Below, in pieces: positions 1-64,000 of a stretch of 64,000 nucleotides of DNA. Below the pieces are notes generated by a model, which saw nothing but the letters and a program-made list of their open reading frames with translations, ran no database searches and was not told the DNA's origin. This DNA comes from an uncultured Roseobacter sp. (lineage in GTDB: Bacteria > Pseudomonadota > Alphaproteobacteria > Rhodobacterales > Rhodobacteraceae). A program made the translations under genes and the position numbers. The DNA lies in contig NZ_CANMDB010000010.1 of the NCBI RefSeq assembly GCF_947496515.1, positions 155,994 through 219,993 on the forward strand. Reading direction: 5' to 3'. Every line of letters starts with the position of its first letter. Position 1 is the stretch's first letter.

Positions 1-256
1 TGATGGCGCGTCGACCCAGAACCCAGTCAAGATCGTCTATCTCTGCGACCATCACACCGCAGACGGCAGTATCGCGACCCCGCGCGATCACACCCAGCCG
101 GGGCTTGTCCTGATCGTATATCACCCGCCGAGCCATGGCCTCGACGGCAGCGGGATCCAGCCCAAAGGCCTGCCATTCGGATTCCTCCAGCATCTCCCGT
201 GCCGCTTGTGTAACATCGGCAATATCAGCGGGCTTGAGCGGGCAAAGCGACGTCAC
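1..256 (-). CDS. GNAT-family acetyltransferase, N-terminal part (cut by window edge)
   Basis: Reading the minus strand from a GTG at 256 gives an open frame of 85 codons that runs off the window with no stop. The start overlaps the TGA of the preceding gene (GTGA), as is usual in this operon. The N-terminus reads LKPADIADV, then an amphipathic helix, then a strand LGVIARGRD followed by VCGVMVAEID. This is the layout of the first helices and strands of GNAT N-acetyltransferases. The acetyl-CoA loop lies outside the window, so the family call rests on the N-terminal half only. As last visible gene of the RiPP operon it could N-acetylate the product or protect the host, but this is inference. 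Confidence 0.55.
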   Translation of the reverse strand, partial: MTSLCPLKPADIADVTQAAREMLEESEWQAFGLDPAAVEAMARRVIYDQDKPRLGVIARGRDTAVCGVMVAEIDDLDWVLGRRAI

Positions 257-1140
257 GGCGTACACCAGAGCGTGCCGTCCGCCTCGATTTCGCGCGGTTT
301 CACCGGGCATCGGGCATTGGCCTGCCAGCTTAACCGATGGATGATCCCATCGGTCGGCATCCCAGCCAACAGCGCTGGCACGTCTCCGGCCCTGGGGCGA
401 CCAACGATCCCGACACTGCCGTCCTGGCTCAGCACCATCTGCCGCGCACCGCGACACAAGGAGAGACCCCGCGTGCCATCGGATAAATGGGCGGGCGAGA
501 CCTGCCACCCGTCAAGCTCCAGCTGCACCGCCAGTGCGAATGTCTCGCGCGGCTCAGACAGCGCCTGGATCCAGACCGCCTCCCCGACCTCTTCCCATCG
601 CGGCCATACTGTCCGGGGCCGCGGGGGCAGCGGGTAGACCGGGACTGCGGTGTATCTGTCCCCCTGCCGCGTGGCGCGGAATGTCATGCTCTCGCCCGCG
701 AGCCGGAGCGCGAAATAGGCGTGATCCGCCGTGATCGGCGGCACGGCAGCTGTCGCCGGTGCCAGATGGACCTCGAGCGTCTGCGCGCCCTGCCGCGGTG
801 CTGCCGTGAGCATGGCGGTGATCAGCGGATCCTCCGCTCCAATATTGGCCGCGCTGCCAAACTCTTGCGTCCAGAGGGCAGCGCCCAGCCAGACAGCCCA
901 TTCGAAGTTCACCGGACCGTCGCGGGCACAGGATGCAACAGGGCGCGACAGTTCATAGAGCGCGTGGATCTGCGCCCGCGTCTCCGCTCGGGACCGCCTG
1001 AACCGGTGCAACAGATCCTTGAGCGCGGGGGGCACGGGCTGCTGCAACCGATGTTCGATTTGCGCGATCCGGTCCTGTCGCAGCGCGGTCTCATAGTCAG
1101 CGGCATCAAAGACCGGGTGGGTTTGGGTCGCGCCTAGCAT
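253..1140 (-). CDS. Unknown protein of the RiPP operon
   Basis: A 295-residue protein that I do not recognise. The ATG at 1140 overlaps the stop of the glutamine-synthetase-like gene by 7 bases, so the two are probably translationally coupled. This start is preferred over one 63 bases upstream, which would extend far into the neighbour. There is no signal peptide or membrane segment. The first 80 residues are rich in charged helix with many Arg/Glu. The middle has WLGAALW and aromatic-rich stretches, and the tail ends in LWCTP. Being embedded in the biosynthetic operon suggests a role in modification or scaffolding of the peptide, but no domain supports a specific function. Confidence 0.75.
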   Translation of the reverse strand: MLGATQTHPVFDAADYETALRQDRIAQIEHRLQQPVPPALKDLLHRFRRSRAETRAQIHALYELSRPVASCARDGPVNFEWAVWLGAALWTQEFGSAANIGAEDPLITAMLTAAPRQGAQTLEVHLAPATAAVPPITADHAYFALRLAGESMTFRATRQGDRYTAVPVYPLPPRPRTVWPRWEEVGEAVWIQALSEPRETFALAVQLELDGWQVSPAHLSDGTRGLSLCRGARQMVLSQDGSVGIVGRPRAGDVPALLAGMPTDGIIHRLSWQANARCPVKPREIEADGTLWCTP

Positions 1141-2396
1141 CCCAGATGAAGCTGCATTTCCGCAACCGACGCGGACATTGCCAGCGCATCCAGCTCCCGG
1201 CACCGAAAGGCACGGTAGGCGGGGGCAAAACGCGGGTGCGCACCCGCCGCCTCCAGCACAGGGCCCAAGGCGTCCATCGCCTGATCAAGCAAGGGCCGCA
1301 TGGCCAGCACCGGCGCATAGTCAGGCACAGGCATCGGCTCGGGCGCGCGCAGAAAGAGGCTGGCCAGGATCACGGTCAGCATCGCGTAAGGGTCGCCTGA
1401 CGCATCGGGAAAACGCAGCTCGATCCGCCCCACATCTCCGCCGCCAGCGTGGATCAGACGGATCAACGCCCGTCGGTCCGCGTATCCCGCAACTGGACGA
1501 CCGCCAAGCCCCTGCCGCATCATCCACAATCGTCTCAGCCCGGAGGGTGACGGGGTGCAGAACGCCGACAGGCTGGGGATGGCGGCCGCGAGCGTCCGCA
1601 GGATCCGCCGCCCCTCATCCGAGCGTCTGCCGCCGGTGTAGAGCATATCCTGCCCCGCACGACCGGCGGAGATATGGACATGCAGCCCGCTGCCGGGGCA
1701 CCAGGACAAGGGCAGCGGCATGAAGCTGGCGGTCAGCCCGTCGTGATCCGCCATCTCGTGTGTCGTGAGTTTCAGGACCGATAGCGCATCACAGGCCGCC
1801 ACCGGCGGTTGCGGCGCCAGCGCGATTTCCTGCTGGCCGGGACCCGCTTCGTGATCGTGATGTGTCACGCCGACACCGCGCGCCGCCAATTGCTGCACGA
1901 TCCGGCGACGCAGCTTTGCGTGCCGGTCAAAAGGCGGGGGCCGAAACTGCATCCGCGGATAGCCGACCCGGTAGGGTTGCGGATCTGCGGCGTCACGCAG
2001 AACCATATCGACGCTCTCCAGCCGGACCCGGCTGTGGCTGAGACCTGTCTCCACCTCCGCCTTCTCAAAGATGTAGAATTCTGCCTCCAGACCGATGCGC
2101 AGCTCGATCCCCTGATCGGCCAGCAAACCGGTCACCCGACCGAGCATCGCCCGGCTGTCGAACCACGCAGGAGAGCCGTGGCGGGCGTGGGTGATGGTGC
2201 CGAACGCCAGCTCTGCCGTGGCCCCGAAGCTTGCGGCCGCGTCGGGGTGAAAGACAAGATCGCTGTGCTGAGGGCGGCACCATTCAGGCAGAACGGAGCC
2301 TGAGAAACTGCCGGAGCTTTTCTGCGGTATGGTGCAGATCCGGCCCGCCATGTCGGTAAACACGAACGCAGGCTCCGGCGCATCATCCCCCATCAT
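1134..2396 (-). CDS. Glutamine-synthetase-like carboxylate-amine ligase
   Basis: About 420 residues with the glutamine synthetase catalytic fold. Visible motifs are GLEAEF (residues 102-107, metal-binding Glu pair), a THHDHEAGPGQQE stretch (178-190) replacing the usual HHEVxxxGQxE, SGLHVHIS (236-243, ATP/substrate His) and RIELRFPD (324-331). The family makes gamma-glutamyl phosphate and transfers it to ammonia or an amine. It is shorter than housekeeping GlnA and resembles the gamma-glutamyl-polyamine-synthetase-type branch more. Start: ATG at 2396 or 2393, overlapping the end of the upstream gene. In a RiPP operon it may amidate or ligate a carboxylate on the peptide (Asp or C-terminus); the substrate is not visible from sequence. 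Confidence 0.8.
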   Translation of the reverse strand: MMGDDAPEPAFVFTDMAGRICTIPQKSSGSFSGSVLPEWCRPQHSDLVFHPDAAASFGATAELAFGTITHARHGSPAWFDSRAMLGRVTGLLADQGIELRIGLEAEFYIFEKAEVETGLSHSRVRLESVDMVLRDAADPQPYRVGYPRMQFRPPPFDRHAKLRRRIVQQLAARGVGVTHHDHEAGPGQQEIALAPQPPVAACDALSVLKLTTHEMADHDGLTASFMPLPLSWCPGSGLHVHISAGRAGQDMLYTGGRRSDEGRRILRTLAAAIPSLSAFCTPSPSGLRRLWMMRQGLGGRPVAGYADRRALIRLIHAGGGDVGRIELRFPDASGDPYAMLTVILASLFLRAPEPMPVPDYAPVLAMRPLLDQAMDALGPVLEAAGAHPRFAPAYRAFRCRELDALAMSASVAEMQLHLGC

Positions 2397-2820
2397 CGCC
2401 GAGCGGTTCGGGGCGCAGCACAACGCGGAACGGGCGTTCGGCATCCTGGGTATAGAACAGGCCGAAAAGCGTATTCTGCGCATCCGGTTCCAGGACGATC
2501 ATGTTGTGCTCTCCCATCCAGATGATGAGCTCTCCGCCCACTTCGCGGCAGGGAGTGATCGTCTCGCCCGCTTGCTCCACCAGCACATTTTCACCCCATG
2601 ACACATACGCCATGCAGCCGCCTGCATCGTCAGGTTGCAGAGCAAAGACCACGTCGAGCGTTCCTTCCCATTTACCCTGCCACAGCCCCGCAAAGTCGGC
2701 GAACTGCGGTGCGACCTCCTGCGCGACCGTCTCTGGCCGCGGCGCAGGTGCAAGCGTGTCCGCCCCATCACTTGCCCAGACACCCGTTGCCGACAAACAC
2801 AAGATGAGCAGCCATCTCAT
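2383..2820 (-). CDS. Small secreted protein of the RiPP operon
   Basis: A 145-residue protein with a Sec signal peptide (MRWLLILCLSATGVWA, cleavage near residue 16-17) followed by about 128 mature residues. The body alternates short hydrophobic strands with WQGKWEG, YVSWGEN and IIWMGEHN, suggesting a small beta-barrel. It has two cysteines in the mature part (GGCMAY and TPCREV) that could form a disulfide in the periplasm. The start ATG overlaps the stop of the methyltransferase gene by 4 bases. It is the only exported product in the operon, so a role in product binding or self-protection in the periplasm is an attractive but untested idea. No family recognised. Confidence 0.75.
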   Translation of the reverse strand: MRWLLILCLSATGVWASDGADTLAPAPRPETVAQEVAPQFADFAGLWQGKWEGTLDVVFALQPDDAGGCMAYVSWGENVLVEQAGETITPCREVGGELIIWMGEHNMIVLEPDAQNTLFGLFYTQDAERPFRVVLRPEPLGDDGG

Positions 2821-3956
2821 GAGGTGCGGACCGTCGCAGTAAGGGACAGCGCCGTGCCGTCCGCAGTAGGCTCGCCCGTCCGGATGGAGAGATCACCCGG
2901 GGCGGGGCGCAAAACCGCCGTCCAGCGCGCGATCAGGCGGTCCAGCTCGGCGGAGGCCGCCTCGGCGCTGCCCTGCACCAGCACACCGTCGCGGTCGGTG
3001 ATCGTGACAGCGCCGCCCGGATAGGTCGTGCCATAAGCCCAGCCGGGCGTGGGCTTTCCTGTCGCCGGGTCGGGCCTGCGGGTGAAAAAACCGGTGTCTT
3101 CCGTCGCAGCCACAAAGGACCGCAGACCAAAGCCCGGATCCGGCAGACGGGCAATGCGCGCGCTCAACGTCTCGCTACGGGGGCCGGGGTGCGACAGTCT
3201 GGTGGCGTCACGCCAGTCCGGCAGCAGGGCCGCCACGCTGAACACGCCCGACGCAGGGACAAAAAGCGTCGGCAACTGGGACATCACCTGTCCCGAGCGG
3301 TTCAGCATCAGCGACGCGTTCACCGCATGCGCCATGGTCACCGGCAACAACAGTACGCCCTCGGGGCTCAGTGCGTCCAGCATGACGCGCGGCACCCGGT
3401 CAAACGCGGCTGTCGCCACGATCCTGTCCTGCGGTGGCAGACCCGGCAGCACGTCGTTGAAGTCACCTTCGTGCAACACCAGGTTCCGGGGGCCGATCCG
3501 GGCCTGCCGGGCAGCCGCGGCGCGTGCAACCTCCGGCAAAATCTCGATGCCATGCACGATGCCCTCGGTGCCCACACGTCGCGCCATCATGGCAGCCATC
3601 CAGCCGCAACCCGATCCGATCTCCGTGACATGGTGCCCGGGCTGCAAATCCAGGAGAGAGATGAATTTCAATACGATCGACGGTGCCGATATGGTCGACA
3701 CCGGCAGCCCCACATTATCGTAGGCCAGCACGAGCGGCGCGTCGCTCCATACCTCTTTGGACTGCTGCGGACTGGCGTCAAAGCTCTTGAAACGCGGCGC
3801 GCCCATCACGGCGTAGCGATCCGCGTATCGTTCGCGCGGCACCTCCCGGAGCAGCGACAGCAGTTCCTCATCCTCGGCCAGTTCGGGGAATTGTCGCAGG
3901 ATCTGACGGACCAGCCCGTCCATCAGCGCGGTGCTGTCCTCTGCCGCGAGCGTCAT
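2817..3956 (-). CDS. Protein-L-isoaspartate O-methyltransferase-like enzyme with C-terminal extension
   Basis: 379 residues. The N-terminal 220 residues match the PIMT (PCMT) family: STISAPSI near 87-94 (substrate loop), then the SAM-binding motif EIGSGCGW at 112-119, and IVATAAFDRVP later. The remaining 150 residues form an extra domain absent from housekeeping PIMT. PIMT homologues in other RiPP clusters methylate an Asp side chain, leading to aspartimide or isoaspartate (imiditides and lanthipeptides with OlvSA). The precursor tail here has three Asp residues (51, 56, 63), so a similar role is plausible. It overlaps the SagB-like gene by one base at its start and the secreted-protein gene by four at its end. 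Confidence 0.85.
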   Translation of the reverse strand: MTLAAEDSTALMDGLVRQILRQFPELAEDEELLSLLREVPRERYADRYAVMGAPRFKSFDASPQQSKEVWSDAPLVLAYDNVGLPVSTISAPSIVLKFISLLDLQPGHHVTEIGSGCGWMAAMMARRVGTEGIVHGIEILPEVARAAAARQARIGPRNLVLHEGDFNDVLPGLPPQDRIVATAAFDRVPRVMLDALSPEGVLLLPVTMAHAVNASLMLNRSGQVMSQLPTLFVPASGVFSVAALLPDWRDATRLSHPGPRSETLSARIARLPDPGFGLRSFVAATEDTGFFTRRPDPATGKPTPGWAYGTTYPGGAVTITDRDGVLVQGSAEAASAELDRLIARWTAVLRPAPGDLSIRTGEPTADGTALSLTATVRTS

Positions 3957-4801
3957 CAGACGGGCGTCTTTTCATCAGTGGCGCCCAGCAGGATGCAGCC
4001 GATCACCGTCTCGTCCACGCCGTTGACGCCCAGGATCGCGTTGATCTCATCGTCGATATAGCCGCCCCAACAGAGGCTCGCCAATCCTTCGGCTGTGGCG
4101 GCATCCAGCAGGCATTGTGCCGCGCAGCCCGCCTCCGTCAGGGCAAACCTGTAGCCGCGCGCGCCATATTTCGCGGTGCTGCGCTGGTGGATCACCGTTT
4201 GCAACACGACAGCCGCCGGTGTGCCCAGCCGGTCCTGATCTGTCGCCAGCACGCCAAAAAGCCGCTGGGGGGAGAGCCCGGTGGCAACCTGTGCCAGCGC
4301 ACCACGATGCGGATCAACGTACCAGGCGTCAAACGCCGTCCCGGTCTGGCCCGGCAGCAGCGCATAATGCTCCACCGGGAACAGACCACCCGCCGACGGA
4401 TACCGCCCGAGCGCATAGACCACATCCTCCAGCGCGGCGGCCTGTCTGCGCCGGTCCCGGCGCAGTGCGGTGGCAAGGGTACGCTCCACTGCACCCAGAT
4501 GCTGCGCCGAATAGGCCGGGAAGCGGCGCGCGGACTCGCGCAGCCCCGCCTCACCCGCCGCTGGCGGCAACGGGCGCGATGGCGCATCAAGATAAACCTT
4601 GTATCCATGCGCCCCGGCCCTCACCGTGGCCTCGTTGCGCAGATGCGGGATGATCCGGTACCTGTGCGCGCGGATGTTGCTCTGCCGCAGCTTTGTGTTC
4701 TCCGCAAACAACTCCACCAGATCGTGACCGTCGCGCTCCATACCCGCGATGCGGATCGTGGGGGTCACACTCGACAGGGGCAGACGCTCGGTGAGGGACA
4801 T
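3956..4801 (-). CDS. SagB/ThcOx-type FMN-dependent azoline dehydrogenase
   Basis: 281 residues with the nitroreductase-like fold of SagB-type oxidases. The diagnostic RYPSAGGLFPVEHY stretch is present, as are ALTEAGCAAQ and the CWGGYIDDEINAILGV stretch near the C-terminus, matching the FMN-site helices of the family. These enzymes oxidise thiazolines and oxazolines, made by the YcaO cyclodehydratase, to aromatic azoles. It lies 17 bases downstream of the YcaO gene. Its presence implies that the mature product contains aromatic azoles, not only azolines. Confidence 0.88.
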   Translation of the reverse strand: MSLTERLPLSSVTPTIRIAGMERDGHDLVELFAENTKLRQSNIRAHRYRIIPHLRNEATVRAGAHGYKVYLDAPSRPLPPAAGEAGLRESARRFPAYSAQHLGAVERTLATALRRDRRRQAAALEDVVYALGRYPSAGGLFPVEHYALLPGQTGTAFDAWYVDPHRGALAQVATGLSPQRLFGVLATDQDRLGTPAAVVLQTVIHQRSTAKYGARGYRFALTEAGCAAQCLLDAATAEGLASLCWGGYIDDEINAILGVNGVDETVIGCILLGATDEKTPV

Positions 4802-4818
4802 TGCGGAACCTTCTTCGG

Positions 4819-6153
4819 TCAGGGAAAGGGATGGGGGTCACGGTTGAGCGTTACCTCGGTCACGCCCAGATGATGCGCCGCGACCTCCAGACGCCGGAGA
4901 TCGTCGGGAATGGCCAGACCGCTGTAGAGCGGCTGAAGCCCGGGCACGACGACCTTGCCCACCGCCAGACCAAGCTGTGCGGCATCAAGGCCGGTCATAT
5001 CGAACCACACCGGGATATGCCCCGCATCGCCAACCCGATCGAGCAATCGCTGCAATGTCTCCGTTGCGCTGCTACCCGGCGAGAAATCGGTGCTGTAGTC
5101 GGTCACGGGGCCTTCGGTCAGCCACCAGAAGGCAGGCTTGCGCGCGGGGTCCAGGTAGTATTCCGCGTGCTCCAGAAAATTCGAGATGTCCTCGAAGGCA
5201 ACGGGTTTCGTCCCCAGAAGCCTTTGTTGCGCCAGATAGGTCCAGCAGTGGATCGCCTCGCACACGGCCTTGGTGACGGCCTGATCCAGGGTGGGTTTGC
5301 ACGAGGCGCCGATGCAAAAGACCGATCCATCTCTGTTGGATAGCACGACGAGGATCGTGGGAATATCCACGTCCACGCGGATGTCGTAGACCCGCACCAC
5401 ATGCGACCGGCTCTCCATCAACTCACGCACCTGCCGGGGGAGCGAAAGCGTGCCCAGCTGAGCGGCGGGAATGGCGTTCGGCGCGCGGCGCAACATCCAG
5501 TGGCAGGCAAAGGCGTCACGCTCGATCACCTCGCACAACCCGCCAAGGCGCGCGGCATCGATGTCCTGCCCGGCGGCGATGCCGTTGGACGTATTATGGG
5601 ACAGCAGTTCGTGGTCGTGTTCCATGTGGTAGTTGAAGACAACCGTTTGCGCCGCCAGCCAGACCGGCTGCCCATCGAGCAGCGAGAGCCCGCGCACCCA
5701 CCCGCGCGGCAGGTCGCGGTCATACTCGTGAAAGAACACATCCGCGTCCGCCAGCATCTCCGGCGAGAACCGGATCAGCCGCTGCATGATGCTATCATCA
5801 ATACCCAGCTCATCACAGGTGCCGTGCACGATGGCGTCTTCGGGAAAGATCGCGGCGCTATAGCGCTCGACCGACTCGCCCACCGTCGCCCAGAGCGCAT
5901 CTGTGGCGTTGCACCCGAGCGCACCACCGCGAATGGCTTTTTCGCTGGCCCGGCTGCGTCCGCGGCGCAGGCGGCGCACATCGGCGAGGGAAGCGCTGTA
6001 TTGATGAAAACGCGGCAGATCATGGGGAACCGGCGTCTCCACCATCGTCTTGATCAGGCCAAAGCGGGGATGTGTGGCGCGCGCAATCGCATCGCGCAAC
6101 GCGCCCGGCAGAGCAAAACCGTCAATCCGCTTGATATCCGCCAGCTCAGTCAT
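4819..6153 (-). CDS. YcaO-domain azoline cyclodehydratase (D protein)
   Basis: 444 residues. YcaO ATP-site motifs are visible: GESVERYSA (residues 92-100, with Glu93, Glu96, Arg97) and CEVIERDA (207-214, with Glu208, Glu211, Arg212). A third block at CEAIHCW departs from the more usual EAxQxR. The C-terminus is DPHPFP, matching the proline-rich PxPxP tail typical of azoline-forming YcaO enzymes. It would phosphorylate backbone amides to cyclise Cys/Ser/Thr in the precursor, working with the E1-like protein encoded immediately upstream. The ATG at 6153 overlaps that gene by 8 bases. One of the strongest calls in the operon. Confidence 0.93.
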   Translation of the reverse strand: MTELADIKRIDGFALPGALRDAIARATHPRFGLIKTMVETPVPHDLPRFHQYSASLADVRRLRRGRSRASEKAIRGGALGCNATDALWATVGESVERYSAAIFPEDAIVHGTCDELGIDDSIMQRLIRFSPEMLADADVFFHEYDRDLPRGWVRGLSLLDGQPVWLAAQTVVFNYHMEHDHELLSHNTSNGIAAGQDIDAARLGGLCEVIERDAFACHWMLRRAPNAIPAAQLGTLSLPRQVRELMESRSHVVRVYDIRVDVDIPTILVVLSNRDGSVFCIGASCKPTLDQAVTKAVCEAIHCWTYLAQQRLLGTKPVAFEDISNFLEHAEYYLDPARKPAFWWLTEGPVTDYSTDFSPGSSATETLQRLLDRVGDAGHIPVWFDMTGLDAAQLGLAVGKVVVPGLQPLYSGLAIPDDLRRLEVAAHHLGVTEVTLNRDPHPFP

Positions 6154-7126
6154 TGACGTCCCGCTCGTGTGTCTCCCACACCAGCCGACCCGTTCGCACG
6201 GGCGATGCCGGGGCGAAATCCGGCCGGGTCCCGCACACAGCGCACCGCGGCGCCTTGAGCACGATACCGGCCTCGAAGGTACCCGAGAGGAACTCCTGCT
6301 CCCGCACCGTACCGAGTGGCGCGGTATGCTCCATCCCCGACATATGCGCGATCATCAGGGCGACGGCGTTTGTGGCCGCCGCCGTCGCCACCAAGGCACT
6401 CGGCCGCGCCACGGGTGGGGTGAGGGTGTCGTCCGGCTGCGCGGTCAACCAGTCTTCGGTGGCGCGACCCGCTTTGCCGTGCGCCGCGCGCCGTTCAAAG
6501 TGGCAGGCGTAGCAGGCTGCATCCTGCCCCCAGCACAGCGGCCCCGCGACCGCACGGGTCATATCCACATAGGCAAAGAGGTAAGGAAGGCCTGTCTTGG
6601 ACAGTCGCTCATTTTGTCGGGAGAAGCCGTCGTGATCCCAGTGGTCCGCGCAGACGATTGCGGCATCCGCCCCCTCGGCGCCCGGTGCGGGATCGGCCAG
6701 TGCCAGCCCCGCTTCGCGGCAGAGCGCTGCCACACGGCTCGCCACCTGACCGCTCCCGATAACCGACAGGACCGGTTGGGCGAGCGCCTGGGTGTCGACC
6801 CTCTCGGGATCGTCCCCCAGAACCTGCTGAAACGCGCGCCGGGCGAGGTCGAGAGATTGAACGAACATGTCTTCACTCCAACTCAGAGGTGTCTCGATCA
6901 GCGCGCCGCGGTTCTTCAGCGCCGCGAAACCCGGTGTACCCGGGCCCAGGACCCCCGATCGTAGGGCCGCAGCAAGCGCCTCGTTATCCTGAACCGCAAA
7001 GCTGTCGGTCGCACTGCGGAACATGATGCGACGACCGTGTTCGGGGCCCCGCTCCGGGTCCTCTTCAAACGCGGAGGGCGCGCGCGCAGTGAGGCGACGC
7101 GCATCCAGAGCGGGGTGCAAGTGCAT
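6146..7126 (-). CDS. E1-like TOMM partner protein (C protein, leader-binding)
   Basis: 326 residues. The N-terminal 60 residues (LHPALDARRL, then IMFRSATDSFAVQ) look like a RiPP recognition element that binds the leader peptide. A Rossmann-like segment VLSVIGSGQVASRVA lies near 119-133. Two CxxC pairs, CYAC (205-208) and CAVC (295-298), would form the structural zinc site of E1-like cyclodehydratase partners. The start lies 10 bases after the precursor stop. The Shine-Dalgarno TGAGG overlaps that stop codon, so precursor and partner are probably coupled. It is a stand-alone protein, not fused to YcaO as in many TOMM systems. Confidence 0.85.
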   Translation of the reverse strand: MHLHPALDARRLTARAPSAFEEDPERGPEHGRRIMFRSATDSFAVQDNEALAAALRSGVLGPGTPGFAALKNRGALIETPLSWSEDMFVQSLDLARRAFQQVLGDDPERVDTQALAQPVLSVIGSGQVASRVAALCREAGLALADPAPGAEGADAAIVCADHWDHDGFSRQNERLSKTGLPYLFAYVDMTRAVAGPLCWGQDAACYACHFERRAAHGKAGRATEDWLTAQPDDTLTPPVARPSALVATAAATNAVALMIAHMSGMEHTAPLGTVREQEFLSGTFEAGIVLKAPRCAVCGTRPDFAPASPVRTGRLVWETHERDVND

Positions 7127-7136
7127 GGATCAGACC

Positions 7137-7349
7137 TCAGGCGCGGACGCTGGAGGCCATGTCACAGAAGACGGTGCAGAAGTCCGGCGATTGCGTGTCG
7201 CCACCGCCGCCACCGCCTCCGCCACCACCGAATGTGGCACCCTGATCCTGATAGGTCTTGGGGTTGGCAAGCGCAGGTGCAGGGTCAAAGGTATCGTTGT
7301 AGCTGTCGAGGATCGCGATGGTGTCTTGGTCAGTCGTCGTGTGGTTCAT
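7137..7349 (-). CDS. RiPP precursor peptide with ten-glycine spacer
   Basis: A 70-residue peptide. An acidic leader (residues 1-40) contains TIAILDSYNDTFDPAPALA, followed by exactly ten glycines (41-50) and a 20-residue tail with Cys58, Cys62, Thr52, Thr59, Ser54, Ser66 and Ser67 plus Asp51, Asp56 and Asp63. The glycines use GGT, GGC and GGA codons, so the run is kept at the protein level rather than being a simple DNA repeat. Microcin B17's precursor has a comparable glycine run between leader and heterocyclised residues. The ATG at 7349 has a GGAGA ribosome site 7 bases upstream. It is the first gene of the operon that encodes YcaO, E1-like and SagB proteins. Confidence 0.85.
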   Translation of the reverse strand: MNHTTTDQDTIAILDSYNDTFDPAPALANPKTYQDQGATFGGGGGGGGGGDTQSPDFCTVFCDMASSVRA

Positions 7350-7697
7350 TGTATATTCTCCGGTTTGGGGGATCAGACAGAAGTGTCCGCGATGATCCCG
7401 ATCGGTGATTAAACGCTGATATGGAAAGCCGCCGGGTTCGGCACTTTCGGCGATGACACTAACAAACGACCAATGACTACCGACGCGGGAATCGGATCTG
7501 GCCATGACCTTGGCAACTTCACGCTAAAGCACCCGCGTCGGCGCGGCAGCTTTCGGCTGTCGGCGAAACTTTACCTGCGCGGAACACTTGGTCGGGTTGC
7601 TTACCGCCGATTCGCAGCGGCGGGGAGCGTACAGCGTGCAGGGCAGTCGATCCTTCTGCGGAGACCGTCGTTGCGCGCAAAGTCTCAGAGCGACAGA
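7350..7697. other. Intergenic region upstream of the RiPP operon
   Basis: About 350 bases between the precursor start and the stop of the dehydrogenase gene to the right. It must hold the promoter of the RiPP operon unless the operon is read from further right. I see no convincing -35/-10 pair. A weak inverted repeat (CCGCCG at 7604-7609, CGGCGG at 7618-7623) could end the sugar operon but lacks a T tract. An in-frame upstream extension of the precursor to 7505 exists but has no ribosome site and is not credible. Confidence 0.5.
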
Positions 7698-8720
7698 CTA
7701 ATTCCTGGAAACCGGCTTTGAGCGCATGCGAGCCACGGTTTCACGCTCCGCGCGCTTGCAGCGCATCGGTGGCAGACCCTGATCCAGAAGCCGCAGATCC
7801 TCCAGCACCATGTCGCCCATCTGCTTGAACGCCACATCGAGCGCGCCCGCCCGGTGCGCGGACCGCAGGAAACCCGACAACTGCCGGACCTCGTGATCGC
7901 GCGGCAATGGCTCCTCCGGAAAGACATCACTTGCGGCAAGGATATGTCCCGACCGCACGGCGGCCATCAGATCATCGAAGTCGACCACATCCGCCCGGCT
8001 CAGCAGGATCAACCGCGCGCCCTGGCGCATCCTGGCAAAGGCGTCTGCGTTCAGAAACCCCTTGTTCTCCTGCGTGACACTGGCAACCACAAAGACCGTC
8101 TCACTCTCGCACAGGATCTCGTCCAGTGACGCGGGCCGGATCCCCGCCTCGCGCAGCAGCGAGGGCGGCAACCAGGGGTCAAAGGCAGAGATCTCCGCGC
8201 GAAAGCCCTGCAGCAACCGGGCAAGCGCACGTCCGAGATCCCCGAACCCGATGATCCCGATCCGCGAGTGCGACAGCAGCCGGGCGCTGTGATTGCTGTC
8301 CCCGCCCCAGATCTCGCGCCCCTGCCGAAACGCCAGATCCGCGTCGATCACATCGCGCGCCAGACACAGGGCCATCGCCAGACCGATCTCGGCCACCGGC
8401 TCGGCAAAGACAGCCCCCGTGGTGACCACATGGATGCCCCTTTCGAACAGATGATCATAGGGCATGTTGTTGATCAGATTGCTCTCCACGTTGAAGATAC
8501 AGCGCAGATTTTCCATCTGCACCAGCGTCTCGCGTGACAAGGCAGGCTGACCGATGATGTAGCTAATCCGTCTCAGGGTCTGCGGATCGAGGGTTTCGAT
8601 CTCCTCCGGCGCGACCTCCAGCAGATCGTAGTTCGCATGCAAGGCGGCCCGGGCCTCCGCCGAAAAAATCAGATCGAGCGACCGGGGATCGGGTGCGGAA
8701 AGGACAAGCGGTTTGGTCAT
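7698..8720 (-). CDS. D-isomer 2-hydroxyacid dehydrogenase family protein
   Basis: 340 residues. The NAD-binding Rossmann motif GIIGFGDLGRALA is in the middle, followed by LLSRADVVD (catalytic Arg), SDVFPEEPLP and SAHRAGALD (catalytic His region). This is the order seen in phosphoglycerate/glyoxylate/hydroxypyruvate-type dehydrogenases. The start at 8720 (ATGA overlap with the kinase stop) is chosen over 8816, which would run through the kinase gene. Last gene of the sugar operon, so it probably oxidises or reduces an acid intermediate of that sugar's breakdown. Substrate unknown. Confidence 0.85.
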   Translation of the reverse strand: MTKPLVLSAPDPRSLDLIFSAEARAALHANYDLLEVAPEEIETLDPQTLRRISYIIGQPALSRETLVQMENLRCIFNVESNLINNMPYDHLFERGIHVVTTGAVFAEPVAEIGLAMALCLARDVIDADLAFRQGREIWGGDSNHSARLLSHSRIGIIGFGDLGRALARLLQGFRAEISAFDPWLPPSLLREAGIRPASLDEILCESETVFVVASVTQENKGFLNADAFARMRQGARLILLSRADVVDFDDLMAAVRSGHILAASDVFPEEPLPRDHEVRQLSGFLRSAHRAGALDVAFKQMGDMVLEDLRLLDQGLPPMRCKRAERETVARMRSKPVSRN

Positions 8721-9589
8721 GAGGCCCTGTGTGTGCGTGAGATATGCGCGGCGGCGGCGGTGCTTGCCTGCTCCAGCGCGGGCTGCAAGGGGAGGTCTTC
8801 GGCCAAAGCCCGGCACAGTGTCCCGATAAAGGCATCGCCCGCACCATGGGTGCTGACCACGTCAACGGGATGGGCCGGCAAGGCGCCTGATCCTTTGCCG
8901 CGTTCGGCCCAGGCGACACCATCGCCACCGGCGGTGACGACAACAGTTGGGATATGCTCGGAGAGCGAGATTGCCGCCGCCTCGGCGCTGGCAAGATCGC
9001 TGACAGCAGCCGTGCCCATATCCTCCGCCTCGATCGCGTTCACGACCAGAACGTCGAGCGCATCCCGCAACGCCGGCGACAGAGCGCGGTGGGGAGCGGC
9101 GTTGAGGCAGATCCGCAGGCCATGGGCTTGCGCCGCCCGGGCCGCTGCAAAGTTCACCGCCTCGGGGACTTCGTTTTGCAGGATCAACACCTTCGCATCC
9201 TGCCAAAGCGCCGGGTCGGCGAATTGCGCGGTGTCGATATGAAGATTGGCCCCCGATACGATCACCGCACCGTAGTCTCCCTCCGCATCGACAATGGCCA
9301 CGCTCATCCCCGTGCCGCACCCCGCAATTCGCTGCACATCATCGGTGGCAATCCCTGCATCGCGCAACGTCGACAGCATCAGCTGAGCAAAATCATCCTC
9401 GCCCACCGCCCCGACAAACCGCGTCTGGGCACCGGCCTGCGCCGCAGCCACCGCCTGATTGCCGCCCTTGCCGCCAAATTTCGGATACCACGCCTGCCCG
9501 GTGACCGTCTCACCCTTGCGGGGGCGGTCGGGCGCCTCGACCATCAGATCATAGTGCAGGCTGCCCACGACAACGACGGCCCCGCTCAT
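8717..9589 (-). CDS. rbsK: PfkB-family sugar kinase (ribokinase-like)
   Basis: 290 residues. The N-terminal sugar-binding motif FGGKGGNQAVAAAQAG and the C-terminal ATP/catalytic motif THGAGDAF, with its catalytic Asp, are both present. This matches ribokinase more than fructokinase or adenosine kinase. It phosphorylates the sugar brought in by the adjacent CUT2 ABC transporter. It overlaps the RpiR regulator by four bases and the dehydrogenase by four bases. The symbol indicates family resemblance; the sugar need not be ribose. Confidence 0.85.
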   Translation of the reverse strand: MSGAVVVVGSLHYDLMVEAPDRPRKGETVTGQAWYPKFGGKGGNQAVAAAQAGAQTRFVGAVGEDDFAQLMLSTLRDAGIATDDVQRIAGCGTGMSVAIVDAEGDYGAVIVSGANLHIDTAQFADPALWQDAKVLILQNEVPEAVNFAAARAAQAHGLRICLNAAPHRALSPALRDALDVLVVNAIEAEDMGTAAVSDLASAEAAAISLSEHIPTVVVTAGGDGVAWAERGKGSGALPAHPVDVVSTHGAGDAFIGTLCRALAEDLPLQPALEQASTAAAAHISRTHRAS

Positions 9590-10446
9590 CCCTCGCGTTT
9601 CGCGGCGACAGCGCCCATGGTCTTGCCTAGGTTGACTTCGGCGGTTTTGAAATCCCGCTGCGCGATGGCGACATAGAGCGCATCGAGGATGTTCAGCTGC
9701 GCGATACGGGCCGCGGCGTTCTCTCCCAGCAAGGGCGAGCCGCGCGAGGTCGAGCACAGCACCACATCCGCTGCCTCGGCCACGGTGCTTTCGGCGTAGT
9801 TCGTGACGGCGATGGTCCGGGCACCCTGCTTGCGGGCAAGCCGCATCGGCTCCAGCACCGCGGTGGTCGCACCGGAATGGCTGAAGACCATGACCGCATC
9901 GTCAGGTTTCAGCACAGACGCCGACATCAGCATCATATGCGCGTCATCGTAAACGGAGGCCCGCATGCCAATGCGCAGGAACTTGTGGGCCACATCGCGG
10001 GCGATCTGGGCCGAGCCGCCGATGCCGTAGAAATCCCGGTTGTGCGCGCGGTACATGATGTCCGCCGCCCGGTCAAAAGCCTCAATGTCCAGAATGGCGA
10101 TGGTCTCCTCCAGCGCCTGCATAGAGGTGCGGAAAACCTTCTGGATGATGCTGGCGGAGCTGTCGTCGGGCGAGATCTCGCTGTAAAGGCTGGCCACATC
10201 GGATTGCTTGTATTCCACCAGCCCCCCGCGTAGCGCCCGAAATCCGCTGAACCCCAGCTTCTTGGCGATCTTGACGATCATCGCCTCCGAGACGGAGGCA
10301 TCGGTCGCCACCTGCTTGATGGAGGTCGCCTCGGTCAGGTCCTCGCGGGAGGTGATGGTATCCACCACGCGCAGTTCCAGCGGGGTCAGCTGCGGCAAGC
10401 GCATGCGGATCTGGGCGCCAATGGCGCGCGCATCCTGTCCGCTCAT
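9586..10446 (-). CDS. MurR/RpiR-family transcriptional regulator
   Basis: 286 residues. An N-terminal helix-turn-helix of the RpiR type (SIKQVATDASVSEAMIVKIAKKLGFSGF, about 42-69) precedes a SIS sugar-phosphate isomerase domain containing YGIGGSAQIA and VFSHSGATTAV. Such proteins sense a phosphosugar and usually repress their own sugar operon. It sits inside the operon between the permease and the kinase, so autoregulation is likely. The near-palindrome at 15129-15143 in front of the first operon gene is the best candidate binding site. Confidence 0.9.
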   Translation of the reverse strand: MSGQDARAIGAQIRMRLPQLTPLELRVVDTITSREDLTEATSIKQVATDASVSEAMIVKIAKKLGFSGFRALRGGLVEYKQSDVASLYSEISPDDSSASIIQKVFRTSMQALEETIAILDIEAFDRAADIMYRAHNRDFYGIGGSAQIARDVAHKFLRIGMRASVYDDAHMMLMSASVLKPDDAVMVFSHSGATTAVLEPMRLARKQGARTIAVTNYAESTVAEAADVVLCSTSRGSPLLGENAAARIAQLNILDALYVAIAQRDFKTAEVNLGKTMGAVAAKREG

Positions 10447-10449
10447 GGA

Positions 10450-11415
10450 TTATCTCCCTCTCGTGGCACGGTCGATCAGCATTGCAACGATGATGATGAT
10501 ACCGGTGGCAAGCAGTTGATAGAAGGCCTGAACGTTCATCAAGGTCAGACCGTTGCGCAGCGCACCAAGGATGATGGCACCGATGATCGTCCCCACGATG
10601 CTGCCCTTGCCGCCCATCAGGGACGCCCCGCCGATGGCAGCGGCGGCGATGGCGTCAAGCTCCCACAGGTTTCCGATGGTGGGCTCTGCCGCCCCCAGCC
10701 GTCCCACCAGAATGAGCGCCGCGATAGAGGCAAGGCCGCCCGAGATCACAAAGGTCGCCACCTTGGTGCGTGCCACTGGCACACCCGCGATGCGCGCGGC
10801 CTCCTCATTGCCGCCCACGGCGAGGATGTATTCCCCCAGCGGGGTCTTGTTCAGCACCACCCACAGCAGCAGCGCGATCACCCCCACGACAATCACCGCA
10901 TTGGGGATCCCCATTATATTGCCATTGGTCAGCGCACGAAACTCCGGCGGGATGCCAAAGATCGGGTTGCCGCCTGTGTAGATCAGCGCCAGCGCACGGT
11001 AGAGCGACAGCCCCCCCAGCGTGACGATAAAGGGCTGCAGACCCGCATAGGCGACCAACACCCCGTTGAAGAGACCGCACATCACGCCCACGCCCAGCGA
11101 CCCCATGATGGCCAGCGGCACGGGCACCCCGGCGACCATCAGGCTCGCCCCGATCACCGCGGACAGCGCGGCGGTGGGTCCGACGGACAGATCAATCCCG
11201 CCCGAGATGATCACCAGCGTCATACCCAGGGCAATCGCCGCATTGATCGAGGACTGCTGCAAGATGTTGATCAGATTGGGGGTGGTCAGAAACACCGGAG
11301 ACAACGATGCAAAGACCACCACAATCAGCGCAAGACCCAGCAAGGTGCCCGCATCGCGGATGTTGACCTTCAGGTTCAGGCCGGGCTTTGCGGTGCCGGG
11401 TGTCTTCTGGTTCAT
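10450..11415 (-). CDS. CUT2 sugar ABC transporter permease (RbsC-like)
   Basis: 321 residues, strongly hydrophobic with about eight to ten membrane helices. The ribose-type permease signatures GMTLVIISGGIDLSVG and AAIGGASLMGGKGSIVGTI are clear. It forms the membrane channel for the adjacent ATPase and binding protein. The ATG at 11415 is followed directly by charged residues and then the first helix. Spacing to the ATPase is 30 bases. Confidence 0.93.
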   Translation of the reverse strand: MNQKTPGTAKPGLNLKVNIRDAGTLLGLALIVVVFASLSPVFLTTPNLINILQQSSINAAIALGMTLVIISGGIDLSVGPTAALSAVIGASLMVAGVPVPLAIMGSLGVGVMCGLFNGVLVAYAGLQPFIVTLGGLSLYRALALIYTGGNPIFGIPPEFRALTNGNIMGIPNAVIVVGVIALLLWVVLNKTPLGEYILAVGGNEEAARIAGVPVARTKVATFVISGGLASIAALILVGRLGAAEPTIGNLWELDAIAAAAIGGASLMGGKGSIVGTIIGAIILGALRNGLTLMNVQAFYQLLATGIIIIVAMLIDRATRGR

Positions 11416-11445
11416 GAATGTCGCCTCTTTCGTCTTTGGGCTGCG

Positions 11446-12951
11446 TCAGGCCGTTGCCTGCTCTTTCCGGGGGATCGCGTGAAAGGCGATGTCGGTCTCG
11501 GAAATCCGGTCCTGGCCGAGATCGGCCACAATCCGGCCCTCGCGCATCACCAGAACCCGGTCCGACAGGCGGATGATCTCCGGCATCTCGGAGGAGACCA
11601 CGAGGATCGCATTGCCCTGTGATGCCAGTTTTTCGATCAGGTCGTAGATCTCGGATTTGGCGCCCACGTCGATCCCGCGGGTAGGCTCATCAAAGAGGAA
11701 AATCCGGGTGGCCGCCGCAAGCCACCGGCCGATGATCGCCTTTTGCTGGTTGCCGCCGCTGAAGGTCCCGATGGGTTGACGCACGTTCAAGGGGCGCAGC
11801 CGCAGATCCGACATCACCTCCTGCGACCGGGCGTGCAGCCTGCCATGCCGCAAAAGGCCGCCGCGGGTGTAGGTCCCCATCGTCGGCAGCGCCATGTTGG
11901 AGGCGACAGATCGCGCATGCACGATGCCCTCCTTCTTGCGCTCTTCCGGGACCAGCCCGATGCCGGCCCGTATGGCCGCGCGCGGATCGTTTGGACGCAC
12001 GGCTTTACCCCTGACACGCACCTCTCCGGCGGTGGGCCGGTCGATGCCCGCAATCAGCCGCAGCAATTCCGTTCGGCCAGCGCCAACAAGCCCCGAGATC
12101 CCCAGAACCTCGCCCGCGTGCAGGGTCAGGTCTGCGTCCATCACGGCGGTACCGCGGCTGAGCCCCTGCACCGTCAGCACCGGATCGGCGGTGGCATGAG
12201 AGACATGCGCCGCGCTCAGCACCTCGCGCCCGACCATCCGTGCAACGATACTATCTTCGGTTTCATCGGCAATGGTGACGACGGCAACGCGCTTGCCATC
12301 GCGCAGGATCGTCGCGCGGTCACACACCCGGAACACCTCGTCCATCTTGTGCGACACGTATATCACGGACACGCCCCGCGCCGACAGATCTGCGATCAGG
12401 GTCGCGAGGTTCTCGAACTCCGCGGGTGTCAGGCTCGACGTCGGCTCGTCCATGGCAATCACGCGCGCCTCGTCAATCAAGGCGCGGGCAATCTCCACGA
12501 TCTGTTGTTGCGCCACTTTCAACGTGTTGATCTTGACCGATGGGTCGATGGTCGGATCCAGCCCGGCAAGCACGGCCCTCGCGCGCCGCTCCTGCTCCTG
12601 CCGCCGGACGAGCACACCGCCCAGCCCCGTCAGCGGCCGACCCAGAAAGATGTTCTGTGCCACCGTCAGCTCCGGCACAAGCTGCAACTCCTGATGGATC
12701 ATCGCGATCCCGGCAGCGCGCGCATCGAGTGGCGTCCTGACGGTCAGCGGCGTGCCATCCACGGCGATCTCGCCGGTATCGCCCGGCCTGACGCCCGATA
12801 GTATATTGAGCATGGTGGATTTGCCCGCGCCATTCTCCCCCAGCAGGCCGTGGACCTCGCCCGGGGCCACCCGAAACGTCACATCATCCAGAGCGACGAT
12901 ACCCGGGTAGGTTTTGGTCGCACCGGTGATGCTCAGGCGGTCGGGGGGCAT
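11446..12951 (-). CDS. CUT2 sugar ABC transporter ATP-binding protein (RbsA-like, two ATPase domains)
   Basis: 501 residues with two fused nucleotide-binding domains, the hallmark of CUT2 importers. The first has Walker A GENGAGKST and Walker B VIAMDEPTSSLT. The second has a degenerate Walker A (GLVGAGRTE), signature SGGNQQKAIIGRWL and Walker B FLFDEPTRGID. Start MPPDRLSI at 12951 is chosen because the extra 16 residues upstream contain no conserved sequence. It energises sugar uptake with the adjacent permease. Confidence 0.92.
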   Translation of the reverse strand: MPPDRLSITGATKTYPGIVALDDVTFRVAPGEVHGLLGENGAGKSTMLNILSGVRPGDTGEIAVDGTPLTVRTPLDARAAGIAMIHQELQLVPELTVAQNIFLGRPLTGLGGVLVRRQEQERRARAVLAGLDPTIDPSVKINTLKVAQQQIVEIARALIDEARVIAMDEPTSSLTPAEFENLATLIADLSARGVSVIYVSHKMDEVFRVCDRATILRDGKRVAVVTIADETEDSIVARMVGREVLSAAHVSHATADPVLTVQGLSRGTAVMDADLTLHAGEVLGISGLVGAGRTELLRLIAGIDRPTAGEVRVRGKAVRPNDPRAAIRAGIGLVPEERKKEGIVHARSVASNMALPTMGTYTRGGLLRHGRLHARSQEVMSDLRLRPLNVRQPIGTFSGGNQQKAIIGRWLAAATRIFLFDEPTRGIDVGAKSEIYDLIEKLASQGNAILVVSSEMPEIIRLSDRVLVMREGRIVADLGQDRISETDIAFHAIPRKEQATA

Positions 12952-12983
12952 GTCGGGGCGTCCATGGATCGATGGTCGGGGAA

Positions 12984-13009
12984 GGAACGCACCGCGCACG
13001 GTGCGTCCC
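12984..13009 (-). other. Intergenic hairpin between binding-protein and ATPase genes
   Basis: Inverted repeat with an 11-bp stem (12984-12994 with 12999-13009, one G-T pair) and a 4-base loop. There is no T tract, so it is not a full terminator. Such hairpins after a binding-protein gene commonly protect the 3' end of that message so that binding protein is made in excess over the ATPase and permease. Role inferred from position. Confidence 0.55.
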
Positions 13010-13029
13010 GGCTTTCACGTGCGGGCAGG

Positions 13030-14076
13030 TTACTCCGCCAGCAGCACCTCGCGTAGTGCCCCCATATCGGACGTGGCGTAGGCATCGACGTTGTCGGCGG
13101 TGATCAGCGCCTGCGGGGTGGAGACCACGCGCGGCAGATCCTGACCGTCCAGCATCCGCAACACGACCTCCATCGCGATCTCGCCGGTCAGAACGGGAAA
13201 GCTGTCCACCGTCCCGGTCAAATCGCCCGCCCGGATCGACGCATAGGCATCCGAGATCCCGTCCGTCCCGAAGACGGCGACCTGCTCTTGCAGACCGGCG
13301 GCCTTGACCGCCTCCATCACACCGAGCGCCATGCCGTCATTATTGGCATAAAACCCGATCAGATCGGGGTGCTGCTGCAGAATGGTGGAGGCCGCGTTGA
13401 ACGCCTGCTCCCGGCTCCAGTTGGCGGGTACGGAGGCGACCACATCAAAGCCATCCGCACCTTCGGCTGTCTCGGTGAACCCGGCGGTGCGCTGGCCTGC
13501 CGCAAAAACGCCCGGCTGCCCCTCGATCACGGCGAGCTTTCCGCCGTCGGTGTTGTCGATGAACCACTGGGCGACGCGCACGCCATTGTCCTTTTGCACG
13601 TTGCCCACGTAGTTGGCGACCAGCGGGATCACCGCGTCGTTTACGTTCAGCACGGGGACGTCCTGAGCGACCGCAGTCTCATAGGCAGGCAGCAGATTGG
13701 CATCGGTCTGCGGTGAGAGCAAAAGCGCGTCGAACCCTTGGGTGATCAGGGTCTCTGCGATGGACAACTGGCCCAGCTGATCACCCTCGTTCGCCGCGGC
13801 CTGATAGACGACATCCACATCATGCGCCTTGGCCATGTTCGCGTAGCCCTCCCCAAGAGAGCGCCAGTATTCATTGGTCAGCGTTTTCGACACACCGCCC
13901 ACGCGCGTCCCCTCCGGCACCTCCGGAAAGGCGCCGAACTTCTCTTCCAGCTCGGACCAGTCCATCCGGTCCGGCTCACTGTCGGAGTTGAGCGGCGCAA
14001 GATCCTGTGCCTGTGCGGCGCCAACCGTCAGTGCCAGCGCGCTCACCGTCAGAAACGTCTTGATAGAGTTAGTCAT
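13030..14076 (-). CDS. Periplasmic sugar-binding protein (CUT2, RbsB-like)
   Basis: 348 residues with a Sec signal peptide ending VGAAQAQ near residue 23. The body is a type I periplasmic binding fold, with GGVSKTLTNEYWRSLGEGYANMA at the start of the first lobe, FDALLLSPQTDANLLPA, and GFYANNDGMALGVMEAV in the second lobe. It captures the sugar for the adjacent permease and ATPase. The N-terminal segment before the fold (about residues 25-58) is longer than in ribose-binding protein. Ligand not predictable from sequence. Confidence 0.9.
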   Translation of the reverse strand: MTNSIKTFLTVSALALTVGAAQAQDLAPLNSDSEPDRMDWSELEEKFGAFPEVPEGTRVGGVSKTLTNEYWRSLGEGYANMAKAHDVDVVYQAAANEGDQLGQLSIAETLITQGFDALLLSPQTDANLLPAYETAVAQDVPVLNVNDAVIPLVANYVGNVQKDNGVRVAQWFIDNTDGGKLAVIEGQPGVFAAGQRTAGFTETAEGADGFDVVASVPANWSREQAFNAASTILQQHPDLIGFYANNDGMALGVMEAVKAAGLQEQVAVFGTDGISDAYASIRAGDLTGTVDSFPVLTGEIAMEVVLRMLDGQDLPRVVSTPQALITADNVDAYATSDMGALREVLLAE

Positions 14077-14109
14077 GGTTTCCTCCCTTAGAATTCTTGA
14101 TTTGGATCG

Positions 14110-15093
14110 CTACGTGCCTTCGAGGGCCGCATTGACGATCTGCTGTGCCGTCACCGCGTCCTGCCGGCTCGTTGCCTCGCTCAGCCGGTTATCCGCGGAC
14201 AACCGCCCCGCTGCGCGCAGCAACCGCTCCACGGTCTCGATATTCGCTTCGCACTCCGCGACCGGGTCGAGCCCGCTGGCATCGGGGAAGGTGTCGAAAT
14301 AGATCGCCCCGTCATAGCCGTCGCGCTGGATCTGGACGAGCAGTTCCAGCGTTGCCTTGGTATTGACGGACCCCACCATCAGACCGTCATCGCGCTTGCC
14401 GTAGCCATCGTTGAGATGGACGCCCAGCAGCCTGGAATGGCGGTGAATCATCGCGGCGGCAAAGGCGGGCACCTCATCCGCATAGAGCACATGGGCGAAA
14501 TCGAGCGTGACACCCAGATTGGGCGATCCCGCCTCCTTGATGGCCAGCAGCGTCGTGGCCATGTCCGGCAGCAGGCTGAAGGCGCGGGGCTCATTGGGTT
14601 TGTATTCAATGCTGATCTGGCAGTCGGGATCGTGCTCCGCCACCTCGCGGATCGCCGCCACCTCATCTGCCCACATGCGGTTGTAGTCAGCCTGAAAGCT
14701 GTAGTCGAACCCATCCTGCCCGAGCCATATGGTCATCAGATCAGACCCGGTCTCGCGCGCGGCATCGATCCCTTTCTTGGTCAGGTCAATGGCCTCCTGC
14801 CGCACCGCGGGATCGGGATGCGTAAACGCGCCCAGCTTGAAGTTGGGGTTGGTATAGTACCGCATGGCAAGACCGTTCACCCCCAGCCCCAGATCCGCCA
14901 GACGCCGGGTCTGTGCTGCCATGTCATCGCCTGCGTGATCGGGATAGTTGAGATCAAGGTCCGTGAGACCCCGAACCGTGGCCGCCCGCTCCGCCATCTG
15001 CATGGGCGTCGGTTTGCCCGTCAGATCGGGCCAGTAGGACTGCGCATTAGACGCAAAAGAGTTCAACCGGGTCGCATATCTGTATGATGTCAT
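14110..15093 (-). CDS. Sugar phosphate isomerase/epimerase family protein (TIM barrel)
   Basis: 327 residues of the xylose-isomerase-like TIM-barrel family: GLTDLDLNYPDH at the start, then MTIWLGQDGFDY, SIEYKPNEPRAF (metal-binding Glu), GVTLDFAHVLYADE (Asp, His) and GVHLNDGYGKRDD (His). It is first gene of the sugar operon, so it probably isomerises or epimerises the imported sugar before or after phosphorylation. The residues spanning the metal site are all present. Exact reaction unknown. Confidence 0.85.
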   Translation of the reverse strand: MTSYRYATRLNSFASNAQSYWPDLTGKPTPMQMAERAATVRGLTDLDLNYPDHAGDDMAAQTRRLADLGLGVNGLAMRYYTNPNFKLGAFTHPDPAVRQEAIDLTKKGIDAARETGSDLMTIWLGQDGFDYSFQADYNRMWADEVAAIREVAEHDPDCQISIEYKPNEPRAFSLLPDMATTLLAIKEAGSPNLGVTLDFAHVLYADEVPAFAAAMIHRHSRLLGVHLNDGYGKRDDGLMVGSVNTKATLELLVQIQRDGYDGAIYFDTFPDASGLDPVAECEANIETVERLLRAAGRLSADNRLSEATSRQDAVTAQQIVNAALEGT

Positions 15094-15128
15094 CAGATTC
15101 TCCGCTTAATTCACAGCTTCATGTTTTT

Positions 15129-15143
15129 TTGTAAAGTTTGCAA
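15129..15143. promoter_or_regulatory. Near-palindromic operator candidate of the sugar operon
   Basis: TTGTAAAGTTTGCAA is a 15-bp near-palindrome (TTGYAAA-N-TTTRCAA) 36 bases upstream of the first operon gene. Its size and position suit a repressor site for the RpiR protein encoded in the operon. It also lies in the most AT-rich part of this gap, where the promoter should be. Confidence 0.5.
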
Positions 15144-15329
15144 TAGTCACTTTCGCCACCACAAATAGTGTACTGTTTCCAGACCGTTGATGAGCCCAAT
15201 ATGGCCATCAGAAGCGCGGTGAGCACCGACAGTGGCATTGCGCACCCGAGCCGCGCCACGCCGCCCATGCGCCGCGACCGAACGGACGCCGCCCATCGTC
15301 ACGGGCAGCGGTCCAGTTCTCCCGAATAC

Positions 15330-15355
15330 AAAAAAGCCGCCCCACCGGGACGGCC
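15330..15355 (-). terminator. Rho-independent terminator after dps
   Basis: On the minus strand an 8-bp GC stem (GCCGTCCC / GGGGCGGC, one G-T pair) with a 3-base loop is followed by TTTTTT. It lies 22 bases past the dps stop and ends that transcript before the divergent sugar-operon promoter. Confidence 0.85.
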
Positions 15356-15377
15356 TTTCAATCGGTTCAGGGTGCGC

Positions 15378-15848
15378 TTACGCGAGATGCGAGCGCAGGA
15401 ACCAGGCGAATTTCTCGTGGGTCTGGCCACGTGCGATGCACAGATCCTCGGTGAGCGTATCGCCGTGCTCCGCCGCCAGCGCGCCGCACCCGGCCAATGT
15501 CGCGGCCAGTGTTTCCTGCGCCGTCTGCATCACCTTGATCATCTCCTGATCACTGGCGTGACCGTCGTGTTCCTTGACCTTCGAGCGGGCGAGCATACCG
15601 GCCAGTGTACCTTCCGCATGCGCATCGAGCGACTTGACCCGCTCGGCCAGATCATCCTGCGCCACGAAGTGATCCTCGTAAATCTTTTGAAACAGGTCGT
15701 GCAGCGGCCCAAAGGCCATTCCTGTCACGTTCCAATGAAAATTCTGTGCCAACATGGTGGCAACCGCGGTTTCGGCGACCGATTGATTCAACGCATCCGC
15801 AATCGCGGTCCGCGCGTCCGTTGACAGTGCTACAGCTGTTTGGGTCAT
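15378..15848 (-). CDS. dps: Dps-family DNA-protecting ferritin-like protein
   Basis: 156 residues. The ferritin-like ferroxidase ligands of Dps are visible: NFHWNVTG (His) near residue 36-43, and HDLFQKIYEDHFVAQDDLAERV (His, Asp, Glu) near 49-70. Dps forms a 12-mer that oxidises and stores iron and shields DNA from peroxide. It is transcribed alone, with a terminator after it and an Irr-type box about 97 bases upstream, indicating iron control. The start ATG at 15848 follows an AGGGAG ribosome site. Confidence 0.92.
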   Translation of the reverse strand: MTQTAVALSTDARTAIADALNQSVAETAVATMLAQNFHWNVTGMAFGPLHDLFQKIYEDHFVAQDDLAERVKSLDAHAEGTLAGMLARSKVKEHDGHASDQEMIKVMQTAQETLAATLAGCGALAAEHGDTLTEDLCIARGQTHEKFAWFLRSHLA

Positions 15849-15944
15849 ACCAAGCTCCCTCTAATTCAGTTCGCTGGCTCGCATCAGGCTGGCTGGCTTA
15901 CGAAGCAATATCTAGGAAGCCAACCCATCCGAGGCAAGAAGTTT

Positions 15945-15961
15945 TTTAGAATTATTCTAAA
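15945..15961. promoter_or_regulatory. Irr box / iron control element (ICE)
   Basis: TTTAGAATTATTCTAAA is a 17-bp palindrome apart from its central base. It matches the alphaproteobacterial iron control element bound by Irr (TTTAGAA-N3-TTCTAAA). It lies about 97 bases upstream of dps and overlaps the stop codon of the neighbouring unknown gene. Irr typically represses iron-storage genes when iron is low. Confidence 0.82.
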
Positions 15962-16400
15962 CCAGAGAGAAAGACTCGACTACGCGCGTCAACAGGAACC
16001 GGATCAGACGGCGATGTTCGGCCCGGACCCGCGACCTCAGAAGGAAGGAAATGCTGGCATCATCGCCACGCGACATGGCCCGGCCCAGTTGCACCAGCCA
16101 GCTTTCATCGAACGTCATCTCGGCCGTGCCGGGGGCATGCAGACGCGCCGCCTTGCCCAGAGCCTCGTCCAGGCACCGCATCAACGCCTCCATATGCGCC
16201 GCCTGCGACGCCGATCGGCTGACATGCAGCAGCGCGCAGGCCTCGAAAAGATCCGCGCGCGGTTTGGCCCGGCAGGACATGGACATGACCCGCAGGCTGT
16301 CGATAAACGAATAGCCGCTCGCAGGCAGGGGCCGCGCGGGGCGGTGCTCTTTACCGAAATCCAGTTGCAGGGGCCGCATGTCGCAGGTCTCTCCGATCAT
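15957..16400 (-). CDS. Conserved-looking hypothetical protein
   Basis: 147 residues from an ATG at 16400 (an alternative is 16379). An upstream extension in the same frame would run through the divergent di-haem gene and is rejected. The protein is helical and Arg/Ala/Leu-rich, with CALLHVSRSASQAAHMEALMRCLDEALG and an Arg-rich tail HRRLIRFLLTRVVESFSLV. No domain recognised. It is divergent from the di-haem protein gene and its stop lies inside the Irr box of dps. Confidence 0.65.
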   Translation of the reverse strand: MIGETCDMRPLQLDFGKEHRPARPLPASGYSFIDSLRVMSMSCRAKPRADLFEACALLHVSRSASQAAHMEALMRCLDEALGKAARLHAPGTAEMTFDESWLVQLGRAMSRGDDASISFLLRSRVRAEHRRLIRFLLTRVVESFSLV

Positions 16401-16426
16401 AAGAGGCAGGAATCGCCTCGCCTTTC

Positions 16427-16432
16427 TATAAT
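16427..16432 (+). promoter_or_regulatory. Candidate -10 box of the di-haem/imelysin operon
   Basis: A perfect TATAAT lies 20 bases before the ATG at 16453. No good -35 is visible at 16-18 bases upstream. The implied 5' leader would be very short and has no ribosome site, so the start may be leaderless or slightly downstream. Weak call. Confidence 0.35.
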
Positions 16433-16452
16433 CCTGAGTATATTTATAAGTT

Positions 16453-17976
16453 ATGAGACAGATCGCAAGAATAATGCCGACACTACTTGTCGGAATACTG
16501 TCAATTCCAGTTGACGCTGTGGCGGAATTGCCAGATTTACACCTGTCGGTGGTCCCCAGAACCGCCGCAGAGGCCGCGCGCATCGCGGAGGCGACCCGAC
16601 CCACCACCGATTTCTCCGAACCGGAAAGGTTTGAGGGCAACCCCGCGGGGGCGGCGACGGTCCGGCCCAGCAGCACCACAAACGCCTTCAGCCAACCCTC
16701 CGGCAACATCAGCTTTGAGAAGGAGCTGGACTTCAAGGTCGGCAACGGGCTCTTCAAAAAACTCTGGGTCTCCTCTCCCTCCTCCACACTGGCATCAGAC
16801 GGCCTTGGCCCGCTTTACAACGCCCGTTCCTGCCAACGCTGCCACCTGAAAGACGGGCGCGGCCACCCGCCGGAGGATCCCGGCGACAGTGCCACATCGT
16901 TGCTGATGCGCGTCTCCATCCCCGGTGGCACCGGACCTGCGGAGATCGAAGGCTACCTCGCGACGCTGCCCGATCCGATATACGGCAGACAGATCCAGGA
17001 TTTTTCGGTCGCCGGGATTGCAGCCGAAGCCAGGGTCGAGATCACCTATACCGAGGAGGTGATCGCTCTCTCCGGTGGCGAGACAGCCTCCCTGCGCAGC
17101 CCCCGGTACAGCCTCGCAAACCTGGGCTACGGCCCTTTGCACCCGGATATCATGATCAGCCCCCGCGTCGCGCCACAGATGATCGGGCTTGGCCTGCTAG
17201 ACGCGATTCCGGCGGCTGACATCCTCGCGAGGGTAGATCCGGATGATGCGGACGGAGACGGGATCTCCGGCCGTGCGCAGATCGTGATGTCCAGCGAACA
17301 CGGTGTTCCGATGCTCGGGCGCTTCGGGCTCAAGGCCGGTCAGCCATCGGTCAAGGAGCAATCGGCTTCGGCTTTCGCGGGGGACATTGGCATCTCGTCG
17401 ACACTGCACCCCGATGGTTTCGGCGAATGCACCGCAGCGCAGACCGCCTGCCGCAGTGCCGCCCACGGCAATACCGATGCGCATGACGGTGCGGAGATCG
17501 GCACCGAAGGCCTTGATCTGGTCACGTTCTATTCGTCGAACCTCGGCGTGCCCGCGCGCCGCGATGTGGACGATACGCAGGTGCTGCACGGCAAGCGGGT
17601 GTTTTATGAAACCGGCTGCATCGCCTGCCACACGCCCAAGCATGTCACCCACCGCCTGACCGACCAGCCGGAACAAAGCTTTCAGCTGATCTGGCCCTAT
17701 ACGGACATGCTGCTGCACGACATGGGCCCCGGTCTCGCCGACAATCGGCCCGAAGCCCGCGCAACCGGGCGCGAATGGCGCACGCCGCCGCTCTGGGGCA
17801 TCGGGCTGACCGAACAGGTCTCGGGGCATACGTATTTTCTGCACGATGGCCGCGCCCGCAGCCTGCTTGAGGCGGTGCTTTGGCACGGTGGCGAGGCCGA
17901 GGCGCAACGGCAATCGGTCATCGACATGCCCCCACCCGACCGCGCCGCCCTGATCCGCTTTCTGGAAAGTCTCTGA
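16453..17976 (+). CDS. Di-haem thiol-oxidoreductase-like protein (DUF1111/COG3488)
   Basis: 507 residues, exported (hydrophobic N-terminus ending near VDAVAELP). It has two c-type haem sites, CQRCH in the SCQRCHLKDGRG block and CIACH near residue 393, plus the SFEKELDFKVGNGLFKKLW and LYNARSCQ regions typical of the COG3488 family. In many proteobacteria this family is encoded with imelysin-type iron-regulated proteins, as here (imelysin gene 1 base downstream). Its biochemical role is unproven but is linked to iron metabolism in the periplasm. ATG at 16453 has no clear ribosome site; 16474 is an alternative start. Confidence 0.88.
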   Translation: MRQIARIMPTLLVGILSIPVDAVAELPDLHLSVVPRTAAEAARIAEATRPTTDFSEPERFEGNPAGAATVRPSSTTNAFSQPSGNISFEKELDFKVGNGLFKKLWVSSPSSTLASDGLGPLYNARSCQRCHLKDGRGHPPEDPGDSATSLLMRVSIPGGTGPAEIEGYLATLPDPIYGRQIQDFSVAGIAAEARVEITYTEEVIALSGGETASLRSPRYSLANLGYGPLHPDIMISPRVAPQMIGLGLLDAIPAADILARVDPDDADGDGISGRAQIVMSSEHGVPMLGRFGLKAGQPSVKEQSASAFAGDIGISSTLHPDGFGECTAAQTACRSAAHGNTDAHDGAEIGTEGLDLVTFYSSNLGVPARRDVDDTQVLHGKRVFYETGCIACHTPKHVTHRLTDQPEQSFQLIWPYTDMLLHDMGPGLADNRPEARATGREWRTPPLWGIGLTEQVSGHTYFLHDGRARSLLEAVLWHGGEAEAQRQSVIDMPPPDRAALIRFLESL

Positions 17977-17977
17977 C

Positions 17978-18946
17978 ATGCGCCTTGCCCTGATCTTCTG
18001 CGTCCTCGCCCTGCCAGCCCTGGCGGATGTCGAAACCGTGCTGGAGGATCACATCCTGCCCGGCCACCAAAGACTGGTGGAGGAAACGGCGACACTGGCG
18101 GAAACCGCCCGCGCCGATTGCACCGCAGAGACCCTGCGCCCCGCTTTCCACGAGGCCTATGACGCCTGGATTTCCGTCAGTCATATCCAGTTCGGCCCGA
18201 TCGAAGACCGCGCCCTGACCATCGCCATGACCTTCTGGCCGGATCCCAAGGACAGCACGGGCAAAGCGCTCACGCGCCTTGTCGCAGCCGCTGATCCCAT
18301 CGTGGATCAACCCGAGGCCTTTCGCGATGTCTCCGCGGCGGCACAGGGATTTACCGCGCTGGAGCGGCTGCTCTACGACCCGCAGCCCGACGCGGACTAC
18401 GGGTGTCGCCTGACCCGGGCCATCACCACAGAGCTGGCGCGAAAATCCACGATCCTGGCTGAGGACTGGCCTGATTTCGCCGCGCAGATGCGGACCGCCG
18501 GTCAGCCCAACAACACCCGCTTTCAAAGCGACCGGGAGGTGCAACGGGCGCTATACACGGCCCTCTCCACGGGTCTGGAATTCCTGCACGACCAGCGCCT
18601 TGGCCGACCGTTGGGCACCTTTGACCGCCCCCGCCCCCGCCGTGCAGAGGCCCGGCGCTCCGAAAGATCGCTGCGCCATGTGGCACTGTCTCTTGCGGCC
18701 CTCGAAGAGCTTGCGCTCATGATGTCCGATGCCGCGCTGCCGGACACCCGCAACACCTTCACCATCGCCCGCAGCCGCGCGGCTGATCTTGATGATCCGT
18801 CCCTTCAAGGTGTCGCCGACCCCGGCGGGCGTTTCCGTGTGGAGCTGATCCAGCAAGCGGTCAGGGATGTGCAAGTTGCCGTGATCCGTGAGATCGGCAC
18901 ACCGCTCGGCATCACGGCGGGCTTCAATTCGCTCGACGGTGACTGA
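17978..18946 (+). CDS. Imelysin-family protein (COG3489 type)
   Basis: 322 residues with a short signal peptide (MRLALIFCVLALPALA). The family motif region reads QGFTALERLLYD, where other imelysins have a GxHxxE motif; the His is Thr here, as suits the COG3489 branch. All-helical. Follows the di-haem gene by 1 base, so co-transcribed. Imelysins are periplasmic or lipoprotein components of iron-uptake loci. The usual four-gene cassette (two imelysins, di-haem protein, DUF1513 protein) is reduced to two members here. Confidence 0.85.
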   Translation: MRLALIFCVLALPALADVETVLEDHILPGHQRLVEETATLAETARADCTAETLRPAFHEAYDAWISVSHIQFGPIEDRALTIAMTFWPDPKDSTGKALTRLVAAADPIVDQPEAFRDVSAAAQGFTALERLLYDPQPDADYGCRLTRAITTELARKSTILAEDWPDFAAQMRTAGQPNNTRFQSDREVQRALYTALSTGLEFLHDQRLGRPLGTFDRPRPRRAEARRSERSLRHVALSLAALEELALMMSDAALPDTRNTFTIARSRAADLDDPSLQGVADPGGRFRVELIQQAVRDVQVAVIREIGTPLGITAGFNSLDGD

Positions 18947-19054
18947 TGTCAGCCCCACGCTGCCGGACAGATCACCCGCGCCGAAAACCATGTCTCATCC
19001 AAGGTCATGACACCCGCTCTCACCGCCATCTACCCCACCACGAAAGGACACCCC

Positions 19055-19375
19055 ATGTTCATCGCGATGAACCGTTTCACCGTCGCCAAAGAGAATGAAG
19101 ACGCTTTCGAGGCCTTGTGGCTCGGGCGGGACAGCCATCTGAAAACCATGGACGGGTTCGTCGAATTTCACATGCTGAAGGGCCCCGAGGCCGGGGATGG
19201 CACGCGGCTCTACGCCTCTCACACCATCTGGTCGTCCGAAGAGACCTTTCGCGCCTGGACCCGGTCCGGCGCATTCCGCGCGGCGCACAAGGACGCGGGC
19301 AGCACCGCCAAACTGCATGTGGGCAGCCCCACCTTTGAAGGGTTCTCCGTGATCCAGGAAATCGCCGCGGACTGA
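19055..19375 (+). CDS. IsdG-like haem-degrading monooxygenase (antibiotic biosynthesis monooxygenase fold)
   Basis: 106 residues from ATG 19055, preceded by GAAAGGA. The catalytic triad of IsdG/IsdI-type enzymes can be read: Asn6 in AMNRF, Trp68 in RAWTRS and His78 in AAHKD, within the family pattern ETFRAW-x-x-S-x-x-F-x-x-AHK. Such enzymes open the haem ring to release iron. Placed 108 bases after the imelysin gene, it would supply the cytosolic end of an iron/haem acquisition group. Broader annotation would be ABM-domain protein. Confidence 0.75.
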   Translation: MFIAMNRFTVAKENEDAFEALWLGRDSHLKTMDGFVEFHMLKGPEAGDGTRLYASHTIWSSEETFRAWTRSGAFRAAHKDAGSTAKLHVGSPTFEGFSVIQEIAAD

Positions 19376-19495
19376 CGCATAGGCCCGCGGGGATCGCGGA
19401 GCGGACGACCCGTGTCCGAGGCTGGATGACAGTTGCGGGGTGTCGTTTCGGGACCGGATCACGGCACGAACAAGGGCGACCAAAACGCCCTTATC

Positions 19496-19906
19496 TCACC
19501 CGTCGCGCGGATCCTTGGGCTTACCCGGACCAAAGCGCCGCAGAAAGGTGACATAGGAAAAGCCCAGATCCGCCGTGTTGCACAGTTTGTGACCGCTGGT
19601 CTCCGTATGCAGCGACAACCCGCCCCAGGCGATTCTCAGAAAATACCCGTGCCGACGCAGGCGCACATCCAGATCGTCCCAGCCGGTAGCCTCCGCCATG
19701 TCGCGAAACAGCAGCTTTTGCAGGGCAAAGACCAGCCGCGGATCGACCGCCTCCTTTTTCTTCTTGGCGCTCTTGTGTGCCGCGAGATGGGCAACCAGCA
19801 AATCCTCAACGATCTTTGCGACAGTGCCTTCCTGCTCCGTCGCCAGATCATGGACCGCCAGCGCCAGATCTGCTGGCAGTTGAATCGAAACAGTACGACT
19901 ATTCAT
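19496..19906 (-). CDS. Ribbon-helix-helix-like small protein
   Basis: 136 residues. The first 45 residues (TVSIQLPADLALAVHDLATEQEGTVAKIVEDLLVAHL) fit a ribbon-helix-helix DNA-binding fold, with a beta strand and two helices. A Lys run KKKK follows, and then a separate C-terminal part ending TFLRRFGPGKPKDPRDG. The C-terminal half has no recognised domain. No partner toxin gene is adjacent. It may be a stand-alone regulator. Opposite in direction to the IsdG-like gene. Confidence 0.7.
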   Translation of the reverse strand: MNSRTVSIQLPADLALAVHDLATEQEGTVAKIVEDLLVAHLAAHKSAKKKKEAVDPRLVFALQKLLFRDMAEATGWDDLDVRLRRHGYFLRIAWGGLSLHTETSGHKLCNTADLGFSYVTFLRRFGPGKPKDPRDG

Positions 19907-19942
19907 GCCGCCGACATTTCCTTAATTCTGGTTTATAAAGAG

Positions 19943-20254
19943 TTAAAAACGCTCGGCCCGTAACACATCACAGTCAACAATTGTCACCACACCGATGTGT
20001 CGCTCCACAACGGCAAAGGCCGCATCCAGCAAACGGTCGAGCTTCTCGGGGCGCACGATGCAGATCACCTGGACCATGCCGCTGGCACGCCCGATCTCAC
20101 CAGCGCGGGTCCAGGCACCGGACCGCCCCGAGCCGCCCAGCACCGGCAGGATCGTAAACCCCGTCACCTCCGCCTCTTCCAACGCTGCGGTCAGTCGGGA
20201 TTGCATGATGGCCTCAATGGTGATCTCGACCCGTTTGGCGCTGTGCGTCTTCAT
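19943..20254 (-). CDS. sbtB: PII-like signalling protein (SbtB-type)
   Basis: 103 residues with the PII trimer fold: RVEITIEAIMQSRLTAALEEAEVTGFTILPVLGGSGRSGAW (first half and T-loop) and IVRPEKLDRLLDAAFAVVER (second half). It is directly downstream of an SbtA-type bicarbonate transporter gene, as in cyanobacterial sbtA-sbtB. SbtB binds adenine nucleotides and inhibits SbtA. The C-terminal CxxxxxC R-loop of many SbtB proteins is missing (ends LRAERF), so redox control is not expected. Confidence 0.85.
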   Translation of the reverse strand: MKTHSAKRVEITIEAIMQSRLTAALEEAEVTGFTILPVLGGSGRSGAWTRAGEIGRASGMVQVICIVRPEKLDRLLDAAFAVVERHIGVVTIVDCDVLRAERF

Positions 20255-20258
20255 AGGA

Positions 20259-21236
20259 TCAGGCTCCTGTCATGGCTGTGGCCACCGCCACATAAAGCGG
20301 AATGCCCAGCGTGAGGTTGAATGGAAAGGTCACCCCCAGCGACAGGGTGAGGTAGATCGCCGGGTTGGCTTCGGGCAGGGCCACGCGCATGGCGGCGGGC
20401 ACCGCGATGTAGGAGGCCGAGGCCGACAGCACCATGAAGAGCGCAACCCCGCCGGTGGACAGCCCCAGCAGCAGCCCCGCGACCAGCCCAAAGCCACTGC
20501 CGATCACCGGCATCAGCAGGCCAAAAGCCAGCGCACCGGGTCGCAACGCACCGCTGCGCCCGCGCAGCCCCCGGCCCGCCACCAGCCCCATATCCAGCAG
20601 AAAGAGGCACAGCACACCTTTGAAAGGCGCGACCACAAAGCTGGAGATTTCGGCCAGCCCTTCCTCGCCGGTGGCCCAGCCAATGAAGAAGGCGCCCACG
20701 AGCAGCACGATGGACCCGTTCAGCAGGATCTCCCGCCACAAATCGCTGTCCATCCGCTGCCCGTCGCCACTGCGCGAAATCAGCCAGAGGGCGGAGAGGA
20801 TCGCGGGCGCTTCCATGGCGGCGGCGACCGCGACCATATAGCCTTCGGCGGCGATCCCGCTGCTCTCCAGCACGGAGGTCGCGGCCACGAAGGTCACGAT
20901 GGAGATCGACCCGTAGTGCGCCGCCACCGCCGCCGCATCGAGCCGGCTCAGCCCGGTCATCACATTCAACAGCGCAAAGGCCACCAGCGGCAAGGCTGCC
21001 GAAAGGATCACGCCTGCCAGAAGCGACAACCCAAGCGTTGCGTCGATCCCGTGCGAGGACACGCTGACCCCGCCTTTGAACCCGATGGCAAAGAGCAGAT
21101 AGATCGACAGCGCCTTGGCCGCCGCCTCCGGAACACTCAGATCAGACCGCGCGAGCGCCGCCGCCACCCCAAGGGCAAAGGACAGGATGATGGGTGACAC
21201 CAGGTTCGCCGCTGCAAGAGAAAGGATCTGCTCCAA
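20259..21236 (-). CDS. sbtA: Sodium-dependent bicarbonate transporter SbtA
   Basis: 325 residues with about ten membrane helices. Family blocks include LLFAIGFKGGVSVS, AAHYGSISIVTFVAA, GYMVAVAAAMEAPAI, SASASYIAVPAAMRVALPEANP and LSLGVTFPFNLTLGIP, all typical of SbtA. It imports bicarbonate with Na+. It is flanked by a PII-like regulator and a beta carbonic anhydrase, so the three genes form a bicarbonate-supply unit in what is presumably a heterotroph, feeding carboxylases. Confidence 0.92.
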   Translation of the reverse strand: MEQILSLAAANLVSPIILSFALGVAAALARSDLSVPEAAAKALSIYLLFAIGFKGGVSVSSHGIDATLGLSLLAGVILSAALPLVAFALLNVMTGLSRLDAAAVAAHYGSISIVTFVAATSVLESSGIAAEGYMVAVAAAMEAPAILSALWLISRSGDGQRMDSDLWREILLNGSIVLLVGAFFIGWATGEEGLAEISSFVVAPFKGVLCLFLLDMGLVAGRGLRGRSGALRPGALAFGLLMPVIGSGFGLVAGLLLGLSTGGVALFMVLSASASYIAVPAAMRVALPEANPAIYLTLSLGVTFPFNLTLGIPLYVAVATAMTGA

Positions 21237-21275
21237 AGTATACGCTCCTGCTGTGCCTCAAGGATCTGACCGGGG

Positions 21276-21926
21276 TCAGACCGGCTGGAATGCCTGTTTT
21301 GCGGGGTTGAAATATTCCAGCCCACCGGCCCCGATGTCCGTCCAGAGCCCGTGCAGTGTCAAGGTGCCCTCCGCAAGCCGCGTCGCGATAAAGGGAAAGC
21401 TGGCCAGATTTTCGAGGCTGACGAGAACGGCGTGCTTTTCCAGTTGCTGGGCCTGTTTGACCGGATCGTTTTCCTCTGCAACGCGCTCATACCGCGGCTT
21501 GAGAATATCCATCCAGCGCCCGATGAAGCTTTCCTTTTCCTCCAGCTCCGGCGCCTGGCCGCGGCACATGTCGATGCACCCCTGCACACCGCCACAGCCC
21601 GAATGCCCCATCACGATCAGATGCGTCACGCGCAGCATGTTCACCGCGTATTCCACCGCTGCCGAGGTCCCGTGATGATCGCCATCGGGCTGATAGGGCG
21701 GCACCAGATTGGCGATATTGCGGTGAATGAAGAATTCGCCCTGATCGGCGCCAAAAAGCGTTGTCGCGTTCACCCGGCTGTCACAACAGCAGATGACCAT
21801 CGCCCGCGGGTGCTGACCTTCGCTTGCCAGATGCCGGTACCATGCTTCGTTGTCCGCGTAGCCGGTGGCCTTCCAGCCATGATAGCGTTGCGCCAGGTAT
21901 CCCGGCAACGGTTTCGCCTGATCCAT
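21276..21926 (-). CDS. Beta-class carbonic anhydrase
   Basis: 216 residues. Zinc ligands are visible in CCCDSRVNA (Cys, with the Asp-Arg dyad) and in HSGCGGVQG (His and Cys). The HRNIANLVPP motif is also typical of beta-CA. It interconverts CO2 and bicarbonate, upstream of the SbtA gene by 39 bases in the same orientation. Start MDQAKPLPGYL at 21926. Confidence 0.93.
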   Translation of the reverse strand: MDQAKPLPGYLAQRYHGWKATGYADNEAWYRHLASEGQHPRAMVICCCDSRVNATTLFGADQGEFFIHRNIANLVPPYQPDGDHHGTSAAVEYAVNMLRVTHLIVMGHSGCGGVQGCIDMCRGQAPELEEKESFIGRWMDILKPRYERVAEENDPVKQAQQLEKHAVLVSLENLASFPFIATRLAEGTLTLHGLWTDIGAGGLEYFNPAKQAFQPV

Positions 21927-22067
21927 ATACCGCCCGTTCTCTTTCGTGTTGCGCAGTTAAACCCATTTTGAAACGAATTCGAGCGGAAAGATGACGTCGC
22001 CTAAACTCTTTGGAGAGGTTTTTTCTTCATAAGATGACGTCTGCGGGGGCAGATGAGGGTGAGTGTA

Positions 22068-22448
22068 ATGGACCAGGTCCTGAAAAGCGGGCTGAAGGAA
22101 ACGGTGCGCGTCGATCAAGACCGCCTCGCGGCGCTCTACGCCGAGATGGGTGATCTCGGTGCAGAAGACGTGGTATGCCGCGCGATGGAAGAGCTGGCGC
22201 ACCGCCTGTCCCTGTGCAGCCGTCTTTATGCCGCCGGGGAACTCACTGAACTGAGAAAATGCGCCCGCTCCCTGATCGCGATCGGTGACCAGATTGGCAT
22301 GCACATGCTGATCCGGGTCGCGGGCCACGTGACAGACGCCATCGACGCCGGTGACGGGCCGGCCATCGCGGCGACGCTGGCGCGGCTCATCCGCATCGGG
22401 GAGCAATCGCTCAGCGCAATCTGGGACCTGCAGGACATCACCATCTGA
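22068..22448 (+). CDS. Helical HPt-like protein lacking the phospho-acceptor His
   Basis: About 126 residues from ATG 22068 (alternative 22053). All helical; the segment LRKCARSLIAIGDQIGMHMLIRVA resembles the phosphotransfer helix of HPt domains (AHxLKGxAxxLG), but the position of the phospho-acceptor His appears to be Arg. Lies alone between the carbonic anhydrase (divergent) and a leucyl aminopeptidase. Function unknown; the HPt likeness is by eye. Confidence 0.6.
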   Translation: MDQVLKSGLKETVRVDQDRLAALYAEMGDLGAEDVVCRAMEELAHRLSLCSRLYAAGELTELRKCARSLIAIGDQIGMHMLIRVAGHVTDAIDAGDGPAIAATLARLIRIGEQSLSAIWDLQDITI

Positions 22449-22511
22449 TCCCTTGCACCGCGACCGCAAGAGACTACGCTACCCCGCAGCAGTCTCCTGA
22501 AAGGTCCAGCC

Positions 22512-23894
22512 ATGCCCCTGCCCCTCTTTGCCGATGCCTCCGAGCCTGCACGTGATCTGCATGTCATCGATCAGGACGGTTTTGACACATGGCTGGCGGA
22601 GCAATCCGCTGACGTGAAAACATGGGTCACCGCCGCCGGGTTCGACGGCGGTCAGGGACAGGCCCTGTTGTTACCCATGGGTAACGAAACGCCTTCCGTG
22701 GCCCTGGCGGGCTACGGCACGGAGAAAAGCCGCGCGCGGACCCGTTTCGCGCTGGCTGCCGCCGCCGCCAAGCTGCCCAAAGGGACCTACCGCATCGCCT
22801 CCGGCCTCACGGGCCGCGCGTTGGAGGTGGAGACGCTGGGCTGGCTTCTGTCAGGCTACCGCTTTGACCGCTACAAGAGCCAGCCCGGGATGGGCGCCCG
22901 GCTGATCGCACCCGACGGGCTTAACGCCGGCGCGATCAGCGCCGTTGTCACCGGCGAGGCGCTGACCCGCGATCTGATCAACACGCCTGCCTCCGACATG
23001 GGTCCCGACGATCTGGAGGAGGCAGCCCGCGATCTTGCTGCCGCACAGAATGCGCAGATCTCGGTCATCCTTGGCGATGCGCTGCTGGCGGAGAACTTCC
23101 CGATGATCCACACTGTCGGCCGCGCGGCTCACCGGGCACCGCGGCTCATTGACATGCGGTGGGGGGATACCGGGCCACAGATCACGCTGGTGGGCAAGGG
23201 CGTGTGTTTTGACACGGGCGGGCTCAATCTGAAACCGGGTGCCTCAATGGGGTTGATGAAAAAGGACATGGGCGGGGCCGCCGCGGTGCTGGGGCTGGCG
23301 CAGATGATCATGGCCAGCGGTCTGGCCGTCCGACTGCGCGTGCTGATCCCGGCGGTGGAAAACGCCGTCTCCGGCAACGCCTTCCGCCCCGGTGACATCC
23401 TCACGGCGCGCAACGGCCTGACGGTGGAAATCAACAACACCGACGCAGAAGGCCGCCTGGTGCTGGCCGATGCGCTGAGCCTCGCGCAAGAGGAAGATCC
23501 CGATCTTGTCGTGTCCATGGCAACGCTGACCGGTGCCGCGCGGGTGGCCGTGGGCCCGGATCTCGCGCCCTACTATTGTGACGATGACACCTTTGCGTCC
23601 CTGCTCGAAGACGCGGCCCGCAACCAGGCCGACCCGGTCTGGCGCATGCCCTTCCACACGCCCTACGAGGCGATGATCGAACCGGGCATCGCCGATCTCG
23701 ACAACGCGCCCAAAGGCGGGTTCGCAGGCTCCATCACCGCAGCACTGTTCCTGCGCCGTTTCGTGGGCAAGGCCAGATACGCGCATTTCGACATCTACGG
23801 CTGGCAGCCCACCGATGCCCCCGCCCGACCCAAGGGCGGCATCGGTCAAGCCACCCGTGCGTTGCTGGATGCTCTCGGGCGCTTCCCCCAATGA
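22512..23894 (+). CDS. Leucyl aminopeptidase (M17 family)
   Basis: 460 residues. The two-metal site motifs are clear: VGKGVCFDTGGLNLKPG, MKKDMGGAAAVLGLA and NTDAEGRLVLADAL (the signature of cytosolic leucine aminopeptidases). The catalytic lysine lies in LKPGASMGLMKKDMGG. It trims N-terminal residues of peptides in the cytosol. The stop overlaps the start of an NlpC/P60 gene by four bases. Confidence 0.95.
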   Translation: MPLPLFADASEPARDLHVIDQDGFDTWLAEQSADVKTWVTAAGFDGGQGQALLLPMGNETPSVALAGYGTEKSRARTRFALAAAAAKLPKGTYRIASGLTGRALEVETLGWLLSGYRFDRYKSQPGMGARLIAPDGLNAGAISAVVTGEALTRDLINTPASDMGPDDLEEAARDLAAAQNAQISVILGDALLAENFPMIHTVGRAAHRAPRLIDMRWGDTGPQITLVGKGVCFDTGGLNLKPGASMGLMKKDMGGAAAVLGLAQMIMASGLAVRLRVLIPAVENAVSGNAFRPGDILTARNGLTVEINNTDAEGRLVLADALSLAQEEDPDLVVSMATLTGAARVAVGPDLAPYYCDDDTFASLLEDAARNQADPVWRMPFHTPYEAMIEPGIADLDNAPKGGFAGSITAALFLRRFVGKARYAHFDIYGWQPTDAPARPKGGIGQATRALLDALGRFPQ

Positions 23895-24679
23895 GCCGCG
23901 ACCGTCGCGAAACACCCGATCCCGCGGAAATCACCGAGGAGACGCCAGCACAGATCTGCCAGCCGGTGGCCGATCTGTGCCGGAGCCCGGGCGGCCCCCG
24001 CGACCGTCAGGTGCTGCTGGGCGATGCCGTCACCCTCCTCGGGCAGACGTCGGGCGTATCGCTCATCCGCGCGGTCAAGGACGGCTATTGCGGCTACGTG
24101 AAATCCGACGCGCTCTGCCCGCCCAGCGCAGCCACCCACAGCATCATCGCGCGCGCAACCCACGCCTACAGCGCGCCAGACATCAAATCACCCGAGCGCT
24201 GCAGCCTCACCTTCGGCAGCCGGGTCACCGCGCTGTCCGAAACGCCCGGGTTCATCGAGACAGCGCAGGGGTTTCTGCCACGTCAACATCTGGCCCCAGT
24301 GGATCAGGTCGAGACGGATCCTGCAGGCATCGCGTTGCGCTTTCTCGGCACCCCCTACCTGTGGGGCGGCAATACGGGCTGGGGGATCGACTGCTCGGGG
24401 CTTGTGCAGGCCGCCTGCCACGCCTGCCACATTCCCTGTCCAGGTGACAGCGACCAGCAATGCGCGCGGCTGGGCAGGACGCTCCCTCCAGGCACGCCCT
24501 ACCAGCGCAACGATCTGCTCTTCTGGAAGGGCCACGTGGCCTGGGTCACTGATCCGGCGACCCTGCTCCACGCCAACGCGTGCCATATGGCCGTGGCGCA
24601 GGAGCCCATCGACAGCGCCATCGCCCGCATCACCGCGCAGGGCGACGGCCCGGTAACCGCGCACAAAAGGCTGGCATGA
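23891..24679 (+). CDS. NlpC/P60-family cell-wall peptidase
   Basis: 262 residues. N-terminal SH3-like segment with LLGDAVTLLGQT, VKDGYCGYVKSDAL and CSLTFGSRVTAL. A C-terminal NlpC/P60 domain has catalytic Cys in GWGIDCSGLVQ, His in KGHVAWV and a third polar residue in LLHANACHM. It cleaves peptidoglycan stem peptides (gamma-D-glutamyl-diamino acid bond in relatives). No signal peptide, so it may act on imported muropeptides together with the overlapping aminopeptidase. Confidence 0.9.
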   Translation: MSRDRRETPDPAEITEETPAQICQPVADLCRSPGGPRDRQVLLGDAVTLLGQTSGVSLIRAVKDGYCGYVKSDALCPPSAATHSIIARATHAYSAPDIKSPERCSLTFGSRVTALSETPGFIETAQGFLPRQHLAPVDQVETDPAGIALRFLGTPYLWGGNTGWGIDCSGLVQAACHACHIPCPGDSDQQCARLGRTLPPGTPYQRNDLLFWKGHVAWVTDPATLLHANACHMAVAQEPIDSAIARITAQGDGPVTAHKRLA

Positions 24680-24771
24680 CGCAGACCGACTGACCCGGTC
24701 GCCAGGACGCAAGCGCCGGAGGCGGTTGCAAACATCACGTGGCCCGGAACGGGCCGCCGGTTAGCAAAGGC

Positions 24772-25122
24772 TCAGTCGCCCACGGCCCGGATCAGCTTGC
24801 GCTCCAGTACGCGCAGCACGGTCTTGAGGTCATGCCCCCGGCGCAGGATCTGGCCGTCCAGCCCCACCACCGCGTACATCCCTTGCTTGTCGCGCAGCTT
24901 GGGCCGCTTCTCGATCCGGTAGAGCGGGGTCTCCGCGGTCCGCCGGAACACCGAGAAAATCGCCACCTCGCGCAGGCAGGAAATGCCGTAATCGCGCCAC
25001 TCCCCGGCCGCCACGAAACGACCGTAAAGCGACAGGATCAGGGAGAGTTCCTTGCGGTGAAACGCGACCTGGGCGGGCGGCAACTGATGCAGGTTCGCGG
25101 GCTGCGACACGGGGCTATTCAT
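24772..25122 (-). CDS. DUF2794 family protein
   Basis: 116 residues from ATG 25122 (MNSPVSQPANLHQ). The conserved-looking core is VAFHRKELSLILSLYGRFVAAGEWRDYGI followed by EVAIFSVFRRTAETPLYRIEKRPKLRDKQGMYAVV. This matches the small DUF2794 family common in Alphaproteobacteria, of unknown function. The longer in-frame start at 25209 adds sequence of no visible conservation. Convergent with the NlpC/P60 gene. Confidence 0.75.
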   Translation of the reverse strand: MNSPVSQPANLHQLPPAQVAFHRKELSLILSLYGRFVAAGEWRDYGISCLREVAIFSVFRRTAETPLYRIEKRPKLRDKQGMYAVVGLDGQILRRGHDLKTVLRVLERKLIRAVGD

Positions 25123-25238
25123 GGGAGCAGAGTTGCGCCCTTGGCCGCACAAATCAAGCCCCGAGGTTTGGATATACAGGCGCGCCGCTTTCGTGTTACG
25201 GATTTTCACAAGAGGGGGGATTTTGGAAACATGACATT

Positions 25239-25688
25239 GTGACCGGTGAAAGCCCGCAATCGCGCGCGGAGAAATGCGCGGCCATCCTGATGGAACGGGA
25301 CGCCGCCAGCCGCGCTCTCGGTATCGAGATCGCGCAGATCGCGCCGGGACAGGCCACGCTGACCCTTCAGGTGCGCGACGACATGCTGAACGGCCACGGC
25401 ATCTGCCACGGCGGCATGATCTTCACCCTGGCAGACAGCGCCTTTGCCTTTGCCTGCAACAGCTACAATGAGCGCACGGTCGCCCAGCAAAACCAGATCA
25501 CCTACCTCGCCCCCGCCCGCTACGGCGACAGGCTGACGGCCACCGCCACGGAGGTGGCAAGGGCCGGGCGCTCGGGCACCTATGACGTCACCGTCACGGA
25601 TCAGGCAGGGATCACCATCGCGCTGATGCGGGGTCTCGCGCGCTCTGTCAAAGGCCAGCATTTTGAGGAAAGCAGCGACCCGTCATGA
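25239..25688 (+). CDS. paaI: Hydroxyphenylacetyl-CoA thioesterase PaaI
   Basis: 149 residues, hot-dog-fold thioesterase with NGHGICHGGMIFTLADSAFAFACNS, the PaaI signature (HGG region and catalytic Asp). The start is GTG at 25239; no in-frame ATG fits. It hydrolyses aberrant CoA esters in the phenylacetate pathway and is overlapped by four bases with the phenylacetate-CoA ligase gene. The remaining paa genes are not in the window. Confidence 0.9.
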   Translation: MTGESPQSRAEKCAAILMERDAASRALGIEIAQIAPGQATLTLQVRDDMLNGHGICHGGMIFTLADSAFAFACNSYNERTVAQQNQITYLAPARYGDRLTATATEVARAGRSGTYDVTVTDQAGITIALMRGLARSVKGQHFEESSDPS

Positions 25689-26980
25689 AGGATCTGACCC
25701 CCGCCCCCGCCACGTTGGAGCCCATCGAGACCGCCAGCCGCGACGAAATCGCAGCACTTCAGACCGACCGTTTGCGCTGGTCGCTGAGGCATGCCTACGA
25801 CAACGTGCCTTTCTACTGCCAGAGCTTCGATGCCGCTGGCGTGCATCCGGATGATCTGACCGGGCTGGAGGATCTCGCCCGTTTTCCCTTCACGCTCAAG
25901 ACCGACCTGCGCGCCAGCTACCCCTTTGGCATGTTCGCCGTCCCGCGTAACCAAGTGGCGCGGATCCATGCCTCCTCCGGCACCACGGGTCAGCCCACCG
26001 TCGTGGGATATACCGAAAACGACCTCGCGACCTGGGGCCATGTGGTCGCGCGCTCCCTGCGGGCGGCGGGGCTGAGGCAGGGGGATCTTTTGCACAACGC
26101 CTATGGCTACGGGCTCTTTACCGGCGGGCTGGGGATCCAGCTGGGCGCGGATGCCCTGGGGCTCAGCACCGTGCCGGTCTCGGGCGGGATGACACCGCGG
26201 CAGGTGCGGCTGATCACGGATTTCCAGCCCAAGGGGATCACTGTCACCCCGTCCTACGCGCTCTCGATCCTCGATGAATGTGCGGCTCAGGGGATCGACC
26301 CGCGCGGCACGTCGCTCCAGGTTGGCATCTTTGGCGCCGAACCCTGGACCAACGCCATGCGGTCAGAGATCGAGGCTGCCTTCGACATGCACGCGCTCGA
26401 CATCTACGGCCTGTCGGAAGTCATGGGCCCCGGCGTCTCCATGGAATGTGTCGAGGCCAAGGATGGGCTGCACATCTGGGAGGATCATTTCTACCCGGAG
26501 GTCATCGACCCTGAGACAGGCATCCCCGTGGCCGATGGGGAACGGGGCGAGCTGGTCTTTACTTCCCTGACAAAGGAAGCCTTTCCCATCATCCGCTACC
26601 GCACCCGCGATCTGACCCGGCTGCTGCCCGGGACCGCGCGCAGCATGCGCCGGATGGAAAAGGTCACGGGCCGGTCGGACGATATGATCATCCTGCGCGG
26701 CGTGAACGTCTTTCCCACCCAGATCGAGGAAGCGTTGATGGCCACTCCCGGCCTCGCCCCGCATTTCCAGATCGAACTGACGCGCCCCGACCGGATGGAC
26801 CGGATGCGGGTGCTGTGCGAGATGGCCGCGGGCGCGACCGATACCGACACCGGCGCGGCGCTGGCAGCGAAGATCAAGCAGACGGTCGGGGTCACCGTTG
26901 ACGTGACAGTGGGCGCGCCGGGATCGGTCGCCCGGTCCGAGGGCAAGGCCCTGCGCATCCTCGACCGGCGCACCGGCTGA
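25685..26980 (+). CDS. paaK: Phenylacetate-CoA ligase PaaK
   Basis: 431 residues. AMP-binding motif SSGTTGQPTVVGYTEND, then IYGLSEVMGPGVSME and the C-terminal GRSDDMIILRGVNVFPTQIE hinge, all typical of PaaK. Activates phenylacetate to phenylacetyl-CoA with ATP. Normal family length. Co-transcribed with paaI. Confidence 0.95.
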   Translation: MKDLTPAPATLEPIETASRDEIAALQTDRLRWSLRHAYDNVPFYCQSFDAAGVHPDDLTGLEDLARFPFTLKTDLRASYPFGMFAVPRNQVARIHASSGTTGQPTVVGYTENDLATWGHVVARSLRAAGLRQGDLLHNAYGYGLFTGGLGIQLGADALGLSTVPVSGGMTPRQVRLITDFQPKGITVTPSYALSILDECAAQGIDPRGTSLQVGIFGAEPWTNAMRSEIEAAFDMHALDIYGLSEVMGPGVSMECVEAKDGLHIWEDHFYPEVIDPETGIPVADGERGELVFTSLTKEAFPIIRYRTRDLTRLLPGTARSMRRMEKVTGRSDDMIILRGVNVFPTQIEEALMATPGLAPHFQIELTRPDRMDRMRVLCEMAAGATDTDTGAALAAKIKQTVGVTVDVTVGAPGSVARSEGKALRILDRRTG

Positions 26981-27328
26981 GCCGCCGTGCCCCGCCTCGC
27001 ACAGCCGCCAAAATAGGCGCGGCATGGGTTACACCAGCAACTTCTTGCCAAACCTCTTAGGGCACGGCGGGCCTGCCCCTCGGGGCACCCGTTCAGATCG
27101 CTTGGCCCCCGCGGCACCGCTCATATCCCGAAAAACACCCTCGTTTCATAATCCAAACGGACACCAGCGCCGCTCCCGCCACAGGGCCAGCGGAGGGAGC
27201 CTGCCGATCTCCGCGCCGCGCGGCCAAATGCCGCCGCTCACTTTCCCGTTTATACCGATTTTCCACTTCTCAGCGGAGAGGCCGCGTGGTTTTCTTAACC
27301 AAACCAAACAATTCGGGTGGATCCATTC
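26981..27328. other. Intergenic region before the NMT1-type ABC operon
   Basis: About 350 bases with no credible gene. I looked for a TPP riboswitch because the downstream binding protein resembles thiamine-precursor binders, but the conserved CTGAGA and ACCTGA elements are absent. A small palindrome TGCCCCTCGGGGCA near 27073-27086 has no T tract. A promoter for the ABC operon is presumed here but not identifiable. Confidence 0.5.
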
Positions 27329-28330
27329 ATGACGTCTCTTTTCTCCAACACGACTTCCCGCCGCCGGTTTCTTCAGGTCGGCGGGGCAGCCCTGGCCGCC
27401 GGAACCCTGCCCGCCTGGCGGGCCGGTGCGGCAGATCCGGTGACCTTTCAGCTGTCCTGGCTGCATTCGGTGCAATTCGGCGGCAGCTATATCGCGGCGG
27501 AGCGCGGCTACTGGCAGGAGGAGGGCATCGACGTGAGCCTCGCGCCCGGCGGACCCAACGCACCCGTGGAGCCGCCCGTCGTCACCGGCACAGCGCTCAT
27601 GGGCATCTCCGCCGCGGACTACACGGCAGCCGCGGTCGAGAATGGCGCGCCTTTCAAGATCCTCGCCGTCGCGATGCAGCGCAACCCCTTCGCCATCTCC
27701 TCTCTGCCGGACAATCCGGTGAACACACCCGCGGATCTCGAAGGCAAATCCATCGGTATGGCGACGGCGAATACGCCCGTGCTCAAGGCGCTCTGCGATA
27801 TGAACGGCGTGGATATGAACGCCATCGAGGTCGTGCCCACGCAGTATGACGGGGCGCCACTTCTGTCGGGTCAGGTGGATTGCCTGCTCTCCTGGTCCAC
27901 CGATCTGCCCGTTGCGATGGTGATGCAGGGGGCCGAGCCTGCGGTCATGCTGCTGGCGGATCATGGCTACTCCGTCCACTCGCAGACCTACATCGCGACA
28001 GAGGACGCCATCGCCAACCGCCGCGCCGATCTTGTGGCCCTGCTCAAGGGTGAGGTGCGCGGCTGGAACGACTACCTTGCCGACACCGATGCCGCAGCCG
28101 AGCTGACCGTCGCGCGCTATCCCGATGCGGGACTGGATCTGGCCACGCAGAAGCTGCAGGCCGAACGGCAGGTGCCCTTGATGTTCTCCGATCTGACGGA
28201 GGAGAGCGGCTTTGGCTGGTTCACGGACGAGACCGTCGCCGCCAATGTGGAGACGCTGGGCTTGCTGGGCCGCAACGTGACGCCGGATCTCTGGGATCGC
28301 TCCATTCTGGAAGAGGTGCATGGGGCCTGA
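27329..28330 (+). CDS. NMT1/THI5-like ABC substrate-binding protein (Tat-exported)
   Basis: 333 residues from ATG 27329, 7 bases after GGTGGA. The N-terminus carries a twin-arginine signal (SRRRFLQVGGAALAAG). The body FQLSWLHSVQFGGSYIAAERGYWQEEGIDV and IGMATANTPVLKAL fit the SsuA/NMT1/THI5 family that binds pyrimidines, sulfonates or related compounds. Tat export is notable for a binding protein. First gene of a three-gene importer operon. Confidence 0.88.
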   Translation: MTSLFSNTTSRRRFLQVGGAALAAGTLPAWRAGAADPVTFQLSWLHSVQFGGSYIAAERGYWQEEGIDVSLAPGGPNAPVEPPVVTGTALMGISAADYTAAAVENGAPFKILAVAMQRNPFAISSLPDNPVNTPADLEGKSIGMATANTPVLKALCDMNGVDMNAIEVVPTQYDGAPLLSGQVDCLLSWSTDLPVAMVMQGAEPAVMLLADHGYSVHSQTYIATEDAIANRRADLVALLKGEVRGWNDYLADTDAAAELTVARYPDAGLDLATQKLQAERQVPLMFSDLTEESGFGWFTDETVAANVETLGLLGRNVTPDLWDRSILEEVHGA

Positions 28331-29126
28331 GCCAAGCGCACCCGTGCCAGTAGAGATCCGCCTGACGGGCGTTTCCAAGACCTTCACCGGCGCGCGCGGC
28401 CATGTGCCCGTGTTGTCGCCCATGGACCTGACCGTCGCGGGTGGCAGCACCCTCGCGCTGGTCGGTCCCTCGGGTTGCGGGAAATCCACCCTGCTGCGCA
28501 TCGCCGCCGGGTTGGAGAGCAGCGACACCGGCACCGTGGCCTTGGGCGGGGACAGCCCCGACATCTTGCGCGCACGCGGGGCGCTGGCCGTCGCCTTTCA
28601 GGAGGACGCGCTGCTGCCCTGGCGGACGCTGCAGGGCAATGTGGCACTCGGGCGGCGTCTTGCGCGGTTGCCGGGAGATACGGGGCTGGTCCGGGATCTG
28701 ATCGCCCGCGTGGGGCTCGCCGGGTTCGAAGGGCACCGGCCCGGCGCGCTCTCGGGGGGGATGCGCCAGCGCGCCGCCATCGCGCGCTGTCTTGCAACGG
28801 GCCCGCAGGTGCTGCTGCTGGATGAGCCTTTCGGTGCGGTGGACGAGTTGACGCGGCGACGGCTCAACCTAGATCTGCCGCCACTCTGGCAGCAGACCAA
28901 CGCCACGGTGCTGATGGTCACGCACTCGGTCTCGGAGGCCGTGCTGCTCTCCGATAGGGTGGTGGTGCTGTCCAACCGCCCTGCTTCCGTCGTTGCGGAC
29001 ATTAGCGTGGCGCTCGACCGTCCCCGAACGGCGAAGATGCTCAGCACAGCCGACTTCCGCAGTACGATTGCCCGGGTCGAACAGGCGCTGGCACAGGCGG
29101 AGACAAGCGCGCTGGCCGCGCAATGA
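28320..29126 (+). CDS. ABC transporter ATP-binding protein (nitrate/taurine/pyrimidine-importer type)
   Basis: 268 residues. Walker A GPSGCGKST, Q-loop AFQEDALLPW, signature LSGGMRQR and Walker B LLLDEPFGAVDE are all present. Overlaps the binding-protein stop by 11 bases and the permease start by 4. It drives the importer formed with the fused permease. Confidence 0.93.
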   Translation: MGPEPSAPVPVEIRLTGVSKTFTGARGHVPVLSPMDLTVAGGSTLALVGPSGCGKSTLLRIAAGLESSDTGTVALGGDSPDILRARGALAVAFQEDALLPWRTLQGNVALGRRLARLPGDTGLVRDLIARVGLAGFEGHRPGALSGGMRQRAAIARCLATGPQVLLLDEPFGAVDELTRRRLNLDLPPLWQQTNATVLMVTHSVSEAVLLSDRVVVLSNRPASVVADISVALDRPRTAKMLSTADFRSTIARVEQALAQAETSALAAQ

Positions 29127-30661
29127 TCGCCCTGCGCGCAGGCTTGGTCCTTGCGGGATTTCTGCTCGTCTGGGAAGGGGCCGCAGCAGCACTCGATGGT
29201 CGGTTCCTGCTGGCAGGCCCGCGCGATATCCTCGCCTACGGCCAGACCCACGCCGCCTTGCTGGGGCGCGCGCTGGCAGAGACATCGCGCGCGGCGGCCC
29301 TCGGTTATCTCTGGGGCAATCTCGCGGCCCTCGCACTCGCCGCCATCGCGTTGCTGATGCCGATGTCAGAGCGGCTCGTCCGCACGCTGGCGCTGGTGGT
29401 GTTCTGCCTGCCCCTGGTCGCGACCGGACCCATCCTTCGCGTACTCTACGGCCCGGGCGCCGGGCCGCAAATCACCCTCTCCGCGCTGAGCGTTTTCTAC
29501 ACGACCCTCATTCCGTTGTTGGCGGGGCTGCGGGCGACGCCACGGGTCTGGCTCGATCTGGTGGCGAGCTACGGCCGCGGACGGTGGAGCGCGCTGACCA
29601 ACGTCAGAGCCATGGCCGCCACGCCCTACCTCGTCGCGGGTCTGCAGATCGCGGCCCCTGCGGCCTTTCTGGGGGCCATGATCGGCGAGTTCACCGGGGC
29701 GGAGCGCGGCATGGGTGTGCTCACCCTGCGTGCCATGCGCAGCATTGATGTGGACGCGACCTGGACCCTCGCCACCCTGGCAGCCGCCGTCTCGATGTTG
29801 GCCTATGCGGCGGCAGGACAACTCGGGCGGCTCTTGTGGCCCGGCGCGCCGCCGGTGCTGCTCGTGGCGCCCGCGGCACCGAGATCCGCGCCGCTCTGGC
29901 AGCGCGCGCTGCAGCCGCTGGCGATGGCGGGGATCACACTGGCGCTCTGGCACGGGGTGATGGCCGCGTTTGACCTCAACCGGTTCTTTGCCAAACGCCC
30001 CGCGGATGTATGGCAGTTCCTGACCACCCGCGAGGACGCGCGCGACACCCTGCTGAGCGCGCTGGCGGAGACCGCATCAACCGTCGGCCCCGGTTACCTC
30101 GCCGGGCTGGCCGCGGGCGCGGGGCTCGCCGGGCTCTGCGTGCTGCTGCCGCGCGCCGCGGCTGTCGTGCTGCCCGTCGCCGTCACCTTGCGCGCGGTCC
30201 CCATCGTGACAACCGCACCGCTGATCGTGCTGGCGGCAGGGCGGGGCGCAGGCGGGCTGGTGGCGATCGTCGCCGTGATGATCTTCTTCCCGACGCTGAT
30301 CGCCTGTCTGCACGGGCTGCAACGGGTGCCAGCGGCCATCGTCGGCGTCTTCGACAGCTACGCCGCGGGCCGCTGGCGAATGCTGCTGGATGCGCGGATC
30401 CCTTCGGCCCTGCCCGCCTTCTTCGCCTCCGCCCGCATGGCGGTGCCTGCCGCGGTGCTTGCCGTGACGGTGGCGGAGTGGCTGGCCACGGGCACCGGCA
30501 CCGGCAACCTGATGGCGCTGGCCGCCTCCACATCGGATTACAACATGCTGTGGAGTGCGGTCGCCGCCCTCACGCTGCTGGCGGTTGCGGGTCACGCGCT
30601 GGTCGCCTGGGCGGAGGTTGCGGTCTTTGCCCGCTATGCGCCGGAGCAACTGGTGCGCTGA
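29123..30661 (+). CDS. Fused double ABC permease
   Basis: 512 residues, about twice the usual permease length. Two tandem binding-protein-dependent transport domains are visible: one around residues 70-245 and one around 320-505, each with an EAA-type loop (DLVASYGRGRWSALTNVRAMA and GVFDSYAAGRWRMLLDARIPSA). A single polypeptide thus supplies both membrane halves. Seen in some ThiX/RibX-like importers. The ligand stays undetermined. Confidence 0.85.
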   Translation: MIALRAGLVLAGFLLVWEGAAAALDGRFLLAGPRDILAYGQTHAALLGRALAETSRAAALGYLWGNLAALALAAIALLMPMSERLVRTLALVVFCLPLVATGPILRVLYGPGAGPQITLSALSVFYTTLIPLLAGLRATPRVWLDLVASYGRGRWSALTNVRAMAATPYLVAGLQIAAPAAFLGAMIGEFTGAERGMGVLTLRAMRSIDVDATWTLATLAAAVSMLAYAAAGQLGRLLWPGAPPVLLVAPAAPRSAPLWQRALQPLAMAGITLALWHGVMAAFDLNRFFAKRPADVWQFLTTREDARDTLLSALAETASTVGPGYLAGLAAGAGLAGLCVLLPRAAAVVLPVAVTLRAVPIVTTAPLIVLAAGRGAGGLVAIVAVMIFFPTLIACLHGLQRVPAAIVGVFDSYAAGRWRMLLDARIPSALPAFFASARMAVPAAVLAVTVAEWLATGTGTGNLMALAASTSDYNMLWSAVAALTLLAVAGHALVAWAEVAVFARYAPEQLVR

Positions 30662-31723
30662 TCACAGGCGCGACAGTACCGCCGCCACCGTCGCCGCGGT
30701 ATCGTCCCACAAGGGCTGCGCCCGGCCATGTCGCGCGGCAGCCTTGGCCAGCGCTGCGGCATGACCCGCATCGCTGAGCACCGCCCGCAAGGCGGCGGCG
30801 AAGGCATCCGCGTCCCCCGGCGGCACCAGATGGCCCGCGTCTTCCGGGACGGTGTCAGGCACGGCCCCCGCCCGGCAGGTCACGATGGGCAGCCCGTAGG
30901 ACAGCGCCTCGGCAAAGACCATGCCGTAGCCCTCATAATGCGTCGGCAGCGCAAAGAGGCTGGCCTGTGCGTAGTGCGCTGCCAGTGCCTCGGGCGGGAC
31001 AGCCCCGGTAAAGCTGACGCGCGCACCGAGGCCGAGAGCCCCGACCTGAGCGCGCAGGCGCTCCGCATAGGCGGTGTCCGCCGTGCCGCCGACGAGCCGC
31101 GCGTGCCAGGGCAGATCCACCAGCTGCGCAAGCGCCGCCAGCAGCACATCCTGACCCTTGCGCGGCACCAACTGACCCACGCAGAGGATCTCCGGCGGGT
31201 CCGCAGGCGGGCCCTGCCGCGCGACGGGTGGATGAATACCGGGGCGCGCGATGGTGATCCGCTCCGCCGCGATGTCAAAATCAGAGGTCAGCACCGCTGC
31301 CGTGTGCGGGCTGGGCACCACCACATGCGCAGCGCGCGCCAGATTGGCCCGCTCGACCGCGACCAGATGGGCGGCCCGCGCGGGTGGCAAGCCGGTCTCA
31401 TATCCCAGCGGATGATGGGTGATCGCCACAAAAGGCGCCCGCAGCGCGCGCAACCGCTCAGGCGGCATCGACCCGGGCAGGAACCCGTCGAGCAGCACGG
31501 GATCGTCAGGCGGCAAAGCGGCCAGCGCTGCCTCCGTCACGCTGAGATCAGCCTCTGTCGGGTCGGGGAAACTGCCGGGCAAGGCCAGATGATCCACCTC
31601 CCATCCGGCGCGGCGCAAGCCCATCAACACCTGCTTTTCGTAGATGTAGCCGCCCGTCAGCGCGTTCAGATCGCCCGGCACCGCAAAGGTTGCCCGCATC
31701 CTCACCACCGGCACCCCATCCAT
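30662..31723 (-). CDS. GT4-family glycosyltransferase
   Basis: About 353 residues from ATG 31723. GT-B fold: PEILCVGQLVPRKGQDVLLAAL at the start of the C-terminal domain, then LFALPTHYEGYGMVFAEALSYGLPIV, the EX7E-type motif region of GT4 enzymes. Uses a nucleotide sugar, acceptor unknown. Its stop directly abuts the stop of the permease gene (convergent). A longer start at 31786 exists but overlaps the OpgH promoter region. Confidence 0.85.
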   Translation of the reverse strand: MDGVPVVRMRATFAVPGDLNALTGGYIYEKQVLMGLRRAGWEVDHLALPGSFPDPTEADLSVTEAALAALPPDDPVLLDGFLPGSMPPERLRALRAPFVAITHHPLGYETGLPPARAAHLVAVERANLARAAHVVVPSPHTAAVLTSDFDIAAERITIARPGIHPPVARQGPPADPPEILCVGQLVPRKGQDVLLAALAQLVDLPWHARLVGGTADTAYAERLRAQVGALGLGARVSFTGAVPPEALAAHYAQASLFALPTHYEGYGMVFAEALSYGLPIVTCRAGAVPDTVPEDAGHLVPPGDADAFAAALRAVLSDAGHAAALAKAAARHGRAQPLWDDTAATVAAVLSRL

Positions 31724-31833
31724 CGGAGGGTTTCCGCCGAAACAGCGACTGTAATGATTAAAAACGGAAAAGTCATTGGACCTCAAAAGTTAACGCGCCA
31801 ATTTTGTCCGGCAGTAAACGCAGGATAGTCCAA

Positions 31834-33654
31834 GTGTCTCAACAAGTATCTGACCGCAGCGCGGCCGACCCCACCACATCTCCCCCCGCACAACTGCACC
31901 CCGACCGCCACCGGCGCACCGCGGAACGCGCCCGCCTTGTGGTAAGGCGACGGCTGGTGCTGGCCCTGAACCTTCTGACAATCGCAGCCTTGACTGCGGG
32001 CATGGTCGCGATCTTGTCGACGGGTGGATGGGTCTGGACGGAAACGGTGATGCTGGTGGCCTACATGGTCACGCTGCCATGGCTGTCCATCGGGCTCTGG
32101 AACAGCCTGATCGGCTTCGCGCTGGACCGAAGATACGGCGAAGCCGCTGCCAGCTATGTCACGCCCGCGCTGGACCGTGTGAGGCCGGACGCGCCGGTCA
32201 CCACACGCACGGCCATCGTGATGCCCTTGCGCAATGAAGACCCGCAAGCCTCGCTGACCCGGTTGCGCGCAGTGCAACAGGAGCTGGCGCGCACGCCCTG
32301 GTCCGCGTTCTTCGAGTTCCACGTGCTCAGCGATACGGACCGCCCCGCGATTGCACTGCGCGAGGAAACCGGCATCGCCGCCTGGCGCAAGCAGGTACCG
32401 GGCGTGCAGCTCAGCTACCATCGCCGGGACAAGAACACCGGGTACAAAGCCGGGAACATCGCGGAGTTTCTGGACCGGCACGGGGCGCGGTACGATTTCT
32501 TTCTGCCACTGGATGCGGACAGCGTGATGGACGCCGAGACCGTGCTGCGCATGGTCCGCGTGATGCAGGCAGCGCCGGAGATCGGCATCCTGCAAAGCCT
32601 TGTCACCGGGCTGCCCGCACGCACGCTTTTCACCCGCGCGTTTCAGTTCGGGATGCGCCACGGGATGCGCGCCTACACGCTGGGCTCGGCCTGGTGGCAG
32701 GGCGATTGCGGACCCAACTGGGGCCATAACGTGCTGATCCGCACCGCCCCCTTTCACGAACACTGCATGCTGCCGACCCTGCCCGGGCGCGGCCCGCTGT
32801 CAGGCGATATCCTCAGCCACGATCAGGTGGAGGCGACGCTGATGCGCCGCGCGGGCTATGAGGTCCGCGTCATTGCCGAGGAAACCGGCAGCCACGAGGA
32901 AAACCCCCCGAGCCTCGCGGATTTCATCCGGCGGGAGCTGCGCTGGTGTAATGGCAATATGCAGTACCTGCATCTGCTGCGCACGCCCGGTCTCAAGCCG
33001 GTCAGCCGGATCCAGCTTTACCTCGCCATTCAGATGTATCTGGCCGCCCCCGCCTGGATGCTGTTCATCGGTATGGGCGCGCTGCTGGCGGCGCAGCCTG
33101 CGCAGATCGAGGGGGTGCCGCTCTGGGTTGGCCTCGCCTTCTTCGGGCTGCTGATGACCCTCAACCTGATGCCCAAGCTGATGGGGCTCGCGCAGATCCT
33201 CGCCTCATCAGAGCGGGCGGAAGCCTACGGGGGTCGCGCCCGCGTCGCGGTCAGCGGTCTGGCGGAAATCCTGCTGTCCATGCTGACGGCCCCGATTGTC
33301 GCCTTTGGCCTGACGCTCTTCACCATCGGGCTGCTCATGGGCAAACGGGTGGGATGGGATGCGCAGCAACGCAGCCGCGCGCGGCTGGGTTGGGGCGAGG
33401 CGGCACGGGTCTTGTGGCCGCAGACCCTTGTCGGGCTGGGGCTGCTGGTCTGGCTCGGCCTCCATGCCCCCTGGGCGGTGGCCTTCGGCGCGCCGGTTCT
33501 GCTGGCGCTCATCGCGGCGATCCCCATTGCGGTGCTGACCACCTTGCCCAGATTGAGCGCCGCCAGCATCAACAACGGCCTTTTCGATGTGCCGGAAGAA
33601 CGGCATGCTGGCAGTCAGGACCCCAAATTCACCCTGCACGTAGATATCGCCTGA
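31834..33654 (+). CDS. opgH: Glucan biosynthesis glucosyltransferase OpgH (MdoH)
   Basis: About 606 residues from GTG 31834 (a TTG at 31804 is an alternative). GT2-type catalytic residues are seen: TAIVMPLRNED, LPLDADS (DxD) and RRELRWCNGNMQYL (RxxRW). Eight or so membrane helices flank the catalytic domain. It makes the beta-glucan backbone of osmoregulated periplasmic glucans. The usual partner opgG is not adjacent, which is unusual. The upstream glycosyltransferase is divergent from it. Confidence 0.92.
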   Translation: MSQQVSDRSAADPTTSPPAQLHPDRHRRTAERARLVVRRRLVLALNLLTIAALTAGMVAILSTGGWVWTETVMLVAYMVTLPWLSIGLWNSLIGFALDRRYGEAAASYVTPALDRVRPDAPVTTRTAIVMPLRNEDPQASLTRLRAVQQELARTPWSAFFEFHVLSDTDRPAIALREETGIAAWRKQVPGVQLSYHRRDKNTGYKAGNIAEFLDRHGARYDFFLPLDADSVMDAETVLRMVRVMQAAPEIGILQSLVTGLPARTLFTRAFQFGMRHGMRAYTLGSAWWQGDCGPNWGHNVLIRTAPFHEHCMLPTLPGRGPLSGDILSHDQVEATLMRRAGYEVRVIAEETGSHEENPPSLADFIRRELRWCNGNMQYLHLLRTPGLKPVSRIQLYLAIQMYLAAPAWMLFIGMGALLAAQPAQIEGVPLWVGLAFFGLLMTLNLMPKLMGLAQILASSERAEAYGGRARVAVSGLAEILLSMLTAPIVAFGLTLFTIGLLMGKRVGWDAQQRSRARLGWGEAARVLWPQTLVGLGLLVWLGLHAPWAVAFGAPVLLALIAAIPIAVLTTLPRLSAASINNGLFDVPEERHAGSQDPKFTLHVDIA

Positions 33655-33673
33655 CCTGAGAGGATTTTACCCC

Positions 33674-34267
33674 ATGCCATTGATCCGACCGCGCGCTGCC
33701 GCCCTCGCCATGACTGCCGCCCTTGCCCTGCCTACCGCCGCACTGGCCGACAGCGCCACCTACACTATTGACCCCGATCACCAGTGGGTCGGCTTTTCGA
33801 TCATGCACGCAGGCTATGCCAACACCCTCGGCCGCTTTGCCGAGGTGCAGGGCAGCTTTGTCTACGACGAAGAGACCCAGACGTTGTCAGATGTGTCGGT
33901 GAGCATCGGTACGGCCAGCGTTCAGACCTTCCATGAGGCGCGCGATACCCACGTCAAATCCGACGATTTCCTCGCAGCCGAGGCCCATCCGCAGATCACC
34001 TTCACCGCTGACAGCGGCACGGCCACATCCGAGACCACGGGCACCGTCACGGGTGATCTGACGATCCGCGGCGTGACGCAGCCGGTGACGCTCGACGTGA
34101 CGATGAACCAGCTGGCCGACTACCCGTGCTGCCACGGCAAGGAGACCATCGGCATCTCTGCCACCACCACCATCCTGCGCAGCGACTTCGGCAGCACCTA
34201 TGCCCTCCCGGTCTTCGTGGGCGACGAAGTGGACATCGTGCTGGAGTTCGAAGCGATCCGGGAGTGA
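33674..34267 (+). CDS. YceI-family periplasmic protein
   Basis: 197 residues with a signal peptide ending ALPTAALAD. YceI lipocalin-like fold: YTIDPDHQWVGFSIMHAGYANTLGRF, VKSDDFLAAEAHPQITF, and GDLTIRGVTQPVTLDVTMN. Binds isoprenoid-type lipids in structural homologues. Starts 19 bases after opgH, so it may be co-transcribed with it. A second YceI-like gene lies near 37051. Confidence 0.92.
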   Translation: MPLIRPRAAALAMTAALALPTAALADSATYTIDPDHQWVGFSIMHAGYANTLGRFAEVQGSFVYDEETQTLSDVSVSIGTASVQTFHEARDTHVKSDDFLAAEAHPQITFTADSGTATSETTGTVTGDLTIRGVTQPVTLDVTMNQLADYPCCHGKETIGISATTTILRSDFGSTYALPVFVGDEVDIVLEFEAIRE

Positions 34268-34543
34268 GGCCAGCCCGGTGAGGCGCCACCCGTGACCATC
34301 TGCCACTGACCTGCCCGCAAGGCGCAGCCACCGGTGCGCCAGATCATCCGTGCCGTCACGGCGCGTGCCCGTCCGCCACCCGTCAACCACACACGCGGCA
34401 CCCTTCCCGGTACAGTCAGTGCCACTCCAAGCGAGGGGAGGCCGGGCCCAGACGCGGTCCAACCGGACACCCTGTCTGCTCTGGTAGAGCGGCGTTCATT
34501 CTGCCAAGAGGGATCCGACACAGAACAAGACCAACCGCCGCCC

Positions 34544-35713
34544 ATGATCCGCGACATCTCCCTCCCCGCCATCTACATGGGCGTGCTCGCTGCCTTTGTG
34601 GGGTATGCGGCCTCCTTTGCCATCGTCCTGGCAGGGCTGACCGCCGTGGGGGCCTCGGATACCCAGGCCGCCACGGGGTTGTTCTTTGCGACGCTCGGCA
34701 TGGGTCTCTGCAGCATCTGGTTGCCCGCGGTGACCCGGATCCCCGCGGCGGTGGCATGGTCGACCCCGGGGGCGGCTTTCCTGGCTGCCACTGCCGTCTT
34801 GCCCGGTGGTTTCAGCGAAGCCGTGGGCGCGATGATCCTGTGTGCCGCGCTGATCATCCTGACGGGCTTCGTGCCGGTGCTCGGCCGTCTGGTCGCGGCA
34901 ATCCCGAAACCCATTGCCAATGCCTTGCTGGCGGGGGTGCTGCTGAAACTCTGCCTGGCGCCCGCCATGGCACTCGGGAGCATCCCGCTATTGGTCCTGC
35001 CGGTTCTTGGCGCGTGGCTGATCGGGCTCAGCTGGAACAGACTGGCTGCCATGCCCTTTGCGGTCATCGCCTTTCTGGCGGTGCTGGGGGTTGTCATCGA
35101 GCCCTCCGCCCAGCCAACCGAAGGTCCTCAGCGCTGGCTACCCGCCTTTGCCGCCATCCTGCCGACCTTCACCGCCCAGTCCTTTGTGTCCGTCTCCCTG
35201 CCCCTCTATCTGGTGACCATGGCAGGTCAGAACATCCCGGGGTTCACCGTGCTGGAGCTGAACAACTACACGGTCAACCGCCAGCCAATGCTGCAGAAAA
35301 CCGGTCTTGTCAGCCTTGCCTTTGCACCTTTCGGATCCATCCCGGTCAACATGTCGGCCATCACCGCCGCGATGATGGCAGGGGAGGACGCAGGGGCGAA
35401 CCCCGCGACGCGCTACTGGGCCGCGATCACCTCCGGCGTTGTCTACGTGGCGTTGGCCTTTGCCGCGGCACTTGTCACATCGCTGGCCCGGCTGGCGCCC
35501 GTGGATCTGATCACGGCGGTGGCCGGGCTGGCGCTGATACCGGCACTGGTCGGCGCCATCTCTGCCGCCTTCAGCGACCCGGTGCAGAAGGAGGCGCCCG
35601 CGCTGACATTTCTTGTCGCAGCCAGCGGCATGACGCTTTTGGGTATCAGCGGTGCCTTCTGGGGTGTGGTGCTGGGCGTGATCGTCTGGACGTCCAAATC
35701 TCTCAGGACTTAA
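34544..35713 (+). CDS. benE: BenE-family benzoate/aromatic transporter
   Basis: 389 residues from ATG 34544, with about 11-12 membrane helices. FVGYAASFAIVLAGLTAVGAS, GAAFLAATAVLPGGFSEAVGAMI and SVSLPLYLVTMAGQNIPGF are characteristic of BenE permeases, as is the conserved FGSIPVNMSAITAAMMAGEDAG region. Probably proton-coupled uptake of benzoate or a related aromatic acid. The 70 upstream in-frame residues lack conservation. Confidence 0.9.
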   Translation: MIRDISLPAIYMGVLAAFVGYAASFAIVLAGLTAVGASDTQAATGLFFATLGMGLCSIWLPAVTRIPAAVAWSTPGAAFLAATAVLPGGFSEAVGAMILCAALIILTGFVPVLGRLVAAIPKPIANALLAGVLLKLCLAPAMALGSIPLLVLPVLGAWLIGLSWNRLAAMPFAVIAFLAVLGVVIEPSAQPTEGPQRWLPAFAAILPTFTAQSFVSVSLPLYLVTMAGQNIPGFTVLELNNYTVNRQPMLQKTGLVSLAFAPFGSIPVNMSAITAAMMAGEDAGANPATRYWAAITSGVVYVALAFAAALVTSLARLAPVDLITAVAGLALIPALVGAISAAFSDPVQKEAPALTFLVAASGMTLLGISGAFWGVVLGVIVWTSKSLRT

Positions 35714-35766
35714 GCCGCGAAGAGCCGCCCGGAACCACAAGGATACCTGCGTCCAAGGCGAGAGCC

Positions 35767-36471
35767 CTAGACGCGGGGCTGCAACACCTTTGCCCAGCCA
35801 TGCAATTCCTGCTGTGACACCGGTCCGACAAGCAGGAACCCGTGCGTCGCGGAGCCCCAGCTGACGGTGTTGAGCCCGGAGAACGCCGCCTGCGTGAACC
35901 CTGCCTCCGACCCACCGGCCATGAGGCAGAGTGCTATGGGTCGCCCCTGCGCATCGGCAAACACGATTTGACCCAAGGGCGCCCCCTCAAACCCCAAAAG
36001 CTGGGCCCTCAACAGATCCAGCCCCTCGATATCCGAGAGGGCATCAACCCCGAACCCGGTCGATAGGGCCTGATTGAGGGCGGCAAACTGTTCGGCCAGT
36101 CCCGCCTCCGTCGGCTCGATCATGGCAATCGTCTGGGGCGTGTAGAGAACCTGATACGCGCTGACCTGACGGTGCCATGCCTCCCCGGGCGGCGGCAGAA
36201 AACTCCAGATCATCACAGCCGCGGCGCCGATGCTGGCGGCGACAGCGCAGACCCTCCACAGACCGGTGCGTGCAGGGGGCATAATGCGCGCACTGTCCGG
36301 CACCGCGATCCGGGCAAAGGCATCCTGCACGATTGGCGCTGCCGGATCGGCGGCCATCAGACGGCGTGCCAGCGTCTCGTCACGCTCCAAATCGCGCAGA
36401 AGCGCCTTGGCCCGTTCCGGGTCAAGCGTTCCTTCGTGAAAGGCCGTCAGCTCCGCGTCATCGTACTTCAT
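35767..36471 (-). CDS. Anti-sigma factor (ECF partner)
   Basis: 234 residues from ATG 36471 (MKYDDAELTAF). A short N-terminal sigma-binding part is followed by one membrane helix (CAVAASIGAAAVMIWSF near 80-97), and a periplasmic domain of about 135 residues ends LHGWAKVLQPRV. No zinc-binding HxxxCxxC motif is present, so it is not a ZAS type. Overlaps the sigma gene by 14 bases. Likely holds the sigma factor at the membrane until a periplasmic signal arrives. Confidence 0.8.
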   Translation of the reverse strand: MKYDDAELTAFHEGTLDPERAKALLRDLERDETLARRLMAADPAAPIVQDAFARIAVPDSARIMPPARTGLWRVCAVAASIGAAAVMIWSFLPPPGEAWHRQVSAYQVLYTPQTIAMIEPTEAGLAEQFAALNQALSTGFGVDALSDIEGLDLLRAQLLGFEGAPLGQIVFADAQGRPIALCLMAGGSEAGFTQAAFSGLNTVSWGSATHGFLLVGPVSQQELHGWAKVLQPRV

Positions 36472-36970
36472 GTCTGAGATCCTTCGCATTGCTCCAGGTC
36501 AGCAGCTTGCTCCGCGCAGCGGCAAGGCGGCTCATCACGGTCCCGATGGGCACGCCGAGGATTTTTGCAGCCTCCGCATAGGTAAAACCCGAGACATACA
36601 CCAGCGCGACAGTCTCGCGCTGCGCCTCGGGCAAACTCATTACCTTGGTAAACACCTCCCGGGCGAATAAATTCGTTTCGGCTTGCGAAAAAACCTGCAT
36701 GATATCGGCGTCATCGGTCAGCGAGATGGCCGCCCGGTCGCGCACCGCCCGCGCGCGGACCTCGTTCAGCCAGATGGACCGGCAAATGGTGATGCACCAG
36801 GCCTCCACCGACCCCGTCTTGAATTGTGCTATCCGCTCCAGCGCGCGCAGCATCGTGCTTTGCGCCAGATCCTCTGCGATGTCGCGCCGTCCGGTCATCG
36901 CAAGCGCGAACCGCCAGACCGCCGGATGGGCACCGGCGATGGCGATCTGGATTTTTTTTCTGCCGTGCAT
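36458..36970 (-). CDS. ECF RNA polymerase sigma factor
   Basis: 170 residues from ATG 36970 (MHGRKKIQIA). Region 2 reads AHPAVWRFALAMTGRRDIAEDLAQSTMLRALERI and region 4 reads LPEAQRETVALVYVSGFTYAEAAKILGVPIGTVMSRLAAAR, a normal ECF architecture. Paired with the overlapping anti-sigma gene and divergent from a YceI-like gene, which is the most likely target. Stress signal unknown. Confidence 0.93.
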   Translation of the reverse strand: MHGRKKIQIAIAGAHPAVWRFALAMTGRRDIAEDLAQSTMLRALERIAQFKTGSVEAWCITICRSIWLNEVRARAVRDRAAISLTDDADIMQVFSQAETNLFAREVFTKVMSLPEAQRETVALVYVSGFTYAEAAKILGVPIGTVMSRLAAARSKLLTWSNAKDLRHEVR

Positions 36971-37050
36971 CGAATAAAATCCGTGGCTGCCGTGTTTGCC
37001 TCTCAATGACAGACGCCCGTCTGCCATATCAGAAATCAGGGAGACCTTTC

Positions 37051-37626
37051 ATGAAATTCACGGCACTGGCTACTCTAATCGCCTGCGGGATCGCGGCACA
37101 CGCCCATGCGGGCAACTGGACACTCGACGGTGATGCCTCGCATCTGGCCTTTGGTTCCATCAAGAACGACTACACCGCAGAGGTCCACAGCTTTGCCGGG
37201 TTGAGCGGTCAGGCCACGGACGAGGCCGTGTCGGTCACCATCGACCTGTCTACCGTTCAGACAAACATCGACATCCGCGACGAACGTATGCAGGAACACG
37301 TCTTCGCCGGGCTTGTCACGGCAGAGCTGAGCGCGGCGATTGATCTGGCGCAGTTCGACGCGCTGGCCGCGGGCGAGAGTGCCACGACCGAGTTCGATGG
37401 CACCCTCTCCTTTCTGGGCGAGGACGTCTCCGTCTACACCAATGTGGTGGTGTTCCGCCTGGGCGACGACAGCGTGATGGTCACCACGAATGACATGGTG
37501 TTCCTGGCCACGGATGAGCTGGGCATCGACAGCGGCATCGACACGCTGCAGGAGCTCGCCTCGCTCGACGGGATCACGCGGGCAACACCGGTCACCGCGC
37601 GTCTGGTTTTCACGCGCGAGGACTGA
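37051..37626 (+). CDS. YceI-like periplasmic protein, probable ECF target
   Basis: 191 residues from ATG 37051, 8 bases after CAGGGAGA. Signal peptide MKFTALATLIACGIAAHAHA. The lipocalin-like YceI pattern is visible: WTLDGDASHLAFGSIKN, VTIDLSTVQTNIDIRDERMQEHVF, FDGTLSFLGEDVSV. It is more diverged than the YceI gene at 33674. The 80-base divergent region shared with the sigma gene suggests control by that sigma factor. Inference only. Confidence 0.82.
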   Translation: MKFTALATLIACGIAAHAHAGNWTLDGDASHLAFGSIKNDYTAEVHSFAGLSGQATDEAVSVTIDLSTVQTNIDIRDERMQEHVFAGLVTAELSAAIDLAQFDALAAGESATTEFDGTLSFLGEDVSVYTNVVVFRLGDDSVMVTTNDMVFLATDELGIDSGIDTLQELASLDGITRATPVTARLVFTRED

Positions 37627-37709
37627 CACCGCACCCCCTCAGGCGCGAGTGTTGCCGCCGGTGCGAGATCCGGCAGCCCCCAGATGAGACGGGACCCTGC
37701 GGCGCCCAC

Positions 37710-37736
37710 AAAAAAGCCCCCGCCGATGGCGAGGGC
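37710..37736 (-). terminator. Terminator of the alpha operon (after rplQ)
   Basis: Minus-strand stem GCCCTCGCC / GGCGGGGGC (one G-T pair), 3-base loop, then TTTTTT. It lies 26 bases past the rplQ stop. Confidence 0.9.
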
Positions 37737-37761
37737 CGTGGTGCGTGTCGGACAGGCGGGG

Positions 37762-38181
37762 TTATGCCTCGGCGGCATCCTCTTCGGCCAGGCGCGCCTT
37801 GTCGGCGGCGCCCTTGGCATCGCGGTCGCGGTCCACGAATTCGATGATCGCCATGGGCGCCATATCCCCGTAGCGGAAGCCCGCTTTCAGAACGCGTACG
37901 TAGCCGCCCTGACGGTCCTTGTAGCGCGGCCCCAGCACGTCAAAGAGCTTGGTGACATACTGGTCCTGCTTCAGCTTGGCAGCCGCCTGACGGCGCGCGT
38001 GCAGGTCGCCGCGTTTGGCCAGCGTGATCATCTTTTCGATGATCGGGCGCAGTTCCTTGGCTTTCGGCAGCGTTGTCTTGATCTGCTCATGTTCGATGAG
38101 CGAGCCCGCCATGTTGGCCCAGAGCGCCTTGCGGTGCTCATGTGTGCGGTTCAGGCGGCGGTATCCACGTGCGTGACGCAT
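37762..38181 (-). CDS. rplQ: 50S ribosomal protein L17
   Basis: 139 residues. [20 protein letters not shown] and [20 protein letters not shown] blocks are typical of L17, which sits near the exit tunnel of the 50S subunit. A C-terminal tail ([21 protein letters not shown]) extends past the E. coli length, as in other Alphaproteobacteria. Last gene of the rpsM-rpsK-rpoA-rplQ unit. Confidence 0.98.
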
Positions 38182-38312
38182 TTTCTATCTCCTAACGGTG
38201 CCCTCTACGGGCGGTTTTGCTTTGTCTGACCGGGTGATGCGTGTCACCCGGTTCTCCTTGGGGCACGCTGGCCCGGATCGTCCCCGCACAGAGCGGGCAT
38301 GCTGAAGACCCC

Positions 38313-39329
38313 TTAGAAGGAATCTTCAAATTTCTTGGCCAGATCCTCGATGTTGTCCGGCGGCCAGTCCTCGACATCCATCCCAAGATGCAGACCCATG
38401 CCCGACAGCACTTCCTTGATCTCGTTCAGGGACTTACGGCCAAAGTTCGGCGTGCGCAGCATCTCTGCCTCGGTCTTCTGAATGAGATCGCCGATATAGA
38501 CGATGTTGTCGTTCTTCAGACAGTTGGCCGACCGCACCGACAGCTCCAACTCATCCACTTTCTTCAGCAGCAGCGGGTTGAACTCCAGACCATCGTCCTC
38601 ATCCGCGCGGGAGGCGGATTCAGGCTCGTCAAAGTTGACGAAGATGCCCAGCTGGTCCTGCAGAATACGCGCGGCAAAGGCCACCGCGTCATCCGGCGTG
38701 ATCGAGCCGTCCGTGTCCACCTTCATGGTCAGCTTGTCATAATCCAGCACCTGGCCCTCGCGGGTGGGCTGCACATCGTAGCTGACCTTTTTGACCGGCG
38801 AATAGATCGCGTCGATCGGGATCAGACCGATGGGCGCATCCTCGGGCTTGTTCTTCTCCGCGGAGACGTAGCCTTTGCCCTGGTTGACGGTGAGTTCCAT
38901 GTAGAGATCCGCACCATCGTCGAGGTGACAGATCACGTGATCGCGGTTCAGCACTTCGATGCCCGCGCTCTCCGAGATGTCACCGGCGGTCACAACACCC
39001 GGACCCTTGGCCGAGATCGACAGCCGCTTGGGTCCTTCGACCTCCATGCGGATGCTCACACCCTTGAGGTTCAGGATCACATCCGTGACGTCCTCGCGCA
39101 CACCGGCGACGGAGGAAAACTCATGTAGTACGTTGTCGATCTGCACCGATGTGATGGCCGCACCCTGCAGCGAGCTCATCAGCACGCGGCGCAGGGCGTT
39201 GCCCATGGTCAGACCAAAGCCGCGCTCCAGCGGTTCGGCTGTCACGGTCGCCTGACGCGCCGGATCGTTGCCCGGCTTGACGTCCAGCTGCTGCGGTTTA
39301 ATCAGTTCTGCCCAATTCTTGTGGATCAT
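38313..39329 (-). CDS. rpoA: RNA polymerase alpha subunit
   Basis: 338 residues from ATG 39329 (MIHKNWAEL, the usual Rhodobacterales start, rather than 39341). N-terminal dimer domain has [22 protein letters not shown]; the C-terminal domain has [22 protein letters not shown] and [16 protein letters not shown], which binds UP elements and activators. Part of the alpha operon. rpsD is absent from this operon, as is common in the class. Confidence 0.98.
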
Positions 39330-39441
39330 GCGTCCCTCCATCCTTGTCTAGGCCTCATGTCCAAATGGCCAAGACTCTCGAGGTTTCAAAAAGCGAACGG
39401 GGGCCGCGCAGACACGCGCAACCCCGCAAACTATCCGACCC

Positions 39442-39831
39442 TTAAACGCGGCGGCGCTTGGGTGGGCGGCAGCCATTGTGCGCCATCGGCGTCACATCCC
39501 GGATCGACGTGATGTTGAAGCCTGCCGCCGCCAGAGCGCGCAGCGCGCTTTCACGGCCGGACCCGGGGCCCTGCACTTCAACCTCGAGCGTCTTGACGCC
39601 ATGTTCCTGCGCTTTGCGCCCTGCATCCTCTGCGGCCATCTGCGCAGCGTAGGGTGTGGATTTGCGCGAGCCCTTGAAGCCCATGGTGCCAGCGGACGAC
39701 CAGGAGATCGCGTTGCCCTGCACATCGGAAATCAGGATCTTGGTGTTGTTGAAGGAGCTGTTCACATGCGCCACACCGGCGGCGATGTTCTTGGAGACCT
39801 TCTTTTTCGTGCGGGTTCTGTCACGTGCCAT
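39442..39831 (-). CDS. rpsK: 30S ribosomal protein S11
   Basis: 129 residues, ending in [10 protein letters not shown], the S11 C-terminus. [14 protein letters not shown] and [13 protein letters not shown] are conserved blocks. Part of the 30S platform. 15 bases downstream of rpsM and 112 bases upstream of rpoA. Confidence 0.98.
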
Positions 39832-39846
39832 CTGTCAGACCCTCCC

Positions 39847-40215
39847 TTATTTCTTCTTGCCGGCAATGGCCTTCGCGGGGCCTTTGCGGGTGCGTGCGTT
39901 GGTGTGGGTCCGCTGGCCGCGTACGGGCAGGTTCCGGCGATGGCGCAGGCCACGGTAGCAGCCAAGGTCCATCAGACGCTTGATGTTCATCTGCGTGTCG
40001 CGACGCAGGTCACCTTCGACGGTGTAGTTTGCGTCGATGTGCTCGCGGACCGACAGGACCTCGGCGTCGCTGAGTTCGTTGATCCGGCGGGTCGGGTCGA
40101 TACCAACCGCTTCGCAGATCGCGCGCGCGGAGGAGTTGCCGATACCGGTGATATAAGTGAGGGCGATTGGAACCCGCTTTGCAGTCGGGATGTTTACGCC
40201 GGCAATACGTGCCAC
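39847..40215 (-). CDS. rpsM: 30S ribosomal protein S13
   Basis: 122 residues from a GTG at 40215 ([15 protein letters not shown]). The longer frame to 40272 is upstream leader. A good ribosome site (AAGGAAG) precedes the GTG. S13 contacts the 50S head bridge. First gene of the alpha operon, with its own promoter at 40407-40435. Confidence 0.97.
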
Positions 40216-40508
40216 GTGTCGTCTTCCTTTCGTTGCGGGTCCGTAGTGCCAGACCCTTTTTTCACAACTCACAGAGCGCTATGCGTGCCCGGTGTCTTGC
40301 ATGGAGAAACCCGAGGCTTTTGACGGCGTCGGGCATATGATGCTCAGGTAATCTCGCGCTGCGGGACAGACCCGCCGTGCGACTTGATTCGACTTAGAGA
40401 TAGCGCGTGTTATGGGCTTTTTCCCATGGCGTCAACCCGGCGCTCCCCCCGCGCGGAGACAGGTGCCAAAGATGCCGAGACAGCGCGCCGAAACCGCTCT
40501 TTCGTGGC
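40216..40508. other. Intergenic region between adk and rpsM
   Basis: About 290 bases without a gene, separating the rplO-secY-adk unit from rpsM. It carries the rpsM promoter (40407-40435) and a roughly 190-base leader. No terminator with a T tract is obvious after adk. Confidence 0.6.
40407..40435 (-). promoter_or_regulatory. Promoter of the rpsM-rpsK-rpoA-rplQ unit
   Basis: TTGACG and TAACAC spaced by exactly 17 bases on the minus strand. -35 differs from consensus in one base, -10 in three. About 190 bases upstream of the rpsM start. Confidence 0.65.
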
Positions 40509-41101
40509 TCAGGTATTGGCCGTTGACGAGCCGTCCAGCGCGATGGCGATCTCGTCCTGAACCGCGTCGATGCTGCCCAGACCATCCACCCGGGTCAGCT
40601 TGCCCTTGGCATAGTAGTAGCCCACCAGAGGCGAGGTTTGCTTGTAGTAGGCGATGAGCCGGGTCTTGAGACTTTCTGCATTGTCATCTTCCCGCACCGG
40701 CTGACCGGCGGCGGCAGCCTCTTGCGCGCGGCCAACGATGCGGTCGATCAGCACGTTTTCGTCCACTTGCAGCTCAATCACCCGGTCGAGCGACTGACCC
40801 TCGTAGGCCAGCAGTTCCGCCAAGGCATCAGCCTGAGGCAAGGTCCGGGGGAAGCCATCGAAGATGAACCCACCCTCTGCACCCGCTGCGAGCTTTTCAC
40901 GAATGAGCCCGATCACGATATCGTCCGTGACCAGCGCGCCGCGCGCCATCACATCGGCCACGACCTTGCCCATCTCGGTGCCGCTGCTCTTGGCCTCGCG
41001 GAGCATGTCTCCGGTGCTCAGCTGCACCATGCCGCGCGTCTCGACGAGGTGACGCGCCTGCGTCCCCTTTCCGGCCCCCGGAGGCCCCAGCAGTATGATA
41101 T

Positions 41102-41105
<4 letters not shown>
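40509..41105 (-). CDS. adk: Adenylate kinase (short form)
   Basis: 198 residues. P-loop [14 protein letters not shown]-binding helix and [13 protein letters not shown] motif. The long LID insertion is replaced by a short loop ([15 protein letters not shown]), so this is a short-form enzyme. Balances ATP, ADP and AMP. Overlaps the secY stop by four bases, as in many spc operons. Confidence 0.97.
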
Positions 41106-42469
<1,364 letters not shown>

Positions 42470-42589
42470 TGATGTGGCTCTCTCTATACAGATGCGCCGC
42501 CCAAGCCGGTGGAGGCGGGCGGCGCGTCAAAAAACTCCAAGGGCATATGTAAGCGGCGCGTGGCCTGCCCACAAGCCTGAACTGGGCGC

Positions 42590-43072
42590 TTACGCCTCTG
42601 ACGATTCCGCGACCGGTGCGGAGACACTCAGCGAGCCGCCCGCTTTTTCCACCGCTTCCACGGCGGATTTGGACGCGCCTGTCACGGTCAGGTCAAGCTT
42701 GGCCGTCACCTCGCCCTTGGCGAGAACACGGATCCCGTCGCGCTTGCGCCGCACCAGACCGCTGGCGATCAGCACGTCTTCGGTGATGGCGGATTTCGCG
42801 TCGATCTTGCCTGCGTCGATGAATTTCTGGATCAGGCCGAGGTTGACAACCGCGTATTGCTTGCGGTTTGGCTTGTTGAAGCCACGCTTGGGCAGGCGCT
42901 GGTAGAGCGGCATCTGCCCGCCTTCGTAGCCATTGATCGCCACACCGGAGCGGGACTTCTGACCCTTGATCCCGCGGCCACCCATCTTACCGGTGCCGGA
43001 GCCGGGACCACGGCCCACGCGCTTGCGCTTCTTGGCGGCACCATCGTTGTCGGAAAGTTCATTCAGTTTCAT
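42590..43072 (-). CDS. rplO: 50S ribosomal protein L15
   Basis: 160 residues from ATG 43072 ([20 protein letters not shown]) with ribosome site [32 protein letters not shown] is diagnostic. It is separated from rpmD by an inserted two-gene module and has its own promoter at 43165-43193. Confidence 0.97.
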
Positions 43073-43140
43073 TGTCGCTTCTCCTTTTGCCGGATGTACC
43101 CCCCAGCGACGGGAGCGGGCAACCACGGCGTTTCGATTCT

Positions 43141-43159
43141 GATCACCGATTTGGTGATC
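43141..43159. promoter_or_regulatory. Perfect inverted repeat in the rplO leader
   Basis: GATCACC (43141-43147) and GGTGATC (43153-43159) form a 7-bp stem with a 5-base loop, just downstream of the predicted rplO promoter. It could be a protein operator, or an RNA hairpin in the rplO leader. Confidence 0.5.
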
Positions 43160-43164
43160 GTGGG

Positions 43165-43193
43165 CGTATAGACGGGCTTGCAGGATGGATCAA
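43165..43193 (-). promoter_or_regulatory. Promoter of the rplO-secY-adk unit
   Basis: TTGATC, 17 bases, TATACG on the minus strand, about 90 bases upstream of rplO and downstream of the inserted module. The -10 box is identical to that of the rpmC promoter (48681-48709). Confidence 0.7.
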
Positions 43194-43230
43194 GCGCTTG
43201 TTTCGGCGGTTCGAACTCGGGCACCGGCGA

Positions 43231-43998
43231 TCAACCACTGAACGAATAACCGCCTCCATAGCGGGTCTCGACAGGCAGCTCGGTCAACAGCTTGGATGAA
43301 GACTTCTTTCTCAACCTAGAAACTATGTTGTCGACTGCACGGTCATTTTTTGAGGGCAGGTCCCTCCCGAAAATTGTTCTGTACAATTGGGCGCGCGTAC
43401 AAGTCTTTGGCGACTTCGACAAAACCTCCCTCAGCAGTATCGTTTCAGCTTCTGTCAGCCTTATTCTATGACCAGTAGAATTTTCGAGAGTCGCCGCGTC
43501 GAGATCTAGACGAAGTTCACCAAAACGAGAAAATTGGGTGCGAAAGGGGAAAAGCCTCCTGACCAGCGACTTAATACTCGAACAAAAGACAGGCTGAGAT
43601 ACACCCTTTCGTAGATAAAGGTCAGCCCCGAGACTGAGACCAGTAACTTCATCTTCCGCCGTCAATCTCTCAGCGGTCAAAACCACGGTGCCAACTTCCG
43701 GCGCATTCTGTTGAATCCACGAAACCAGCCTAAACCCCTCCCCTTCCTCATCAACGTTCTGCTCCAGACCGGTTGCCCGCAACTGTTCCTTTAACAACGC
43801 GATTTTCGAAGACGGCAAGAAATTTGCGTCAATCACGGCAACATCAAAGTCGCCCGCCTCAATCAGCTTCTTTGCGTCCGCGCTTGACGAACATGCTGAA
43901 ACACTGGCCCCATCAGCTTCAAGTGCGGTCATGTAGATCTGGATTTCATCCAATATGTCATCAACGAATAGGACTCTGGTGCGCGAACTAAGCTGCAT
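43231..43998 (-). CDS. Orphan OmpR-type response regulator inserted in the spc operon
   Basis: 255 residues. Receiver domain: VLFVDDILDE (acidic pocket), phospho-acceptor Asp57 in AVIDANF, conserved Thr in TVVLTAERL, Lys in LYLRKGV. The C-terminal winged-helix domain has AVDNIVSRLRKK and ETRYGGGYSF. No histidine kinase is nearby. It has lower GC than the flanking ribosomal genes. It lies 3 bases after a 55-residue membrane peptide gene. Sitting between rpmD and rplO, it interrupts the canonical spc order. Targets unknown. Confidence 0.88.
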   Translation of the reverse strand: MQLSSRTRVLFVDDILDEIQIYMTALEADGASVSACSSSADAKKLIEAGDFDVAVIDANFLPSSKIALLKEQLRATGLEQNVDEEGEGFRLVSWIQQNAPEVGTVVLTAERLTAEDEVTGLSLGADLYLRKGVSQPVFCSSIKSLVRRLFPFRTQFSRFGELRLDLDAATLENSTGHRIRLTEAETILLREVLSKSPKTCTRAQLYRTIFGRDLPSKNDRAVDNIVSRLRKKSSSKLLTELPVETRYGGGYSFSG

Positions 43999-44001
43999 TT
44001 G

Positions 44002-44169
44002 TTAGTCCTTGGAGTGCGGCCAATTCTTCGTGATTGCAGTAATAGCTCCGACTGAAAGAGAGCCAATTGCCATTGCGTAGGGAACAGTAATGCCGAGTGC
44101 CGCAGACAGCAGTATGCTAGATGCACCTATAACGACGACGCACAATACTAGAAAGACTATACTGTTCAT
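44002..44169 (-). CDS. 55-residue membrane peptide, partner of the orphan regulator
   Basis: Too short for routine calling. ATG 44169 with AGGAG 9 bases upstream, stop TAA at 44002-44004, three bases before the regulator's ATG. Sequence begins MNSIVFLVLCVVVIGASSIL and ends KNWPHSKD, with two likely membrane helices (about 3-23 and 28-46). Tight coupling suggests a functional pair with the regulator, perhaps a sensor or anchor; no family known. Confidence 0.65.
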   Translation of the reverse strand: MNSIVFLVLCVVVIGASSILLSAALGITVPYAMAIGSLSVGAITAITKNWPHSKD

Positions 44170-44261
44170 GGGACTGCTCCTACTCTCAAAAATGTATCAC
44201 TTGCTGATAAGATTACACGACAAAGGTTAATTACCCATAAACTGCTCGCACGAACGAAAAG

Positions 44262-44290
44262 CGCCCCGCAGTCTCCTGCAGGGCGTCCAA
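44262..44290 (-). terminator. Terminator after rpmD
   Basis: Ten-bp stem (CGCCCTGCAG / CTGCGGGGCG, one G-T pair) with a GAGA tetraloop, followed by CTTTTCG on the minus strand. The T tract is short, so termination may be partial. It lies between rpmD and the inserted two-gene module. Confidence 0.65.
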
Positions 44291-44310
44291 AAATTCATCT
44301 TCAAAGCAGA

Positions 44311-44499
44311 TTAATCGCGCTCTTCCACGATCTCCACCATATGCGGAATGCTGTTGATCATACCTCGCACGGAAGGCGTATCTTCCAGCTCACGGGTTTT
44401 GTGCATCTTGTTCAGGCCCAGCCCGATCAGCGTTGCGCGCTGTTTGGCGGGGCGGCGGATCGGGGAGCCGATCTGCTTGATTACAATCGTCTTGGCCAT
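44311..44499 (-). CDS. rpmD: 50S ribosomal protein L30
   Basis: 62 residues from ATG 44499 ([16 protein letters not shown]). [22 protein letters not shown] is the L30 signature. Three bases from rpsE. Followed here by a terminator rather than by rplO. Confidence 0.96.
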
Positions 44500-44501
44500 G
44501 C

Positions 44502-45077
44502 TCACGCCTCCTCAGCCACTTGCGCGGAGGACTCGGTGCTGTCTTCGCGCTTGGGCAGGATGTCGGCCACCTTCTTGCCACGACGCTGCGCGACCGACCG
44601 GGGGCTTTGTTCCTTGCGCAGACCGTCCATGGTCGCGCGGATCATGTTGTAGGGGTTCTGCGAGCCGATGGATTTGGACACCACGTCCTTGACACCCAGC
44701 ATCTCGAAGACAGCCCGCATCGGACCACCGGCGATGATCCCGGTCCCTTCAGGAGCCGTGCGCATCACCACTTTGCCCGCGCCGTGACGGCCGTGCATGT
44801 CGTGGTGCAGCGTGCGCCCTTCGCGCAGCTGCACGCGGATCATCTGGCGCTTGGCCTGCTCGGTGGCCTTGCGGATCGCCTCGGGCACCTCTTTGGCCTT
44901 GCCCTTGCCGAAGCCCACACGGCCCTTCTGGTCGCCCACGACGACGAGGGCTGCAAAGCCGAAACGCTTGCCACCCTTGACGGTCTTGGAAACCCGGTTG
45001 ATCGCGACCAGACGGTCCGCGAATTCGGGCGCTTCATCGCGATCACGACGGCCGCCCCGTTGATTGTCTCTGGCCAT
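44502..45077 (-). CDS. rpsE: 30S ribosomal protein S5
   Basis: 191 residues. [23 protein letters not shown] is the S5 double-stranded-RNA-binding signature. It includes decoding-fidelity sites. The tail [14 protein letters not shown] is acidic and longer than in E. coli. Confidence 0.98.
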
Positions 45078-45151
45078 GCAGGCCTCCTTTGATGTGGGCC
45101 GCGCGGGCCCGGTACACTCAATCCTGGTGGGCGCGGGGCCCCCGGATCATC

Positions 45152-45172
45152 GGGAGGGCCAAAAGGCCCCCC
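45152..45172 (-). other. GC-rich hairpin between rplR and rpsE
   Basis: On the minus strand a stem of about 8 bp (GGGGGGCC / GGCCCTCC, one G-T pair) with a TTTT loop, right after the rplR stop. No following T run. May act as an RNA processing or stability element inside the operon. Confidence 0.45.
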
Positions 45173-45176
45173 ACGC

Positions 45177-45536
45177 TTAGATTTTCAGACCACCCTCGCG
45201 GGCGGCATCGGCCACGGCCTTGACCTTCCCGTGAAAGAGGAAACCACCGCGGTCGAAATAGGCTTCTTCGACACCGGCCTTCTTGGCCCGCTCGGCAATC
45301 GCCGCGCCCACCTTGGTGGCCGCGTCGATGTTGTTCTTGCCGACCACGCCCAGGTCCTTCTCCAGCGTCGAGGCGGAGGCCAGTGTGCGGCCTGCCACAT
45401 CGTCGATCAGCTGCACGCTGATGTTCTTGCTGGAGCGGTGGACGGACAGGCGCACGCGGCCCGCGTTCACCTTGCGCAGTTTGTTCCGAACGCGCAGGCG
45501 GCGCTTCAAGAACAGGTCTCTTTTGCTGTTTGCCAT
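45177..45536 (-). CDS. rplR: 50S ribosomal protein L18
   Basis: 119 residues from ATG 45536 ([20 protein letters not shown]). [18 protein letters not shown] and [23 protein letters not shown] are standard L18 sequence, which binds 5S rRNA. The 99-base gap to rpsE holds a hairpin. Confidence 0.97.
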
Positions 45537-45547
45537 TTTTGCGTTCC

Positions 45548-46081
45548 TTACTTCTTCTTGCCTTCTTTGCGGAAGATGAACTCGCCCTTGTAGCGGATCC
45601 CTTTGCCCTTGTAGGGCTCGGGCTTGCGCCACTGGCGGATGTTCGCGGCAACCTGACCAACAAGCTGTTCGTCAATGCCTTCCACAATGATTTCGGTCTG
45701 CTTGGGCGCGGTGACGGTCACCCCGTCCGGTGCGGTGTAATCCACATCGTGGCTGAGGCCGAGGTTCAGTTTCAGGGTGTTGCCCTGCATCTGCGCCCGG
45801 TAGCCCACACCCTGGATCTCCAGCTCTTTCTTGAAGCCTTCGGTGACACCTGTGACGCAGTTCTGCACCTGCGTGCGGGACATGCCCCACTGCTGCCGCG
45901 CGCGTTTGGATTTGCCGCGCGGCGTGATGGTGATCACATTGTCCTCGACCGCGATGGTCACATCGTCCGTCGCGCGGAACGAGCGGGTACCCTTGGGACC
46001 CTTCACCTCAACGGTCTGGCCGCTGACCGATGCGCTCACACCCGAGGGCAGATCGACCGGTTTTTTACCAATACGAGACAT
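45548..46081 (-). CDS. rplF: 50S ribosomal protein L6
   Basis: 177 residues from ATG 46081 ([15 protein letters not shown]). Two repeated L6 domains; conserved tail [18 protein letters not shown]. Near the factor-binding site of the 50S subunit. Confidence 0.98.
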
Positions 46082-46091
46082 CATGCCCTCC

Positions 46092-46484
46092 TTAGAATAC
46101 GGTGCAGAGCACTTCGCCGCCGACATTGGCGCTGCGTGCAGCCTGGTCCGACATCACACCCTTGGGGGTGGAGACAATCGACACGCCCAAGCCCTGACGG
46201 ACAACGGGGATGTCATTGACGCCCATGTAGACGCGGCGACCGGGTTTGGAGACCCGCTTGAGCTCGCGAATGACAGGTTCGCCCTCGTAGTACTTGAGGC
46301 TGATCTCGATGGCGGGGTGGCCGTCGGCGCCCGTCATCTTTTCGTAGCCGCGGATGTAGCCTTCGTCGGCCAGCACATCCAGCACCCAGGCCCGCAACTT
46401 GGACGCGGGCGTGACCACGGTGGATTTGCCGCGCAACTGGCTGTTCCGGATACGGGTCAGCATGTCTGCGATAGGATCGTTCAT
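46092..46484 (-). CDS. rpsH: 30S ribosomal protein S8
   Basis: 130 residues. [19 protein letters not shown] start and [29 protein letters not shown] end are diagnostic. In E. coli S8 represses the spc operon by binding its mRNA. Confidence 0.98.
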
Positions 46485-46497
46485 TGCCTAGCCCTCC

Positions 46498-46803
46498 TTA
46501 CCAGCTCGACTTGACCATGCCGGGGATCTGGCCTTGTGAGCCCAGGTCCCGCAGCGCGATCCGCGAAATTTTCAGTTTACGATAGTACGCGTGCGGACGA
46601 CCCGTCAGCTGGCAGCGGTTGTGCAAGCGCACAGCGGAGGAATTCCGCGGCAGCTTCGCCAGCTTCAGGGAGGCGCGGAAACGCTCTTCCATCGGCTTTT
46701 CCTGGTCGTTCACGATTGCCTTGAGCTCCGCGCGCTTGGCGGCGTATTTCTTGACCAGACGTTCGCGCTTCTTCTCGCGCTCGATCATTGATTTCTTAGC
46801 CAT
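46498..46803 (-). CDS. rpsN: 30S ribosomal protein S14 (zinc-free type)
   Basis: 101 residues, the long form without the CxxC-CxxC zinc motif. Ends in [19 protein letters not shown]-terminal [20 protein letters not shown] is diagnostic. Confidence 0.98.
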
Positions 46804-46819
46804 ATCAAATCCCTCCCGA

Positions 46820-47383
46820 TCAGCTGTTGAAAGGCATGTTGAAATGCTTCAACAGGCTCTTTGCTTCAGCGTCGGTTGCCGCCGTGGTGGCGATCACAAT
46901 GTCCATTCCCCAGTTCTCGTCGATCTTGTCGAAGTTGATCTCGGGGAACACCAGATGCTCCTTCAGGCCCATGGCATAGTTGCCACGGCCGTCAAAGCTC
47001 TTGCCGGACACGCCGCGGAAGTCGCGGATGCGTGGCATGGCGATGGTGATCAGACGGTCCAGAAATTCATACATGCGGTCCGCGCGCAGGGTCACCTTGG
47101 CCCCCAGCGGCATGTCCTCACGTACCCGGAAACCCGCGATGGATTTCTTGGCGGTGGTGGTCAGCGCCTTCTGGCCCGCGATCAGCGTCAGATCTTCGAC
47201 GGCTGACTTGGCTTTCTTGCTGTCACGCACGGCCTCGGCACCGCAGCCGATGTTCAGGACGATCTTGTCCAGACGCGGGATCTGCATGTCGTTCTTGTAG
47301 CCGAACTCTTCCTTCATCGCGGGACGGATCGTCTCGCGGTAGGCGGCTTTCAGACGCGGGGTGTAATTTGCACTATCAAGCAT
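46820..47383 (-). CDS. rplE: 50S ribosomal protein L5
   Basis: 187 residues from ATG 47383 ([19 protein letters not shown]). [15 protein letters not shown] and [17 protein letters not shown] are L5 motifs. Binds 5S rRNA and P-site tRNA. Overlaps rplX by 8 bases. Confidence 0.98.
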
Positions 47384-47687
47384 CAATCACGTCTCCCGTG
47401 GTCTTGGCAAAACGCACTTTCTTGTCGCCGTCCATCTTGAAGCCGACGCGCGTGGCTTTGCCGTTGGCATCCACGTAGGCCAGATTGCTCAGGTCAATCG
47501 GCATCGCCTTGGGGATGCGACCGCCTTGCGTTGTCTGGCTTTGCTTGGTGGCACGGATCGCCATATTGATCCCGTCCACGACGGCCTTGCCGGTCTTGGG
47601 GCTGACGAGGGAAATGGTCCCGGTCTTGCCCTTGTCCTTGCCGGCCAGCACGATGACCTTGTCACCTTTTTTGAGCTTAGCAGCCAT
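47376..47687 (-). CDS. rplX: 50S ribosomal protein L24
   Basis: 103 residues from ATG 47687 ([20 protein letters not shown]). A KOW motif near the start. Assembly initiator of the 50S subunit. Start overlaps the rplN stop by one base (TGATG). Confidence 0.97.
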
Positions 47688-48055
47688 CACAGCACCTCCG
47701 GCGCGAGCGAGATGATCTTCATGAAGTTTTTCGCGCGCAGCTCGCGCACCACCGGCCCAAAGATACGGGTGCCGACAGGTTCGCCTGCGTTGTTGAGGAT
47801 GACGGCGGCGTTGCGGTCAAAGCGGATCGCGGTGCCGTCTTCGCGACGGACTTCCTTGGCGGTGCGCACGACAACGGCCTTGCGCACGTCGCCTTTCTTC
47901 ACACGGCCGCGGGGGATGGCTTCCTTGACCGACACGACGATGATGTCGCCGACGGATGCGTATTTACGCTTGGAACCACCCAGGACCTTGATGCACTGAA
48001 CACGGCGCGCGCCGCTGTTGTCAGCAACATCCAGGTTGGTCTGCATCTGGATCAT
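47687..48055 (-). CDS. rplN: 50S ribosomal protein L14
   Basis: 122 residues. [20 protein letters not shown] and [16 protein letters not shown] frame a typical L14 that contacts 16S rRNA in a bridge. Confidence 0.98.
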
Positions 48056-48126
48056 TGGTTGTCTCCCGACCTTTGGGGGGCCGATGCGTGGCCGTATCCC
48101 CAGGGTTTCGAATTAATAGGAGCGCT

Positions 48127-48366
48127 TTAGGCCTCTGCGGCTTCCAGCACTTCCCAGCGTTTGGTTTTAGACTTGGGCGCACATTCGATGATGCGAACCG
48201 AGTCCCCTACCTTGAAGGTATTCTTCTCATCGTGTGCCCGGTATTTCTTGGACTTACGAATGGTCTTTTTCAGAACCGGGTGCGTAAAGCGGCGCTCCAC
48301 GCTGACGGTGACGGTCTGGGCATTGGCATCGGAGGTCACGACGCCGGACAGAATACGCTTTGGCAT
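48127..48366 (-). CDS. rpsQ: 30S ribosomal protein S17
   Basis: 79 residues. [19 protein letters not shown] and [20 protein letters not shown] are S17 sequence. 12 bases after rpmC. Confidence 0.98.
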
Positions 48367-48378
48367 GGGTGCTCTCCT

Positions 48379-48585
48379 TTACTCGGATGCGGCAGCGGCG
48401 GCTGCCTTCTGGTTCAACACGGTCTTGACGCGGGCCGCATTGCGGCGCGCTGTGCGCAGCTGCGAGGCATTCTCCAGCTGGCCTGTGGCCTGCTGAAAGC
48501 GCAGGTTGAACTGTTCTTTCTTGAGATTGGCCAGCTCCTCGCGCAGCTGATCCGGGGTCTTGTCGTGCAATTCCTTGGCGTTCAT
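48379..48585 (-). CDS. rpmC: 50S ribosomal protein L29
   Basis: 68 residues from ATG 48585 ([19 protein letters not shown]) with ribosome site GAAAGGAAAAGG. Ends in an Ala run. L29 is near the tunnel exit. First gene of the middle ribosomal unit because the cluster is broken upstream of it. Promoter at 48681-48709. Confidence 0.97.
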
Positions 48586-49050
48586 CGCCCTTTTCCTTTC
48601 AACATCACGGGCGGGCCCGTCGCGCACCATATCGGCACACTGGGTCACCCTGATTCCCGTGGAGTTCATGATGAAAGGGCCGTATAGGCTCAACCCGCGC
48701 CCATCGCAACCCCTTTTCCCGGCGCCACACAGCAGGGGTGTGCCCACCCGCATGTCGCGCAACACAATGGCTTGGGGGATTCCGCGCAAGCAGCACTGCC
48801 CCGCGCTTCGAACGCTGTGTTGGAACCCTTTGACCGCGGCGGCAATGCGCCTTGATGCCAGCTTGGCCCTGTGCGGCCAAGGGCCCGCCCAAACCCTCCA
48901 GATGACGAGGTCATGTCCCCGAATGTACCGAGCTTACACTATATAAACACTCATTGGTTAAAGCCTGTGTGATGAGGTTGATTAGGGCTCGGGGACGGTT
49001 GCAGCAACTCTGCCACTACCAGCCATTTTTCAGGAGAAGGGCTGCCGCGC
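48586..49050. other. Divergent intergenic region rpmC / Hint-protein gene
   Basis: About 465 bases. It carries the rpmC promoter (48681-48709) with a roughly 100-base leader. The right part from about 48930 is AT-rich (ACTATATAAACACTCATTGG) and should contain the promoter of the Hint-domain gene, though no clear -35/-10 pair can be assigned. No gene seen. Confidence 0.55.
48681..48709 (-). promoter_or_regulatory. Promoter of the rpmC-to-rpmD unit
   Basis: TTGCGA, 17 bases, TATACG on the minus strand, 95 bases before the rpmC start. Same -10 as the rplO promoter. Confidence 0.72.
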
Positions 49051-50118
49051 GTGCCAACAGCATCTTCAACGTTCATTTATATCGGTAACTTTGTCGATCT
49101 CGATCCTGACGAGACAAATTTTACCAACGAAAACCCGAACGCCATTTTCAAGACCTTCGATCGTGACGACATGTCCGTTGTCACGGTCGTTCAGAATGAT
49201 GCCAACGGGGATGGGCTCGTTCAGGAAAACGACCGCGGCCAGACGCCGGACACATTTACCTATGATATCGGCGGTGGCTCTGTCACGAGCGGGCTGGACA
49301 ATGCTGCACGGTATTCGGTCGACTACGTGGATGAGACCGGAAATACGCAGTCAACCACGGTGAGCGCGTATCAGACCGAAACCGGGGATGTTTTTCTGCG
49401 GTTTCCCAATGATCTGAAAGTCAGCAGCGTTACCATCAAAGAGGTTTCGTCCGATGGCTATGCAAACATCACCCATGCGGCAAGCTCGACGACCGAAGTG
49501 GTCTGTTTTGCGCCGGGAACACTGATTAGCTGTCCGGACACGCCCCGTCCAGTTGAAACACTTGGCGTGGGCGATCTGGTGAACACACTTCAACACGGCC
49601 CGCAGCCTATCCGGTGGATACACCACGGCACCCATCCCCTTGAAGGGGTAGCGCGACAGGCAATGCCGGTTATGATCAGGACAGGCGCCCTTGGGCCCGG
49701 ATTTCCCTCAAAAGATCTCGTTGTCTCTCCACATCACAGGATTTTCGTGGGCGGCAACGGCCAGCTCGAAAATTACTTCCCGACCGAAGCCCTCGCGCCT
49801 GCCAAATCGCTGACCGCATTGCGGGGCATTCGGTACATGATGGGAAAGAAGGAAATCACGTGGAGGCATATCGCATTCGACAAGCACGAAGTGATTTCCG
49901 CCAATGGTTGCTGGGCTGAATCCCTCTTACTTGGCCCGATGGTTCTGCAGGGCCTGACACTGACGAAACGACGCATCCTGAACGACATGTACGGGCCTGT
50001 CAAAAGCGGGGGTGACGCGCTCAATGGGCCGACATCCTACGCCTGTCTGAGCGTTGGACAGGCGCAGCAGCACATCGCGCAGATGTCACTGGTCGAGGGT
50101 CAAGGATCCGCAGCTTAA
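49051..50118 (+). CDS. Hint-domain protein, possibly secreted
   Basis: 355 residues from GTG 49051, with GGAG about 15 bases upstream. The N-terminal 150 residues are acidic, Thr/Asp-rich and beta-like, with calcium-site-like DANGDGLVQENDRG. A Hint (hedgehog/intein) domain begins at VVCFAPGTLISCPDTPRPVETLGVGDLV (catalytic Cys) and continues with LVVSPHHRIFV (block B His pair). The domain is common in Rhodobacterales surface or secreted proteins. No signal peptide, so type I secretion or self-cleavage is possible. Codon use is less GC-biased than in the ribosomal neighbours. Confidence 0.85.
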   Translation: MPTASSTFIYIGNFVDLDPDETNFTNENPNAIFKTFDRDDMSVVTVVQNDANGDGLVQENDRGQTPDTFTYDIGGGSVTSGLDNAARYSVDYVDETGNTQSTTVSAYQTETGDVFLRFPNDLKVSSVTIKEVSSDGYANITHAASSTTEVVCFAPGTLISCPDTPRPVETLGVGDLVNTLQHGPQPIRWIHHGTHPLEGVARQAMPVMIRTGALGPGFPSKDLVVSPHHRIFVGGNGQLENYFPTEALAPAKSLTALRGIRYMMGKKEITWRHIAFDKHEVISANGCWAESLLLGPMVLQGLTLTKRRILNDMYGPVKSGGDALNGPTSYACLSVGQAQQHIAQMSLVEGQGSAA

Positions 50119-50533
50119 ACCTGATGCTGGAAAGAGCTAAGCGTCGCCACAGTTGAAACGGCACTGATTGGGGCAACAGCCATCACGAGCTGCCGCGCAC
50201 GGATATGCAGCCACCGGGTGCCGTTGAGCTGACGGCGACAAAGCCCCGCATCGCCGCCCTTAATCCCTCGTCAACCTTTCGCCTCCGCGCGCTTCCTTAA
50301 CCCCGGGAATTCGCCAAAACACCGACGCGCGCACCGACGTGATACCGACGCAACACCGACGTAATACCGCACCCGGTTTTGCCTTGTTTCCCTGGGACGC
50401 AAGCCAATGTCCCGCTCCGGGGACTTGCGCCTTCCGCCCCGTTGCGCGTGCGGTTTGTTAACGCCGCTTCGCAGCTGTCCGAACGGGGGTCACCGGTATC
50501 GCCACCGGATCCTCGGGTGCCAGATGACGGGCA
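50119..50533. other. Convergent intergenic region with phased repeats
   Basis: About 415 bases between two converging genes. It holds four ACCGACG repeats (separate entry) and no gene. No strong terminator for either flanking gene is apparent. Confidence 0.5.
50321..50361. repeat. Four helically phased ACCGACG direct repeats
   Basis: ACCGACG starts at 50321, 50333, 50344 and 50355, i.e. spaced 12, 11 and 11 bases, close to one helical turn. Such phasing suits cooperative protein binding on one DNA face, but the site is between convergent gene ends. Confidence 0.6.
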
Positions 50534-51520
50534 CTATCGCGCGCCGTTTGTGAACCTCTTGCGGCGTTCGCGGATCATGGCGTCGGATGCAGCGGTGCCA
50601 TCGTGAAATGAGCCGAACCACTTGTCCCACGGCAACTCGAGCGAGCCGTAGTTACACTCAAAATAGCGGTGGTGCATCTGGTGATGAAACGTGCCCAGCT
50701 TCAGCCGGTTTTCGTCCTTGATCACCATGCCTTCGAACCCGGTGTGCGTCGTGGCCGCGGTCAAGGCGTAGTATTGCAGATGGAACAGAATATGCACGGG
50801 ATGGGCCGCAACGACAAAGTGGATCAGCACCGACCCGAGGAAAATGAGGTGTTCGACCGGGTGCATCGCCATGCCCGACCACGGACCCACGTTGATGTTG
50901 CGGTGGTGCAGCGCGTGCACATGCTTGTAAAGAAAAGGAATATGCAGGAAACGGTGGATCCAGTAGAAATAGAAACTCTCCCAGATCGGGATCAGCAAGA
51001 ACAACGCCACGAACCATACAGGATGAGCGGCCCAGGTCAGCATCGGCGCATAGCCATTGGCCAGGGCCCAGAACATCAGGACCTCATAGGCGGTCCAGAC
51101 GGTGACACCGCTGGCGATGGTCCAGAACATGTTGTCCCTGACCTGCCCGCCCAGCGTGAACTGCCGGCCGTTCTTCATCAGCGGGCGCGGGTCGTACTTC
51201 AGCTTTTGCCCCTGTCTGGTGAAGGTATAGAAATAGAGGTGCAGCCCGCCCGCGACGAGGCTCATCAGGATGACGTTGCGCAGCCACATCTCTGCGATCC
51301 AGCCAACGGCGAGCGTCCGGGTTTCCTCCAGCGGGGGCTGAAACCAGTAAAATGAGACGAGGGCGATGCCCACGATGATCAGCCGCTCCGTGATGAAAAA
51401 CCACGATGTCCAGACCCAGGCCAGCATCCGACCGAGGCGCGGCGGCCATTGAAAGAAGGGCGAGACTGCCAATGGCACATCGGGTGTGTGGTTCCAGCCT
51501 TTGAGTGGTGCTTCAGACAT
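50534..51520 (-). CDS. Membrane fatty-acid hydroxylase / sterol-desaturase superfamily protein
   Basis: 328 residues with about five membrane helices. The three His boxes of the superfamily are present: HRFLH, HALHHR and HHQMHHRYFE, ligands of a di-iron centre. Reaction probably hydroxylation or desaturation of a lipid. Start MSEAPLKGWNHTP at 51520. Inside the island that splits rplP from rpmC, facing the Hint gene. Substrate unknown. Confidence 0.88.
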   Translation of the reverse strand: MSEAPLKGWNHTPDVPLAVSPFFQWPPRLGRMLAWVWTSWFFITERLIIVGIALVSFYWFQPPLEETRTLAVGWIAEMWLRNVILMSLVAGGLHLYFYTFTRQGQKLKYDPRPLMKNGRQFTLGGQVRDNMFWTIASGVTVWTAYEVLMFWALANGYAPMLTWAAHPVWFVALFLLIPIWESFYFYWIHRFLHIPFLYKHVHALHHRNINVGPWSGMAMHPVEHLIFLGSVLIHFVVAAHPVHILFHLQYYALTAATTHTGFEGMVIKDENRLKLGTFHHQMHHRYFECNYGSLELPWDKWFGSFHDGTAASDAMIRERRKRFTNGAR

Positions 51521-52047
51521 GGTTGGTCCCCTGTAACGATCTGCGTCCTATCCGTGACATACTTCGCTTCACCGGGAAAACGGTATTAATAGAACAAAAA
51601 AGGCTGGAAATCAGAGATTAAGGTGCCGAGGCAACGATCAACAGCCCCCGCACATAGGCTGAACGATCTCACCCATCCGTCCGCATTCATACCGGCTATT
51701 GTCATGTATCACGTGCATGCCGGTGCCGCCGCCAGCGATGACAGCTGCTCTGAACCGTTGCTGGGGACGTCGCCGATCCACCCGCAGCCCGGCAGGTGAG
51801 ACGGCACGGCCAGTTGCGCGACTTTAAGGCAACTCCGTCTAGCGTGCATAGACTGGGACGCATTAAATAGCCGACCCCGGCGCGGCAACGACGTTCGCTG
51901 CCCGTTGTCTCTGCCAAAGCGTGCCCTCAGGTGGCCAAAATCCGTCCGGTCGCAAGGCAACCTGTCACCATGGCACTTGCGCCGTCCTCAAAACTCCACT
52001 TTCGGATCCGGCACCACATCGTTTTCAACGAAACGCGGAAAGCGGTA
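51521..52047. other. Intergenic region upstream of the hydroxylase-like gene
   Basis: About 525 bases without a convincing gene; short frames here show no domain or ribosome site. The AT-rich stretch near 51580-51625 probably holds the promoter of the hydroxylase-like gene. Confidence 0.5.
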
Positions 52048-52629
52048 TCAACCGGCACTTCCAGCCCACACACTGAGAACATGATCGCGATCTCGTTTGC
52101 TGCGGCATCGCCACTTCGGGATATGCTTCGTCCCCTCAAAGATCTCGCCAATGTACGAATGGAACCTCGCTCTGTTCCTGAGGCTGCGAAGGGCGAAGTG
52201 ATACTGCTGCAGCGGCCAATCAACGTTTCCGCTGGGGAGTTCGGGGCGCGTTCTTCCCAGATACTTCCACGGCCGCAATGCAAGCTGCCATACTCTCACA
52301 TGCTCCGGCGGGTCCAGCCAGATCAGCGCCTGGGCCCTCTCCACTGCGCGAGGCAGGAGGCTGGGGCCGCCTTCGAGGATCCACCGGGGTTTTTCGATCT
52401 CCATCGCGAGAGCCGCATCTATCTCCGCCCTTGGCTTTTGCGCCCAGCCCTTTTTGAGCTTGATGACATCAAAGGAAACAACGGGGATATCTGGCCGCAC
52501 CAGGGCCAATCTTGCGGCGAAATGACTTTTGCCAACACCGTTTGCGCCTGTCACGATGATCCTGTCCAACCTGTGCCCACCGGTTTTGGTCCTGTGGACC
52601 AGACTGACAGAATTCCTGTCTGACACCAA
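52048..52629 (-). CDS. P-loop kinase-like protein (FlaR/AAA-18 type)
   Basis: 193 residues from a TTG at 52629; a TTG at 52569 (173 residues) may be the true start because family members begin just before the P-loop. IIVTGANGVGKSHFAARL is Walker A. WILEGGPSLLPRAVERAQALIWLDPPEHVRVWQLALR is the middle region of adenylate-kinase-like DNA topology modulation (FlaR) proteins. It has no C-terminal extension. Substrate unknown. On the opposite strand to the oxygenase gene. Confidence 0.72.
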   Translation of the reverse strand: MVSDRNSVSLVHRTKTGGHRLDRIIVTGANGVGKSHFAARLALVRPDIPVVSFDVIKLKKGWAQKPRAEIDAALAMEIEKPRWILEGGPSLLPRAVERAQALIWLDPPEHVRVWQLALRPWKYLGRTRPELPSGNVDWPLQQYHFALRSLRNRARFHSYIGEIFEGTKHIPKWRCRSKRDRDHVLSVWAGSAG

Positions 52630-52808
52630 TGTCCAACGCGCGCCCTAAAGTGGTTCGCCCTTTATCAACCCGGCCGTGGTACGCGCATCGGCAAGATGCC
52701 GAAGCTCGCCTTCCCAAAGAGCAGCGGAAAATGCACCAACATCCAACGCCCGCTGTGCCCTCGCGCGCGGGCCTTAACACCGGGCGCACCCTCGGATACA
52801 CCGAGCCC

Positions 52809-53429
52809 ATGTCGAACATCGAATCCCTTTTTGTCACCCGTCTCTACCGCGCGCATCTGTCGGAAAAGAAGCCCGCCGTCGACGCCGCTGAGCTGGAGGC
52901 CTCTTGCTGGTCCATCGCGGAGGATGACGAGGCAGGGCAAGATTGGTGTGAGGAGAACGGCTATCCCGGCTATACCAGCTACGCCTCGCTGACCGACCTG
53001 CCCTACCGCTTTCCGGTGTTCAAGGATCTGGTCAAATGCCTGGACAAACACGTCAAAGCCTTTGCCAAGGATCTGGCCTTTGACCTCGGCGATAAGCCTC
53101 TGAAACTGGAGGACATCTGGATCAACATCCTGCCTCCGGGTGGGATCCACACCGGGCATATCCATCCCCATTCGGTTATTTCAGGGACCACATATGTCGC
53201 CGTCCCACCGGGTGCCAGCGCCATCAAATTCGAGGACCCGCGACTGGCCATGATGATGGCCGCCCCACCAAGGATGAAGGATGCGCGCGCCGATTTGCAG
53301 ACCTTTCACTATGTTGCCCCTGAAATCGGCGACGTGCTCATGTGGGAAAGCTGGCTACGGCATGAAGTCCCGCTGAACATGGCGGAGGAGGAGCGTATCT
53401 CCGTCTCATTCAACTATAGCTGGGCGTAG
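52809..53429 (+). CDS. 2OG-Fe(II) oxygenase of the TIGR02466 type
   Basis: 206 residues from ATG 52809 (MSNIESLFVTRLYRA). INILPPGGIHTGHIHPHSVISGTTYV holds the metal His/His and Asp-like positions, and WLRHEVPLNMAEEERISVSFNY provides the distal His and the 2OG-binding Arg-like segment. Small iron oxygenases of this type hydroxylate unknown substrates. The 60 residues upstream in frame are not conserved. Confidence 0.82.
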   Translation: MSNIESLFVTRLYRAHLSEKKPAVDAAELEASCWSIAEDDEAGQDWCEENGYPGYTSYASLTDLPYRFPVFKDLVKCLDKHVKAFAKDLAFDLGDKPLKLEDIWINILPPGGIHTGHIHPHSVISGTTYVAVPPGASAIKFEDPRLAMMMAAPPRMKDARADLQTFHYVAPEIGDVLMWESWLRHEVPLNMAEEERISVSFNYSWA

Positions 53430-53546
53430 CCCGGAAAACCGGTATGAGCACAGGCACGTAACCCGTCTTGCCCGGCGACCACGCCAGCGCTGTTGATGAA
53501 ATCCGGCAACCGTGGTTTGTTGAAAGCCGTATCTTAGGATTTCGGA

Positions 53547-54074
53547 ATGAACAGACGCGCATTTACCAAATACATTGCATCGGGTGCATTTGTCGGCTTG
53601 GCGGGAGGCTATTACTGGCTCAACACGCTGCGCGATCACAGCCAACTGAGCGTGGATCTCATGTTGGACAAGCTGGACGTTCTGTCGAAAACGCCACTTG
53701 AGACGATGGGGCAATGGGATGCTCCGCGAACCTTCCATCACCTGGCTCAATCGGTGGAATTCTCCATGGCGGGCTTTCCCGAACAAAAGTCGGCGATGTT
53801 CCAAAACACGGTTGGTCAGCTGGCCTACAAGGTCTTTCGGGCTCGCGGGACCATGTCCCATGGGCTGGATGAGGCGATCCCAGGCGAAGTCATCATAGAT
53901 AACGGTGAGACACCGCAAGCGATTGATCGGTTGAAGACGGCGCTTTTGGATTTCAGATCATATGACGCTGACCTGAAACCACATTTCGCATACGGCCATC
54001 TGAGCAAGACAGATTACGCCATCGCGCACGCCCTGCATATCAACAACCATCTCGAAGAGTTTCAACTGGCATAG
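53547..54074 (+). CDS. DUF1569-like (DinB-fold) protein with N-terminal membrane/Tat-like segment
   Basis: 175 residues. Begins MNRRAFTKYIASGAFVGLAGG, a twin-arginine-like signal or anchor. The rest is a four-helix DinB-like fold: TFHHLAQSVEFSMAGF, HGLDEAIPGEVIID and FAYGHLSKTDYAIAHALHINNHLEEF, with His residues typical of metal-binding DinB relatives. Last gene of the island; a terminator follows on the opposite strand (rplP side). Confidence 0.7.
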   Translation: MNRRAFTKYIASGAFVGLAGGYYWLNTLRDHSQLSVDLMLDKLDVLSKTPLETMGQWDAPRTFHHLAQSVEFSMAGFPEQKSAMFQNTVGQLAYKVFRARGTMSHGLDEAIPGEVIIDNGETPQAIDRLKTALLDFRSYDADLKPHFAYGHLSKTDYAIAHALHINNHLEEFQLA

Positions 54075-54133
54075 GTGCATGGTCAGTCACCGGGGTGAGA
54101 GGCGTGCGAAATAAAGCTGTGTCGAAAGCCACG

Positions 54134-54162
54134 AAAAACCCCCGCTGATGTCTCAGCGGGGG
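54134..54162 (-). terminator. Terminator after rplP
   Basis: A perfect 10-bp stem (CCCCCGCTGA / TCAGCGGGGG), loop of 4, followed by TTTTT on the minus strand. It lies about 70 bases past the rplP stop and ends the rplB-rplP unit where the cluster is interrupted. Probably also ends the convergent DUF1569-like gene. Confidence 0.88.
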
Positions 54163-54232
54163 CTCTATAACTCAACGGGGTGCCGGCCCGCAGGTTTTCG
54201 ATGAAAACCCGCTATGCCGCACGCGTGAGGAT

Positions 54233-54646
54233 TTACCAATCCTCCCGGACGACAACCCGTGTCTTGATGGGCAGCTTCATCGCTGCAAGACGCAGGGCCT
54301 CGCGGGCGATGTCATCGTTCACGCCGTCGATCTCGAACATGACGCGGCCGGGTTTGACCTTCGCCGCCCAACGGTCGACGGAGCCTTTGCCCTTACCCAT
54401 CCGAACTTCGATGGGTTTCGCCGTCACTGGCACATCGGGGAAGATCCGGATCCAGACCCGGCCCTGACGTTTCATGTGACGTGTCATCGCGCGGCGGGCC
54501 GCTTCGATCTGGCGCGCTGTTACCCGCTCGGGCTCGATCGCTTTCAGTCCGTAGGTGCCAAAGTTCAGGTCAGACCCGCCCTTTGCCAGACCCTTGATGG
54601 AGCCCTTGAACTGCTTGCGGAATTTCGTGCGTTTTGGTTGTAGCAT
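54233..54646 (-). CDS. rplP: 50S ribosomal protein L16
   Basis: 137 residues. [20 protein letters not shown] and [24 protein letters not shown] are L16 motifs. Near the peptidyl-transferase centre. Last gene before the 5.6-kb island. Confidence 0.98.
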
Positions 54647-54659
54647 CTGTCATTCCCCC

Positions 54660-55367
54660 TTAGCGACGACCGCCAGCACCGCGCGGTGCAGGGCCATCCT
54701 GGAGTTCCTGTGCCTTGCGGTCGCGCGCGGAAGGATCATGCTCCATGATCTCGCCTTTGAAGATCCAGGTCTTGATCCCGATGATCCCGTAGGCAGTCGC
54801 GGCTTCCACGTGGGCATAGTCGATGTCGGCCCGCAAAGTGTGCAGTGGCACGCGGCCTTCGCGGTACCATTCGGTCCGCGCGATCTCGGCACCGCCGAGA
54901 CGGCCCGCGACATTCACCCGGATGCCCAGGGCGCCCATACGCATGGCGTTCTGCACGGCGCGCTTCATGGCACGGCGGAAAGACACCCGACGTTCCAGCT
55001 GTTGCGCGATGCTCTCACCGACGAGGGCGGCATCCAGCTCGGGCTTGCGCACTTCGACGATGTTGAGGTGCAGCTCGCTGTCAGTCATATTGGCGATCTT
55101 CTTGCGCAGACCTTCGATGTCCGCACCTTTCTTGCCGATGATGACACCGGGGCGGGCTGTGTGGATCGTCACGCGGCACTTCTTGTGCGGACGCTCGATG
55201 ATCACACGGGCCACACCGGCCTGCTTGCATTCTTCCTTGATGAACTCACGGATCTTGAGGTCTTCCAGCAGAAGATCCCCGTAATCCTTGGTGTCGGCAT
55301 ACCAGCGGCTGTCCCAGGTGCGGTTCACCTGCAGGCGCATGCCAATCGGATTGACTTTGTTACCCAT
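54660..55367 (-). CDS. rpsC: 30S ribosomal protein S3
   Basis: 235 residues. KH-domain region [20 protein letters not shown] and [26 protein letters not shown] are diagnostic. Overlaps rplV by one base. Confidence 0.98.
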
Positions 55368-55747
55368 TAGGCTTGCTCCTCTACCTGACGCACCAGGATC
55401 GTGATTTCCGAAAACGGCTTGATGATCTTACCGAAGCGGCCACGTGCCCGCGGACGTCCGCGTTTCATGGTCAGGTTTTTGCCCACGTAGGCCTCAGCGA
55501 CGACCAGTTCATCGACGTCGAGGTTGTGGTTGTTCTCAGCGTTGGCGATGGCGGACTGAAGACATTTCTTCACATCCAGGGCGATCCGCTTTTTGGAAAA
55601 GGTGAGGTCCGTCAGGGCCTTGTCCACCTTTTTGCCACGGATCATCGCGGCGACCAGGTTGAGTTTCTGAGGCGAGGTCCGCAGCATGCGCAGCTTGGCG
55701 CGTGCTTCATTGTCCGCCACGCGGCGAGGGTTCTTATCCTTGCTCAT
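55367..55747 (-). CDS. rplV: 50S ribosomal protein L22
   Basis: 126 residues. [26 protein letters not shown] and [21 protein letters not shown] (macrolide-loop region) are L22 motifs. Overlaps rpsS by 4 bases. Confidence 0.98.
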
Positions 55748-56022
55748 TTGCGTTTCGCCTTCTTGTCAGCGGCGTGACCGTAGTAGGTACGCGTTGGCGA
55801 ATATTCCCCGAACTTCTGGCCGATCATTTCTTCGGAGATGTTCACTGGGATGTGCTTGTGACCATTGTAGACACCGAACGTCAGGCCAACAAATTGCGGC
55901 AGGATCGTCGAGCGGCGCGACCAGATCTTGATCACTTCGTTGCGGCCGCTTTCGCGGGACGCTTCGGCCTTTTTCAACACATACGCGTCGACAAAAGGAC
56001 CTTTCCATACAGAGCGAGCCAT
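55744..56022 (-). CDS. rpsS: 30S ribosomal protein S19
   Basis: 92 residues. [20 protein letters not shown] and [16 protein letters not shown] tail. Three bases after rplB. Confidence 0.98.
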
Positions 56023-56025
56023 TGA

Positions 56026-56868
56026 TTAGCGCCCCTTTTTCTTGGCGTGCCGCGAGCGCAGGATGAGCTTGCTGGACGCTTTGTTCTTGTTGCGGGTCTT
56101 GGCACCCTTTGTCGGTTTGCCCCAGGGCGTAACCGGGTGACGACCACCGGAGGTCCGGCCTTCACCACCACCGTGCGGGTGGTCGATCGGGTTCATCACG
56201 ACACCACGCACAGAGGGGCGGATGCCCTTGTGGCGCATGCGGCCCGCTTTACCGTAGTTCTGGTTGGAGTTGTCAGGGTTGCTCACGGCACCCACGGTCG
56301 CCATGCACTCCTGACGCACCAGCCGCAGCTCGCCCGAGCTCAACCGGATCTGCGCGTAGCCACCGTCGCGGCCCACGAACTGCGCATAAGTCCCTGCAGC
56401 GCGGGCGATCTGACCGCCTTTGCCGGGCTTCATCTCGATGTTGTGGACGATTGTGCCGATGGGCATGCCGGAGAACGGCATTGCGTTGCCGGGCTTGATG
56501 TCCGCCTTTTGGGAGGAGACGACCTTGTCCGCCACCGCCAGACGCTGGGGCGCGAGGATATAGGCCTGTTCGCCGTCCTCATACTGCACCAGCGCGATAA
56601 AGGCTGTCCGGTTGGGGTCATATTCGATCCGCACCACGGTGGCGGTGACATCGAATTTGTTCCGTTTGAAGTCGACGATCCGGTAGAGGCGCTTGGCCCC
56701 GCCGCCTTTGCGGCGCATCGTGATCCGTCCGGTATTGTTCCGTCCGCCGTGTTTGGTCAACCCTTCGGTGAGGGACTTGACCGGGCGGCCTTTCCAGAGC
56801 TCCGAACGGTCGATCAATACCAGCCCACGCTGGCCCGGCGTCGTCGGTTTATACGACTTGAGTGCCAT
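56026..56868 (-). CDS. rplB: 50S ribosomal protein L2
   Basis: 280 residues. [20 protein letters not shown], then [19 protein letters not shown] and [22 protein letters not shown], the near-universal L2 sequence. After the RelA/SpoT insertion it is first gene of its transcription unit. Its own promoter was not clearly found; see the region upstream. Confidence 0.98.
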
Positions 56869-57449
56869 GTTGTCTGTCTTCCGTTTAGCAAGCGGCGGCG
56901 ATCAGGTGATCCCGCCTATGTGGTTATAGGCCCCCGTAGGTGCCCGGATGGGTGTTCTTGATCGTCAGGATGACCTGACGGAGAACAACAGCAAAGCCCC
57001 GGACGAATCCGGGGCTATTGCGGATGGGGTCGTGTAAGGGAGCGGCGGGCCCGGGTCAAGGCCAGCGCGCCGTTAATCGCCCGCCCGGCGCGTTTTCCGG
57101 GGCTCAGGCCGAAGCGGGGGGTTAAGCTCCGTGTTTCATGGAAATCCCAGGTGGTCAGCGCATCGCTGCAAGGATCGCCTCCAAAGTGATTAAACGGAAC
57201 CCGAAGTAGGCGCCACAACTCCTCGCGACCGCAAGCCGGGCGCGCGCCTGACCGGGGGCTGGCGCCCAAACGGTGGAGCGACGCGCTTTATGGTAGCCAC
57301 ACACATCCCCAACCTTCCGCGGGCAGCGCGCGGATGGCAAAAGCGCCAGACCGCCGGACCGGTCAGGCGCCCGCCCGGCGCCTTCGGCTTGATTCCGGGC
57401 GGTCACTTGAGACCAACATGGATCGCAATTAGGATAACGTATAGCCTAT
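56869..57449. other. Divergent region rplB / RelA-SpoT-like gene
   Basis: About 580 bases with no gene. It contains the two hairpins at 56963-57016 in the rplB leader. A -10-like TATACG on the minus strand at 57443-57438 lacks a good -35 (CCGGAT at 17 bases). A weak TATAAC sits at 56930-56925. The promoter of rplB must lie here but remains unassigned. Confidence 0.45.
56963..57016. repeat. Two tandem hairpins in the rplB leader
   Basis: First: CGTCAGG / CCTGACG around ATGA (56963-56980), a perfect 7-bp stem. Second: AGCCCCGGA / TCCGGGGCT around CGAA (56995-57016), a perfect 9-bp stem followed by TTTG on the minus strand. They could be an attenuator, an L2/L4-type autoregulatory RNA, or leftover terminator sequence. 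Confidence 0.6.
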
Positions 57450-58536
57450 TTGAATCCCCCATCCGGCAAGTCTGCGGTCCGACGCGCAGGTCAAGCAATA
57501 TCCTCTAACACAGCAACCGACGCCGATTTCGAGTTGGTCGATCAGTGGCGGGCTTCACATGGCTATGTGATCAACAATTTCCAGGTATGGTTAAAAGGCC
57601 ACTTCAAAAAGCAGGATTTTCCAATTGAATTTGCGCAACGGCTGAAGCGGAGGAATACAGTTATCGGGAAGCTGAAGCGAAAGAATACAAATGGCAGACA
57701 TCTGATCAGCGATGTTTCCTCTATGCAAGACTTTGCCGGATGTCGGATGTCGGATGTCGGATGTCGGATGTCGGATGATATTCGAGAACCTAGATGATCT
57801 CAAGGCATTCAGAAAGCACCTTCATTCAAACAGCGTTATGCGAAACGTTGAGCATGAGCTTCGGCATGACCTTGACAAATACGACTATATAAAATGCCCG
57901 AAATTCACGGGGTACAGGGACGTTCATGACGTTTACAAGCACTACCCAAGGGGCTCCACACGCGGTCAGGACAAAAAACCTTGGGATGGGCTGCTTGTCG
58001 AAGTCCAATATCGGACCCGTGCTCAGCACGCCTGGGCAACTGCGGTAGAAATATCAGATATTCTAGATGGTGAGCAGACCAAGTTCGAACTTGATCAGTC
58101 TAAGCGGGGAAGGTTTTTCGCACTTGCAAGTGAAATAATTGCGCGAAGGCATGAAAAGATGACGAGAGCATTTTCGGAACTGACGACAGACGACTTGAAG
58201 TCACAGCTACAGGATTTAGAGCATGAACTTGGTGTTCTGGGAAGGTTGGCCGTGCTGAAAAAGTTCGAAAGTTCTGACGAATTGAAAAAGCACAATGTGC
58301 TTAATATCTACTATGACGAAAAGGGGCGCCCTGCGCTTGAAGTAATTCCTTTGTCAACGGCACAAAAGGCAATTGAGAAAGCATCCAAACTTGAAAGAAA
58401 CCAAGATAGTATAAACGCTGTATACGTACGTTCGGACAATCCCAACCAATTGCGATCTGCATATAGGAACTACTTCACCGACCCAGTGGACTTCGTAAAG
58501 ATCATTCAAGAAGAGGGTGAAATCGACGCAGTATGA
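57450..58536 (+). pseudogene. RelA/SpoT-domain (alarmone synthetase-like) gene, frame-split at a heptanucleotide repeat
   Basis: Two frames together encode one RelA/SpoT protein. The 5' frame (TTG 57450 to the stop after 57795) gives VRRAGQAIS, VDQWRASHGYVINNF, RLKRRNTVIGKLKRK and MQDFAGCR. The 3' frame (from about 57775, e.g. ATG there, to 58536) continues MIFENLDDLKAF, KFTGYRDVHDVY, LLVEVQYRTRAQHAWATAVE and a helical C-terminus. The frames meet in (CGGATGT)5. With 1, 4 or 7 copies the frame is open; with 5 it is shut. All synthetase motifs (RxKxxxS-like, DxxGxR, GYRxxH, ExQxRT) are intact. Lower GC than neighbours and opposite to the ribosomal genes, so probably acquired. Either a phase-variable gene in the OFF state or a pseudogene. 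Confidence 0.82.
57737..57777 (+). repeat. Heptanucleotide tandem repeat (CGGATGT)5 plus CGGATG
   Basis: Five perfect copies from 57737 to 57771 and a sixth partial copy. Seven-base units shift the frame with each gain or loss, the classic basis of slipped-strand phase variation. It lies inside the RelA/SpoT coding sequence at the DFAGCR motif. Confidence 0.95.
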
Positions 58537-58539
58537 AAA

Positions 58540-58570
58540 ATCCCGGCCTGTTACCAGACCGGGATTTCTC
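58540..58570. terminator. Bidirectional terminator between rplW and the RelA/SpoT-like gene
   Basis: Eleven-bp stem (ATCCCGGTCTG / CAGGCCGGGAT on the minus strand, one G-T pair) with a GTAA tetraloop. TTTTTC follows on the minus strand and TTTCTC on the plus strand. It ends both rplW transcription and the convergent gene. Confidence 0.88.
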
Positions 58571-58590
58571 AAGTCAACATGTGACGCGGC

Positions 58591-58887
58591 TCAGAGGCCG
58601 GTGGTCACATCGATCGTATTGCCGGCTTCCAGCGTCACGTAGGCTTTTTTGACGTCCTTCCGCTTGCCCATCTGGCCGCGGAAGCGTTTCGCCTTGCCTT
58701 TGGTGATCGTGGTGTTCACCGCCTTGACCTTGACACCAAAGAGCGCCTCGACGGCCTCTTTGATCTGGGGTTTATTGCTGCCGATGGCGACCTCAAAGAC
58801 CACGGCGCCGTTCTCGGACGTCATCGTGGCCTTTTCAGTGATGATCGGCTTGCGGATCACGTCGTAATGTTCTGCCTTGGCGTTCAT
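58591..58887 (-). CDS. rplW: 50S ribosomal protein L23
   Basis: 98 residues. [20 protein letters not shown] and [29 protein letters not shown] are L23 motifs, docking site for trigger factor and SRP at the tunnel exit. Overlaps rplD by four bases. Followed here by a terminator rather than rplB. Confidence 0.98.
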
Positions 58888-59501
58888 TTCAACCGAGCCT
58901 CCAGTGCTTCGACACCCGCCTTCGTGATCACCAGCGTATCCCGCTTGAGGATGTCATATACGTTTGCGCCCATCGTCGGCAGGATATCGAGGCCTTCGAT
59001 GTTGCGCGCGGCCTGGGCGAAGTCCTCGTTCACGGACGCGCCGTCGATGATCAGCGCACGCTTCCAGCCGAGGTTCTTGACCTGCTTGGCCAGAGCGCCG
59101 GTTTTGCCATCGCTGGACACATCGTCGAGGATGACCAGTTCGCCCGCTTTGAGCTTGGCGCTGAGCGCGTGGCACAGACCCAGCTTGCGGAACTTCTTGG
59201 TCAGCTCGTGGCCGTGGCTGCGGACCTTCGGCCCTTTGTAAACGCCGCCACCGCGGAAGATCGGGGCAGACCGTGCGCCATGGCGTGCGCCACCGGTGCC
59301 TTTCTGGCGGTAGATCTTCTTGGTGGAGTAATCCACTTCGGAGCGGGTCTTGACCTTGTGGGTACCGGCTTGCGCGTTGTTGCGCTGCCAGCGGACGACG
59401 CGGTGCAGGATATCGGCGCGTGGCTCGAGGCCGAACAGGGCCTCGTCCAGGGTCACCTCACCGGCCTTGCCGCCGTCGAGTTTGATGACATCGAGTTTCA
59501 T
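58884..59501 (-). CDS. rplD: 50S ribosomal protein L4
   Basis: 205 residues. [28 protein letters not shown] is the L4 tunnel-loop region. In E. coli L4 autoregulates the S10 operon. Overlaps rplC by 4 bases. Confidence 0.98.
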
Positions 59502-60373
59502 GCGTCACCTTCTTTCTTGTCTTCGTCTGATGCGGGCGCATCGTCAGATTTCTCCGCGGCGATTTCCGCTTCGGCGGCTTTCAGCGCTTCGGCTTCCTGG
59601 GCGGCCTGCTCTTCTGCGAGACGCTTGGCTTCGGCTTCGGCCTCTGCTGCAGCGGCGGCGGCGGCCTCTTCGGCGGCCTTCGCGGCTTCCTCAGCGGCGG
59701 ACTTCAGCGCGGCGGGCAGGATGGCGTTTTCCGGGAACGGTTTCTTGACCGCGTCCTTGACCGTTACCCAGCCACCTTTGGAGCCGGGAACAGCGCCCTT
59801 GACCATGATCAGACCACGGTCGGTGTCGGTTTTCACGACCTGTAGGTTCTGCGTGGTCACGCGGGCGGCGCCCATGTGACCGGCCATCTTCTTGCCTTTG
59901 AAGACCTTGCCCGGATCCTGACACTGGCCGGTGGAGCCGTGCGAACGGTGGGAAATCGACACACCGTGGCTGGCCCGCAGACCGCCAAAGTTGTGCCGCT
60001 TCATCGCACCGGCAAAGCCCTTACCAATAGAGGTGCCCGCGACGTCGACGAACTGACCCTCGAAGTAGTGATCGGCAATGATCTCTTCGCCCACGCTGAT
60101 CAGGTTTTCCGCGTCCACGCGGAACTCGGCCACCTTGCGCTTGGGTTCCACCTTGGCGGAGGCGAAATGACCACGCATGGCCTGCGACGTACGCTTGGCC
60201 TTGGCCACGCCCGCGCCGAGCTGAACGGCGGTGTAGCCGTCCTTCTCCACGGTGCGCTGAGCCACGACCTGAAGTTTATCGAGTTGAAGCACGGTCACAG
60301 GGATCTGCTTGCCGTCTTCCATGAAGAGCCGGGTCATCCCGACCTTTTTCGCAATAACGCCTGAGCGCAACAT
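59498..60373 (-). CDS. rplC: 50S ribosomal protein L3 with long Ala/Glu-rich tail
   Basis: 291 residues, against about 210-240 usually. Residues 1-220 are a normal L3 ([20 protein letters not shown] with the methyl-acceptor Gln150, and [13 protein letters not shown]). Residues 222-291 form an Ala/Glu-rich segment ([19 protein letters not shown] and onward) likely to be a helix or coiled coil, ending acidic. The extra tail lies on the solvent side of L3 in known structures. Function unknown. Confidence 0.95.
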
Positions 60374-60394
60374 ATCTGGTACCCTCCCTGACGC

Positions 60395-60715
60395 TTACGA
60401 TTGCAGTTTGATTTCGACGTCCACACCCGCGGCGAGGTCGAGCTTCATCAGCGCGTCCACGGTCTGGGGGGTCGGATCAACGATATCCAGCAGACGCTTG
60501 TGCGTGCGGATCTCGAACTGGTCGCGGGATTTCTTGTCCACGTGCGGGCCGCGCAGAACGGTGAATTTTTCGATCTTGTTCGGCAGCGGAATGGGACCGC
60601 GGACCGACGCGCCTGTGCGCTTTGCTGTGTTGACGATCTCCTGCGTGGAGCTGTCGAGCACCCGGTAGTCAAACGCCTTGAGGCGGATACGGATGTTTTG
60701 GCTTTGAATGGCCAT
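60395..60715 (-). CDS. rpsJ: 30S ribosomal protein S10
   Basis: 106 residues. [23 protein letters not shown] and [22 protein letters not shown] are S10 (NusE) signature. First gene of the cluster, with promoter candidate at 60841-60869. Confidence 0.98.
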
Positions 60716-60840
60716 GTCATCACCCTTTAGATTAGGGCCTAGATCGGAGAGGAGGATGGGCGCTCATCGCACACCCTCATCGCGTCTTTTTATCAACCGA
60801 AAAAGGGCACGGCTGACCGCACCCCTCATTCGATTTGGGT

Positions 60841-60869
60841 CGTTTAGGGGGTGTCGGGGGGGAATGCAA
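60841..60869 (-). promoter_or_regulatory. Promoter candidate of the rpsJ-rplW unit
   Basis: TTGCAT, 17 bases, TAAACG on the minus strand, about 125 bases upstream of rpsJ. The -10 resembles the TATACG of the other ribosomal promoters in the window, but weaker. Confidence 0.55.
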
Positions 60870-60989
60870 TGGGGATATCGGCAAAGCGCGCGGTTTTTCG
60901 CGAATAGGGCGGCCTGCCTTGGTGCTATGCGCCAAAATAAATGTTGAACGAATCCTGCGACTATTCTAACTGCGGCGACAGGATACAGT

Positions 60990-61156
60990 CATGCCGGGAG
61001 AAGACGGGTCACACCGTCGCCGAAGGAGCAACCGCCCCGGAAACTCTCAGGTCCAAGGACCGGTATTGCTGAAACACTCCGGAAAGCGGCGCGAGAGCGT
61101 CCACCGTAGGAGAAAGCCCCTCGGGGTGAAACTCTCAGGTTCCATGCACGGAGGGG
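60990..61156 (+). promoter_or_regulatory. Tandem glycine riboswitch
   Basis: Two glycine aptamers in series. The first (about 60990-61070) has GCCGAAGGAGCAACC and GGAAACTCTCAGGTCCAAGGACCGG. The second (about 61080-61156) has CACCGTAGGAGAAAGC and GGTGAAACTCTCAGGT. These are the family's conserved blocks, arranged as in the known tandem class. It controls the dadA-like gene starting at 61194. Confidence 0.95.
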
Positions 61157-61180
61157 GCACGCGGCCGAGGCCGCACGTGC
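61157..61180 (+). promoter_or_regulatory. Expression-platform hairpin before the dadA-like ribosome site
   Basis: GCGGCC-GA-GGCCGC with flanking GCAC / GTGC makes a roughly 10-bp stem with a bulge. It ends directly before the Shine-Dalgarno AAGGAG (61181-61186). It may alter access to that site depending on glycine binding. Inference. Confidence 0.5.
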
Positions 61181-61193
61181 AAGGAGCCATACC

Positions 61194-62447
61194 ATGTCCA
61201 AAGTTGCCGTTATCGGGGCCGGGATCACCGGTTTGACCACCGCCTATGAACTGCTGAACCAGGGGTTCGACGTTACCGTTTTCGACCGCAACCGCTATGC
61301 GGCAATGGAGACCAGTTTCGCCAACGGCGGGCAGCTCTCCGCCTCCAACGCCGAAGTCTGGACGCAATGGGGCACGGTGCTCAAGGGGCTGAAATGGATG
61401 CTACAGGCCGATGCGCCTTTGCTGGTCAACCCCGCGCCCACCTTCCACAAGATGCGCTGGATGATGGAGTTCCTGTCCAACATCCCGAACTACAAAGCCA
61501 ACACCATCGAGACAGTGCGGCTGGCCATCGCCGCACGCGCGGTGTTGTTCGACATGGCGGACCGAGAGGGGATCGACTTTGATCTGGAGCGCCGCGGGAT
61601 TTTGCATTTCTATGACCGCCAAAAGGACCTGGCGCATGCGCGCAAGGTCAACCTGCTGCTGCAGGAAGGCGGTCTGGACCGGCGCGAAATCTCCGTCGAT
61701 GAGATCCGCCAGATCGAGCCTGCATTGCAGGGGGATCTGGTGGGCGGTTTCCTGACGGAGTCCGACAGCTCTGGTGATATTCACAAGTTCACCATGGGTC
61801 TGGCCAAAGCCTGCACACGGCGCGGCGCGGAGCTGCGGTTTGGCGCGCGTGTGGACCGGCTGGAAGCCATCGGTGGCAAGGTGCAGATCACCGAGCGTGG
61901 CCACGCGGAGATCTTCGATGCGGTCGTTGTCAGCGCGGGCATTCAGAGCCGGGCCTTCGCAGCCCAGCTGGGGGACCGTGTGAACATCTATCCGGTGAAG
62001 GGATATTCGATCACCGTCTCTCTGGATGATGCCGAAAGCCAGGCCGCAGCGCCCTGGATCAGCTTGCTGGACGACCGGGCCAAGATCGTGGCAAGCCGGT
62101 TCGGCGCCAACCGGTTCCGGGTGGCGGGCACGGCGGAATTCAACGGTGCAAACCGCGACATCCGGGCCGACCGGATCAAGCCGCTGACTGACTGGTGCGA
62201 GTTGCACTTTCCGGCCATCTCGACGGAGAATGTGGTGCCATGGGCCGGGCTGCGCCCCATGATGCCCTCGATGCTGCCGCGTGTGGGGGCGGGCAAGGCG
62301 CCGGGCGTGTTCTACAACACAGGTCACGGTCACCTTGGCTGGACACTCTCAGCTGCAACGGCGCGGATCATCGCCAGAACGGTTGCCGGAAGCATCGGCC
62401 AACCTGCAGGGCGTGGGCCAGGTGCGGAGGTTTCGCAAGCGGCCTGA
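61194..62447 (+). CDS. dadA: FAD-dependent D-amino-acid dehydrogenase-like protein
   Basis: 417 residues. N-terminal FAD motif VAVIGAGITGLTTAYELL, then FANGGQLSASNAEVW and the C-terminal GHGHLGWTLSAATARIIA, all typical of the DadA branch of the DAAO superfamily. Expected to oxidise D-amino acids or glycine to keto acids and ammonia. Glycine control by the upstream tandem riboswitch suggests a glycine or related substrate. AAGGAG ribosome site 7 bases before the ATG. Confidence 0.9.
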   Translation: MSKVAVIGAGITGLTTAYELLNQGFDVTVFDRNRYAAMETSFANGGQLSASNAEVWTQWGTVLKGLKWMLQADAPLLVNPAPTFHKMRWMMEFLSNIPNYKANTIETVRLAIAARAVLFDMADREGIDFDLERRGILHFYDRQKDLAHARKVNLLLQEGGLDRREISVDEIRQIEPALQGDLVGGFLTESDSSGDIHKFTMGLAKACTRRGAELRFGARVDRLEAIGGKVQITERGHAEIFDAVVVSAGIQSRAFAAQLGDRVNIYPVKGYSITVSLDDAESQAAAPWISLLDDRAKIVASRFGANRFRVAGTAEFNGANRDIRADRIKPLTDWCELHFPAISTENVVPWAGLRPMMPSMLPRVGAGKAPGVFYNTGHGHLGWTLSAATARIIARTVAGSIGQPAGRGPGAEVSQAA

Positions 62448-62510
62448 GGGCGCGCTGCCGTCTCATGACACGGTAATCCCTGAGCGCAGGCTCTTCCAGA
62501 ACCGCCGCAA

Positions 62511-62557
62511 GGCGACAACCAGTACCGTCTGGCCGGCCCTGTCCAGCTGTTGTCGCC
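62511..62557. repeat. Inverted repeat between converging genes
   Basis: GGCGACAA (62511-62518) and TTGTCGCC (62550-62557) with a further CAG/CTG inside make a long-armed hairpin of 8 to 11 bp. It lies between the stops of the dadA-like and unknown genes and may serve as a bidirectional terminator, though no T tract exists. Confidence 0.4.
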
Positions 62558-62564
62558 CTGCGCG

Positions 62565-63602
62565 CTAGTCGACTCTGTACCCGTGAACCACCTGCGCTTG
62601 GCTCATCTTTTCCCAAAAACAGATGTTGAGAGACGGTAGGCCAGAATCGCTGTTTTCAGGACCGCGATACCGCAGATCCGGGATTGCACGCGCCAGATCC
62701 CCTTCCATCCGGGCACTCGCCCAATAGACATCGTTCGGGATGATGCTCTGCGCAGGGCTCCGCAGGCCAAAGGGGCCACTGAAGAAAAGCATGCTCGCGC
62801 CTACCGCCGCGCAGCTGTCAACGCTGGCGGCGCAATTGTCCTTGCAGAAGCGATACACGGGGGTCCAGGGGGCTACTTTTCCGCTTATCCGGGCAATCTC
62901 TTCGAACCGGCCGTCAAAGTCAAAGTATTCGCGGGGGGTTGGCATAATCCATGCTCTATCTGCTAGGGTGATCGTGCCATCTTGACGTACCCGTGGAATG
63001 CTCCGCGCCGAACCTGTATGCCCGGTCGCACCCTTGTTCTGCGCAGCATAGAGCGGCCAGGCAAACGCCTGGGCGGCTTCATCGGGCAGCAGATGCTCCA
63101 GCCCGGCGATCACGTCGAGCAGGTCGCGCGCGTACTCAGGTTGGCTGATGGAGCTCACCGCGAGCAGCGCCGTTTCCACTTCTCCCAGCTCGATCAGCGT
63201 GGCGATGGCGGCGGGCTTTTCGCCTATTCTCGCGACTTGCAATAGAGCGGCGGCAAGTGGTTCGGTCTGAGCAGCAACAGTCAGCCACGACTTGCCGGAC
63301 AGACCCTGAGGCACCCGCAGCAGATCAATACGCTCTGCACGCGACATCTCGCCTGTAACATGGGCGTGCATGTTGCCACGTGTGGCGATCTGGGCAAGCA
63401 GGATTTGCGCCGCCGCATTGCCGTCCTGAGATAACTGGGCGAGCTGTCGCAGTGCCGTGAGGTCCTCGCCGGCCAACCAAGCATTCTGCGCTATCAGGAA
63501 CGCCGGTGCATCCTCACCGACGATCTGTCTGTCATCGGAGATCGCTGGGCCACTGACAGTGATCGTTAGAGCGAAGCAGAGACTTCGGAGGATATGTCGC
63601 AT
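62565..63602 (-). CDS. Exported protein of unknown function
   Basis: 345 residues from ATG 63602 (MRHILRSLCFALTITVSG); the start 15 bases upstream is less likely. A signal peptide is followed by a helical repeat-like region (AFLIAQNAWLAGEDLTALRQLAQLSQDGNAAAQILLAQIA, similar to SEL1/TPR), then a C-terminal part with Cys residues (FCKDNCAASVDSCAAVG) that could form disulfides. No family recognised. Convergent with the dadA-like gene. Confidence 0.75.
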   Translation of the reverse strand: MRHILRSLCFALTITVSGPAISDDRQIVGEDAPAFLIAQNAWLAGEDLTALRQLAQLSQDGNAAAQILLAQIATRGNMHAHVTGEMSRAERIDLLRVPQGLSGKSWLTVAAQTEPLAAALLQVARIGEKPAAIATLIELGEVETALLAVSSISQPEYARDLLDVIAGLEHLLPDEAAQAFAWPLYAAQNKGATGHTGSARSIPRVRQDGTITLADRAWIMPTPREYFDFDGRFEEIARISGKVAPWTPVYRFCKDNCAASVDSCAAVGASMLFFSGPFGLRSPAQSIIPNDVYWASARMEGDLARAIPDLRYRGPENSDSGLPSLNICFWEKMSQAQVVHGYRVD

Positions 63603-64000
63603 CGAGACTTCTATCATAAAAGATGGCGCCGACGGTCTACTTAGAGCGGTTCAGAAAGGCTACCCGCTTTTCTCGAGGAACCTAAGAGGTCGGAACCTGC
63701 CGGATTCTCTGACTTGACGGAGTGACGATTTTTTTGCGGCGGGGAAAGCTGCATGGATCTCTTGGACGTGTCTAGAACAAGAAGGCCGTGGGCGGTATGC
63801 CTCGGGGCCGTTGTTTCAGGTCGTGCTGCATTGGTGCCGGCGTTTTGTCTGCAGCCAATGTGCTGCTGGGCTGCGTATCGGGTTGGCTTTGCCGTAGCGG
63901 CGCGTCTCAGGATCTCCCTTGTCGTGACAAAGGCCGCCCGGTGGCGGCCTTTGCACTGTCGGTTGCGCGCGGTCCCCTGCGGGGCGGGGGGCTCTCGGTG
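63603..64000. other. Right-end intergenic region
   Basis: About 400 bases with no gene that I can support. It should contain the promoter of the exported protein. It ends in a strong hairpin (63929-63952), described separately, probably the terminator of a gene beyond the window. Confidence 0.5.
63929..63952. terminator. Terminator-like hairpin near the right edge
   Basis: Perfect 10-bp stem AAAGGCCGCC / GGCGGCCTTT with CGGT loop. The outer A/T ends give a short T tract on both strands. Its gene, presumably arriving from the right, is not in the window. Confidence 0.65.

What the first reader, a model, noticed from the sequence alone, without database searches (positions are those of the whole stretch)
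1..7349. TOMM-type RiPP operon with an unusual set of carboxylate-modifying enzymes
Nine overlapping genes encode a precursor, a stand-alone E1-like partner, a YcaO ending in PHPFP, a SagB-type dehydrogenase, a PIMT-like methyltransferase, a secreted protein, a glutamine-synthetase-like ligase, an unknown protein and a GNAT. Cyclodehydratase plus dehydrogenase define azole biosynthesis. PIMT- and GS-like enzymes both act on carboxylates, and I know of no described azole pathway that combines them with YcaO. The gene order implies coordinated expression and probably a new class of azole peptide with a modified Asp or C-terminus.
Basis: partly seen in the sequence, partly recalled or inferred. 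Interest (0 to 1): 0.95.

Follow-up and report, generated by a model that had tools for sequence, protein, structure and literature searches.

The report
Azole-peptide operon with extra carboxylate enzymes
A bacterium carries a compact, rare gene cluster that is predicted to make an azole-containing peptide and likely to modify it further with an aspartate-type methyltransferase and an altered glutamine-synthetase-like ligase, an enzyme that our paper searches did not find described in an azole-peptide cluster.

Summary
Nine packed minus-strand genes (7349 to 1; the ninth runs off the window) encode a 70-residue precursor, E1-like partner, SagD-type YcaO, SagB-type dehydrogenase, PIMT-type methyltransferase, secreted protein, GS-like ligase, unknown protein and probable GNAT. 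The set recurs in the same order, with three more conserved genes, in Actibacterium ureilyticum; a third, partial copy is known. Its YcaO has no match in the other 18 genus genomes searched. The core is almost frozen: 18 synonymous, 2 amino-acid changes in 35 codons. The azole reading is well supported. The PIMT has an extra C-terminal domain alignable with those of RiPP-type PIMTs. The GS-like protein keeps residues aligned with the ATP, metal and glutamate sites of glutamine synthetase but lacks both ammonia-site residues in both genomes; it likely joins a carboxylate to something other than ammonia. The genome has separate, higher-scoring PIMT and GS genes. Azole plus PIMT was noted before (2 clusters, Lee et al. 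2023); azole plus GS-like was not found in the papers searched, though one key paper on GS-like ligases was not available. Verdict: new variant of linear azole peptides, product unproven.

The parts
7137..7349 (-). Precursor peptide, 70 aa: leader about 1-36 (boundary inferred), Gly-rich and Cys/Ser/Thr/Asp core 37-70 (no Lys in 37-70)
   Evidence: ORF (start codon by orthologue comparison); 2 homologues, P0052 and P0053, in a search of 5.8 billion proteins; 35 codons incl. stop: 15 same, 18 synonymous, 2 nonsynonymous vs A. ureilyticum; residue positions
7200..7229 (-). Ten glycine codons (residues 41-50), a possible microcin B17-like spacer
   Evidence: Gly10 in the three precursors seen (window, P0052, P0053); 5 of 10 codons differ synonymously between the two genomes
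7140..7199 (-). Core segment, residues 51-70, with Cys58, Cys62 (predicted thiazoles) and Asp51, Asp56, Asp63
   Evidence: sequence; identical in three precursors except M/L and A/G
6146..7126 (-). Stand-alone E1-like partner (leader-binding 'C protein'), two CxxC pairs
   Evidence: TIGR03882 40.9 bits over its cut-off 36.9; CxxC at 205 and 295; 68% identical in A. ureilyticum; solved-structure search only weak, MccB E 0.66
4819..6153 (-). YcaO cyclodehydratase, SagD type, ends PHPFP
   Evidence: PF02624, TIGR03604 over cut-off; E93, E96, R97, E208, E211, R212 invariant in the 22-sequence alignment A1
3956..4801 (-). SagB/McbC-type dehydrogenase, KY motif at residue 211
   Evidence: PF00881; TIGR03605 69.6 bits, below cut-off 78.4; McbC 6gos E 2.5e-11; motif (its importance recalled)
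2817..3956 (-). PIMT-type O-methyltransferase with an extra C-terminal domain (about residues 235-379)
   Evidence: PF01135 101.3 bits; C-terminal domain alignable with RiPP-type PIMT frames, WTAVLRP in place of WxxxGxP
2383..2820 (-). Small protein with a signal-like N-terminus (read by eye), two conserved Cys; role unknown
   Evidence: 74% identical in A. ureilyticum; no confident family or structure match
1134..2396 (-). Glutamine-synthetase-fold ligase without the ammonia-site residues
   Evidence: PF00120; alignment to Salmonella GS 1f1h and to the orthologue
253..1140 (-). Unknown protein, 295 aa, conserved (46%)
   Evidence: no confident family; AlphaFold model failed, pLDDT 37.1
1..256 (-). 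N-terminal part of a probable GNAT; the gene continues outside the window to L003:7710
   Evidence: family assignment weak

Best explanation
This is a linear azole-peptide (LAP/TOMM) type gene cluster whose precursor is predicted to receive thiazoles at Cys58 and Cys62, an aspartimide or isoaspartate at one core Asp, and likely a further amide bond made by an altered glutamine-synthetase-fold ligase. Steps: (1, inferred from families) the E1-like protein binds the leader and presents the core to YcaO; the Gly10 tract acts as a flexible spacer, as in microcin B17; SagB oxidises the azolines. (2, inferred) The PIMT-type enzyme methylates one of Asp51, Asp56 or Asp63; the ester would close to aspartimide and could open to isoAsp. 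(3, inferred, least certain) The GS-like enzyme makes an acyl phosphate, most likely of the gamma-carboxylate of free glutamate, and hands it to an amine other than ammonia; as residues 37-70 hold no Lys, the N-terminus freed by leader removal is the likeliest acceptor. (4, inferred) The leader is removed by a protease encoded elsewhere, such as TldD/E, and the product is exported. Shown here: genes, order, conservation, residue differences, few amino-acid changes in the core. Not shown: any modification, activity or product.
For: LAP enzyme set beside a core with 18 synonymous to 2 amino-acid changes in 35 codons (a plain count between two genomes, no formal test). The same E1-YcaO-SagB order occurs in eleven of the named betaproteobacterial loci (L007-L010, L012-L018); in L008 a 45-aa Cys-rich ORF lies upstream of E1. 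The PIMT C-terminal domain can be aligned with RiPP-type PIMT frames, and LAP clusters with such enzymes and a core Asp are on record. GS-like: residues aligned with E129, E131, E212, E220, H269, H271, R321, R339, R344, E357 and R359 kept; D50 is Ser and E327 is Gln (window) or Asn (orthologue) (roles recalled). Separate PCMT and GS genes exist. Two PF01523 (TldD/E family) genes in the genome. Polyglycine of microcin B17 is a spacer needed for heterocycle processing (PMC3622597 passage); TldD/E cleaves its leader (PMC5810440 passages).
Against: SagB score is under the NCBIfam cut-off. Only two Cys in the core, few for a LAP (general knowledge). PIMT scores about the same on RiPP models (93.7 and 86.7 bits) as on housekeeping ones (92.0, 89.7, 84.7), all far below cut-offs, and the Gly of WxxxGxP is Leu. 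N264 of GS aligns with Pro, so the glutamate pocket may be altered too. No ATPase-type transporter gene and no protease was recognised in the cluster. PF01523 genes are common (10 of 14 control genomes), so they say little. No biochemical evidence.
Confidence: 0.6

Rival explanations
1. The GS-like enzyme activates a carboxylate of the precursor itself (a core Asp side chain or the C-terminus) and closes it with a core hydroxyl or the N-terminus, so it plays the part that ATP-grasp ligases play in graspetides; the PIMT then acts on the constrained peptide.
For: Ammonia-site residues lost; three Asp and five Ser/Thr in residues 51-70; outside the imiditides, RiPP PIMTs are described as methylating only modified or folded substrates (PMC13001092 passages); the GS-fold enzyme PafA uses a peptide carboxylate (recalled).
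Against: The residue aligned with R321, which binds a free alpha-carboxylate, is kept (role recalled); the precursor C-terminus is Ala/Gly, not Glu or Asp.
Confidence: 0.25
2. The GS-like enzyme makes a small molecule (for example a gamma-glutamyl amine) used for regulation, self-protection or nitrogen supply and does not touch the peptide.
For: Glutamate-site residues largely kept; best NCBIfam hit is type I GlnA, 142 bits, below its cut-off 429.15.
Against: Close relatives found only in this operon and its orthologue (one other protein above 32% identity, 1 of 390 genomes); the gene overlaps its neighbours.
Confidence: 0.2
3. The YcaO makes a backbone change other than azoles (thioamide or amidine), and SagB acts elsewhere.
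For: YcaO enzymes also serve in thioamitides and bottromycins (PMC8939145 and PMC4603692 passages).
Against: SagD-type YcaO over cut-off with E1-like and SagB-type partners; no TfuA hit among the nine genes.
Confidence: 0.08
4. The cluster is a decaying remnant with no product.
For: Very rare: the full set was seen in 2 genomes.
Against: The genes are open in both genomes; 18 synonymous to 2 amino-acid changes in the core.
Confidence: 0.03

Closest known systems
[quoted passage not shown]
   Same: E1-like, YcaO and SagB/McbC-type enzymes; leader plus Gly-rich spacer plus Cys/Ser/Thr core; possible TldD/E leader removal
   Different: PIMT-type and GS-like genes; only two core Cys; three conserved core Asp; activity unknown
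LAP clusters with PAMT (Lee et al. 2023, PMC10787088; 2 clusters)
   Same: Azole enzymes with a C-terminally extended PIMT and an Asp in a C/S/T/G-rich core
   Different: The section read names no organism and no GS-like gene; figure and supplement not seen, so one of its two clusters could be the A. ureilyticum one
Aspartimide RiPPs (imiditides/pamtides, grasp-, lanthi-, lassimiditides)
   Same: PIMT with extra C-terminal domain; conserved core Asp
   Different: Scaffold predicted to be azole, not thioether, lasso or ATP-grasp crosslink; motif is WxxxLxP
Type I glutamine synthetase (GlnA) and GS-fold ligases
   Same: Catalytic domain and aligned ATP/metal/glutamate residues
   Different: Both ammonia-site residues lost; sits in a peptide operon
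GS-like amidoligases of Iyer et al. 2009 (known here only by its title in reference lists; paper not held)
   Same: Title names GS-like and acetyltransferase-like amidoligases in peptide modification
   Different: Could not be compared; whether it already predicts a case like this is unknown
Thioamide cluster with a tfuA gene bearing a PCMT domain (Nonomuraea solani, PMC8120280 passage)
   Same: YcaO-type cluster with a PIMT domain
   Different: TfuA-dependent; no SagB or GS named in the passage seen

Membership tests
Linear azol(in)e-containing peptide (LAP/TOMM) cluster | YcaO cyclodehydratase of SagD type | tested here: met
   TIGR03604 235.2 vs 219.25
Linear azol(in)e-containing peptide (LAP/TOMM) cluster | E1-like leader-binding partner | tested here: met
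   TIGR03882 40.9 vs 36.9
Linear azol(in)e-containing peptide (LAP/TOMM) cluster | SagB/McbC dehydrogenase | tested here: inconclusive
   TIGR03605 69.6 vs 78.4, not reached; PF00881 reached; McbC hit 2.5e-11; KY motif
Linear azol(in)e-containing peptide (LAP/TOMM) cluster | Precursor with leader and Cys/Ser/Thr core next to the enzymes | tested here: met
   leader boundary inferred
Linear azol(in)e-containing peptide (LAP/TOMM) cluster | Azoles in the product | not testable with these tools
   needs mass spectrometry
RiPP-associated PIMT (PAMT) | PCMT catalytic domain | tested here: met
   PF01135 101.3 vs 20.3 bits
RiPP-associated PIMT (PAMT) | Extra C-terminal domain | tested here: met
   MAFFT with 10 frames from three actinobacterial genomes picked by TIGR04364/TIGR04188; 4 of 10 (L111, L114, L117, L120) are over the TIGR04364 cut-off, none over that of TIGR04188; L129 was cut short by my script and L125 matched weakly. 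Alignment made by the program; no profile score for this domain
RiPP-associated PIMT (PAMT) | WxxxGxP motif (said to be shared by lasso, graspetide and imiditide PIMTs) | tested here: not met
   WTAVLRP / WVAVLRP, Gly replaced by Leu; exact motif in 4 of 10 comparison frames (L112, L123, L124, L129), none of them over a family cut-off
RiPP-associated PIMT (PAMT) | Over the NCBIfam cut-off of TIGR04364 or TIGR04188 | tested here: not met
   93.7 vs 320 and 86.7 vs 380 bits
Glutamine synthetase (true GlnA) | ATP, metal and glutamate residues | tested here: met
   eleven aligned residues kept; N264 aligns with Pro (choice and roles of residues recalled)
Glutamine synthetase (true GlnA) | Ammonia-site residues D50 and E327 | tested here: not met
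   Ser, and Gln/Asn, in the two genomes
Graspetide cluster | ATP-grasp ligase | tested here: not met
   no ATP-grasp hit in the nine genes (the GNAT gene complete)
Thioamitide cluster | TfuA partner of YcaO | tested here: not met
   no TfuA hit in the nine genes

The most novel reading that the evidence does not exclude
A glutamine-synthetase-fold enzyme has been recruited as a peptide ligase in RiPP biosynthesis: having lost its ammonia site, it joins a carboxylate (free glutamate's, or a core Asp's) to the azole-bearing peptide, giving a glutamylated or macrocyclised azole-aspartimide peptide, a combination that our searches did not find described.
Probability: 0.45. Interest if true: 0.85.

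Novelty: new variant of a known kind. Interest (0 to 1): 0.62.

Why it matters
If the GS-like protein acts on the peptide, it would add a ligase fold to RiPP tailoring, beside ATP-grasp, and show how a central-metabolism enzyme can become a peptide ligase by losing its ammonia site. It also gives a small, complete operon in which an azole peptide and an Asp-directed methyltransferase can be tested together; in the review passages read, aspartimides are listed for lanthipeptides, lasso peptides, graspetides and imiditides, not for azole peptides (PMC13001092).

Tried and rejected
Housekeeping paralogues: rejected; the genome holds separate higher-scoring PCMT (199.6 bits) and GS (453.7 bits) genes; in all, 7 PF01135 and 7 PF00120 matches, the operon's included.

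Plasmid spread: 14 YcaO plasmid records, best row 28.7-29.9% identity, so no close plasmid relative. Clean empty site: two congeneric genomes with the neighbouring SDR gene (L109, L110) align with the region only at that gene, so insertion boundaries could not be proved. The gene just upstream had only distant matches (31-35%) in 3 of 18 congeners.

Fold of the unknown protein: model unusable (pLDDT 37.1) and not searched. Sequence searches of solved structures for the unknown, membrane, GNAT-like and secreted proteins gave nothing below E 0.3. Membrane protein L003:6154-6963: model pLDDT 65.7; the 50 Foldseek rows shown are ABC transporters, but the best E is 4.1e-3 and TM-scores are under 0.5, so only a lead. 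Promoter and terminator scan of 1-8000: no promoter-like site, 4 terminator-like sites against 4.2 in shuffles.

Literature: searches for YcaO or azole peptides with glutamine synthetase (1, 6 and 3 papers) gave no such pathway in the titles, abstract starts or passages seen; not all of these papers were opened. One search (20 rows shown of 1,721) listed five papers with 'glutamine synthetase-like'; in four of them I looked, and the only mention is the reference to Iyer et al. 2009; the fifth, PMC11356490, was not opened. Iyer et al. 2009 itself is not held, so a prediction of this kind there cannot be excluded.

Weak points of the rarity claim: one search kept 80 of 111 relatives found by one pattern; one search saw only the fetched flanks, some cut short by contig ends; searches scored only 7,996 and 7,997 candidates; one search drew 394 genomes from a larger family; one search drew 390 genomes, did not list A. 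ureilyticum as a match (so it was not drawn or was missed), and scored 4 candidates in each genome listed. Orthologue ranges given to searches were approximate at the N-terminus.
Full report
Observation. The minus strand of 1-7349 holds nine consecutive genes, six of eight junctions overlapping and two with gaps of 10 and 17 bases. Families: YcaO (PF02624; TIGR03604 over cut-off), E1-like partner (TIGR03882 over cut-off), nitroreductase-fold SagB type (TIGR03605 under cut-off), PCMT, GS catalytic domain; the secreted and unknown proteins have no confident family, and the GNAT label rests on appearance plus a marginal PF14542 hit in the orthologue. The window cuts the GNAT gene; the contig around it was read as L003.

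Conservation. tblastn of each gene against Actibacterium ureilyticum (L005; named record L006; Roseobacteraceae) found every member: precursor 80%, E1 68%, YcaO 86%, SagB 75%, PIMT 70%, secreted 74%, GS 67%, unknown 46%, GNAT 62%, in the same order. Beyond the window three more genes are conserved: a membrane protein on the minus strand (L003:6963-6154, 64%) and, on the plus strand between it and GNAT, a small protein (L003:7251-7421) and a 134-residue protein (L003:7421-7825), about 52% each over the aligned parts. The neighbouring genes tested, the dehydrogenase upstream and the SDR downstream, have no match in L005. In A. ureilyticum the last gene lies 45 bases from a tRNA-Met gene.

Rarity. 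YcaO: 2 of 394 family genomes, own included; 1 of 19 genus genomes, own included. In the GTDB 220 contig collection one pattern gave 111 relatives, 80 kept; only L006 is close (86%), the next is 35%. In the protein database only P0002 (86%) and P0003 (80%) are close, the next 37%. GS: one close relative (68%), then 32% or less; 1 of 390 genomes of the order, own, though A. ureilyticum was not among the matches. Precursor: two homologues. P0003 and P0053 both come from a contig of 4,344 bases, so the third copy is partial and its other genes are unseen. Of the 80 named loci, L006 has PIMT and GS homologues at E 1e-4 and 79 have neither. On this evidence the combination is one lineage, seen complete twice and in part once.

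Precursor. Residues 37-70 plus stop, 35 codons: 15 identical, 18 synonymous, 2 nonsynonymous between the two genomes. The Gly10 tract is kept although 5 of 10 codons changed. A polyglycine spacer is needed for heterocycle processing in microcin B17 (PMC3622597 passage). Core sites: Cys58, Cys62; Asp51, Asp56, Asp63; Thr and Ser; no Lys after residue 36.

PIMT. The catalytic domain matches solved PIMTs (2yxe E 2.5e-23). The extra C-terminal domain was aligned by MAFFT with 10 frames from three actinobacterial genomes: W345 falls on the motif Trp of L112, L123 and L124, but the motif reads WTAVLRP/WVAVLRP, not WxxxGxP. The four frames over the TIGR04364 cut-off lack the exact motif, and the four with it are under the cut-offs. 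NCBIfam scores do not separate RiPP from housekeeping models for this protein. Passages of the review PMC13001092 say that RiPP PIMTs carry such a domain and methylate one Asp, giving aspartimide.

GS-like. Against Salmonella GS (1f1h, E 4.8e-32) the residues aligned with E129, E131, E212, E220, H269, H271, R321, R339, R344, E357 and R359 are kept; D50 aligns with Ser and E327 with Gln (window) or Asn (orthologue); N264 aligns with Pro. I counted positions on the printed alignment; residue roles are recalled. Reading: acyl-phosphate chemistry kept, ammonia likely no longer the acceptor.

Mechanism and novelty. See Best explanation. Azole with PIMT is on record as two LAP clusters (PMC10787088, section 8 read, passages; figure and supplement not seen). 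A thioamide cluster with a tfuA gene bearing a PCMT domain is on record (PMC8120280 passage). For YcaO or azole peptides with glutamine synthetase, searches returned 1, 6 and 3 papers, none describing such a pathway in what I saw; Iyer et al. 2009 on GS-like amidoligases is cited in several RiPP papers but is not held, and most subscription journals are not held. Hence 'new variant of a known kind', with the GS-like ligase the interesting part.

Noticed in passing
L003:7251-7825 (+), outside the window: Two conserved plus-strand genes (a small protein with a hydrophobic N-terminus; a 134-aa protein starting MRLHPARDR) lie convergent to the GNAT gene in both genomes; no confident family.
   Followed up: partly
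L003:6154-6963 (-), outside the window: Conserved helical membrane protein without a recognised ATPase domain; weak Foldseek resemblance to ABC transporter membrane domains (best E 4.1e-3).
   Followed up: partly
L005:3769-3891: In A. ureilyticum the cluster ends 45 bases from a tRNA-Met gene, a possible integration site; no tRNA was found in L003 of the window genome.
   Followed up: partly
L002 (G000:C6:242330-242647): A second, distant YcaO reading frame (31% over 103 residues) in the same genome.
   Followed up: no
L008:8743-8880: In a Rugamonas LAP-like locus (E1-YcaO-SagB) a 45-aa ORF with a Cys-rich tail lies upstream of E1.
   Followed up: partly
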